In this document: positions 1-32,640 of the stretch, in pieces
Numbering within the stretch: the first letter of the stretch is position 1
Layout: the number at the start of each line of letters is the position of its first letter
Origin: Candidatus Buchananbacteria bacterium CG10_big_fil_rev_8_21_14_0_10_42_9
GTDB lineage: Bacteria; Patescibacteriota; Patescibacteriia; Buchananbacterales; 21-14-0-10-42-9
Direction of reading: 5' to 3'
Length of the DNA stretch: 32,640 bases
Assembly: GCA_002773845.1 (NCBI GenBank)
Contig: PEZZ01000002.1
Location: 14,565-47,204, forward strand
Translations under genes and position numbers: made by a program
Notes under the pieces: model-generated
What the model saw: the letters and a program-made list of their open reading frames with translations, nothing else
Database searches by the model: none
Told to the model about the DNA's origin: nothing

Positions 1-27
1 CTATATTTAATAGGATAAACCTATTGT

Positions 28-360
28 ATGATCCCTCAATTTCCTAATTTTTCCGAAGAGAGCTTGAAGGTAATATCGGTTTGTCCAGTGTGTAACACTA
101 AATACAACCCGATTAAAGCTCAAGTTCTTGAGGAGCAAGACGGTGCGCATCTGGTGTATATCAAATGCAACAAATGCCATTCGTCTATCATAGTGCTAGT
201 CATGACCAACAGCTTAGGTGTTAGTTCGGTAGGTTTAGTGACCGATTTAAACGGAGAAGACGTATTAAAATTTAAATCATCTGATTCAGTGTCCGTGGAT
301 GATGTGATTGAAATGCATGACGCGGTGGCAGCGAATCAATTAGAATTAGATAAATTATAA
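28..360 (+). CDS. Small zinc-ribbon protein, function unknown
   Basis: A 110-residue soluble protein. Two CxxC pairs (C19/C22 and C47/C50) sit 24 residues apart and should form a zinc ribbon; the rest is mixed alpha/beta with an acidic C-terminal helix. I do not recognise a named family. The ATG at 28 is the first in-frame start visible; there is no convincing Shine-Dalgarno sequence. It ends three bases before rplY, so the two are almost certainly co-transcribed and perhaps translationally coupled, which hints at a ribosome-related or regulatory role (inference only). The window starts 27 bases upstream, so the promoter cannot be assessed. Confidence 0.8.
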   Translation: MIPQFPNFSEESLKVISVCPVCNTKYNPIKAQVLEEQDGAHLVYIKCNKCHSSIIVLVMTNSLGVSSVGLVTDLNGEDVLKFKSSDSVSVDDVIEMHDAVAANQLELDKL

Positions 361-363
361 TCA

Positions 364-1071
364 ATGGAAAAGCTTTCTATTAAAGCGGAGCCGCGCGAGG
401 TTACCGGCAAACAGAATAAAAATATAAGAAACCAGGGTAAAATCCCGGTTGTTTTGTATGGTCATAAAGTAGACAATCAAAATTTGATAGTGGATCGCAG
501 CGCTTTCCACAAAGTTTATGCCGACGCCGGGGCAAGCACCTTAATAGATTTGATAGTAGACGCAGAAGAACCGCTTAACGTGCTGATCCATGATGTTCAA
601 TTTGACCCTGTAACTGAAGAGGTTGTGCACGCGGATTTATATAAAGTTAATATGAACGAAGAGGTTGTGGCCGAAGTGCCGATTGTTTTGACTGGCGAGG
701 CGCCAGCGGTGAAAGCTTTAGGCGGGATTTTAGAAACAATTTTAACTGAGGTTTCAATTAAGTGTTTGCCTGGAGACTTGATCCATGAAATTAAAGTTGA
801 CGTTAGTGGCCTTAAAGAATTGAACGATAGCATTCGGGTAAAGGATTTACCGGTGCCTGGCACGGTCAAGATTCAAGCTGATCCCGAAGACTCTGTTACG
901 ATCGTCACAGAGCCCAAAGTTGAAAAAGTAGAAGCGCCGGTTGTGGCCGTGGGGGAAGAAGGCGAAGTTGCTGAAGGCGAGGCTGCTGAAGGTGAAAAGA
1001 AAGATGAAACTGGGGAAGGCGAAACTAAATCTGAAGCCAAAGATAAGGGCGAAGGCGGCAAGAACGAATAA
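364..1071 (+). CDS. rplY: Large-subunit ribosomal protein bL25 (CTC/TL5 form)
   Basis: A 235-residue bL25 of the long two-domain form. Residues 1-90 are the 5S rRNA-binding domain (start MEKLSIKAEPRE, then GKIPVVLYG near 26-34, the usual bL25 signature). Residues about 95-180 are the TL5 beta domain (PIVLTGEAP, SIKCLPGDLIHEI). A low-complexity Glu/Gly/Lys tail from about 185 to 235 is typical of the longer forms. It binds 5S rRNA in the central protuberance. It follows the zinc-ribbon gene by three bases and is followed by a clear intrinsic terminator. The tail's repetitive GAAGGC codons generate open frames on other strands that are not genes. Confidence 0.96.
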   Translation: MEKLSIKAEPREVTGKQNKNIRNQGKIPVVLYGHKVDNQNLIVDRSAFHKVYADAGASTLIDLIVDAEEPLNVLIHDVQFDPVTEEVVHADLYKVNMNEEVVAEVPIVLTGEAPAVKALGGILETILTEVSIKCLPGDLIHEIKVDVSGLKELNDSIRVKDLPVPGTVKIQADPEDSVTIVTEPKVEKVEAPVVAVGEEGEVAEGEAAEGEKKDETGEGETKSEAKDKGEGGKNE

Positions 1072-1089
1072 CGTTAATTGTTTATTTAA

Positions 1090-1116
1090 AATCCCCGTTT
1101 TAAACGGGGATTTTTT
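1090..1116 (+). terminator. Intrinsic terminator after rplY
   Basis: Inverted repeat AATCCCCGTTT / AAACGGGGATT around a one-base centre, followed directly by a run of six T. It lies 19 bases after the rplY stop. The opposite strand has no good T run, so it mainly serves the plus-strand operon. Confidence 0.9.
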
Positions 1117-1184
1117 AGTAAGCTCTCGACAAGTTCAGACAATAAATTTTTTATACTCCGAGTAAGCGCAACGCAGTGAGAGAT
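1117..1184. other. Intergenic spacer with possible degenerate dispersed repeat
   Basis: The spacer between the rplY terminator and the converging prmC stop contains TCGACAAGTTCAGACAA (about 1125-1141). This resembles the TCGACAAGCTCAG element scattered between genes in many bacterial genomes. It is followed by GCGCAACGCAGTGAGAG, flanked by ACTC (1155-1158) and GAGT (1189-1192, just inside prmC). There is no open frame of note. Assignment as a repeat rests on remembered resemblance; no second copy is visible here. Confidence 0.25.
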
Positions 1185-2021
1185 TTAGAGTTTTATTACC
1201 GCCGTTCGGTCAAGCCCGTCATTATCTTTATATACGCTCAATTCGCTTGGGTCTAATATACGTTCGATGTATTCACTCAAACCGCCGGCTTGCCCATGAT
1301 TAAATTCTAACATGACATAGCTTGGTTTAGCAGGCAATGATGCGGTTTGATTTATTAAGCATTTAATCGTCTGCAGGCCGTCATCTCCACCCCAAAGGGC
1401 TAATTTGGGCTCAGCTTGGATAGTTGGTTCACCCAAATCGGTCGGTTTGAGGTAAGGTAAATTGGCGATTATAATATCTATTTTTTTAACTTTAATAGGT
1501 TCAAGCAAATTACCTTGCCAGAAAGACACTTTTTTATTCTTTGCCAAAGCCTGAGCGTTTTTTTGCGCCACGACTAAAGCCTTTTTTGAAATATCAGTCG
1601 CCAAGATGGTTGCTTTTGGTAAGTGGTGGGCCAAGGTGACCGCGATGCAGCCAGAACCGGTGCCAACATCAGCGATAGTTACTGTTTGATTTGGCCTAAC
1701 CAAGGATAAAACATTTTCAATCATAAGCTCGGTCGCCGGCCGCGGCACAAGCACATTTTCATTAACGTAAAAGTTGAGTCCATAAAACTCTCGTTGTTTA
1801 GTCAAATATGCCACTGGTACAAATTTAGACCTGACTTTGATCAACGCATTAAATTTATCTATTTGTTTTTTGTGCATTACTGATTTAGGCTGACTCAGAA
1901 TTTTTGAACGAGTTGAGTTTAAGACGTGAGCGAGTAAAATTTCAGCATCTAAAGCGGCTGTTTGAATATTTGCGCGCTTAAGTTTTATTGAGCCATCTTG
2001 CAATAAGTTATTTATTGTCAT
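1185..2021 (-). CDS. prmC: Release-factor glutamine methyltransferase
   Basis: A 278-residue SAM-dependent N5-glutamine methyltransferase that methylates the Gln of the GGQ motif in release factors. The N-terminal helical domain (1-85) is followed by the Rossmann methyltransferase. The SAM loop is DVGTGSG at 118-124, the acidic residue after strand 2 is in ATDIS at 141-145, and the catalytic motif is at 187-190. That motif reads NLPY instead of the common NPPY, so the first Pro is replaced. PRPATE at 93-98 is the usual conserved segment. Its start overlaps the prfA stop by four bases (ATGA), so enzyme and substrate are translationally coupled, as in many bacteria. Confidence 0.95.
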
Positions 2022-3064
2022 AATTTTGTCTCAGCCTCATGTAAAGCATCAACTATTGGCTGCAAATTGCCGTCAAGGATAGTAACGATATTATTCCAAC
2101 TGTGTTTAATGCGATGGTCGGTAATTCTATCTTGCGGGTAGTTGTAGGTTCGAATTTTTTCAGAACGGTCACCTGAACCAATTTGTTTTTTTCTATCCGC
2201 CGCACGTTTTTGCTGCTGACTTTGTAATTGCGCATCGTATAATCGAGCTCGCAATACCTGCATGGCTTTAAGTTTATTTTGGGCCTGTGAGCGTTCATCT
2301 TGGCAGGCAACTACAGTGCCAGTCGGTAAGTGTGTAATGCGAACAGCAGAGTCGGTGGTGTTAACGCTTTGTCCGCCTTTACCGCCAGATCGGTAGACGT
2401 CAATTTTTAAATCTTCTGGCTTAATATCAATATCAACATCGTCAACTTCCGGCAATACGGCGACGGTCGCAGCTGATGTATGTACTCGGCCGCTTTTTTC
2501 TGTTTCGGGCACACGCTGGACTCTGTGCGTACCGCTTTCCAAATGTAGACATTGATAAACTTGCTCGCCTTTAATTTCAAATATTATTTCTTTAAAGCCG
2601 CCAATTTCATTCCGGCTACTTGAAATCACGCCGACTTTCCAACCCCGTTGCTCTGCGTAGCGCGAATACATCCGGTATAAATCAGCCGCGAACAAAGCCG
2701 CTTCATCGCCGCCAGTACCGGCTCGAATCTCCATAATAATATCTTTGTTAGCCATCGGATCTTCAGGTTTTAGCAGCTCGTCTAATTTTTGAAGCAAGCC
2801 TTCACGTTGCCCAATGAGAGTATTAATTTCCTCTTCGGCCAAAGTTTTTAAAGTCTCATCCTCGGAGCTTAACGTGTCTTTGGCTTCAGCCAATTTGTCC
2901 TCATTTTGTTGAAGTTCATTAATAACATCAACTGCTGGCTTTAGCTTTTGATATTCCTGAGATACGTTTTTCAGTTTGCTTGGATTGCTGCTTATATTAG
3001 GATTGGCTAAATCCTGCTCTAACTGGTTAAATCTGTTTAATATATTTTGAAAATTTTGTGGCAT
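2018..3064 (-). CDS. prfA: Peptide chain release factor 1
   Basis: A 348-residue class I release factor. The anticodon-like tripeptide is PET at 186-188 (PxT form, as in RF1 reading UAA and UAG; RF2 would have SPF). The peptidyl-hydrolysis GGQ lies at 230-232 in the context [10 protein letters not shown]. The N-terminal coiled region (1-100) and the C-terminal basic segment are both complete. A TTG five codons upstream (3079) is possible but falls inside the promoter. The ATG at 3064 lies exactly six bases after a TATAAT box, so the mRNA should be leaderless and the ATG is the chosen start. The gene ends in TGA, so a separate RF2 must be encoded elsewhere. Confidence 0.96.
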
Positions 3065-3070
3065 TTTGTA

Positions 3071-3099
3071 ATTATACAAACAAAAAATCCCGATAACAA
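3071..3099 (-). promoter_or_regulatory. Promoter for prfA, embedded in the rpmE terminator
   Basis: On the minus strand TTGTTA (3099-3094), a 17-base spacer, then TATAAT (3076-3071). Six bases separate the -10 box from the prfA ATG, predicting transcription from or next to the A of the ATG. The -35 box lies in the loop of the upstream terminator hairpin and the spacer includes its T run. Confidence 0.65.
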
Positions 3100-3110
3100 T
3101 AGCGGGATTT
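3082..3110 (-). terminator. Intrinsic terminator after rpmE
   Basis: On the minus strand AAATCCCG (3110-3103), a ten-base loop, CGGGATTT (3092-3085), then a run of T covering 3087-3082. It lies 14 bases after the rpmE stop and 18 bases before the prfA start. Confidence 0.85.
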
Positions 3111-3123
3111 TAAATTATTTCCG

Positions 3124-3435
3124 TTATTTTTCTTTGGCCGGTGCTTTTTCTTTTTTCACCCTTGAGCCTCGTTTAGCTTTAGCAACATCTTTGGCTTTAC
3201 GTTTTGCGCGCTTGCTTATAGTTTTCGCAGAGGTCTTTTTCGATTGACGAGCAGAGAATTTTTCAACCCGGCGGGCCGTATCAATGATTTTTTGCTTGCC
3301 AGTGTAAAAAGGATGGCAATTAGAACAAATTTCCACGTGCATTTCTTTAAGGGTTGAGCCAACCTCAATCACATTACCGCACGAACAAATGATCTTAGCG
3401 TCTGAGTGATAGGTTGGGTGAATGCCTTTTTTCAT
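3124..3435 (-). CDS. rpmE: Large-subunit ribosomal protein bL31
   Basis: A 103-residue bL31 of the zinc-binding type. The start [10 protein letters not shown] is the standard N-terminus. Cysteines C17/C19 (CSC) and C37/C40 (CSNC) bind zinc, and HPFYTGKQ at 41-48 is the family signature. Residues about 60-103 form a Lys/Ala-rich tail, longer than in E. coli bL31 (about 70 residues). An in-frame start 24 codons upstream exists but lies beyond the promoter. The ATG at 3435 comes ten bases after the -10 box, giving a leader of only a few bases and no Shine-Dalgarno sequence. Confidence 0.95.
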
Positions 3436-3445
3436 AATGTCCAAA

Positions 3446-3474
3446 AGTGTATCAAGTAGTACTATTTTTGTCAA
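3446..3474 (-). promoter_or_regulatory. Promoter for rpmE
   Basis: On the minus strand TTGACA (3474-3469), 17-base spacer, TACACT (3451-3446). Ten bases to the ATG imply a nearly leaderless transcript. It is divergent from the rpsB promoter; the two -35 boxes are 26 bases apart. Confidence 0.8.
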
Positions 3475-3500
3475 TGCCTTTGAGGGGCGTAGAGAATTCC

Positions 3501-3529
3501 TTGACATATTTATATATCCATGCTATTCT
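3501..3529 (+). promoter_or_regulatory. Promoter for rpsB-tsf
   Basis: TTGACA (3501-3506), 17-base spacer, TATTCT (3524-3529), with an extended -10 TGC at 3521-3523. Predicted start near 3536, leaving a leader of about 120 bases. Confidence 0.8.
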
Positions 3530-3535
3530 CTTGAC

Positions 3536-3655
3536 ACCAAATTTAATTAATCCAAAAACACATACTCTCGCTCAACAATTCCTTGCTTGCCATGCCGAAG
3601 CTTAGGCGAAGGCTGGTCGAGTGCATTTGAGAGTAGAGGACTAAAGGAATTACCT
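3536..3655 (+). promoter_or_regulatory. Structured rpsB leader that can mask the ribosome binding site
   Basis: The leader contains two interleaved complementary pairs. TACTCTC (3563-3569) matches GAGAGTA (3629-3635), and AATTCCTT (3577-3584) matches AAGGAATT (3644-3651). The second pair covers the rpsB Shine-Dalgarno sequence (AAAGGAA, 3643-3649). The A-B-A'-B' order means the pairs form either a pseudoknot or two alternative states. Autoregulation of rpsB by S2 through its leader is established in other bacteria; that this leader does the same is inference. Confidence 0.45.
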
Positions 3656-4480
3656 ATGCCAGATATCCCAAGCTTAATTGATTTATTAAAAGCCGGCGCG
3701 CATTTTGGCCACCGGCCAGCCAAGCGGCATCCTAAAATGTCGCCCTTTATTTTTGGCGTCAAAAGCGGTGTGCATATTATCAACGTTGAAATGACCCAGA
3801 CCAAACTTAAAGAGGCGATGGATTACTTGGAAAATGTTGCAGCCCAAGGTGGTATGATATTATTTGTCGGCGCCAAAAAACAAGCTAAAGACATAATTAA
3901 AAAACATGCCGAGGCGTGCGGCATGCCCTATGTGACCGAACGCTGGCTTGGCGGTACGGTTACGAACTTTGACACCATCAGTAAACTTTTACAAAAGTAT
4001 AACAAAATGGTTGACCAAAAGAAGTCCGGCGAATTAGGCAAGTACACTAAACGCGAACAGTTAGACATCACGCGAGAAATTGAAAAGCTCGGCGTAGCAG
4101 TCGGCGGCATCAAGGATATGAAGAAATTGCCCGATGCGCTTTATATTTGCGGCTTGAAAGAAGAAAAAACAGCGCTGCTTGAAGCAACCAAGAAAAAAAT
4201 TCCGGTAGTGGCAATTACTGACACGAACACCAACCCGGATAAAGTTGCCTATCCCATTCCGGCGAATGACGATGCCGTGAAGGCAATTGAGTTAATTACC
4301 GGATTAATTTCCCAGGCGGTGGAAGCCGGAAGGCAAAAATATTTAGCTAAGAAGTCCATTGAAGATAAAAAAGTTGAAGAAGCTAAGTTAAAAGAAAAAG
4401 CAAATTCTTCGGCCGCCAGACAAGAAAAAGCCACCCCTAAAAAAAGTAAGCCGGCTGAAAAAAAAGTTCCGGCGAAATAA
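3656..4480 (+). CDS. rpsB: Small-subunit ribosomal protein uS2
   Basis: A 274-residue uS2. The N-terminus MPDIPSLIDLLKAGAHFGHR and following segments (FIFGVKSGVHIINVEMT, RWLGGTVTNF, PVVAITDTN) are the family hallmarks. The coiled-coil insert lies near 110-150. Residues from about 230 are a Lys/Ala-rich tail. A further in-frame ATG upstream (3587) would add 23 unrelated residues. The start at 3656 is chosen because it begins the conserved N-terminus and has AAAGGAA six bases upstream, one of the few clear Shine-Dalgarno sequences in the window. It is co-transcribed with tsf, as in most bacteria. Confidence 0.97.
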   Translation: MPDIPSLIDLLKAGAHFGHRPAKRHPKMSPFIFGVKSGVHIINVEMTQTKLKEAMDYLENVAAQGGMILFVGAKKQAKDIIKKHAEACGMPYVTERWLGGTVTNFDTISKLLQKYNKMVDQKKSGELGKYTKREQLDITREIEKLGVAVGGIKDMKKLPDALYICGLKEEKTALLEATKKKIPVVAITDTNTNPDKVAYPIPANDDAVKAIELITGLISQAVEAGRQKYLAKKSIEDKKVEEAKLKEKANSSAARQEKATPKKSKPAEKKVPAK

Positions 4481-4493
4481 AATAAAGTTTTTT

Positions 4494-5081
4494 ATGGCAA
4501 TTGACACATCAACTATCAAACAACTCAGAGAACAAACCGGCGTTGGCGTGGCCGATGTTAAGTCGGCCCTGGAAGAAGCTCAAGGCGATACTCAAAAAGC
4601 GCTAGAAATTTTGAGAGTTAAAAGCGCAGTTAAAGCATCCAAAAAGGCGAGCCGCGAAGCCACCGAAGGTTTGGTGGCAAGTTACATTCACACCAACGGT
4701 AAAGTCGGCGTGTTAGTTGATGTCAGCTCAGAAACTGATTTTGTCGCCCGCAACGATGAGTTTAAGCAGCTGGTAAATGATATCGCTATGCACATCGCCG
4801 CCGCTGACCCACTTTATGTTAAGGCTGAAGATGTGCCCGCAGAAGTTTTAACCAAAGAAAAAGAAATTATAGCCGAACAGCTTAAAGAAGACGGGAAAAC
4901 CGATGAGATGATTGCAAAAATAATGCCCGGAAAAATTGATAAGTATTATGAGGAAGTGTGTTTATTAAATCAGCCTTTTATCAAGGATGATTCAATGACC
5001 ATTGCCCAGCTGATTGAACAAAAAATCGGCGCGTTGGGAGAGAAAATAGAAGTCAGACGTTTTGCGAGGTTTCAAAAGTAA
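4494..5081 (+). CDS. tsf: Elongation factor Ts (short form)
   Basis: A 195-residue guanine-nucleotide exchange factor for EF-Tu. The N-terminal UBA-like domain runs from 1 to about 55 (IKQLREQTGVGVADVKSAL). The core exchange motif SSETDFVARNDEF lies near 79-91, with TDFV inserting into EF-Tu. The C-terminal part resembles that of short Thermus-type EF-Ts, and the second core repeat and long coiled coil of the E. coli form (283 residues) are missing. It follows rpsB by 13 bases without a Shine-Dalgarno sequence, so coupling to rpsB translation is likely. A strong terminator follows. Confidence 0.97.
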   Translation: MAIDTSTIKQLREQTGVGVADVKSALEEAQGDTQKALEILRVKSAVKASKKASREATEGLVASYIHTNGKVGVLVDVSSETDFVARNDEFKQLVNDIAMHIAAADPLYVKAEDVPAEVLTKEKEIIAEQLKEDGKTDEMIAKIMPGKIDKYYEEVCLLNQPFIKDDSMTIAQLIEQKIGALGEKIEVRRFARFQK

Positions 5082-5100
5082 ATTTTTCAATTAATAAGTT

Positions 5101-5125
5101 AAGAGGCACTTGTGCCTCTTTTTTT
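5101..5125 (+). terminator. Intrinsic terminator after tsf
   Basis: AAGAGGCAC TT GTGCCTCTT (5101-5120) running into a T tract to 5125. It lies 19 bases after the tsf stop. Confidence 0.93.
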
Positions 5126-5127
5126 GG

Positions 5128-5156
5128 TTGACTTTTATAGATAGGTAATTTAAATT
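5128..5156 (+). promoter_or_regulatory. Promoter for the 36-residue micro-ORF
   Basis: TTGACT (5128-5133), 17-base spacer, TAAATT (5151-5156). It starts directly after the tsf terminator and points into the GC-rich segment at 5160-5330. Predicted transcription start near 5163. Confidence 0.6.
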
Positions 5157-5199
5157 TTATTCTTAAGAGGTGCCATGGTTTGTAATGGAAGGAGGGTCC

Positions 5200-5310
5200 A
5201 TGGCTCGGAACCATAGGAACGGAAGATCTGAGAGGCGACGCGCACGCAAAGATGCGCGTAGGCGCGCGCGGCGCGCTAAGCGGAAGAAAAATAAGCCTAC
5301 GCGTCAGTAG
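5200..5310 (+). CDS. Arg-rich 36-residue micro-ORF
   Basis: An open frame for a 36-residue protein with 14 Arg and 5 Lys and only two acidic residues; it starts MARNHRNGRS and ends KPTRQ. The Shine-Dalgarno sequence AAGGAGG (5189-5195) is four bases from the ATG and is the strongest in the window, and a promoter lies upstream. The composition suggests rRNA or nucleic-acid binding, like the smallest ribosomal proteins, but it matches neither bTHX, bL34, bL36 nor the bS22-like family as I know them. Arg codons are very mixed (CGG, AGG, CGC, CGA, CGT, AGA) and the segment is far more GC-rich than its surroundings. It also contains a 9-bp inverted repeat (CGCGTAGGC / GCCTACGCG), so a structured RNA is the main alternative. 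Confidence 0.55.
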   Translation: MARNHRNGRSERRRARKDARRRARRAKRKKNKPTRQ

Positions 5311-5391
5311 CGAGGCGTCAATTTTCCGTCACGGCAGGCATGTTCATTGCGAGCATGTCGGCCACTCAGTCTGTATATTGATTGCATGATG
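5311..5391. other. Spacer upstream of gap, no feature seen
   Basis: Between the micro-ORF stop and the gap promoter I see no terminator with a T run, no open frame and no RNA gene, only short GC-rich complementary stretches. Confidence 0.4.
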
Positions 5392-5400
5392 TGTTATACT
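5392..5400 (+). promoter_or_regulatory. Extended -10 promoter for gap
   Basis: TGTTATACT is an extended -10 element (TATACT at 5395-5400). The position 17 bases upstream is only TGTATA, so the promoter depends on the extended -10. The predicted start is near 5407. Confidence 0.6.
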
Positions 5401-5405
5401 ATAGG

Positions 5406-5432
5406 ATGTTTATAAATAAATTTTTTAATTAA
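5406..5432 (+). CDS. Possible leaderless 8-residue leader peptide of gap
   Basis: ATG five bases after the -10 box opens an 8-codon frame (MFINKFFN) whose TAA is separated from the gap ATG by a single base. A leaderless ribosome finishing here could re-initiate at gap, which has no Shine-Dalgarno sequence. It may be fortuitous in such AT-rich DNA. Confidence 0.25.
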   Translation: MFINKFFN

Positions 5433-5433
5433 T

Positions 5434-6447
5434 ATGTCAGTACGTATTGCAATTAATGGCTTTGGCCGAATTGGCCGCGCGGCATTGAAGGCCGCCTTGA
5501 ATAATAAAAATCTTGAGGTAGTTGGGATTAATGATATTGTTGACAACAAAACTTTGGCGCATTTACTGCAATACGATACGGTTTACGGAGAATTTCCTGA
5601 AACAGTTCGAGCAACAAAAGATTCATTGATGATAGGCAAGAAAAAAATTCCGGTGAGTGAAGTTCGTAAACCTGAAAAATTGCCGTGGGGAAAATTAAAA
5701 GTTGACGTCGCGATTGAAAGTACTGGCGTATTCCGAAAAGCGGAAGATTTAAAAAAACATTTACAAGCCGGTGCCAAAAAGGTTTTACTGTCAGCTCCGG
5801 CTAAAAGCGGCGGTACTCAGACTTTAGTTTTTGGCACGCAAGAGACTAAAAAAAATCTTGGCCAGTCAGATATTGTTAATAACGCATCTTGTACTACTAA
5901 CTGTATCTCGCCGGTAGTGCAAGTTTTGCATTCACGTTTTGGCGTTGAAAAGGCTTTAATGACAACAATTCACGGGTATACCTCGGATCAGCGTTTGGTC
6001 GACGCGCCGCATAAAGATTTGCGCCGCGCCAGGGCGGCGGCAGTGAATATAATACCCACAACGACAGGAGCGGCAATTGCCACCACGCACGTCATACCAG
6101 AGCTTAAAGGTTTGTTTGACGGCACAGCGATTAGAGTGCCGGTACCAGTTGGTTCAATTTCAGATATTACACTTTTACTTAAACGTAAAAAGGTGACGGT
6201 GAAACAAATCAACGATGAGTTTAAAAAGGCTGTTAATAATCCGCTTTATAAAAATATTTTGGAAATTACGAATAAACCAATTGTGAGTTCTGATATAGTG
6301 GGCAATCCGCATTCGGCGATTGTTGATCTTGAATTGACGCAAGTTGCCGGCGGCAATTTAGTTAAAGTCTTTGCCTGGTACGATAATGAGTGGGGGTATG
6401 CTAACCGGTTAGTAGAGATGGCCGAAGCCCTCGGTCGCCAAGCTTAG
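5434..6447 (+). CDS. gap: Glyceraldehyde-3-phosphate dehydrogenase, type I
   Basis: A 337-residue phosphorylating GAPDH that oxidises glyceraldehyde-3-phosphate to 1,3-bisphosphoglycerate. The NAD-binding GFGRIGR is at 9-15, the acidic residue after strand 2 is in INDIVD (32-37), the catalytic Cys is C153 in ASCTTNC, the His partner is H180 in TTIHGYT, and the C-terminal signature WYDNEWGY is near 317-324. Length is normal for the family. Translation starts without a Shine-Dalgarno sequence. The next gene starts two bases after the stop, so the membrane protein is likely made from the same mRNA. In CPR cells with reduced metabolism this is a core step of lower glycolysis. Confidence 0.97.
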   Translation: MSVRIAINGFGRIGRAALKAALNNKNLEVVGINDIVDNKTLAHLLQYDTVYGEFPETVRATKDSLMIGKKKIPVSEVRKPEKLPWGKLKVDVAIESTGVFRKAEDLKKHLQAGAKKVLLSAPAKSGGTQTLVFGTQETKKNLGQSDIVNNASCTTNCISPVVQVLHSRFGVEKALMTTIHGYTSDQRLVDAPHKDLRRARAAAVNIIPTTTGAAIATTHVIPELKGLFDGTAIRVPVPVGSISDITLLLKRKKVTVKQINDEFKKAVNNPLYKNILEITNKPIVSSDIVGNPHSAIVDLELTQVAGGNLVKVFAWYDNEWGYANRLVEMAEALGRQA

Positions 6448-6449
6448 CT

Positions 6450-6947
6450 ATGGCAACGGTTATCTTTGAAGAAAAAGTCCCTATCCATAGAATTTTTTCC
6501 GCCTTATTCACTTTGCTTGTGGCCGGCTCACTGTTAGCCTATTTTTATCCAAGCTTTTTAGGCGGGGAATTTAATGGCAATCAGGGCCGAACTTTTTTAA
6601 TAGTTTTTGCTACGATAATTGCCCTAATCGGGTTGGCTTTTAATTCCTTGCGTATTGTTTTAACGGAGGAGTCTGTTAGTTTTGGATTTTCTATATTTAG
6701 AAAAAAAGTAGCCTTGCAAGACATCACATCCATTAAGGCTCAAAAATTTCGTTTTCGTGACTTTGGCGGCTATGGCATCCGCTTGGGCCGTCACAAAACT
6801 ACTGGCTACATTGCCCATTCCAAAGACGGACTTAGAATTGAGACGACGGGCCGAAATTATTTTATTTCTAGCAATCGGGTGCAGGAGCTAACGCAGTTGC
6901 TTTCGGCTGCCGTAGACCAAGCCAAAAAAAGAGGTAGTCTGCGCTAA
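6450..6947 (+). CDS. Two-TM membrane protein with PH-like domain
   Basis: 165 residues. Two predicted membrane helices (about 13-33 and 47-67) form a hairpin. A beta-rich segment (68-160: VLTEESVSFGFSIFRKK, then ITSIKAQKFRFRDFGGYGIR and GRNYFISSNRVQEL) has the pattern of bacterial PH-like domains, which sit on membranes. The C-terminus is a basic helix (QAKKRGSLR). There is no catalytic motif and no named family I can be sure of. It starts two bases after gap and is presumably co-transcribed; a functional link to glycolysis is not evident. Confidence 0.75.
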   Translation: MATVIFEEKVPIHRIFSALFTLLVAGSLLAYFYPSFLGGEFNGNQGRTFLIVFATIIALIGLAFNSLRIVLTEESVSFGFSIFRKKVALQDITSIKAQKFRFRDFGGYGIRLGRHKTTGYIAHSKDGLRIETTGRNYFISSNRVQELTQLLSAAVDQAKKRGSLR

Positions 6948-6958
6948 TAGTAAGCAAG

Positions 6959-6987
6959 TTGCCATCCACAAAAAGCGGTGCTATAAT
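6959..6987 (+). promoter_or_regulatory. Promoter for rplI-pyrG
   Basis: TTGCCA (6959-6964), 17-base spacer, TATAAT (6982-6987) with extended -10 TGC (6979-6981). Predicted start at about 6994, which coincides with an ATG in frame with rplI. Confidence 0.8.
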
Positions 6988-7029
6988 TTTAACATGATAA
7001 AAGTTCAAGAATGGTTTAGCTTTGAATTT

Positions 7030-7476
7030 ATGAAAATTATTCTTACACAGCAAGTAAGGTCTTTGGGCAAGCGAGGCGATGTCAAAGAGGTGTCTGATGG
7101 GTACGCCAGGAATTTTTTAATTCCCAAAGGCTTAGCCGCGCCGGCTACCCCACAAGCGGTCCAAGAAGTTGAAAGAAAAAAGAAAAAAGAAGCTAGAATC
7201 GCTGAAGTTGATTTGATTAAAACTGAAGAGCTGGCTAACAACTTAGACGGTAAGGCTTTTGAGATTAGCGCCAAAATTAACGAAGATGGGACATTATACG
7301 CAGCCATTTCTCCGGCCAAAATAGCCGCCGTGATTAAAAAAAACGGGCACAGCATTGCCGCAGATAATGTGATTATTAATGAACCGTTAAAAGAAGTTGG
7401 CGAGCACGAAGTTACTGTTTCACTCAATCACGGCCTTGAGGCGCGCGTAACTATCATTATCCATGGCGAAAACTAA
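7030..7476 (+). CDS. rplI: Large-subunit ribosomal protein bL9
   Basis: A 148-residue bL9 of standard length. The N-terminal 23S-binding domain begins MKIILTQQVRSLGKRGDVKEVSDGYARNFLIPKGLA (positions 1-36, quoted here only to the recognisable GKRGD and NFLIP motifs). A long Lys/Glu-rich helix (about 40-75) links it to the C-terminal domain. The start at 7030 gives the conserved N-terminus. A second in-frame ATG at 6994 would add 12 residues and sits at the predicted transcription start, so a leaderless longer form is possible. The 3' end overlaps pyrG by 14 bases. bL9 is absent from some CPR groups, so its presence is informative. Confidence 0.93.
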   Translation: MKIILTQQVRSLGKRGDVKEVSDGYARNFLIPKGLAAPATPQAVQEVERKKKKEARIAEVDLIKTEELANNLDGKAFEISAKINEDGTLYAAISPAKIAAVIKKNGHSIAADNVIINEPLKEVGEHEVTVSLNHGLEARVTIIIHGEN

Positions 7477-9097
7477 AACTCATCGTTACATATTTGTGGT
7501 CGGGGGAGTCATGTCTGGTGTCGGCAAGGGTGTTGCGGCATCTAGCATTGGTAAAATTCTTCAAGCCCGCGGGTATAGCGTGACGGCGATAAAAATTGAT
7601 CCGTACGTTAACGTCGACGCTGGCACCATGAATCCGACAGAGCACGGAGAAGTTTTTGTAACTGAAGATGGTGACGAAACTGATCAAGATATTGGTAATT
7701 ACGAGCGTTTTTTAAATGTTGATATAATGCGTGATAATTACATGACCACCGGACGGGTGTATCAAAGCGTTATTCAAAAAGAACGTAACTTGGATTACAA
7801 TGGCCAATGCGTGGAAGTAGTCCCGCATATCCCGCAAGAGGTTATCCGCCGGATTAAAAAAGCCAGCGCCAAAGCCAAAGCGGATTTTACAATTATTGAA
7901 ATTGGCGGCACGGTAGGGGAGTATCAAAACATTTTATTTTTGGAAGCAGCCCGCATGATGAAAAACGAAACGCCGGATATGGTCAAGGTGGTAATGGTTA
8001 GTTATTTGCCGATACCTTTAAACGTTGGAGAGATGAAGACCAAGCCAACCCAATATGCCGTGAGAACTTTAAATTCGGCAGGTATTCAGCCGGATTTTCT
8101 TTTATGCCGCGCTGAACAACCCCTAGATAAGAAACGCAAAGAAAAGCTGCATATTTTTTGTAGCATTCCTGTTGACCATGTAATTTCCGCGCCGGATGTG
8201 GATAGTATTTATCAAATTCCGATTAATTTTGAAAAAGAAAAACTCAGCCTAAAATTACTTGATGAATTTAAGCTAAAAGCTAGAAAAAAGAATTTAGAAG
8301 ATTGGCGGGCAATGGCCCGGCGCGCCGCCATTCAAAAACCCGAAGTTGCTATCGGCGTAGTCGGTAAGTATTTTGCGACCGGAGATTTTACCTTGTCTGA
8401 TTCTTATATTTCTGTTATTGAAGCAGTCAAACACGCCGCCGCTGATAATAAAGTAAAAGCTAATTTAGTGTGGCTAGATGCTGAAGAAATTGAAAAGAAG
8501 GGGACCGGAGTGTTGAAAGATTTAGATGGCATTATAATACCACAAGGTTGGGGCTCGCGCGGCTCAGAAGGCAAGATTAAAGCGATTAAATACGCCCGGG
8601 AAAAAAAGGTACCATATTTTGGCTTATGCTATGGCATGCAAATGGCGGTCATTGAATTTGCTCGGAACGTAGCGAAGATGAAAGGTGCTAACTCTGAAGA
8701 AATTAATGCCAAAATCGCTTACCCGGTTATTCATATTATGCCCGAACAGCAGGAACTGTTGAAACAAAAACAATATGGCGGAACCATTCGCTTGGGCGCT
8801 TGGCCATGCAAATTAAAGAAGGGCAGTCGTATTCAAGAAATTTACAATAAAACCCGAGTGTCTGAAAGGCATCGCCACCGTTATGAAGTAAATAATAAGT
8901 TTAGATCTCGGTTAGAAAAGAAAGGTTTGGTGATAGCCGGAACTTCTCCGGACAATCAATTGGTTGAAGCGATTGAAATTAGCGACCATCCTTTTTTTAT
9001 CGGGACTCAATTTCACCCCGAATACAAATCCCGTCCCTTAGCCCCGCATCCTTTATTTGTTGAATTTATTAAAGTGTGCTTGGCGACAAAATTGTAA
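7463..9097 (+). CDS. pyrG: CTP synthase
   Basis: A 544-residue CTP synthase that aminates UTP to CTP using ATP and glutamine. Amidoligase domain (1-270): GGVMSGVGKG at 14-23 binds ATP, VDAGTMNP at 51-58 and GGTVGEYQ at 148-155 are family motifs, and KTKPTQ at 192-197 contacts UTP. Class I glutamine amidotransferase (about 295-544): nucleophile C389 in GLCYGMQ, and H518/E520 in TQFHPEYKSRP. The oxyanion segment reads PQGWGSRG (360-367) where PGGFGxRG is usual. It overlaps rplI by 14 bases and has no promoter of its own. A hairpin terminator follows. Confidence 0.97.
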   Translation: MAKTKTHRYIFVVGGVMSGVGKGVAASSIGKILQARGYSVTAIKIDPYVNVDAGTMNPTEHGEVFVTEDGDETDQDIGNYERFLNVDIMRDNYMTTGRVYQSVIQKERNLDYNGQCVEVVPHIPQEVIRRIKKASAKAKADFTIIEIGGTVGEYQNILFLEAARMMKNETPDMVKVVMVSYLPIPLNVGEMKTKPTQYAVRTLNSAGIQPDFLLCRAEQPLDKKRKEKLHIFCSIPVDHVISAPDVDSIYQIPINFEKEKLSLKLLDEFKLKARKKNLEDWRAMARRAAIQKPEVAIGVVGKYFATGDFTLSDSYISVIEAVKHAAADNKVKANLVWLDAEEIEKKGTGVLKDLDGIIIPQGWGSRGSEGKIKAIKYAREKKVPYFGLCYGMQMAVIEFARNVAKMKGANSEEINAKIAYPVIHIMPEQQELLKQKQYGGTIRLGAWPCKLKKGSRIQEIYNKTRVSERHRHRYEVNNKFRSRLEKKGLVIAGTSPDNQLVEAIEISDHPFFIGTQFHPEYKSRPLAPHPLFVEFIKVCLATKL

Positions 9098-9098
9098 A

Positions 9099-9308
9099 TT
9101 AACATTTATAAAAATACTTTACCACCGGCAGACAGTGATGCCTGCCGGTGGTTTTGGTTCGCTGGGGCCTGGACAAAATTGGTTTGGTCCAAAAAGCTAC
9201 CGGACCCCAGACGGGGATGGTAGCCGTTACCACGAGCGCGGTAACGAATATAGCCCCGAAGACTATCGTCCAGCAGCCAAGCGCAGCAGGAATAGCTAGC
9301 AAGTGCAT
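9099..9308 (-). CDS. Putative small membrane protein (or structured RNA)
   Basis: A 69-residue open frame starting MHLLAIPAALGCW, with a hydrophobic stretch across residues 2-40 that could be one or two membrane passes, then a basic tail. Support: Shine-Dalgarno GGGAGGGG (9322-9315) six bases from the ATG, and a strong minus-strand promoter about 90 bases upstream. Against: no recognised family, GC-rich and full of inverted repeats (GTTACC / GGTAAC, CTACC..GGTAG, GGTCC / GGACC), and its end runs through the pyrG terminator. A noncoding structured RNA using the same promoter is an equal alternative. A GTG start at 9315 opens another 69-residue frame that looks less protein-like. Confidence 0.4.
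   Translation of the reverse strand: MHLLAIPAALGCWTIVFGAIFVTALVVTATIPVWGPVAFWTKPILSRPQRTKTTGRHHCLPVVKYFYKC
9121..9155 (+). terminator. Terminator hairpin after pyrG
   Basis: ACCACCGGCAG (9121-9131), ten-base loop, CTGCCGGTGGT (9142-9152), then a short TTTT. Eleven perfect pairs. The opposite strand has TATTTTT a few bases beyond, so it may act in both directions. Confidence 0.75.
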
Positions 9309-9402
9309 CTGACACCCCTCCCTTTGTTTTAGAGCCTACCCCGAGATTTTGCCGAGGCGATTCATCAGGCGCTGTGCCTGTGGCCGCACTCGTTAAGATT
9401 AA

Positions 9403-9431
9403 TTTCTAACACGTTTGATTTCTTATGTCAA
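9403..9431 (-). promoter_or_regulatory. Minus-strand promoter downstream of rpmA
   Basis: TTGACA (9431-9426), 17-base spacer, TAGAAA (9408-9403) with extended -10 TGT. It begins just past the rpmA terminator and points into the GC-rich locus at 9100-9395. Predicted start near 9396. Confidence 0.65.
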
Positions 9432-9434
9432 AAT

Positions 9435-9455
9435 AAAAAAACCGGCTAGTGCCGG
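9435..9455 (-). terminator. Intrinsic terminator after rpmA
   Basis: On the minus strand CCGGC ACTA GCCGG (9455-9442) followed by seven T (9441-9435). It lies 23 bases after the rpmA stop. Confidence 0.85.
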
Positions 9456-9477
9456 AATTAAATTTCAAATAAGGGAG

Positions 9478-9759
9478 TTATTTTTTTGGAATGATATTAA
9501 TGAATTTAGCCGATTCTAGCTTGCCAGTGTATTTCTTTATTTTTTTAGATGAAAATTTAACAATTCCATCAGTCACAGCAAATAAAGTATTGTCCTTGCC
9601 TTCGCGAACATTTAAGCCAGCCCTGACTGGCGTGCCATTTTGGCGTATTAAAATATTACCCGCCTTAGCTTCTTGGCCGGCGAATAATTTTACGCCTAAA
9701 CGTTTTGATTGTGAGTCTCGCCCCAGGCGAGTACTACCGCCTGCTTTCTTATGTGCCAT
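9478..9759 (-). CDS. rpmA: Large-subunit ribosomal protein bL27
   Basis: A 93-residue bL27. It starts [24 protein letters not shown], here recognisable by MAHKK, GGST and SKRLGVK, with [13 protein letters not shown] and the [10 protein letters not shown] core following. The N-terminal tail reaches the peptidyl-transferase centre. There is no Firmicutes-type cleaved N-terminal extension. Position 12 of the tail is Leu where Asn is common. An upstream in-frame extension is open for 79 codons but crosses the promoter and is not conserved; the ATG at 9759 is chosen. The leader is about 19 AT-only bases without a Shine-Dalgarno sequence. It is monocistronic, without its usual partner rplU. Confidence 0.96.
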
Positions 9760-9784
9760 ATAAAATAAAAAATAATGTGCCAAT

Positions 9785-9813
9785 AATATACACCAAGGCC
9801 CTTCGCTTGTCAA
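9785..9813 (-). promoter_or_regulatory. Promoter for rpmA
   Basis: TTGACA (9813-9808), 17-base spacer, TATATT (9790-9785) on the minus strand. The -35 box overlaps that of the divergent promoter because TTGTCAA and TTGACAA are complementary. Confidence 0.85.
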
Positions 9814-9836
9814 GGCGCGTATTTCAATGTTATAGT
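9807..9836 (+). promoter_or_regulatory. Divergent promoter for the lipoprotein operon
   Basis: TTGTCA (9807-9812), 18-base spacer, TATAGT (9831-9836) with extended -10 TGT (9828-9830). Predicted start near 9843, 19 bases before the ATG at 9862. An alternative -10 (TATAAT, 9853-9858) lies too close to that ATG. Confidence 0.5.
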
Positions 9837-9861
9837 CATTAGCGATAATTAATATAATTTT

Positions 9862-10155
9862 ATGGGAGAAAAAATTAATTTTCCGAATATTTTTAGAGAC
9901 TCCTTGGATGGGCCTAAGGGGCCTGGACGAGCAAAACGCAAGGATAATCTTTCGCCTCCAATAGTAGACAAACAGCCAGTCGATGAATTTCAGCAATCCT
10001 CACCTGAACGTAAACATCAAGAGCAGGTTCAAGACCAAACGGTAGAGAACCGTCTTAAAGGACGTACAAATATCCGGGCAGATCGCGAACCCAAGTTAGA
10101 CAATAACCTCGCTCAAGAGCCCGGTAAGGGCGAAAACATTGATCGCTATGGTTAA
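9862..10155 (+). CDS. Hydrophilic, probably disordered protein
   Basis: 97 residues, very rich in Pro, Asp, Glu, Lys, Gln and Asn, with almost no hydrophobic core; it starts [13 protein letters not shown]. No membrane segment, signal peptide or known motif is visible, and I do not recognise a family. Its end overlaps the following lipoprotein gene by eight bases (ATGGTTAA), so the two are translationally coupled. It might be a partner or substrate of the C39-like protease, but there is no double-glycine leader of the kind cut by transporter-linked C39 peptidases, so this is speculation. Confidence 0.6.
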
Positions 10156-11008
10156 ATTTTTCCCTCTTTTGGTTATTTTTATTTTAGCGGGTTGTACACA
10201 AAAGGCGCCAAATATCTTAATTCATCAAAAAGACAGCCCGGCAAATACTAATTACGACACAAATTTACCCGTTATTGAAAGTGATCAAACTGTAAATGTT
10301 AAAGATGATGCAAGCCGGGAAGTAACTATTCCCGACAGCCCTAACGAAAAACCAGCCGTTGGAGTTGTTAATCCTAATAGTGAAGGTACGACTAAGGCAG
10401 CTCCAGGCAAGCCATTGGCCTCAGTTAGCTACCCTGTGCCATTTGCGCCGCAAGCTCCATACGCGGTTTGGGACGAAGTTCATGAGGAAACTTGTGAGGA
10501 AGCTTCCATGAAAATGGTCCAAGCTTATTTCGCGGGTGAGGACATAAGCGCGCATTTGATGGAGCAAAGCTTGATTAGCCAAGTTAAGTGGCAAGAGCAA
10601 AACGGCTACGGTGTTGATTTAACAGCTGATGAGGTGAAGCATATTTTAGAAAATTATTTTAACTTAAAAGCCGAGGTAACCCCCAATATTGACGCCATAT
10701 CCTTAAAGAATTATTTAACTCAAGGTAAGCTTATAATAGTGCCAGCCGCCGGCAGGGAACTTGGCAATCCGTACTTTTCAGGCGCGGGGCCAATTTATCA
10801 TATGTTAGTCATTCGCGGATATGATCAAACTCACTTTATTACTAATGATCCCGGCACTAAGCGCGGCGAAGGTTACCGCTACAAATACCAAACGTTAATT
10901 AACGCAATTCATGATTGGCCCAGGCATTTAGAAAATGACCAAGGCAAGGTGTCAGCTTCACAAATATTGCAGGGCCAAAAAGTTGTCGTCATTGTGGACA
11001 AGCCTTAG
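10148..11008 (+). CDS. Lipoprotein with C39-type papain-like peptidase domain
   Basis: 286 residues. N-terminal lipoprotein signal: MVK, hydrophobic core FFPLLVIFI, lipobox LAGC with lipidated C16, so the protein should be anchored outside the membrane. A Ser/Asn/Pro-rich linker (about 17-95) leads to a C39_2-like domain (about 96-283). Likely catalytic residues are C116 in ETCEEAS, H218 in YHMLVIRGYD and D234 in TNDPGT, all in the expected order. Substrate unknown; candidates are extracellular peptides, host proteins or murein cross-bridges. The ATG at 10148 is preferred over a TTG three codons earlier because it gives the better signal peptide. It overlaps the preceding gene by eight bases. 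Confidence 0.82.
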   Translation: MVKFFPLLVIFILAGCTQKAPNILIHQKDSPANTNYDTNLPVIESDQTVNVKDDASREVTIPDSPNEKPAVGVVNPNSEGTTKAAPGKPLASVSYPVPFAPQAPYAVWDEVHEETCEEASMKMVQAYFAGEDISAHLMEQSLISQVKWQEQNGYGVDLTADEVKHILENYFNLKAEVTPNIDAISLKNYLTQGKLIIVPAAGRELGNPYFSGAGPIYHMLVIRGYDQTHFITNDPGTKRGEGYRYKYQTLINAIHDWPRHLENDQGKVSASQILQGQKVVVIVDKP

Positions 11009-11009
11009 T

Positions 11010-11038
11010 TTGACACTCCTGAGGGAGGAAAGTATAAT
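11010..11038 (+). promoter_or_regulatory. Perfect consensus promoter for the ferredoxin gene
   Basis: TTGACA (11010-11015), 17-base spacer, TATAAT (11033-11038): a 12/12 match. Six bases separate the -10 box from the ATG at 11045, so the transcript should be leaderless. A GGGAGGA sequence (11023-11029) lies in the spacer and so would not be in the mRNA. Confidence 0.9.
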
Positions 11039-11044
11039 TTGTTT

Positions 11045-11278
11045 ATGGCTAGTGATACATCAAAAATTGGCAAGGTCAAGGTGGTTCGCGATTTATGCAT
11101 TGGCGCCGCTAGCTGCGTCGCTATCGCCCCTGACGCCTTTGAATTGGACGACCAAAATATCGCCGTGGTTAAAGAGCTAAAAACCACGGACCAAGAAACA
11201 TTAATGTTAGCCGCTAAATCTTGCCCAACTAAGGCGATTATTGTTGAGAGCGAAGAGGGCAAGCAGCTTTTTCCGTAA
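11045..11278 (+). CDS. Small ferredoxin, three-cysteine cluster
   Basis: A 77-residue single-cluster ferredoxin of the Fer4_13/Fer4_15-like kind. Ligands are C18 and C24 (CIGAASC) and C60 (SCPTKAI). The usual second Cys of CxxCxxC is Ala21, so the cluster is [3Fe-4S] or a [4Fe-4S] with a non-Cys ligand. APDAFELDD after the first pair is typical. It is a low-potential electron carrier whose partner is not visible here. The ATG at 11045 is the predicted transcription start; a TTG at 11039 in frame would lie upstream of it. It converges on the pilus operon with five bases between the stop codons. Confidence 0.9.
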   Translation: MASDTSKIGKVKVVRDLCIGAASCVAIAPDAFELDDQNIAVVKELKTTDQETLMLAAKSCPTKAIIVESEEGKQLFP

Positions 11279-11299
11279 TTTAGTTAAAAGCTGACTTGC
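11259..11299. terminator. Shared hairpin between convergent ferredoxin and pilus operons
   Basis: GCAAG-CAGCTTTT (11259-11271) pairs with AAAAGCTG-A-CTTGC (11286-11299): 13 pairs with a single bulged A. Both convergent stop codons lie at or in the loop. There is no T tract beyond either arm, so it is not a textbook intrinsic terminator, but it could fold at the 3' end of both mRNAs. Confidence 0.5.
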
Positions 11300-11610
11300 G
11301 GCGAACGCACCTCAGACGGTGCAATAATAAACAGGTTAGGAGTCGAAGTGGAAATTGAAGCCGGCGCTTCAGTTTTTTTATTAATTGAGTTGATAATCTC
11401 CTCAAAATCTTTTTGTCTAAGTCTTTCCGACACAACTTCTGGCCGTAGAGCTATGATTTCTTGAGAGTAAGTTAGCACTTGCCAGAAATTTTTATACATA
11501 AAATAACTAAAGTATGTAAAGATTGAAGCCATAATTAAAACCAGTAGATAAATTATCAGCTTACGGCTAATACGAAATTTAAAACTAATTTTTAAATTCA
11601 TTTTTTTCAT
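11284..11610 (-). CDS. Small membrane protein at the end of the pilus operon
   Basis: 108 residues with a basic N-terminus, one membrane helix (about 18-40) and an extracytoplasmic region of about 65 residues ending in a Ser/Thr/Pro-rich tail. It occupies the place of pilP after pilO, but it has no lipobox and no recognisable PilP beta domain, so I do not call it PilP. The start overlaps the pilO stop by four bases (ATGA), supporting the first Met over the one three codons later. It is probably a bitopic accessory of the PilMNO platform (inference from position). Confidence 0.7.
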   Translation of the reverse strand: MKKMNLKISFKFRISRKLIIYLLVLIMASIFTYFSYFMYKNFWQVLTYSQEIIALRPEVVSERLRQKDFEEIINSINKKTEAPASISTSTPNLFIIAPSEVRSPQVSF

Positions 11611-12125
11611 TTCGGTAAGATAAATGATTCAGTCCTAAGCAACGCCTTGACAACATTTGCATCGCTAACGTTAGCAATTGTTAGATTAACTTGTTTAGCG
11701 TTCATATAAACACTTAAAGACTCCAAGGCAACTAGGTAATTTAACATATTGTAGTAATTTCCCTCTAGCACTTGGGTTAATCTAAATTGGTTATTGGCCG
11801 GGGGTTCAGCTTGGAGCGTTTGAATTATTCTGTGCTGGTCGGCGATGCGTTCAAGCTCAGAGCTAAATTCAGCCTCGGCGCCGCTAGCAATAAATACAGA
11901 ATCCAAAATAATTTTTTGTTCGCGAATTTCTTCCAGCGCCCGAACAGTTTCGTTAAGCCTTTGGCCGGCTTGGTATTTGCGTTCTAGCTCAGCCCGTTCA
12001 TCATTAATTAAATTACTTAAATGCATAACTTCTTGGGCTGTTGGAAGTAAAATAAAAAATACCACGCCCACGGTAAAAAGCATAAAGAAAGCAATTGTTA
12101 AATAAAATTTCTGCTTAACGTTCAT
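11607..12125 (-). CDS. pilO: Type IV pilus inner-membrane protein PilO-like
   Basis: 172 residues: short cytoplasmic N-terminus, one membrane helix (about 8-28), a coiled-coil stretch (about 35-75, heptad-like Leu/Glu/Arg) and a C-terminal ferredoxin-like domain (about 90-165). This layout and the place after pilN are those of PilO, which pairs with PilN under the pilus motor. Sequence identity to known PilO is not obvious by eye, so the call relies on architecture and order. It overlaps both neighbours by four bases (ATGA). Confidence 0.78.
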   Translation of the reverse strand: MNVKQKFYLTIAFFMLFTVGVVFFILLPTAQEVMHLSNLINDERAELERKYQAGQRLNETVRALEEIREQKIILDSVFIASGAEAEFSSELERIADQHRIIQTLQAEPPANNQFRLTQVLEGNYYNMLNYLVALESLSVYMNAKQVNLTIANVSDANVVKALLRTESFILPK

Positions 12126-12664
12126 ATTTGTGATTCAGGAAAAATTTTGATAATAATATCCAAATTAAAATCAATGTTATTTTTCTGAAAATTAGCGCTA
12201 AACGGCTCTTCCACTGTCTCAAAATAACCCAAATCGTTTAGTCCGCTGACTAAGTTTTTCAAATCCTCGCGTGTGGGCGCAAACCCGCGAAGAGTAATTT
12301 CTTTGTTCTCGACATCAATTTGTAAAGCCTCTAGCCGGATACTTAATGGCATAGAATTTATAATTTCAATTAAAAATTGACTAACCGGAACGTAATCCTT
12401 TTGGATCGAGGCAATTTTAGTTAATTCTGCGTTGATGGTTTTTATTTCTTGGCTAAATTTATTACTGTGGGTAGACACTAAGGTGTTGTTCTCAATTTCA
12501 CCATAATAGGCATTCTCTAAAATGGCTCTGGCTAAAAGCACTAAAATACTTAAGGCAATAACAAAGATGAGGAAAGCAAAAATAATATTTTTGATGAATA
12601 CAAAATAGTACAATATTTTTAATTCTTGTTTTTTGTTTGGCGATAACAAATTTAATGTAATCAT
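12122..12664 (-). CDS. pilN: Type IV pilus assembly protein PilN-like
   Basis: 180 residues. The cytoplasmic N-terminus has ITLNLLSP (2-9), equivalent to the INLLP peptide by which PilN docks into a groove of PilM. A membrane helix (about 24-46) is followed by a coiled coil (about 60-90) and a ferredoxin-like domain (about 95-178, with LRGFAPTREDLKNLVSGL). It starts one base after the pilM stop and overlaps pilO by four bases. Together PilM, PilN and PilO link the cytoplasmic motor with the assembling pilus. Confidence 0.88.
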   Translation of the reverse strand: MITLNLLSPNKKQELKILYYFVFIKNIIFAFLIFVIALSILVLLARAILENAYYGEIENNTLVSTHSNKFSQEIKTINAELTKIASIQKDYVPVSQFLIEIINSMPLSIRLEALQIDVENKEITLRGFAPTREDLKNLVSGLNDLGYFETVEEPFSANFQKNNIDFNLDIIIKIFPESQI

Positions 12665-12665
12665 A

Positions 12666-13706
12666 TTATGCGTTGCCTCTTAGCGATAGGCCAATGGCCG
12701 TATTAAACGATTGAATTTTATGTTCGGGCAAGGCTTTTGGGACAACAATATTATCTTTCAGGGCGGCAATTTTTACGTTGATATTTAATTTTTCTTTCAA
12801 CACGTTGTCAATGTTTAAAAAATTGGAGCCGCCACCGGTTAATATAACTTGACTGATAGCGTGGGCGTGGTCGTAGTTGTTGGCGTAAAAGTCCTGGGCG
12901 TCTTTAATTTTTGCGGCTAAAAGTTCAATGTTGTCATGTAGCACTTTACGAAGAGCGCCTTTACATTTTTTTTCATCCAGGCCACACACAATTTTTGCCT
13001 CTTCAGCTTTGGTACTATCGATTTTTAAAGTGTCCGCGATAGTTTTGGTAATCGCGTCTCCCGATATCGGTAAGCTAATCGTCAATTGCACCAATGATTC
13101 ATCATAGACAAATAATCCCGTACGACTGGCACCAAAGTCAATGACAATGCTTGGCGTTTGTTCAGCTTGGGATTGAAAAAATATGCCACGGGTGAGAGCG
13201 GCGGCCTCGACCTCTAAGGCAAGCGGGATCAAATTGGCGTCTTCGATTAACTTAGTGTAATCATCGACAATTTTTTTTGGAGCTACGCCAATCAATACTT
13301 CTATTTTTTTTTCTTGTTTGCCGCCATGGACTAACTGCCAGTCGTAGTACACTTCCTCAATGGAGTATGGAATATGGTTAACCATTTCGCTTCGAATAGT
13401 CTCGTCCATATTATCTTTGTCGGTTTGGGGAACGGTAATAACTTTTACGTAAGTTTTTGGTTCAGGCAAAACGCTCACGATCCGATCTGTTTTTATTTTG
13501 CTGCCCTTGGCCCCGCTAACTAAATCTTTAATCGCGGCGACCGCCTTTTTAGCATCTTTAATCTCACCATTAACAATTTCACCGGCCGAAAGTTTTTTAT
13601 CGTTATATGATTTAAGGATCGCTTTTTTGCCGGCACGCTCAATTACCGCTAAACGAATGGCGGTATCTGAGATATCTAAACCTATAACAGCGGGCTTGAT
13701 TGGCAT
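12666..13706 (-). CDS. pilM: Type IV pilus assembly protein PilM, actin-like ATPase
   Basis: 346 residues of the FtsA/actin-like fold. Nucleotide-binding elements: phosphate-1 GLDISDTAIRLAV (9-21), phosphate-2 VIDFGASRTGLFVY (about 198-211) and the adenosine motif LTGGGSNF (about 299-306). The segment VITVPQTDKDNMDETIRSE is the usual PilM region after the first subdomain. It forms a cytoplasmic ring that binds the PilN N-terminus. It starts three bases after the upstream pseudopilin gene ends, inside the same minus-strand operon. Confidence 0.95.
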   Translation of the reverse strand: MPIKPAVIGLDISDTAIRLAVIERAGKKAILKSYNDKKLSAGEIVNGEIKDAKKAVAAIKDLVSGAKGSKIKTDRIVSVLPEPKTYVKVITVPQTDKDNMDETIRSEMVNHIPYSIEEVYYDWQLVHGGKQEKKIEVLIGVAPKKIVDDYTKLIEDANLIPLALEVEAAALTRGIFFQSQAEQTPSIVIDFGASRTGLFVYDESLVQLTISLPISGDAITKTIADTLKIDSTKAEEAKIVCGLDEKKCKGALRKVLHDNIELLAAKIKDAQDFYANNYDHAHAISQVILTGGGSNFLNIDNVLKEKLNINVKIAALKDNIVVPKALPEHKIQSFNTAIGLSLRGNA

Positions 13707-13709
13707 AAC

Positions 13710-15164
13710 TTAATAACTTTCACCAGGCAATACTTCTTCCCAAGAAATAAATTCAAAATCACCGGTCGTCGGGAAAGAAGGCGGGGGGTTATAAATTAAA
13801 TTGTTATCGAATTGTAAGTTGCGGTTAATATAGCCTGAACAATGATAACCACAGTCCCAAGCAAAGCCGTAACGTTCGTAGCTTACTAAAGAACCAAATG
13901 TAGTAATGGTGTCGCGAATATAATCCGAGGAGCTGCACGAGGAAGCGTAGTATTTGCGCCCAATTTTTCCTTTCTGGGCAATTAAAGCGCCATCAATCCT
14001 TAGGTCATCTTCGCTATAGAGCCCAACGCTGATGTCGTTTTGGGCAATTAATCCTATTATATCGGATCCGTCATAATTAGTATAGGTTAAATCATTATTA
14101 ATCCAAATGTTAGCATCGCCGGAGGCGAGCGGATCCTCAGCGGCAACTAATGTTACGCTTTGTGCGTTGATAGTCCCGTCGACCCAAACATTATCTTTTA
14201 CAAAAATTACTCCGTTAGATGGGATTGAAGCGGTCGTCCAATTACCCACATAGCTTGTAATCAAACCCGTGCCCTCCCAACCGAATTGACTTGAGGAATA
14301 ACATGAGGTAGTGGTTTTGACTTTGCGATATTGAATTTGGCCATTACCTAAAAATTGGACGTGCCAGCCTTGTTGATTTGATTTGCTAATAACTAAGCCC
14401 GCCACGTCTTCAAGCACGGCTAAATCTAAAGTAATCCCGTTAAAATCTACCGGGGCGACTGGAAATTCGCGGCCACCAGCAAAAACATCCGCCCGTACGG
14501 GCACGCTAGCTGGCGGCAGAGGATCAGTCGGGTCAACATGAGTGTGCACACCAAATTCATTCCCGCCAGAATGGTCAGGGTCGTTATAGTCGGCTTTAGC
14601 GGATGTAACTACATTGTTAGCTACACCGTCAAATCTAACTCCTCCGTTTGAATGAACCGGCCCGTTAATCACAGTCCCTTCGCCAAAGCGCACATCGTTG
14701 TTCACGGCCACCGCGAATTTGGCCCACGATTGAGCACCATACCTAACGGCGATGCTTCTGGCACTGCCCGGAACTTCTGGAATGTGGCCAGTTGATTTTA
14801 TGGTGACAATAGTTGAACCTGAAGTCGGGGGAGTAATTTCTAAGATAAACTCACCGACAATGTCATTATTTGGATCTGAGTAAGTATGTACGTAAGGACC
14901 GCATGTTGGGTCGCAGGCGGTAGGGGTGTTGCCATCATAATAATCGGTCGGATCATGGGCTAGGTGCCAACGGTAATAATTAGCACCAGCCTCCGCGATG
15001 TGTAATGCGGCCGCCTGTGCTTTTTTTAGCCTTTCCAGGCGTTGCTGGTAAGTTACCAGTGATAAAATACCGGCGGCAATTACCACAAACACGGTAACGA
15101 AAATCATAGTCATGACCAAAACCGCTCCTTGCTGTGACTTTGATTTTTTAATTATAAATCTCAT
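13710..15164 (-). CDS. PilX/GspK-like minor pseudopilin, large
   Basis: 484 residues. Prepilin-like N-terminus QQGAVLVMTMI (11-21), with processing expected after G13, and a hydrophobic helix to about residue 37, followed by LHIAEAGANYYRW, a sequence style I associate with CPR pilin-like proteins. There is no Glu at +5 (Met18), which fits the PilX/GspK class at the pilus tip. The large outer part has repeated short beta segments (VNNDVRFGEGTVINGPVHSNGGV, NVWVDGTINAQSV) like DUF4900-type beta-solenoid pilin proteins, and Cys pairs near the C-terminus. It lies one base from the 202-residue pseudopilin gene. Confidence 0.82.
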   Translation of the reverse strand: MRFIIKKSKSQQGAVLVMTMIFVTVFVVIAAGILSLVTYQQRLERLKKAQAAALHIAEAGANYYRWHLAHDPTDYYDGNTPTACDPTCGPYVHTYSDPNNDIVGEFILEITPPTSGSTIVTIKSTGHIPEVPGSARSIAVRYGAQSWAKFAVAVNNDVRFGEGTVINGPVHSNGGVRFDGVANNVVTSAKADYNDPDHSGGNEFGVHTHVDPTDPLPPASVPVRADVFAGGREFPVAPVDFNGITLDLAVLEDVAGLVISKSNQQGWHVQFLGNGQIQYRKVKTTTSCYSSSQFGWEGTGLITSYVGNWTTASIPSNGVIFVKDNVWVDGTINAQSVTLVAAEDPLASGDANIWINNDLTYTNYDGSDIIGLIAQNDISVGLYSEDDLRIDGALIAQKGKIGRKYYASSCSSSDYIRDTITTFGSLVSYERYGFAWDCGYHCSGYINRNLQFDNNLIYNPPPSFPTTGDFEFISWEEVLPGESY

Positions 15165-15773
15165 CTATAAATTGTCCTTTAAATTTCTAATCGTTGTGCT
15201 AGATTCAAGTTCCGCCGGATTTGGGGCTTTGGTTGGATCAATATTAATTTTAAGATAAGTTTTAACAAATTTAATATCGTCAACTTCAACCGGTTGGGTT
15301 AGGGGATTTGACACTTGATCCGCTGGCCAGTCTTCGTTGTAGTAGTAAAATATTGGATCTGCGCCATTGCGTACATATTCTGACAAAATTGAAATCACTT
15401 CGTTGCCAGATGGATAAGTTCCCGGCACGCCGACTGGCTCAATAACGCCCTTTTTTAAATCCGTACCGTCTAAAAAATATCTTATGCGCTCGGTTTCTTG
15501 GTCGATATCCAAATCGCTATAAAAAATCAATTCTTGGGCGTCGGCCGCGCTAATCGGAAACGAGCCATTTTCTGAAGTGCTGGCCTCCCTGATTTCTTTA
15601 ATCATAAATTCCACTCCGCGCCGCGCGTTATTTAACGCTTCGTTTTGTTCATTCGCAAAGCTATTAACGCGCAGGCCTTGGATAATAACACTGGTTACTA
15701 CCACTGAAGCGGTCGTAAAAATTGAAATTACAACAACTGCCTCTAGCAATGTAACTCCTTTATGATTCAACAT
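15165..15773 (-). CDS. Minor pseudopilin, PilW/GspJ-like
   Basis: 202 residues. Class III prepilin signal KGVTLLEAVVVI: cleavage after G6, mature protein starting V7, with Glu11 at +5. The hydrophobic helix runs to about residue 33, followed by RGVEFMIKEIREAS, the usual PilW/GspJ-like segment, and a globular domain with several beta strands and a Tyr-rich patch (IFYYYNEDW). It overlaps the 745-residue gene by 14 bases, so the three pseudopilins are made together and probably assemble as one priming tip complex. Confidence 0.86.
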   Translation of the reverse strand: MLNHKGVTLLEAVVVISIFTTASVVVTSVIIQGLRVNSFANEQNEALNNARRGVEFMIKEIREASTSENGSFPISAADAQELIFYSDLDIDQETERIRYFLDGTDLKKGVIEPVGVPGTYPSGNEVISILSEYVRNGADPIFYYYNEDWPADQVSNPLTQPVEVDDIKFVKTYLKINIDPTKAPNPAELESSTTIRNLKDNL

Positions 15774-17997
15774 TTAAATAAACTTTTAAGGTTGAGTTTG
15801 GGTTTAGGCTGACCGGGCTAACTGGGTCACTTGAAATTAAGTTGAAGCCAAAACCTGGCTGCACCTCAATAAAGTACGGATCCCATTCCATATCATTTAA
15901 GATCAATGATCCCGACCCGTCAGTTGATACATTTTGATCATATTTGTAAATCACGGGATTATTGCCAATTTGTTTAGTGGTGTGAATTCTTAATGGCACG
16001 TTGGCAACTGGGACTATACTACTGGGGTCGCCGTTAACGATTACCGCTTTGATATCCCAATCTCCACCGCTATCATCTTCCCAAGTAACTGCTAACAAAT
16101 CATTCGCTGTGGTGGCCGCGTCTGGCCTACGTTGACCCCCCCCGCTTACAACTACCGGAAAATCAAAAGGCAAAAGTTTATTGCCAGCGCTATCAATCAT
16201 TTGTCCATAGATGTCATAATTGCCATTACGAAGATCTTGCCAAACTACGTATATTTGCTCGTTGCTATCAATTGCTATGACCGGGCGTTCTTGCGGGGAA
16301 GCGTCAGTATTTGAATTAACCAACACGTCATTGGCCCAAATTTTTGCGCCGCTGTCATCAAATTTTTGCAAATAAATATCATCATTACCGCTACGGCCAT
16401 CTTGCCACGTTACATAAAAATACAGGTTTGAAGTTCGGCTCATGGCGATTCGTGGGTTAATTTGCCCAAACGATGAATTTTCGCTATTCAATTTTATATC
16501 AGGCGACCAAAGCAAATCGCCGTCACTATTTACTCGTTGGCTGTAAATATCAAAATCTCCGTTGCGATCATCTTGCCAAACGATAAACAAATTGTCATCG
16601 GCATTAATAGTTAGGTCGGGTAATTCTTGTAAGCCAGTGCCTGACCCAGATCCTGAGTTAGTATTAACTTTAACCTCCGGGACCCAAACTTGGGTGGTAT
16701 CATTATTGAGTTTTTGTAAATATATGTCTGATAAACTATCACGGTCGTCCTCCCACGTAATAAACAATGCATCGCCAGTGGCATTAGCCACAATTCTTGG
16801 TTGGGTTTGGTCAGCGTTTGACGCATCTGTTTCTAACTTATTGTTACCACCAAGCAACTCATTGCCGTTAGTATCGTATTTTTCCATATGCACATCCAAA
16901 TTACCATTCCGGTTATCACTCCATGCATAATAACTATTGCAACTACTGTCGGCCGCGATGTCAACATAGTCAGAGTTAGAGGCCGTTGAAATATCGATAT
17001 CGTTTGGGTCACCCCATTGATGCGATTGCGTGGCGACATCATATTTTTGTCCGTGAATTTTACCTTGGCCGGTTAAAAAGTCTTGCCAGGCAAACACAAT
17101 TTCATTCGACCCAAAGCATACAGCCATTGAGCCGTGCAGTTGATCGTCTAAGCCGACAGAGTTAACTATCCATTCTGTTGGCACGACTTGGCTAATGGTG
17201 GAAATATCGAGGGTGGCCAATAAATCAATTCCAAAGCTTACTTCAGTTAAGCTTGCCAAAACCACCGACGCGTGTGGGTTGGTCGGGACAGGATTACCCA
17301 ACACGCAGTCGCTACCCGAACTATTTATGGCGCAAGTATAATCACTGCTGTAACCATCTTTTGTTACGGTAATTTCATAACTATCCTGTGACTCTGGCGT
17401 GCAGGCAAGCAAGACCACGCCAGTTGGACTGGAAGTCCGAGTTGTGTCAATAGTTGGGTTGGTAGAATTATTAACTACATGCACGGTGGCACCTTCTACT
17501 GGTAGGCCATTGGCATCAAAAACAATTATTCGTAAAGCCCCGCCGCCCTCACATGTTTCAAGGCCCCGGGGAGCAATATTGGTTACACTATAGATAGTTT
17601 GTGGGCCAAGCGGAGTATTCCAAGTCACACTAATTTTGGCTTGTTTGTAGTCGTTAGGAGCGGTATCCGCCGGCGTTACATCGTCGTAAGTGTCGTCAAT
17701 ATAAATAACTTGGGTATTAACGGCAAAGGTAATGCCATTTAAAACTAAATTTTCATTTTGTTCAATCGGCCCAGGCGGAACGCCGCCGTTAGTGCCAACT
17801 TCTTCATAGGATAAATTACGAATGATTTCAATTTTTTCATTGGCTAAGGCGATCGCGCTATTTCTTCCCTTGCTTAAAGCTAGCACTCTTAAAGCAAATT
17901 GAAACATGCCAATAATGCCTAAGCTCAGCATCGCCAATATACTCATTGAAATTACCACTTCAACTAGAGAAAAGCCAAAAATGTTTTTTTTGCGCAT
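15760..17997 (-). CDS. Giant pseudopilin fused to a seven-repeat beta-propeller; candidate tip adhesin
   Basis: 745 residues. Prepilin signal FGFSLVEVVIS: cleavage after G8, Glu13 at +5, hydrophobic helix to about 31. Residues about 153-215 are a carboxypeptidase-regulatory-like beta sandwich (LRIIVFDANGLPVEGATV). Residues about 285-655 carry seven repeats of the pattern W-x-D-x-R-x-G-x-x-D-I-Y-x-Q-x-x-D, with Trp at 304, 359, 415, 474, 531, 586 and 639, spaced 53-59 residues: the count and length expected of a seven-bladed propeller. A last beta sandwich (about 660-745) follows. Best read as a PilV/tip-type minor pilin whose propeller faces outwards and binds a surface, glycan or host. Ligand unknown. 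The gene shares one base with the pilC stop (TAATG). Confidence 0.85.
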   Translation of the reverse strand: MRKKNIFGFSLVEVVISMSILAMLSLGIIGMFQFALRVLALSKGRNSAIALANEKIEIIRNLSYEEVGTNGGVPPGPIEQNENLVLNGITFAVNTQVIYIDDTYDDVTPADTAPNDYKQAKISVTWNTPLGPQTIYSVTNIAPRGLETCEGGGALRIIVFDANGLPVEGATVHVVNNSTNPTIDTTRTSSPTGVVLLACTPESQDSYEITVTKDGYSSDYTCAINSSGSDCVLGNPVPTNPHASVVLASLTEVSFGIDLLATLDISTISQVVPTEWIVNSVGLDDQLHGSMAVCFGSNEIVFAWQDFLTGQGKIHGQKYDVATQSHQWGDPNDIDISTASNSDYVDIAADSSCNSYYAWSDNRNGNLDVHMEKYDTNGNELLGGNNKLETDASNADQTQPRIVANATGDALFITWEDDRDSLSDIYLQKLNNDTTQVWVPEVKVNTNSGSGSGTGLQELPDLTINADDNLFIVWQDDRNGDFDIYSQRVNSDGDLLWSPDIKLNSENSSFGQINPRIAMSRTSNLYFYVTWQDGRSGNDDIYLQKFDDSGAKIWANDVLVNSNTDASPQERPVIAIDSNEQIYVVWQDLRNGNYDIYGQMIDSAGNKLLPFDFPVVVSGGGQRRPDAATTANDLLAVTWEDDSGGDWDIKAVIVNGDPSSIVPVANVPLRIHTTKQIGNNPVIYKYDQNVSTDGSGSLILNDMEWDPYFIEVQPGFGFNLISSDPVSPVSLNPNSTLKVYLNVES

Positions 17998-19085
17998 TAA
18001 AATACTTCGGCTAAAGAGTAAAGCGGGCCGATCACGGCTAATGCCATCATCGCGACTCCAATACCTAAAATAACAATTAACACCGGTTCGATGATGCTTG
18101 GTAAATTTTCCATGGTTCGCGTGACATCATCTTCGTAAAAAGTGGCCGCCTCAGTTAAAATGTCATCCAGCGTACCAGTTTCTTCACCAACGGTTATCAT
18201 TTGAATCATCACTGGCGGGAACAAAGATGGATAGTTTGATAATGATTGATTAACCGCTACTCCAGTTTCAACTTTGCTCATGCTTTCAAGCAGGGCTTGG
18301 CGGTATAGTACGTTGCCAAGGACATGCGCCGTAATATCAAAACTTTTAACAATCGGGATATCGGTTTTTAGCAATGAACTAAAAGTCCTTGAAAATCTGG
18401 CCAAGTTAATCTTTTTCAAAATTTCTTTAACAATTGGTAAATGAAGTAATAGCTGGTGCCATTTTTTTCTGCCTTTTGGCCACCGTATAAAGGATACGAA
18501 CGACACTATTAGAATTACTAATAACACCACTAAGGCGATGCCATTATTGTTTACAAATTTACTGAGCCAAATTAAAACTCTGGTGGGTAAGGGCAATTGC
18601 ACGCTGACTTCTTCAAAGATGGAGATAAGGGTTGGAATGACATAAATTATCATCAGAATTCCGATTGCCACCATCATAGTTACAACGATTGCAGGGTAAA
18701 TCATGGCGCCGCGAACGCGAGAAATTATTTCGTGATCTTTTTTCATTTGGATATACAGCTGCTCTAACACTTCTTCTAGCTTACCTGAAATTTCACCGGC
18801 CTTTATCATATTAATAAAAAGTTCACCAAAAATTTTTGAGTATGGAGTTAGGGCGTCGGATAAAGTATTGCCTTTTTCAACTTTTTTGTAGACATCGTGC
18901 ATGATGGCTTTAAAGCGTTTGCTGGTGGTTTGTTCTTCAAGCGCTTTCAAGGCTTTGGCAAGCGAAATTCCAGTTTTAATCATTATCCCGAGTTGCTGTA
19001 CAAAAAATAATTTTTGGGAAACCGGAATACGTTGCAATTGTTCAAATTGCTTATTTAACTTATCGACAACCTCCTTAATATTCAT
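17997..19085 (-). CDS. pilC: Type IV pilus inner-membrane platform protein PilC
   Basis: 362 residues of the GspF/PilC family. Two cytoplasmic helical GspF domains: the first about 25-128 (FVQQLGIMIKTGISLAKAL, the family start), the second about 230-325. Membrane helices are at about 128-155, 181-201 and 332-355. It is somewhat shorter than the usual 400 residues, mainly at the N-terminus. It is the platform turned by the PilB motor. It starts two bases after pilB. Confidence 0.96.
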   Translation of the reverse strand: MNIKEVVDKLNKQFEQLQRIPVSQKLFFVQQLGIMIKTGISLAKALKALEEQTTSKRFKAIMHDVYKKVEKGNTLSDALTPYSKIFGELFINMIKAGEISGKLEEVLEQLYIQMKKDHEIISRVRGAMIYPAIVVTMMVAIGILMIIYVIPTLISIFEEVSVQLPLPTRVLIWLSKFVNNNGIALVVLLVILIVSFVSFIRWPKGRKKWHQLLLHLPIVKEILKKINLARFSRTFSSLLKTDIPIVKSFDITAHVLGNVLYRQALLESMSKVETGVAVNQSLSNYPSLFPPVMIQMITVGEETGTLDDILTEAATFYEDDVTRTMENLPSIIEPVLIVILGIGVAMMALAVIGPLYSLAEVF

Positions 19086-19087
19086 GT

Positions 19088-20827
19088 TTATTCTTTAGTC
19101 ACTCTTAGCACTTCTTCAATCGTAGTAATGCCATTTTTAGCTTTAATAAAACCATCTTCCAGCATAGTCATCATTTTTTGCTCTCGAGCCAACTCAAAAA
19201 GCTTTTCCGGCGTGACTTTTTGGGTGATTGCCTCTTCAACTTTTCCAGTTATCTCTAAAATTTCAAAGATTCCTAAGCGACCCTTATACCCCGTATCATT
19301 GCATTTTTTGCACCCTTTGCCTCGGTAAAATCGTAAATTTTGAGTTTTTTGCTTGCCGGAATCAACTACGCCTTCTTGCGCAAGCATTTTGACTAAGTTG
19401 CTGAAAGCCACCTGCTTTTCTAAAGTGTCAATTTCTTTTTGAGTTAAAGTGTAGCTTTCAATGCAATCCCGGCAAATTTTCCTGACTAGTCTTTGGGCCA
19501 CAACTATATTAGTCGTACTAGCAAGTAAAAAGTTTGGAATATTCATATCCGCCAAGCGCGGCATTGTGGTAACCGCGTCGTTGGTGTGGAGAGTAGACAA
19601 CACTAAGTGCCCGGTCATAGCGGCATGTACAGCAATTTCAGCCGTTTCTTGATCGCGGATCTCTCCAACCATAATAATGTCTGGGTCTTGGCGCAAAAAT
19701 GATCTTAAGCCGGCGGCAAAAGTAAAATTAATTTTATTATTAACTTGGCTTTGGTTGATGTGAGGCATGCGATATTCTATTGGATCTTCAATCGTGCAAA
19801 TATTGACTTCTGGCTTATTCAGCATGTTTAAAATCGTGTATAAAGTCGTGGTTTTGCCAGAGCCGGTTGGCCCGGTGACTAAAAGCATGCCGTTAGGTTT
19901 GGTGATGTTTCGCTTTACAATATCCAACGCCTTTTTTTGAAAACCCAATTCGTCCAAAGTTAAAAGCTGATTTTTTTCATTTAGCAAACGCAAGACCACC
20001 TTTTCCCCGTCGTAAGTAGGCGTTATTGAAACGCGGAATGACACTTTATATTCGTTGGTAGAAATTTTAAATCTGCCATCTTGCGGCACCCGATGCTCAT
20101 CTAGTTTTAAATTTGATAAAATTTTTATTCTAGCCACAACGCCTGGGTGGACTGATTTTGGTAGCGTCATAACTGTGTGCAAAATTCCGTCAATGCGGTA
20201 TCTAACTGACACTTCCTTTTCGCTAACCTCAATATGTATATCAGAAGCACCCTCAAAAATAGCGTACTCAAGCAAAGTATCAACAATTCTGATGACCGGT
20301 AAATCTTGAGCTAGCTCTTCTAGCTCTTTGCCGGCTACATCTTCTCTCTGGTCATCTTTTTTGTCGCCAGAAGTGATTTCAGCAAACTCTGCCTCAAGTC
20401 CCTTATGGTAAAGCTTTAAGGCTTCGCGCATGTCTTCAGGGGTGGTGATGGAGATGGCAATTTCTAGATTTGTTTTTTTTCTTAAAAACTCAAAGATTTC
20501 TAAATCCTTGGGGTCTAAGGTGGCAACACTAAGAGTTTTGTTGTCTTTATCAAAGGTAATGACTTGATGAGTTTGGGCGATCGGTTCGGGGATGACAGTT
20601 AGAATATCTTTTCGAATGTTTTTGTCTTTTAAGCTAATAAACGGCAATTTATAATAATCAGCTACCGCGTTATATAGATTAGCGCTGGTCAGAATTTTTT
20701 TATCTAACAGGTATTCCTCAACCTCTTTATTGTCTTTTTTAGCGGCTTTTTTGTGGGCGGCAAATTCTTCGCTGCTTAAAACATTTTGCGAGGTCAGAAT
20801 TTTTTGTAAATCTTTTGTGTTGAACAT
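19088..20827 (-). CDS. pilB: Type IV pilus extension ATPase PilB
   Basis: 579 residues. N-terminal MshEN-like domain (about 1-145), then the secretion ATPase: Walker A GPTGSGKTT at 319-327, Walker B IIMVGEIRD at 384-392 including the Asp box, His box LSTLHTND near 411-418. The zinc-binding tetracysteine is complete (C452/C455 and C506/C509), which marks PilB rather than the retraction ATPase PilT. Start choice: two upstream in-frame starts lie in or against the -10 box, so the Met at 20827, with a leader of about 15 bases, is the first that can be in the mRNA. First gene of the operon. Confidence 0.96.
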   Translation of the reverse strand: MFNTKDLQKILTSQNVLSSEEFAAHKKAAKKDNKEVEEYLLDKKILTSANLYNAVADYYKLPFISLKDKNIRKDILTVIPEPIAQTHQVITFDKDNKTLSVATLDPKDLEIFEFLRKKTNLEIAISITTPEDMREALKLYHKGLEAEFAEITSGDKKDDQREDVAGKELEELAQDLPVIRIVDTLLEYAIFEGASDIHIEVSEKEVSVRYRIDGILHTVMTLPKSVHPGVVARIKILSNLKLDEHRVPQDGRFKISTNEYKVSFRVSITPTYDGEKVVLRLLNEKNQLLTLDELGFQKKALDIVKRNITKPNGMLLVTGPTGSGKTTTLYTILNMLNKPEVNICTIEDPIEYRMPHINQSQVNNKINFTFAAGLRSFLRQDPDIIMVGEIRDQETAEIAVHAAMTGHLVLSTLHTNDAVTTMPRLADMNIPNFLLASTTNIVVAQRLVRKICRDCIESYTLTQKEIDTLEKQVAFSNLVKMLAQEGVVDSGKQKTQNLRFYRGKGCKKCNDTGYKGRLGIFEILEITGKVEEAITQKVTPEKLFELAREQKMMTMLEDGFIKAKNGITTIEEVLRVTKE

Positions 20828-20848
20828 TTTTGATGTTAGTTCTGCCAT

Positions 20849-20878
20849 ATTATACCACAAAATTATTGCATTAGACAA
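20849..20878 (-). promoter_or_regulatory. Promoter of the type IV pilus operon
   Basis: On the minus strand TTGTCT (20878-20873), 18-base spacer, TATAAT (20854-20849) with extended -10 TGG. No other strong promoter is evident in the following 9.5 kb of tightly packed genes. Confidence 0.75.
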
Positions 20879-20900
20879 TAAAAGCTTTTTTAATTATAAT
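20872..20900 (+). promoter_or_regulatory. Promoter of the murein operon
   Basis: TAGACA (20872-20877), 17-base spacer, TATAAT (20895-20900). Its -35 box lies on top of that of the divergent pilus promoter. An ATG five bases after the -10 (20906) opens a 15-codon frame overlapping the next gene's start, a possible leaderless leader peptide. Confidence 0.7.
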
Positions 20901-20919
20901 GATTTATGATTAAGCTCAT

Positions 20920-21300
20920 ATGCTTACTACCGAATTTGTTAAAAGGCAAATAAAAAAGCATCCCCGTACTACTGCTATAATCGGTAGTACGCTTTTGTTA
21001 AATGCAAGTTTGTGGTTTGAGGCACTTGTCGTTTTTATGTCTCGTGTTGATTCAGTGCCGCTACACTACACAATTTATTTTGGTATTAATAGATTGGGCC
21101 CTCCGGTTCAATTATTTGTCATCCCGATAGTGGCGAGTATTTTATTTATCATTAATAGTATATTTAGTTTCTTCGTGTCTGACACTAACCGTCCGTTGGC
21201 AATATTGCTATTAATCTTTACATTGTGTTGGCACGCCCTATTGTTGTTATCGTTTAGCATTATGATATACAAATACTATGGACAATTTTTTAGTAGTTAA
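20920..21300 (+). CDS. Three-TM membrane protein, unknown
   Basis: 126 residues with a basic N-terminus (KRQIKKHPRTT) and about three membrane helices (about 18-40, 66-90, 94-118). No family or catalytic motif is recognised. It is the first gene of the cell-wall cluster and overlaps mraY by 23 bases, so it is co-translated with it. A role in envelope biogenesis is inferred from that alone. There is no Shine-Dalgarno sequence; the ATG at 20920 is about 13 bases from the predicted transcript start. Confidence 0.75.
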   Translation: MLTTEFVKRQIKKHPRTTAIIGSTLLLNASLWFEALVVFMSRVDSVPLHYTIYFGINRLGPPVQLFVIPIVASILFIINSIFSFFVSDTNRPLAILLLIFTLCWHALLLLSFSIMIYKYYGQFFSS

Positions 21301-22318
21301 AATATTTAGTTTAACTACGCTGGCTTTCGTGGTAGCGATTTTGTGGACCCCCATATTAACCCATTACTTATATAAGTATAAGCTTGGCAAAAGTATTAGA
21401 AATGCCCCTAACGCGCCTATCTTTTATAGTCTGCATGCTAAAAAGGCGGGTACGCCAACGATGGGCGGGATTTTAATTTGGGTAACGGTTTTAGTTATTA
21501 CCGGGCTAGTCGTTTTTTTAGACCAATTTATTGGCGGCGTGTTTACGCATTTAAATTATTTTTCACGTTCAGAGACTTTATTGCCGCTTGGCGCAATGGT
21601 GGCCGCAGCGTTAGTTGGCTTAGCCGATGACTTGATTGATGTCCGCGCTACCCGCCAGGAAAGGGGCGGATTGAGAGTGCGCCATCGCTTGCTAATTTAC
21701 GGGCTGATTGCATTAGTCGGAGCGTATTGGTTTTTCTTCAAACTAGATTGGAGCATTATTCACGTGCCTTTTTTTGGCAATTTTGAGATTGGCTGGTGGT
21801 ATATCCCGTTTTTTATTTTTGTAATTGTGGCAACTGGTTTTTCCGTTAATGAAATTGATGGGCTCGATGGATTGGCTGGCGGTACGCTACTAACCGCCTT
21901 TGCCGCCTACGGCGCGATCGCCTTTGTCCAAGAGCGCTACGATTTAGCGACCCTCTGCGCTGTTATCGTCGGGGCCCTTTTAGCTTTTCTATGGTTTAAC
22001 ATCAATCCGGCTAGGTTTTTTATGGGCGACACAGGCTCGATGTCTTTGGGTGTGACTTTAGGTATTATTGCCATGCTGACTAACGCTGCTTTGTTATTGC
22101 CTATTATTGGTTTACTATTTGTCGCAGAATCCGGATCAGTAATTATCCAACTAACAAGTAAAAAGTTATTGGGTAAAAAAATTTTTCGCTCAACACCAAT
22201 TCATCATCATTTTGAAGCCATGGGCTGGCCGGAGCCAAAAATTGTGATGCGTTTTTGGGTGGTTAGCGGGGTGGCCGCAGTGGCTGGTTTAATAATATTT
22301 TTAATTGATAAGTTGTGA
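21278..22318 (+). CDS. mraY: Phospho-N-acetylmuramoyl-pentapeptide transferase
   Basis: 346-residue polytopic enzyme making lipid I from UDP-MurNAc-pentapeptide and undecaprenyl phosphate. Motifs: GTPTMGG at 58-64, LADDLID at 115-121 with the Asp pair 117/118, NEIDGLDGLAGG at 191-202, FMGDTGS at 248-254, and PIHHHFE at 307-313 (His triplet 309-311). All catalytic residues are present and about ten membrane helices fit the hydrophobicity. It overlaps the preceding gene by 23 bases and pgeF by four (ATGA). Confidence 0.97.
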   Translation: MDNFLVVKIFSLTTLAFVVAILWTPILTHYLYKYKLGKSIRNAPNAPIFYSLHAKKAGTPTMGGILIWVTVLVITGLVVFLDQFIGGVFTHLNYFSRSETLLPLGAMVAAALVGLADDLIDVRATRQERGGLRVRHRLLIYGLIALVGAYWFFFKLDWSIIHVPFFGNFEIGWWYIPFFIFVIVATGFSVNEIDGLDGLAGGTLLTAFAAYGAIAFVQERYDLATLCAVIVGALLAFLWFNINPARFFMGDTGSMSLGVTLGIIAMLTNAALLLPIIGLLFVAESGSVIIQLTSKKLLGKKIFRSTPIHHHFEAMGWPEPKIVMRFWVVSGVAAVAGLIIFLIDKL

Positions 22319-23010
22319 TGTTGAATTCATCGTTCCTATCTACTTATCAAAATTTGCACTATAGTTTATCAACTCGAGCTGATGGTGATTTTAAAAAAAA
22401 CATCATAAATGAAACTTATTACTTTAAAAAGAGAAGAGTTCCAAAAAGCCGCGTCGTTTTAGCCGGCACTGTTCACGGCAGTAATGTAAAAATTGTTAAC
22501 GGCATATCATCACCCAAGATTGCCAATGTTGACGGATTAATTACTCAGATGCCTAGTTTATTTTTGGGCGTTTCGGTGGCTGATTGCTTGCCGGTTTATT
22601 TTTACGACCCGATTAAAAAAGTTTGCGGCATTGCCCATGCGGGTCGAAAAGGCTTAATTCGGGGTATTTTGCAGACGATGGTCAATGCTTTTCGGCAGGC
22701 TTGTGACGTTAATCCGGCCAGTTTAGTTGTTTTTATTGGTCCGGGAATCGAAGCTTGTCACTACCAGGTTGGGGAAGCGGTGGCTAAAACTTTACCGAGC
22801 GCTTTTTTACGCAGTAACCAAAGGTCGCATTTTGCCGATTTAAAAAGCTTTGCTCGGTTTAATTTAATTGAAGCTGGCGTGCCGACTCATTCAATTGAGG
22901 TGAGTGATATTTGCACCCATTGTCACCCAAATTTACACTCTTTTAGACGTGACAAAACTAACCCAATACAATCTATGCTGGCATTAATCGGATTATATGA
23001 AACGTTTTAA
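22315..23010 (+). CDS. pgeF: Peptidoglycan editing factor, YfiH/laccase-domain family
   Basis: 231 residues of the YfiH/LACC1 family. The expected metal-site residues are H54 (TVHGSNV), C91 (VADCLPVY) and H108 (IAHAGRKG). GPGIEACHYQVG near 142-153 and CTHCHPN...FRRDK near 202-216 are the other hallmarks. The usual HAGWRG reads HAGRKG. In E. coli loss of YfiH leads to wrong amino acids at position 1 of the stem peptide, hence PgeF; family members also show purine-nucleoside phosphorylase activity. Its place between mraY and murD, overlapping both (4 and 14 bases), supports the cell-wall role. Confidence 0.9.
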   Translation: MMLNSSFLSTYQNLHYSLSTRADGDFKKNIINETYYFKKRRVPKSRVVLAGTVHGSNVKIVNGISSPKIANVDGLITQMPSLFLGVSVADCLPVYFYDPIKKVCGIAHAGRKGLIRGILQTMVNAFRQACDVNPASLVVFIGPGIEACHYQVGEAVAKTLPSAFLRSNQRSHFADLKSFARFNLIEAGVPTHSIEVSDICTHCHPNLHSFRRDKTNPIQSMLALIGLYETF

Positions 23011-24394
23011 AAATAAAAAAATTACAGTGATGGGCCTTGGTCTTCATGGCGGGGGCTTAGCGGTAACTCGTTGGCTCGCTGAAAGGGGGGCAGATTTAAC
23101 CGTAACTGATTTGAAGAGCAAAAGTGAACTTAAGGAGTCTTTAGATAAACTAAAAAAATACAAAAATATTAAATTAATTTTAGGGCGACATCGAAATGCC
23201 GATTTTGTAAATTGTGAAATGGTTATAAGAAATCCGGCTGTACCCAACAATTCAAAATATTTAGCTTTAGCTAAAAAAAGCGGCGCGGTTGTCCATAACG
23301 AGGCATCACTTTTCTTTTCTCTAATTAATTCGGCGAAAATTATTGGCATCACTGGCACTCGGGGGAAGTCAACTACGGCCTCACTTTTGGGAAATATTTT
23401 AAAAAAGCATGGGTACAAAACATTAGTCGCCGGCAACATTGGCACTTCCGCCATGTTTGATAATTACTATTCTGCGCGCCAGGCCGATTTTGTGGTCTTA
23501 GAACTATCCTCTTGGCATTTGGAAGACATGCATGAACATAAGCAAAGTCCGCACATCGCAATTATTACCAATTTGTTTCCTGAACATTTGAATCGATATG
23601 CCAGCTACTCAGCTTACAAAAAAGCGAAAGCTCACATTTTAGCTTGGCAGTCTAAAAAAGACATGGCTTTGATAAATTACGATAATAACGACTCCAGGCA
23701 ACTAGGTAAGCTAGTTTTGGGTAAACGCATTTGGCTATCCCGAAAATTTTTGCCAGACCAAAATGCAATTTTTATAAAATCCGGGAATGTTAAGCTTAGA
23801 TTAGACGGCCGTGAGTCTAATTTACTCAGTCTAAAAATTATGCCCTCAGGTTGGCAATTGATGCTCGCTAATTATTTAGCCGCCATGGCGGCCGCGAGGA
23901 TATTAAATGTGAGCCCTTATAGTATTCGCCGCGGGATTAAAACTTTCAAGGGCGTGCCGCATCGCTTAGAGTTTATTGGAGATAAAGACGGCGTAAAATT
24001 TTATAATGATTCTGCGGCATCTTCGCCAGAGGCGACGATTTTAGCTTTGAGAGCCTTGGGCGGAAGAACGAGGAAAATAATTTTAATTGCCGGCGGTTCA
24101 GATAAAAAATTAAATTTTACTAACTTAGCAAAAGAAATTAAAAAATTTGCTAAAGCCGTAGTGTTATTTCAGGGAGAAGGGGGAACTAAATTGCGGCAGG
24201 CTTTAAAGAGAGTTAAAATGAATTCCCCGATTAAAACAAATCAAACCTCAATGCAGTCAGCGCTAAAAAACGCTATGGCTTACGCCAAGCCCGGCGATAT
24301 TGTTTTGTTATCTCCCGCGTGCGCTTCCTTTGGCTTATTCACAAATGAATTTGATCGCGGCCGACAATTCGTTGGGACGGTTAAAAGTTTATAA
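22997..24394 (+). CDS. murD: UDP-N-acetylmuramoyl-L-alanine--D-glutamate ligase
   Basis: 465 residues. N-terminal Rossmann domain with GLGLHGGGLA (13-22) for the UMP part, central ATPase with P-loop GITGTRGKSTT (117-127, GTRGKST in place of the more usual GTNGKTT), and C-terminal domain beginning near FKGVPHRLEF with YNDSAASSPEAT, the MurD-typical segment. It adds D-Glu to UDP-MurNAc-L-Ala in the cytoplasm. It overlaps pgeF by 14 bases and is two bases from ftsW. Confidence 0.94.
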   Translation: MKRFKNKKITVMGLGLHGGGLAVTRWLAERGADLTVTDLKSKSELKESLDKLKKYKNIKLILGRHRNADFVNCEMVIRNPAVPNNSKYLALAKKSGAVVHNEASLFFSLINSAKIIGITGTRGKSTTASLLGNILKKHGYKTLVAGNIGTSAMFDNYYSARQADFVVLELSSWHLEDMHEHKQSPHIAIITNLFPEHLNRYASYSAYKKAKAHILAWQSKKDMALINYDNNDSRQLGKLVLGKRIWLSRKFLPDQNAIFIKSGNVKLRLDGRESNLLSLKIMPSGWQLMLANYLAAMAAARILNVSPYSIRRGIKTFKGVPHRLEFIGDKDGVKFYNDSAASSPEATILALRALGGRTRKIILIAGGSDKKLNFTNLAKEIKKFAKAVVLFQGEGGTKLRQALKRVKMNSPIKTNQTSMQSALKNAMAYAKPGDIVLLSPACASFGLFTNEFDRGRQFVGTVKSL

Positions 24395-24396
24395 GT

Positions 24397-25536
24397 ATGT
24401 CACAAAAAAGACGCATCACTCAGGCCAAGAAGCCAACCAGGGTTAAGGGGCACAACCCAGTCAAGCCATATTTTATAGTGGTTTCAATTTTGGTTTTATT
24501 TGGGTTGGTGATGCTGTCCTCAGCTTCTAGTATTCAAGGTTTCCGGGAGTATAACGACACTTACTTTTTTTTCAAACGCCAAATTTATTTTGGCGTGATT
24601 CCCGGTATTATTATTGGTTATATTTTATATAAAATTCCGTATCGTATTTGGATGCAGTATCGCTTTGGTTTATTGGTTTTAACTATCGCACTTTTGGTAA
24701 TGCCTTTAATTAGTTTTTTCTCTGCCGGCATCGGTTCGGCCAATAGCTGGGTTAGTTTGGGTGGGATTACTTTCCAGCCTTCAGAGATTGCTAAGTTAAC
24801 ATTTTTAATTTGGTTCTCAGCTTGGCTTTCGATTCGGGAAGAAAAAGTTATCAAAAGTATTGGTGGCGGGTTAGTGCCATTTTTGTTTTATATTGCCATG
24901 GTTTTGAGTTTGATAATATTACAGCCAGACTTTGGTACCATGACGATTTTTGCTTTTATCGCATTGATTATGTTTTTTATTGGCGGTGCTAGATTAACTC
25001 ATCTAATATGGCTTGGTGGTTTATCCGTTCTGTTATTTGGGGTTTTAATTGCCGCCGCACCATACCGCATTAATCGCTTTTTAACTTTTTTAAATCCTGG
25101 CGCTGACCCGCAAGGTGCTGGGTATCACATTTTACAAGCTCAATTGGCGGTTGGTTCAGGAGGATTATTAGGGCAAGGCTTTGGCAACTCTATCCAAAAG
25201 TTTTCATATCTGCCAGAAGTCATAGGCGATTCCATTTTTGCTATCATTGCCGAGGAATTAGGTTTCATAGCTTCAGCCGGTTTAATTATGCTTTTGTCAT
25301 TTCTAATGATTAAAGGTTTAAAATTAGCCCAAGAAAATAAAGATCAATTTGCTAAGTTAATAGTAGTGGGAATTATTTCATGGTGGACAGTGCAGTCTTT
25401 TATAAATATAGCCGCTATGTTAAGCTTGGCCCCATTGACTGGCATACCCTTGCCGTTTATCAGCCAAGGCGGAACAGCCTTAATGACCGAGCTTGCCGCT
25501 TTTGGGTTGTTGGCCAATATTATTAAAAATTCTTAA
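24397..25536 (+). CDS. ftsW: SEDS peptidoglycan glycosyltransferase FtsW
   Basis: 379 residues, about ten membrane helices, after a basic N-terminus. SEDS signatures: FQPSEIAKL near 126-134, GSGGLLGQGFGNSIQKFSYLPE near 250-270, FAIIAEELGF near 278-287, and PLPFISQGGTAL near 350-361. The catalytic Asp region between helices 7 and 8 (the GDSIF segment) is intact. It polymerises lipid II into glycan strands. The position in the mur cluster before murG favours FtsW over RodA. No class B penicillin-binding partner is encoded in this window. Confidence 0.93.
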   Translation: MSQKRRITQAKKPTRVKGHNPVKPYFIVVSILVLFGLVMLSSASSIQGFREYNDTYFFFKRQIYFGVIPGIIIGYILYKIPYRIWMQYRFGLLVLTIALLVMPLISFFSAGIGSANSWVSLGGITFQPSEIAKLTFLIWFSAWLSIREEKVIKSIGGGLVPFLFYIAMVLSLIILQPDFGTMTIFAFIALIMFFIGGARLTHLIWLGGLSVLLFGVLIAAAPYRINRFLTFLNPGADPQGAGYHILQAQLAVGSGGLLGQGFGNSIQKFSYLPEVIGDSIFAIIAEELGFIASAGLIMLLSFLMIKGLKLAQENKDQFAKLIVVGIISWWTVQSFINIAAMLSLAPLTGIPLPFISQGGTALMTELAAFGLLANIIKNS

Positions 25537-25539
25537 GCC

Positions 25540-26616
25540 ATGAAAGTACTTTTTGCCGGAGGCGGCACCCTAGGATCAGTTAACCCGCTTATCGCACTGT
25601 GGCAGGAACTGCAACTTCGCGAGTCAAGCCTACAGGCGCTTTGGCTTGGCACAACGTCGGGTCCAGAACAAGAGGTGGTCGAAAGCTATGGCATCAATTA
25701 TCGCGCTATTAGCACCGGCAAATTGCGGCGTTATTTTTCTTGGCGAAATGTTATTGACCCTTTTAAGGTGCTTTGGGGTTATATTCAGTCACGTAAAATA
25801 ATTAAAAATTTTAAACCTGACATAGTTATTTCGGCTGGCGGCTTTGTGGCCGTACCGGTAGTTTGGGCCGCGCACGCGAAAAAAGTCCCAAGTTTAATCC
25901 ACCAGCAAGACAAGCAGGTCGGGTTAGCTAATAAATTAATGGCCAAAAAAGCAACTAGAATTTCTGTTACTTTTGAGGCGTCAATAAATGAAATTAAAAA
26001 ATTTAAGGATAAGATTGAGATAATTGGAAACCCAGTCAGGCAAGAATTTTTTCAAGTTGAATTTGAAGCGTCAAAAAAGTATTTTCATCTAACCCATGAT
26101 TTACCGGTAGTGTTGATTTTGGGCGGCGGTACCGGCGCGTCCACGATTAATCAAGCGGTCTACGATAGCTTGCCGAACCTAACTAAATTTTCACAAATTA
26201 TACATTTGACCGGACGGGGACGCGGCCGCAGTGATGGTAGTTATCAGAATTATTATCCGTATGAATTATTAGTTCAAGAATTTCCTAAAGCTTTAGCCGC
26301 CGCTGATGTTGTGGTTTCCCGCGCCGGCATGTCAACTATTACCGAAGCCGCTATATTAAAAAAGCCTTTAGTTTTAATTCCCATGCCCGACAGCCATCAA
26401 GAGCTCAATGCCCAAGAACTCCAAAAGAATAATGCAGCTAAAGTTTTAGCCGAGAAAAATTTGAGTCCAGCCAGTTTAGTCACGGCGCTTAAATCAGTTA
26501 TCGAAGATGCCGCGTTACGAGAGAATTTGTCCTTAAATATTGGCAAAATACTGCCGTCCAATCCTAATTCTAAAATGATAGATTTAGTCTATAAAACCAT
26601 AAGTCATGTCAATTAA
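25540..26616 (+). CDS. murG: UDP-GlcNAc:lipid I N-acetylglucosaminyltransferase MurG
   Basis: 358 residues of the GT-B fold, converting lipid I to lipid II on the cytoplasmic face. N-terminal glycine loop AGGGTLGSVNP (6-16), where GGTGGH is more usual, so the loop His is replaced. The IHQQDKQVGLANK segment (about 126-138) matches the conserved HEQN..G..N region. The C-terminal domain has LGGGTGA (about 200-206) and SRAGMSTITEAA (about 264-275) for UDP-GlcNAc binding, and PMPDSHQELNAQEL. It starts three bases after ftsW and overlaps the patatin gene by 11 bases. Confidence 0.93.
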   Translation: MKVLFAGGGTLGSVNPLIALWQELQLRESSLQALWLGTTSGPEQEVVESYGINYRAISTGKLRRYFSWRNVIDPFKVLWGYIQSRKIIKNFKPDIVISAGGFVAVPVVWAAHAKKVPSLIHQQDKQVGLANKLMAKKATRISVTFEASINEIKKFKDKIEIIGNPVRQEFFQVEFEASKKYFHLTHDLPVVLILGGGTGASTINQAVYDSLPNLTKFSQIIHLTGRGRGRSDGSYQNYYPYELLVQEFPKALAAADVVVSRAGMSTITEAAILKKPLVLIPMPDSHQELNAQELQKNNAAKVLAEKNLSPASLVTALKSVIEDAALRENLSLNIGKILPSNPNSKMIDLVYKTISHVN

Positions 26617-27490
26617 TAAAAAAATTGGTTTAGCTTTAAGTGGAGGCTTCATCAAGGGCATTAGTCATTTTGGCGTGATTGATGTTTTACTCGAGAATGG
26701 AGTGCCAATTGACATGATTTCAGGCTGCAGCGCTGGCGGTATTGTGGCTTCGGTTTATAGTTGCGGTAATCACGATGAATTGCGTGATTATTTGTTGTCT
26801 GCCTCAGGTAAGGAATGGCTGGAGGTGGTATTTGAGCCCCAGCTGAGCCGCAAGGGTTTGCTTAAAGGCGAGCGGATAAAAGAATTTTATAAAAAGTTTA
26901 TTTTGGGTAAAACATTTGCTGAAACAGATATTCCATTATTTTTAGCCGCCGCTAGCCTAACGCGAAAGAAAGAAGTTTTTTTAAATTCCGGAAGCGTCCT
27001 TGATGCGATGATGGCTTGTTTGGTTACGCCTGGAATTTTTTCGGTCACCAACCATCAAGGCGATTATTTGGTTGACGGTGCCGTTTATAACCAAGTGCCA
27101 ACCAAGCCGCTTTACGCGCATGGGGCAAATTACGTCATTGCCGTTGATGTCGGCAATAAAATCGGTTACACCATTAGGGCTTTGTCGTATTTGAAAAAAT
27201 ATGTCAAGCGACTCAAGCGGGAACGGGAAGACGTAACCGCTGAAGAAATTATCCAGTGGGAAGAACATATGCATTTTTTACAAGGCATTATAAGAAATAT
27301 GCAGATGTTTGTAGATTCATACACTAACGGGTATTTGGAGAATTATAAAGCTAATGTCATAATTAAGCCGAGCGTGAATTATGTCCAACGTTGGGATATC
27401 AGGAAAATAAGGGAACTTTATCAACACGGCCGCATGGCCGCAGAGGCTAAGATGCCTCAAATTAAAAGAGACCTTAATTTAAATGATTGA
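26606..27490 (+). CDS. Patatin-like phospholipase
   Basis: 294 residues. Oxyanion loop SGGFIKGISHFG (12-23), nucleophile S42 in GCSAGG (elbow GxSxG), and catalytic Asp D157 in LVDGA: the full Ser-Asp dyad of the family (YchK/RssA-like bacterial branch). The region after residue 185 is Lys/Arg/Glu-rich and may touch membranes. Expected activity is acyl-ester hydrolysis of lipids. It overlaps murG by 11 bases and murC by eight, so it is a fixed member of the mur operon. It might recycle or remodel membrane lipids at the site of wall synthesis, or act on lipids taken from a host (inference). Confidence 0.92.
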   Translation: MSINKKIGLALSGGFIKGISHFGVIDVLLENGVPIDMISGCSAGGIVASVYSCGNHDELRDYLLSASGKEWLEVVFEPQLSRKGLLKGERIKEFYKKFILGKTFAETDIPLFLAAASLTRKKEVFLNSGSVLDAMMACLVTPGIFSVTNHQGDYLVDGAVYNQVPTKPLYAHGANYVIAVDVGNKIGYTIRALSYLKKYVKRLKREREDVTAEEIIQWEEHMHFLQGIIRNMQMFVDSYTNGYLENYKANVIIKPSVNYVQRWDIRKIRELYQHGRMAAEAKMPQIKRDLNLND

Positions 27491-28871
27491 TTTTAAAAAA
27501 GTTAGACGAGTTTATTTTATAGGGATTAAAGGAGTGGCTATGGCCGGATTAGCCATTATTTTAAAACAGCGAAAATTTATTGTCAGCGGTTCTGACACTG
27601 GTGACGTCTTTGTAACTGATAAATTGCTTAAAAAAAATAACATTAAGTTCAATAAAAAGTTTGATCCTATAAATATCGATACTTTTAATCCGGATTTGGT
27701 TGTCGTCGGCACATCATTTAGCCAAAAAAATTTGGAAACATTATACGCGCAAAAAAAGAAAATACCAATTTTACTTGATTCTGAACTACGGGGTATATTG
27801 AGTAAAAGCAAAAAGACGATCGCAGTGTCTGGAATGCACGGCAAAACCACTATAACCGCCTGGCTAAGCTACATTTTTAATAAGTCTCAGCGCCAGCCCA
27901 GTTACTTAATCGGCGCGGCCGGTGTAATCGGTCTAACGACGCCGGCCGCCTGGGACACTGGTGATTATTTTATTGTAGAGGCTGATGAATATGTCAAAAG
28001 CCAAAAAGAAAAAGTGGCTAAGTTTTTAGATCTACAATCGGATATTACTATTATTTCAGGTATTGAGTGGGAGCATGTGGATGTATATAAAGATATCGGC
28101 GCGGTTAAAAAAATGTTCGCCCAATTGATCAATCAGACTAAGAAAAACAAAGGGAAAATTGTGGCTTGCCTAGACAGCCCGGCGGTAAGAAGTTTAGTTA
28201 AGGGGCGTCAAGATATTGAATCGTATGGGTATTCGCGAGATGCTAGGTGGAAAGCTTATGATTTGGACTACAATGGCCATGTTACAAGCTTTGATGTGTT
28301 ACTGTCGGGAAAGAAGATTGGCCGGTACGAGATTTCATTAATGGGTGAGCATAATGTTTTAAATGCCTTAGCTTGCATTGTAGTCTGCAAGCTTTGTCGC
28401 ATACCTGAAGTCAAAATTAAGCGGCTGTTAAGGCAGTTTAAAGGAGTAGAGAGGAGGTTCCAAGTACAGTATAAGAAAAAAATTATTTTTGTTGATGATT
28501 ACGGCCACCACCCAACTGAAATAAGAGCCACTTTGCGCGCGATTCAGCAAAAATATTATGATCGTTTCATATGGTGTGTTTTTCAATCACACACTATTTC
28601 GCGCACTAAAGCCTTATTACCTAAATTTGCCAAAGCTTTTTTTTACTCGGATAAAGTTTTAGTCACAGACATCTTTGAATCAGCCCGTGAAAAAAATTTA
28701 AAGTTTAAAGCCCCGTCTTTAGCCCGGGCAATTTTACGCACTGGACAAAAAGTTGAATATACTGGAAACTTAGAGCAAACCACTCAATATTTACGCGCTA
28801 ATGTTAAGGCCGGTGACGTGGTGGTAACTATGGGGGCGGGTGACATTTATAAACTAATTAAGATGTTTTAA
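27483..28871 (+). CDS. murC: UDP-N-acetylmuramate--L-alanine ligase (Mpl-like features)
   Basis: 462 residues. Rossmann domain with FIGIKGVAMAGLA (12-24), P-loop SGMHGKTT (116-123), EADEY at 166-170, SGIEWEHVD near 192-200, and C-terminal domain with FKGVERRFQ and DDYGHHPTEI (about 337-346), a MurC/Mpl hallmark. The EADEY and IEWEHVDVY segments look closer to Mpl (murein peptide ligase) than to classical MurC (EADESD). With no other MurC candidate and murB next to it, MurC is the better call. It overlaps the patatin gene by eight bases and murB by one (TAATG). Confidence 0.85.
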   Translation: MIDFKKVRRVYFIGIKGVAMAGLAIILKQRKFIVSGSDTGDVFVTDKLLKKNNIKFNKKFDPINIDTFNPDLVVVGTSFSQKNLETLYAQKKKIPILLDSELRGILSKSKKTIAVSGMHGKTTITAWLSYIFNKSQRQPSYLIGAAGVIGLTTPAAWDTGDYFIVEADEYVKSQKEKVAKFLDLQSDITIISGIEWEHVDVYKDIGAVKKMFAQLINQTKKNKGKIVACLDSPAVRSLVKGRQDIESYGYSRDARWKAYDLDYNGHVTSFDVLLSGKKIGRYEISLMGEHNVLNALACIVVCKLCRIPEVKIKRLLRQFKGVERRFQVQYKKKIIFVDDYGHHPTEIRATLRAIQQKYYDRFIWCVFQSHTISRTKALLPKFAKAFFYSDKVLVTDIFESAREKNLKFKAPSLARAILRTGQKVEYTGNLEQTTQYLRANVKAGDVVVTMGAGDIYKLIKMF

Positions 28872-29827
28872 TGCCTTTTGAAGACATATCATCAGTCAAG
28901 CAAAATATCCGTTTAGCGGATATGACTAATTATCGAATTGGCGGACCGGCTAAATATTTTTTGGAAACTGATAATTTTGATAAGTTGATAAAAGTTTTAA
29001 ACGAAGCGCGTGCCCAAAAGATACCGATTTTTATTTTAGCCGGCGGCAGTAACATTTTAATTGCCGACGAAGGCTTTAATGGTTTGGTGGTAAAATTGAA
29101 AAATCATGACATTGATGTTAATGGTGAAACGGTGATTGCCGGCGCGGGCGCTGGTATCGACAACTTAGTTGACGCAGTGGCGGACGCCGGGTTAACCGGG
29201 TTAGAATTTATGGCTGGAATTTATGGTACTGTCGGAGGGGCTGTCCGCGGAAATGCCGGCGCCTATGGCGGAAGCATTTCCCAAGCGGTTGTTAAGGTCA
29301 AAGTTTTTAATGGTCAAAAAATTTTAGAAATGTCTAATGACGAGTGCAAATTTGATTATCGCGAAAGTATTTTTAAACATAACGATTATATAATTTTAGA
29401 AGCTGAATTAAAATTAGCTAAAGGCGATGCCGCACAAGTTAAAGCTAAAGTGGCAGATATTAGAAAAACTAGAAATGCTAAATTGCCCGAGATTGAACCT
29501 AACGCCGGGTGCATTTTTAAAAATTTAGAGTTACACGAGGTAGTTGATCCAAAAAAAATAAAAAAAGGCTTGGATATAACAGACGCTGAATACGACGAAG
29601 CTACCAAATTTGGTAAATTGCCAGCCGGCTACCTAATAGAAAAATTAGGCCTTAAGGGAAAAACGATTGGCGGCGCACAATTATCGCCAAAACACGGAAA
29701 TATTATTGTGAATACCGGTAACGCCACCGCCAAAGACGTGGTCATGCTGTTAAGCTTTTTAAAACAGCAAGTCAGAGATAAAACCGGCGTGCAGCTGCAA
29801 GAAGAAATACAATTAGTCGGATTTTAA
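28871..29827 (+). CDS. murB: UDP-N-acetylenolpyruvoylglucosamine reductase
   Basis: 318 residues. FAD-binding: NYRIGGPAKYF (20-30), ILAGGSNILIADEGF (55-69), and GIYGTVGGAVRGNAGAYGG (116-134). Substrate motif FDYRESIF (161-168). The proton donor position, Ser in AGSFFKNP of E. coli MurB, is Cys214 here (NAGCIFKN), with Leu instead of Pro after KN. The C-terminal Glu is in LQEEIQLVGF. It reduces the enolpyruvyl group to lactate to make UDP-MurNAc. It is the last recognised mur gene of the operon and is followed three bases later by the paralogous trio. Confidence 0.95.
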   Translation: MPFEDISSVKQNIRLADMTNYRIGGPAKYFLETDNFDKLIKVLNEARAQKIPIFILAGGSNILIADEGFNGLVVKLKNHDIDVNGETVIAGAGAGIDNLVDAVADAGLTGLEFMAGIYGTVGGAVRGNAGAYGGSISQAVVKVKVFNGQKILEMSNDECKFDYRESIFKHNDYIILEAELKLAKGDAAQVKAKVADIRKTRNAKLPEIEPNAGCIFKNLELHEVVDPKKIKKGLDITDAEYDEATKFGKLPAGYLIEKLGLKGKTIGGAQLSPKHGNIIVNTGNATAKDVVMLLSFLKQQVRDKTGVQLQEEIQLVGF

Positions 29828-29830
29828 TAT

Positions 29831-30304
29831 ATGCCAGAAAAAAGATCACCCGAAATTGGCGCTGACAGTCCGGACGCACGCCATGTTCCAATAAAAACTG
29901 GAGATGAATTTCCGACGACTGAGCTTATGGCTTTAGGTGTAGACCATCCGCTTGTTGAAGGTTTGCAAAAATCTAAACGGGAAGAGGCGGCTGAGTTGGT
30001 AGAATTATTTTTAGAAGATCTCGAAATCTACTTCGATGATGGTGATATAGAGAATATCGATTTTAAAGATACCTTAAAGGATTGCGTTTTGACTCTTGAA
30101 GCGATGTTGGAGCAAGTTGAGACTGGGCAAGGCGAGTTATTAAGCCTTGAAGAAAAAACTAATTTATCAGATATGGCCCAAAAGGCTTCAGATAAGCTAA
30201 CGGCGCGAATCTTGGAATTTTCAGGTAAATCTAGCCTTCATGATGACTTAGTCCAAATAAAGAATCTGTTTGATACGATTTACTCTAATGTCAATCTCAT
30301 ATAA
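29831..30304 (+). CDS. Acidic helical protein, tandem family copy 1
   Basis: 157 residues, acidic, mostly helical after an apparently disordered 40-residue N-terminus (MPEKRSPEIG). Helices of 15-25 residues (EEAAELVELFLEDLEIYF, KDCVLTLEAMLEQ, LHDDLVQIKNLFDTI) suggest a bundle. No signal peptide or membrane segment is visible, and I do not recognise a family. The order of segments matches that of the next two genes, so they are tandem duplicates. It starts three bases after murB and probably shares its mRNA. Confidence 0.7.
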   Translation: MPEKRSPEIGADSPDARHVPIKTGDEFPTTELMALGVDHPLVEGLQKSKREEAAELVELFLEDLEIYFDDGDIENIDFKDTLKDCVLTLEAMLEQVETGQGELLSLEEKTNLSDMAQKASDKLTARILEFSGKSSLHDDLVQIKNLFDTIYSNVNLI

Positions 30305-30342
30305 TTATACTTGATAAAAAAAGCCTAAGTGTAAATATTAAT

Positions 30343-30816
30343 ATGCCTGAGCGATCAGGGTATCATCCTGAGGAAGAAAACAAGCAAAATCTCCCGCCTG
30401 GTTTTATGATTTCAGGAGCAGATAATCCGGAGCTTGAAGAAAACAGCATTCAAGGCTTGATTTGGCTAGTGGAGCCGTATCGTGAAATATTTAATCAAGC
30501 AGGCGATAGTGAAAATGCTGAAGTTGACCATGCGGGCGATGAAAAAATAGTTGAAAGCCTGAGGGAAAATATTCGCGGTTGTATAGTTAAAATAATTAAT
30601 ATTTTAAATGAAAGACGCCAAGAGATAATTTTGAGGCGTGAGGACAAAAATCTTACCGCAGAAGATAAAGAACGGTTATTAAAAGTTATTGACGGTGCCA
30701 TAACTGATTTTGAAAGAGATCTTTTGAAGTATGAAGATGGCTCATCACCTGCCTCCGCATTAAAAGCCCATATTGACATTCTCAATTTAATAAAATCTAG
30801 ACTACTTTCAATATAA
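30343..30816 (+). CDS. Acidic helical protein, tandem family copy 2
   Basis: 157 residues, the same length as copy 1. Shared layout: MPE start, disordered N-terminus with a D(N/H)P motif, a helix ending in IF/YF (LIWLVEPYREIF), a helix with a central Cys (RGCIVKIINIL), a Leu/Glu-rich helix, and a C-terminal helix of the type AHIDILNLIKSRL. Identity is low, so the duplication is old. No known family. It lies 38 AT-rich bases after copy 1 without a terminator, three bases before copy 3. Confidence 0.7.
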   Translation: MPERSGYHPEEENKQNLPPGFMISGADNPELEENSIQGLIWLVEPYREIFNQAGDSENAEVDHAGDEKIVESLRENIRGCIVKIINILNERRQEIILRREDKNLTAEDKERLLKVIDGAITDFERDLLKYEDGSSPASALKAHIDILNLIKSRLLSI

Positions 30817-30819
30817 AAT

Positions 30820-31275
30820 ATGGACAGAAACAATTTTGAAAAACCCGGCAGCGACGGCGGAAGTATTGACGAAGGCCGTGATTTAAATGATGTTACAATT
30901 GCCGGAGAATTTACGGACGACCCACGCAGTCAATTTGAATTCGAACCTAAAAAGTTAGACCTTGCAGTTTTAGTTGAACAGGGGATTGATTTTATTTTTG
31001 AATCGGTATAAAACGAGCCATTGGCATTGCGAGCAACAGCTTTACGCTTAGGAGAATATTTTGCCTCAGCCGAGGAGGCGCTTCAGGAATGTGTGCATGA
31101 GCGTCTTTCAACAAAAGAGTCATCGAAGATAGCATTAATTTTTCAGAAAGGGCTTGATGAGGCTTTAAGAATAGCTAATACTCGCAATTCCCATGATGAT
31201 ATTTATGATTACGCCGAAGCCGTTGCCCAAAAGTTTGAAGCAATTCTGGATATAATCGATAAAAGTAAGAAATAA
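30820..31275 (+). pseudogene. Acidic helical protein, tandem family copy 3, interrupted by in-frame TAA
   Basis: A single reading frame of 152 codons with one internal stop. Codons 1-63 (MDRNNFEKPG to IDFIFESV) end at TAA 31009-31011. The same frame resumes with NEPLALRATALRLGEYF and continues to KSKK. Total length (about 151) matches the 157 of copies 1 and 2, and the downstream part aligns with their second half, including a C-terminal helix with HDD (SHDDIYDYAEAV versus LHDDLVQIKN). No base is inserted or lost. Either a recent nonsense mutation, an assembly or read error, or two separate short proteins (the second from TTG 31021). Confidence 0.7.
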
Positions 31276-31343
31276 TTTTTATTGTTATGTGGATAAAAAA
31301 TTTGACACAAAAAAATAATTTTTTGCCTGTTATTAGTCAATGG
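31276..31343. other. AT-rich spacer before the GCS2 promoter
   Basis: Contains only a weak AAAAAATT / AATTTTTT inverted repeat (about 31297-31324) that could end the murein operon mRNA. No open frame or RNA gene seen. Confidence 0.3.
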
Positions 31344-31371
31344 TTGACTACAAAGCAAACTTTGGTATAAT
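31344..31371 (+). promoter_or_regulatory. Promoter for the GCS2-like gene
   Basis: TTGACT (31344-31349), 16-base spacer, TATAAT (31366-31371) with extended -10 TGG. Predicted start near 31378 and a leader of about 24 bases without a Shine-Dalgarno sequence. Confidence 0.8.
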
Positions 31372-31401
31372 GGCTTTTGTATCTTAAAAATAACTCCATA
31401 T

Positions 31402-32640
31402 ATGGCCGACAATTCGCAATTTAAGCTAAAGGCGAAGATTTCAAAAAAGCGAAAAAGTACTAAAAGCACTCTTAAAGAAGCGGTAAAAAAAACCGTTACC
31501 AGCAAGAAAAAACCATCCAGAAAGAAAACGCCACTCAAGCGCTCAACCCTCGGCTATGAGGCCGAGTTTTTTTTGTTGAACAAAAAAGGGCAAGTTATCC
31601 ACGAAGCTGATTATCTATTAAAAAAGATTGACGAAAAAAAGCGAAATCCTAGTTCATTTATCGTTAAAGAGATTGACCATAATCAAATTGAGGTTGGCTG
31701 TTATCCCGACGTGGAATCAGTTAATACTCTTGATGCGTTAGTCCAAAATTTAAAATTACTTTTGTTTACCGCCGAAGAAGAAGGTATGGTTATATGTCCG
31801 CTGGGTACGTATCCGGGTAAGTTTATGCCACAGATCAGAAAAGACCCGACTAAATACAATGCCTATCAAAGAGCCCTAGGTAAAAGCCGGTATGCTCAAA
31901 TGGCCCGGACAAACGGTTTTCATTGTCACTATGCGTTACCTAAAGGTGTGTTTGATGCTAAAAAATTGAAAGTAAAACGTCTTGTCACTTCCAAAAATAA
32001 GGACAGCTTAGTTAATGCTTATAATTTTTTAATTGCGGCTGACCCAGCGCTGATTACTTTTATGCAGTCTTCGCCTTTTTTGCAAGGTAAGTTAGTCGGG
32101 AAGGGCGCGCGAACTTTAATTATGCATGGCGACGATTCTCTAGATTTTCCTAACGGGATTTATGCGAATCATCCAATATTCGGAGTCTTACCTCCATACG
32201 CTCACACTGGCACAGATTTAATTAACCTTTCTAACCGTCGTTATGAAGAGTGGAAAAAATTGTTAACTGAAAGCGGCACTAAAGAAAGTGAATTTAACTC
32301 ATATTACAAATCGATTTTAGAAACTAACTGGTCGCCATTACGTATTAATCAGCATGGCACTTTAGAGCAGCGGGGGATGGATATTAATCATCCGCACATT
32401 ATGTTTGCTGTTTCGGTTTTAATCCAAGTCGCCCTGCGCGCCATCCAAGAGAATTTTTATCAAGTTGAACCCTCAGATCTAGCAGTTAAGGAACCGTTTA
32501 AAATTGAAAAGAAAACAATTTATATCCCGCCCGATACATACGTTAAAAATGAGCTTCAAAAAAAAGCCGTGTATAAAGGCCTAGAAGACGAAGAAGTTTG
32601 GTATTATTGTAAACGGTTATTGTGGCTCGTAAAAATATTG
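31402..32640 (+). CDS. Glutamate-cysteine ligase-like protein (GCS2 family), 3' end outside window
   Basis: 413 codons visible, no stop before the window ends. Residues 10-47 are a Lys/Arg/Ser/Thr-rich extension not typical of the family. The ligase domain starts at about 49: GYEAEFFLL (51-59, the GxExEF substrate and metal motif), EVGCYPDVES near 98-107, GTYPG near 136-140, FHCHY (173-177, matching the GxHxHv metal motif), and NQHGTLEQRGMD (316-327, matching the GT.E.R.D motif). GCS2 enzymes join glutamate to cysteine or another amine using ATP. In a cell unlikely to make glutathione, the true substrate is open. Start ATG 31402 follows the promoter by 30 bases. Confidence 0.78.
   Translation, partial: MADNSQFKLKAKISKKRKSTKSTLKEAVKKTVTSKKKPSRKKTPLKRSTLGYEAEFFLLNKKGQVIHEADYLLKKIDEKKRNPSSFIVKEIDHNQIEVGCYPDVESVNTLDALVQNLKLLLFTAEEEGMVICPLGTYPGKFMPQIRKDPTKYNAYQRALGKSRYAQMARTNGFHCHYALPKGVFDAKKLKVKRLVTSKNKDSLVNAYNFLIAADPALITFMQSSPFLQGKLVGKGARTLIMHGDDSLDFPNGIYANHPIFGVLPPYAHTGTDLINLSNRRYEEWKKLLTESGTKESEFNSYYKSILETNWSPLRINQHGTLEQRGMDINHPHIMFAVSVLIQVALRAIQENFYQVEPSDLAVKEPFKIEKKTIYIPPDTYVKNELQKKAVYKGLEDEEVWYYCKRLLWLVKIL
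31549..31574 (+). terminator. Intrinsic-terminator-like hairpin inside the GCS2-like gene
   Basis: CTCGGC (31549-31554), six-base loop, GCCGAG (31561-31566), then eight T (31567-31574). It lies about 150 bases into the gene, covering codons 50-58 that encode the conserved GYEAEFF motif. May cause premature termination, or be a by-product of the coding sequence. Confidence 0.4.

Follow-up and report, generated by a model that had tools for sequence, protein, structure and literature searches.

The window, the whole stretch of 32,640 nucleotides analysed here, contains a 36-codon arginine-rich frame in the interval of about 350 bases between tsf (4494-5081) and gap (5434-6447), and this frame is probably a real protein-coding gene (Table 1). 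Taken as a whole, the best explanation, to which we assign a probability of about 0.5, is a lineage-restricted gene that would be translated from a strong Shine-Dalgarno (SD) sequence and whose product would be a polybasic helix docking on structured RNA. We infer that the frame is transcribed and translated, and translation by itself we regard as likely. As the sequence-only reading of this DNA had counted, 19 of the 36 residues are basic (14 Arg and 5 Lys).

Table 1. Features of the tsf-gap interval and loci of Lys-rich microproteins (positions without a locus name refer to the window)
Feature	Position	Strand	Details
Intrinsic-terminator-like hairpin and T run, end of the tsf unit	5101-5125	+	hairpin arms 5101-5120
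Sigma-70-like promoter match, TTGACT-17-TAAATT	5128-5156	+	9/12; weak
13-codon upstream frame, different phase	5175-5216	+	overlaps the SD and the start of the Arg-rich frame
Shine-Dalgarno sequence AAGGAGG	5189-5195	+	4 nt 5' of ATG 5200
36-codon Arg-rich microprotein MARNHRNGRSERRRARKDARRRARRAKRKKNKPTRQ and stop	5200-5310	+	ATG 5200, TAG 5308-5310
Lys-rich H1-like strong-SD microprotein	L139:15625-15705	-	
Lys-rich H1-like strong-SD microprotein	L210:1516-1734	+	
Lys-rich H1-like strong-SD microprotein	L246:1502-1618	+	
Lys-rich H1-like strong-SD microprotein	L247:1451-1540	-	
Further Lys-rich H1-like loci	L233, L155, L157, L165, L178		

Layout of the tsf-gap interval

The hairpin that closes the tsf unit has 8 pairs, 4 of them GC pairs, and a TTTTT tail, and its arms appeared as 9-nt perfect arms in a separate repeat scan. 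The terminator scan gave this 1 match where 0.6 were expected from shuffles, and the promoter scan gave 1 match where 1.6 were expected. The frame had earlier been credited with its own promoter after the tsf terminator; the hairpin and the sigma-70-like match do exist, but neither is better than what shuffled DNA provides, so that the promoter is a consensus match and separate transcription of the frame is plausible only.

Several other features were seen in this interval. Positions 5167-5216 hold two tandem SD-plus-ATG-like units, which form a 19-nt direct repeat of 74% identity (5167-5185 and 5192-5210), and the first of these units opens the 13-codon frame, which may be a chance occurrence. 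An almost perfect hairpin with no T run (5333-5363) lies between the arginine-rich frame and gap, and a TATACT box stands immediately 5' of gap. A longer, 46-residue version of the arginine-rich frame, starting at GTG 5170, was dropped because the SD would then fall within the frame.

The start signal and composition of the frame

The AAGGAGG in front of the frame is an exact 7-base match to the 16S tail of the same genome (the complement of which reads AAAGGAGGTGATC). SD motifs are scarce in this genome: among 255 long frames from a sample of 329,007 bases, 238 lack all of the listed motifs (of at least 4 bases) at the first start and 17 have one, and a 7-base SD is reached by 3 of the 255 when the best ATG within the first 40 codons is scored. 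Within the window, just one other AGGAGG has a start 3-11 nt 3' of it, and it opens a frame of 3 codons. The claims that this is the strongest ribosome binding site in the window and that almost no other gene shows such a start signal therefore both hold. By itself the motif is no proof, as AGGAGG-N3-10-ATG occurs at 46 sites in the whole genome (30 of them inspected as loci) against 27 for the reversed pattern, and over half of such sites could thus be chance. Folding predictions place the SD, mostly unpaired, within a hairpin loop and give about 80% pairing for the first two bases of the ATG. The 4-nt spacing between SD and ATG is short.

We then considered composition and SD together, using all frames of 20-80 residues with in-frame ATG starts in the same 329,007-base sample. 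A K+R fraction of at least 0.5 was found in 2 of 2,648 frames, namely the arginine-rich frame and a Lys-rich 27-mer, MAKKRKVAKKRKAAPKRKKKVVRRKKR, at L139. Both of these have an SD match of at least 7 bases (7-8 bases), as do 5 of the other 2,646 frames, and at a displaced control position neither of the two has a match of at least 6 bases. Dinucleotide shuffles of the frame stayed open in 21% of cases, and were open with at least 19 K+R in 1 of 20,000.

Predicted structure and possible function

A single-sequence AlphaFold model of the product consists of one helix, spanning residues 9-30, with a mean pLDDT of 82.5 and block means above 90 for residues 11-30. Alanines 15, 19, 23 and 26 lie on one face of this helix. 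Apolar residues follow the 100-degree helical period (permutation P = 0.007, in a test chosen after seeing the sequence), and the Eisenberg moment was not significant (P = 0.09). A helix with one face of small residues could fit the groove of a structured RNA.

These predictions suggest how the gene might work. It would be transcribed on its own, past the tsf terminator, and its exceptionally strong SD would direct translation of a single polybasic alpha-helix of about residues 9-30, with a predicted alanine face and an arginine/lysine face. This helix may dock on the phosphate backbone of a structured RNA, much as free arginine-rich helices do, the target most likely being rRNA or another abundant RNA. 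Charge and predicted shape are what point to a function and to a binding partner, whether one RNA or another or DNA, and on these grounds the product is probably a basic helix standing on its own, which would bind RNA, perhaps rRNA, or DNA.

With its short, arginine-rich, predicted helix, the product resembles arginine-rich motif (ARM) peptides. One study describes short positive segments that turn helical on RNA, with the N peptide of phage P22, which binds boxB RNA, as an example, and mentions the same for ribosomal proteins (PMC11480772). The arginine-rich product, a putative RNA binder, perhaps works like such a helix; the ARM of P22 N forms the N-terminal segment of a longer protein, unlike the free-standing frame described here.

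Search for relatives

The nearest genomes compared were 11 of the same order, and the comparison is thus at the level of the order and beyond. The best named EF-Ts relatives in one public collection include Uhrbacteria and Magasanikbacteria alongside unrelated phyla, which accords with a Patescibacteria genome. Both tsf and gap were found in 10 of the 11 same-order genomes, and in each of the 10 no more than about 6 kb separates them. In 10 same-order genomes the tsf loci, taken with up to 1.5 kb of flanking sequence per side as contig ends permitted, hold no basic frame resembling the arginine-rich one. About 600 bases 3' of tsf were also inspected (the G003 stretch opens within tsf and reaches no further than the beginning of the following gene). 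Nor was such a frame present in the 800 bases 5' of gap in 10 same-order genomes. In some of these genomes the regions inspected cover the tsf-gap interval in part. The sequence-only reading had looked to the tsf-gap junction of related genomes for a conserved frame and had taken lack of conservation in close relatives as an argument against one; none of the 10 same-order genomes that have both tsf and gap showed the frame beside these genes, and its conservation fails at the order level. A leader or arrest peptide for gap was also considered, and the gap genes of 10 same-order genomes are without the frame.

Wider searches gave the same result. A DNA search of 35 genomes found no relative (best E value in other genomes 0.007, over 19 bases). 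With tblastn, which is weak for 36 low-complexity residues, no homologue was found in 285 genomes of the class, where 11 other places were other-frame or stop-interrupted chance matches, none showing, within the stretch inspected, a start and an SD for the matching frame, or in 379 genomes of the phylum, where none of 6 other places was a short basic SD-bearing frame. The pattern of the alanine stripe occurred at 12 other places in 380 class genomes, against 9 for a reversed control, none of them resembling a short frame with a start and an SD, and a search of viral contigs for MARNHR behind GGAGG returned three longer, unrelated proteins. The frame had no match in Pfam, NCBIfam or PHROGs at E values up to 10, and PDB sequences yielded a single chance match, to plant bL28m (E = 7.3). 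Among the papers listed for small proteins, SD sequences and ribosome structure of Patescibacteria/CPR, none describes the frame or the Lys-rich class discussed below, as judged by titles and the openings of abstracts. The arginine-rich frame is probably a lineage-restricted orphan gene.

A wider class of strong-SD basic microproteins

In 380 class genomes, GGAGG followed by a basic MA- start occurred at 34 places, against 3 for the reversed pattern. Of 30 places inspected, 12 are frames of at least 20 residues with at least half K+R, the arginine-rich frame included. A further pattern search gave 60 places, of which 51 were inspected and 9 left out, and neither pattern yielded a relative. Most members of the class are Lys-rich; such frames are also carried by the same-order genomes G002, G009 and G011, and the genome studied here carries two that are Lys-rich and strong-SD, of 27 and 73 residues. 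Six of the Lys-rich microproteins had no Pfam or NCBIfam family match.

Lys-rich H1-like microproteins repeatedly stand tail-to-tail with a conserved TIGR00375-like gene of about 400-440 codons. At nine Lys-rich loci, counting both copies in the genome studied here, the convergent gene is 51-74% identical to that genome's own copy at L139, which scores 181.7 bits against TIGR00375, under the cut-off of 326.6. Other short K/R-rich microproteins with strong SDs, which form a second set at L164, L171, L172, L173 and L174, face mutually similar genes, of which the one at L164 matches O-antigen ligase (Wzy_C). Another candidate small gene, near a contig start (L127:63-230, + strand, in G000:C6), is a 55-residue frame that contains Cys and Arg and has an AAGGAGG SD.

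The arginine-rich frame belongs to the wider class by its strong SD and by a K+R content of at least half, the Lys-rich members (L139, L210, L246, L247, L233 and others) having likewise a strong GGAGG SD, half or more K+R and lengths of 21-73 residues. It differs from them in having neither their Lys/Pro/Ala repeats nor their conserved convergent neighbour, for which no match was found in the window at an E value of 1e-5. Aligned with three Lys-rich members, it showed no similarity beyond composition (P = 0.40, 0.26 and 0.93). The frame thus shares the SD habit and the charge of the Lys-rich class, and neither its sequence nor its neighbour.

Alternative explanations

These comparisons bear on the alternative that survives best, which we nevertheless consider unlikely: the product may be a free polybasic nucleoid protein, or a protamine- or H1-like protein, that neutralizes and compacts DNA and is functionally related to the Lys-rich microproteins which this genome also encodes. 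The two H1-like frames noted above, both with strong SDs, make this conceivable, but the arginine-rich frame has Arg in place of Lys and no AAPKK/PAKR repeats, an ordered helix is predicted, the neighbourhood differs, and the alignment (P = 0.40) does not rise above shuffles.

We judge it improbable that the frame encodes a lineage-specific ribosomal protein that would occupy an rRNA pocket as a bare basic helix, comparable to bS22, eL41 or bL37, and very doubtful that it is an unrecognized ribosomal protein of one reduced-genome lineage whose arginine helix would fill a pocket like that of eL41 or bS22 by independent origin. Length, K+R content and the single helix resemble those three proteins, and genes for ribosomal proteins and translation abound in the window (L25, PrmC, RF-1, L31, S2, EF-Ts and L9). 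Basic ribosomal microproteins that had gone unannotated are described from cryo-EM in two studies (PMC5876184, PMC10618245). According to these studies, Borrelia bS22 has 61% K+R and lacks annotation as a ribosomal protein in its genome, its eukaryotic analogue has one 24-residue helix, and its site is a pocket of 16S h2/h27/h44/h45 (PMC10618245), and bL37, a basic, helix-bearing, lineage-specific protein of 24 residues in Actinobacteria, was unidentified before cryo-EM and was recognized when small ORFs were fitted to the density (PMC5876184). Such ribosomal proteins therefore exist and evade annotation, and the arginine-rich product perhaps works as bS22, eL41 or bL37 do.

The sequence itself gives a different picture. 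The bS22 family (AURKAIP1/COX24, DUF1713, with the analogues eL41 and mS38) is alike in having about 30 residues, more than half K+R and a helix, but the arginine-rich frame has no KKHRKLL-type core and was no more similar to bS22 than its own shuffles were (P = 0.76); the same comparison gives two true bS22 members a score of 147, where shuffles average 40. It also had no match to the bS22 Pfam family at E values up to 10, although HMMER bias filters may hide weak bS22 matches. We likewise rejected eL41 (P = 0.42) and bL37 (P = 0.99, and from an unrelated lineage), whose alignments do not exceed composition, and bL34, which this genome encodes on another contig (G000:C34) and for which the frame has no Pfam match. 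No PDB chain scored below an E value of 7.3, though phmmer retrieves known ones from queries of 24-33 residues, and absence from same-order neighbourhoods would be unusual for a ribosomal protein. The earlier proposal of a ribosomal or RNA-binding microprotein stands in part: the SD, the frame and composition statistics and the single-helix model support a translated, basic, nucleic-acid-binding microprotein, but a ribosomal role is doubtful, the frame lying outside the rpsB-tsf unit and behind the terminator-like hairpin.

About as doubtful is the possibility that the region acts as a structured non-coding RNA, or as a regulatory leader, and that the frame is a by-product of a GC-rich, purine-rich element. 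Local GC content is about 0.6, against 0.42 in the genome sample, there are inverted repeats within the frame, and the region folds slightly more strongly than controls (z = -2.08; 9 of 200 shuffles and 15 of 500 synonymous versions folded as well). When the frame's own codons were permuted, however, 76 of 500 versions folded as well, which makes the folding ordinary. Rfam gave no match at the gathering score, with permissive matches far beneath it, the region 5' of gap showed no such element in 10 same-order genomes, and composition alone rarely yields such a frame. Least probable is that a basic frame which is not translated happens to adjoin an AAGGAGG arising by chance; this would suit an orphan in a genome where the reversed motif is also frequent, but the joint rarity of composition and SD counts against it.

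Implications

Frames this short tend to escape gene callers. Few genes in this genome show a strong SD, and a strong SD together with an extreme basic composition singles out probable genuine microproteins (2 of 2 in the sample). The combination can therefore serve to screen uncultured bacteria for basic proteins that annotation has missed. A ribosomal role of the arginine-rich product, if it had one, would extend the short list of known lineage-specific ribosomal proteins.

What the first reader, a model, noticed from the sequence alone, without database searches (positions are those of the whole stretch)
15760..17997. Pseudopilin fused to a seven-repeat propeller: candidate pilus-tip adhesin of a CPR bacterium
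A class III prepilin signal with Glu at +5 is joined in one 745-residue protein to two beta-sandwich domains and seven W-x-D-x-R-x-G-x-x-D-I-Y repeats with Trp at 304, 359, 415, 474, 531, 586 and 639. Most minor pilins are under 250 residues. Placement between the platform gene and two other pseudopilins implies assembly at the pilus tip. In an epibiont, this would be the part that recognises a host cell. Seen: signal, repeats, spacing, gene order. Inferred: tip position and host binding.
Basis: partly seen in the sequence, partly recalled or inferred. Interest (0 to 1): 0.75.

Follow-up and report, generated by a model that had tools for sequence, protein, structure and literature searches.

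The report
Minor pilin with inserted propeller head
An ultrasmall (CPR) bacterium has a pilus subunit with a seven-bladed propeller spliced into a conserved stalk; many relatives keep the same stalk but carry other heads or none, so it looks like an exchangeable grip at the tip of the pilus, although no binding has been shown.

Summary
ORF 15760-17997(-) is a 745-aa prepilin (cleavage after G8, Glu+5) with a 50-residue helix, a pilin sheet, and two transthyretin-like CpD domains flanking seven repeats. AlphaFold2 gives seven blades (pLDDT about 75-96), and PDB hits are propeller enzymes and a seven-bladed lectin. About 105 of 381 sampled genomes of the class carry the same pilin-CpD scaffold, in a conserved operon B-C-V-W-X-M-N-O(-P). 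The middle differs: bare (440-494 aa), propeller (about 29 genomes), LamG, DUF2341 combinations, or a 150-aa beta-sandwich module, at about three fixed sites. V length varies 443-1530 aa (CV 0.32); W, X, B and C barely vary. Heads follow scaffold clades, so rapid swapping is not supported. Best reading: the I/V-type subunit of an I-J-K tip complex displaying an inserted ligand-binding head. Tip position and binding are inferred. Host recognition is plausible by analogy with TM7x PilX2, another CPR propeller pilin needed for normal host binding, but untested here. Modular pilins, including CPR ones, are already known, so this is a new variant of a known kind.

The parts
17974..17997 (-). Prepilin leader MRKKNIFG (residues 1-8)
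   Evidence: Sequence; Pfam N_methyl 4-28, 24.0 bits
17818..17973 (-). Long pilin helix (residues 9-60) with Glu at +5
   Evidence: AF2 helix 11-60; alignment A2
17563..17817 (-). Pilin globular part (61-145) with class-conserved motifs IRNL.Y..VGT.GG and DD.(F/Y)D...D..P.DYK
   Evidence: AF2 strands 81-141; invariant columns in A2
17218..17562 (-). CpD1, transthyretin-like domain (146-260)
   Evidence: Pfam CarboxypepD_reg 156-219, 30.7 bits vs cut-off 32.3; family HMM
17188..17217 (-). Strand ending ATLDIST (261-270), probably the first strand of CpD2, which is split here by the head
   Evidence: Junction comparison with headless relatives
16018..17187 (-). Seven-bladed beta-propeller head (271-660)
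   Evidence: Seven repeats, TIGR04275, AF2, PDB fold search
15763..16017 (-). CpD2, second transthyretin-like domain (661-745)
   Evidence: Family HMM; AF2 strands 668-743
19088..20878 (-). PilB-type extension ATPase
   Evidence: Pfam T2SSE and MshEN, TIGR02538
17997..19085 (-). PilC-type platform protein; its stop overlaps the pilin start
   Evidence: Pfam T2SSF x2
15165..15773 (-). W: second minor pilin (GspJ/ComGF-like), Glu at +5; overlaps the pilin gene by 14 bases
   Evidence: Weak N_methyl and gspJ matches; found near V in 75 of 86 loci
13710..15164 (-). X: third minor pilin (GspK/PilX-like N-terminus), no Glu at +5, large C-terminal part
   Evidence: NF037980 E=6e-4, under cut-off; alignment A3; AF2 pilin part only
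12666..13706 (-). PilM
   Evidence: Pfam PilM_2 E=2e-36; TIGR01175 over cut-off
12122..12664 (-). PilN-like
   Evidence: Pfam PilN E=0.004, under cut-off
11607..12125 (-). PilO/GspM-like
   Evidence: Position and weak GspM match; conserved in 43 loci
11284..11610 (-). Small operon-end protein ('P'), conserved in 26 loci, function not assigned

Best explanation
This is the I/V-type minor pilin of a type IV pilus in a Parcubacteria-type CPR bacterium. Its N-terminal helix packs into the pilus and, with W and X, forms the tip cap made first during assembly. A CpD stalk lifts a seven-bladed propeller, held at both ends inside the second CpD domain, above the tip, where it binds a ligand on another cell or surface. 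Shown here: prepilin signal, domain anatomy, predicted seven-bladed fold, conserved operon, and variable heads at fixed sites on a conserved scaffold. Inferred: assembly into a filament, tip position, ligand binding, and a host cell as the target.
For: Prepilin motif over cut-off. Seven blades in AF2 with good confidence; fold neighbours include the seven-bladed lectin CV39L, TM 0.70 by target length, and propeller glycosidases. Operon B-C-V-W-X-M-N-O(-P) across the class: W near V in 75 and X in 74 of 86 loci. V carries most length variation: CV 0.32 against W 0.13, X 0.08, C 0.05, B 0.07 in 72 loci, as expected for the exposed functional part. Same junction with propeller, DUF2341/LamG, 150-aa module or nothing. 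Residues conserved in 17 propellers lie mostly at repeat-consensus positions, fitting a binding scaffold. Literature: I-J-K minor pilins sit at the tip (PMC9934059); modular pilin heads bind host proteins and glycans (PMC8179133, PMC9934059); TM7x PilX2, a CPR pilin with a seven-bladed propeller, is needed for normal host binding (PMC12206443).
Against: No binding, surface or host data exist for this organism. W and X match the J and K families only weakly. No major pilin and no PilT lie in this operon, so which filament carries it is unknown. The genome has several other pilus loci. Fifteen relatives have the scaffold with no extra head, so a head is not required. The same repeats occur in secreted proteins without a prepilin signal.
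Confidence: 0.6

Rival explanations
1. The pilus is a competence (DNA-capture) pilus and the head helps to catch or thread DNA.
For: V and W show weak matches to ComGE minor pilins; a comEC gene exists.
Against: comEC appears split: the Competence-domain frame stops, a GIY-YIG-like ORF follows, and the metallo-beta-lactamase part lies in another frame. The propeller is rich in Asp, not basic. Heads of unrelated folds on one scaffold fit varied ligands better than DNA.
Confidence: 0.12
2. The propeller is an enzyme (glycosidase or lyase) carried on a pilus to trim surface glycans.
For: Top fold hits include GH145, sialidases and a rhamnose-glucuronate lyase; partial sub-cut-off Pfam GH43 match.
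Against: Residues conserved across 17 propellers sit mostly at repeat-symmetric positions; no separate conserved acid/base set is seen. The GH43 match covers 69 residues, and GH43 is a five-bladed fold (general knowledge).
Confidence: 0.08
3. The head is mainly a structural or priming part of pilus assembly, PilY1-like in role, rather than an adhesin.
For: PilY1, also a propeller protein, primes assembly with minor pilins (title and abstract of PMC7541494). V genes are kept with the machinery across the class.
Against: Headless versions of the scaffold exist in the same operon, so the propeller is not needed for the operon's core function in those lineages.
Confidence: 0.1
4. Adhesion is to surfaces, polymers or sister cells rather than to a host.
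For: Similar repeats occur in proteins of many other bacteria and archaea; heads include general carbohydrate-binding LamG domains.
Against: The small genome and CPR affiliation make a partner cell likely; TM7x precedent.
Confidence: 0.25

Closest known systems
Modular type IV pilins (Streptococcus sanguinis PilB and PilC; PMC8179133, PMC9934059)
   Same: Prepilin helix plus pilin module carrying a bulky non-pilin binding module, predicted to sit at the tip. The published survey already lists CPR examples and PF13620 (CarboxypepD_reg) pilins.
   Different: There the module is grafted at the C-terminus through a short linker. Here the head sits inside a chain of CpD domains, anchored at both ends, and is a propeller.
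Nanosynbacter lyticus TM7x PilX2 (PMC12206443)
   Same: CPR minor pilin with a predicted seven-bladed propeller; deletion roughly halves host binding.
   Different: RCC1-type repeats in an X-position pilin without a predicted PilD signal; here a TIGR04275-like repeat in a V-position pilin with a clear prepilin signal and CpD stalk.
PilY1/PilC1 tip adhesins
   Same: A propeller displayed with minor pilins at the tip (function by analogy).
   Different: PilY1 is a separate non-pilin protein with PF05567; this protein has its own prepilin helix and no PF05567 match.
GspI-GspJ-GspK / H-I-J-K minor pilin set
   Same: Three consecutive minor pilins; the third is large and lacks Glu at +5.
   Different: Sequence matches to the named families are weak; the extra domain is on the I-like subunit.
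TIGR04275 beta-propeller repeat proteins
   Same: Repeat motif W.D.R.G..DIY, E=6e-17.
   Different: Under the family's cut-off (61 against 85 bits).

Membership tests
Type IV pilins | Class III signal: short leader ending in Gly, Glu at +5, hydrophobic helix | tested here: met
Type IV pilins | Processed by PilD and incorporated in a filament | not testable with these tools
   A PilD-like gene is encoded elsewhere in the genome
Modular pilins (Raynaud et al. 2021) | Pilin module joined to a domain not specific to pilus biology | tested here: met
   Propeller and CpD domains
Modular pilins (Raynaud et al. 2021) | Extra module has a direct function such as adhesion | not testable with these tools
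   No assay possible
H-I-J-K tip minor pilins, I/V subunit | Encoded just before J-like and K-like minor pilins | tested here: met
   V-W-X order in most of 86 loci; the J and K identity of W and X itself rests on weak matches
H-I-J-K tip minor pilins, I/V subunit | Sequence match to the GspI, ComGE or PilV model above cut-off | tested here: not met
   ComGE 22.7 vs 49 bits, PilV 19 vs 52.2 bits
H-I-J-K tip minor pilins, I/V subunit | Forms a ternary complex with J and K | not testable with these tools
   Complex prediction not available
Seven-bladed beta-propeller | Seven blades in a closed ring | tested here: met
   Predicted only: seven repeats, AF2 blades, Foldseek propeller hits; closure inferred from the N-terminal repeat end
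TIGR04275 repeat proteins | Score above curated cut-off (85 bits) | tested here: not met
   61.1 bits
CarboxypepD_reg (PF13620) | Score above curated cut-off (32.3 bits) | tested here: not met
   Window CpD1 30.7 bits; a CpD domain of a headless relative scores 35.8
PilY1/PilC1 | PF05567 C-terminal propeller | tested here: not met
   No match at E<=0.1

The most novel reading that the evidence does not exclude
The class-wide V pilin is a standard mount with fixed insertion sites on which CPR lineages have installed different heads, and the head type determines which partner cells a lineage can seize. Partner range could then be read from the head sequence.
Probability: 0.2. Interest if true: 0.85.

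Novelty: new variant of a known kind. Interest (0 to 1): 0.58.

Why it matters
How ultrasmall CPR bacteria recognise partner cells is largely unknown. A tip pilin with a conserved mount and a variable head, in a conserved operon across a CPR class, gives a specific protein and domain to purify and test, and a sequence trait to compare with known partners. The cultured Minisyncoccus archaeiphilus with its archaeal host (PMC12281837) and the genetically tractable TM7x offer test systems, though it was not checked whether Minisyncoccus encodes this scaffold.

Tried and rejected
Rapid head exchange: rejected; on the scaffold tree the eight head states need only 12 changes (shuffled mean 53.9), so heads follow clades. 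Solved relatives by sequence: none. AF2 of the X pilin: low confidence outside the pilin part (mean pLDDT 47), so no fold search was made. Local major pilin in the operon: a motif search found further pilin-like ORFs in only 6 of 86 loci. RNA families in the window: none. Propeller form outside the class: 1 of 65 scaffold-bearing genomes has it next to the scaffold (G419); a second has only weak matches in other proteins. Same-family comparison: no other genome of the family is held.

Full report
What is there. The ORF at 15760-17997 on the minus strand encodes 745 residues. It starts MRKKNIFG|FSLVEVV: a prepilin leader with Gly at -1 and Glu at +5, and N_methyl scores above its Pfam cut-off. 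The repeats are not chance: mean unit-to-unit score 64.7 against 22.8 +/- 1.1 in shuffles, and TIGR04275 matches at E=6e-17, though under its cut-off. No solved protein is similar by sequence.

Fold. AlphaFold2 on 15 sequences gave mean pLDDT 78 and pTM 0.61: a helix 11-60, a pilin sheet 81-141, a sandwich domain 153-224 with strands to 270, seven blades 275-654 (mostly pLDDT 75-96) and a last sandwich 668-743. Against the PDB the best hits are propellers: CylK, GH145 glycosidases, sialidases, and the seven-bladed lectin CV39L (TM 0.70 by target length). The segment PTEWIVNS before blade 1 looks like the end of a repeat, and the last repeat lacks that end, as in a ring closed by its N-terminal strand (inference). 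Domain placement relative to the pilin is not certain, since pTM is only 0.61.

Neighbourhood. Upstream are PilB and PilC; downstream W (Glu at +5), X (no Glu at +5 in four relatives), PilM, PilN-like, PilO-like and a small protein. V overlaps both neighbours, suggesting one transcript. In 86 loci of relatives W was found near V in 75, X in 74, PilC in 60, PilB and PilM in 53; missing genes were often beyond contig or fetch ends, not checked one by one. In a few loci M-N-O precede V. The window's operon has no major pilin, and a motif search found further pilin-like ORFs in only 6 of 86 loci. The genome holds 19 prepilin-like hits and several other pilus loci, among them one with PilT, PilD, a major pilin and a V pilin carrying a LamG domain.

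The family. A class-wide search (381 genomes) gave 167 with a match; by my count about 105 have the scaffold (E<1e-10, less four with secreted repeat proteins only), and about 29 have the propeller, one of them cut by a contig end. Domain mapping of 86 proteins shows pilin, CpD1, CpD2 and often CpD3, with inserts at few places. Between CpD1 and CpD2: nothing (8-17 residues in most), a propeller of 345-405, DUF2341 with LamG or BNR-like parts, or a 150-aa module. Between pilin and CpD1: one or two LamG copies in four genomes. Within CpD3: one or two copies of the same 150-aa module, confirmed by profile search from a copy at the other site. Six propellers hold a further 360-660 residue insert after the first blades. 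At the junction, headless relatives read LSTVNIQTFDQASQPLPNIDFTLRG and the window reads LATLDIST-[propeller]-VPVANVPLRI, so the head appears to sit in the first loop of CpD2 with both ends anchored.

Evolution. A tree of pilin plus CpD1 (85 rows, quick method) needs 12 changes for eight head states against 53.9 in shuffles. Heads are old clade traits; the propeller lineages are a grade; nested inserts arose more than once. Within propeller proteins the head (38% mean identity) is only slightly more divergent than the pilin (43%) or CpD1 (42%). I therefore do not claim fast diversification. V still carries the most length variation of the operon: CV 0.32 against 0.05-0.13 for B, C, W and X; PilM shows 0.21. 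Phylum-wide, the scaffold is in 76 of 380 genomes, while the propeller form was found beside the scaffold in one of 65 scaffold genomes outside the class, possibly with a frame break.

How it may work. Minor pilins H, I, J, K cap the tip and start assembly (PMC9934059). Order and N-terminal features place V, W, X as I, J, K, although profile scores are below cut-off. V would then expose its head at the tip. Conserved propeller residues are mostly at repeat positions (39 of 49, the rest being mainly Trp, Tyr and Asn of the same repeat), which argues for a binding surface rather than a catalytic site. In TM7x the propeller pilin PilX2 is needed for normal host binding (PMC12206443). The step from these facts to host recognition in this organism is inference.

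Known and new. Modular pilins, CPR examples and CarboxypepD_reg pilins are in the literature (PMC8179133), and a CPR propeller pilin is too. I found no paper in the held library describing the class-wide V scaffold, its insertion sites or this propeller form; that library lacks most subscription papers. Hence: new variant of a known kind.

Noticed in passing
L200 (G000:C7:24186 onward): The genome's comEC appears split: Competence-domain frame, then a GIY-YIG-like ORF, then the metallo-beta-lactamase part in another frame.
   Followed up: partly
L165 (G000:C29:34000-47966): A second, fuller pilus locus with PilM/N/O/P-like genes, PilB, PilT, PilC, major pilin, PilD and a 601-aa V pilin whose C-terminus matches LamG.
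   Followed up: partly
L168, L169, L170, L167, L172: Further PilB/PilC or PilM-type pilus loci; the 1.09 Mb genome holds 19 prepilin-like hits, many for its size.
   Followed up: no
window 13710-15164: The X pilin has a strongly conserved large C-terminal region with no Pfam match; AF2 was not confident.
   Followed up: partly
L085, L094, L128, L129, L140, L077: Propeller pilins carry a 360-660 residue insert after the first blades; L077 has cysteine-rich repeats in it.
   Followed up: partly
L183, L184, L185, L186: Secreted proteins of the same class carry the W.D.R.G..DIY-type repeats without a prepilin signal.
   Followed up: partly
window 10139-11008: ORF with a Peptidase_C39-like domain (E=4e-11) on the opposite strand, next to the end of the pilus operon.
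   Followed up: no
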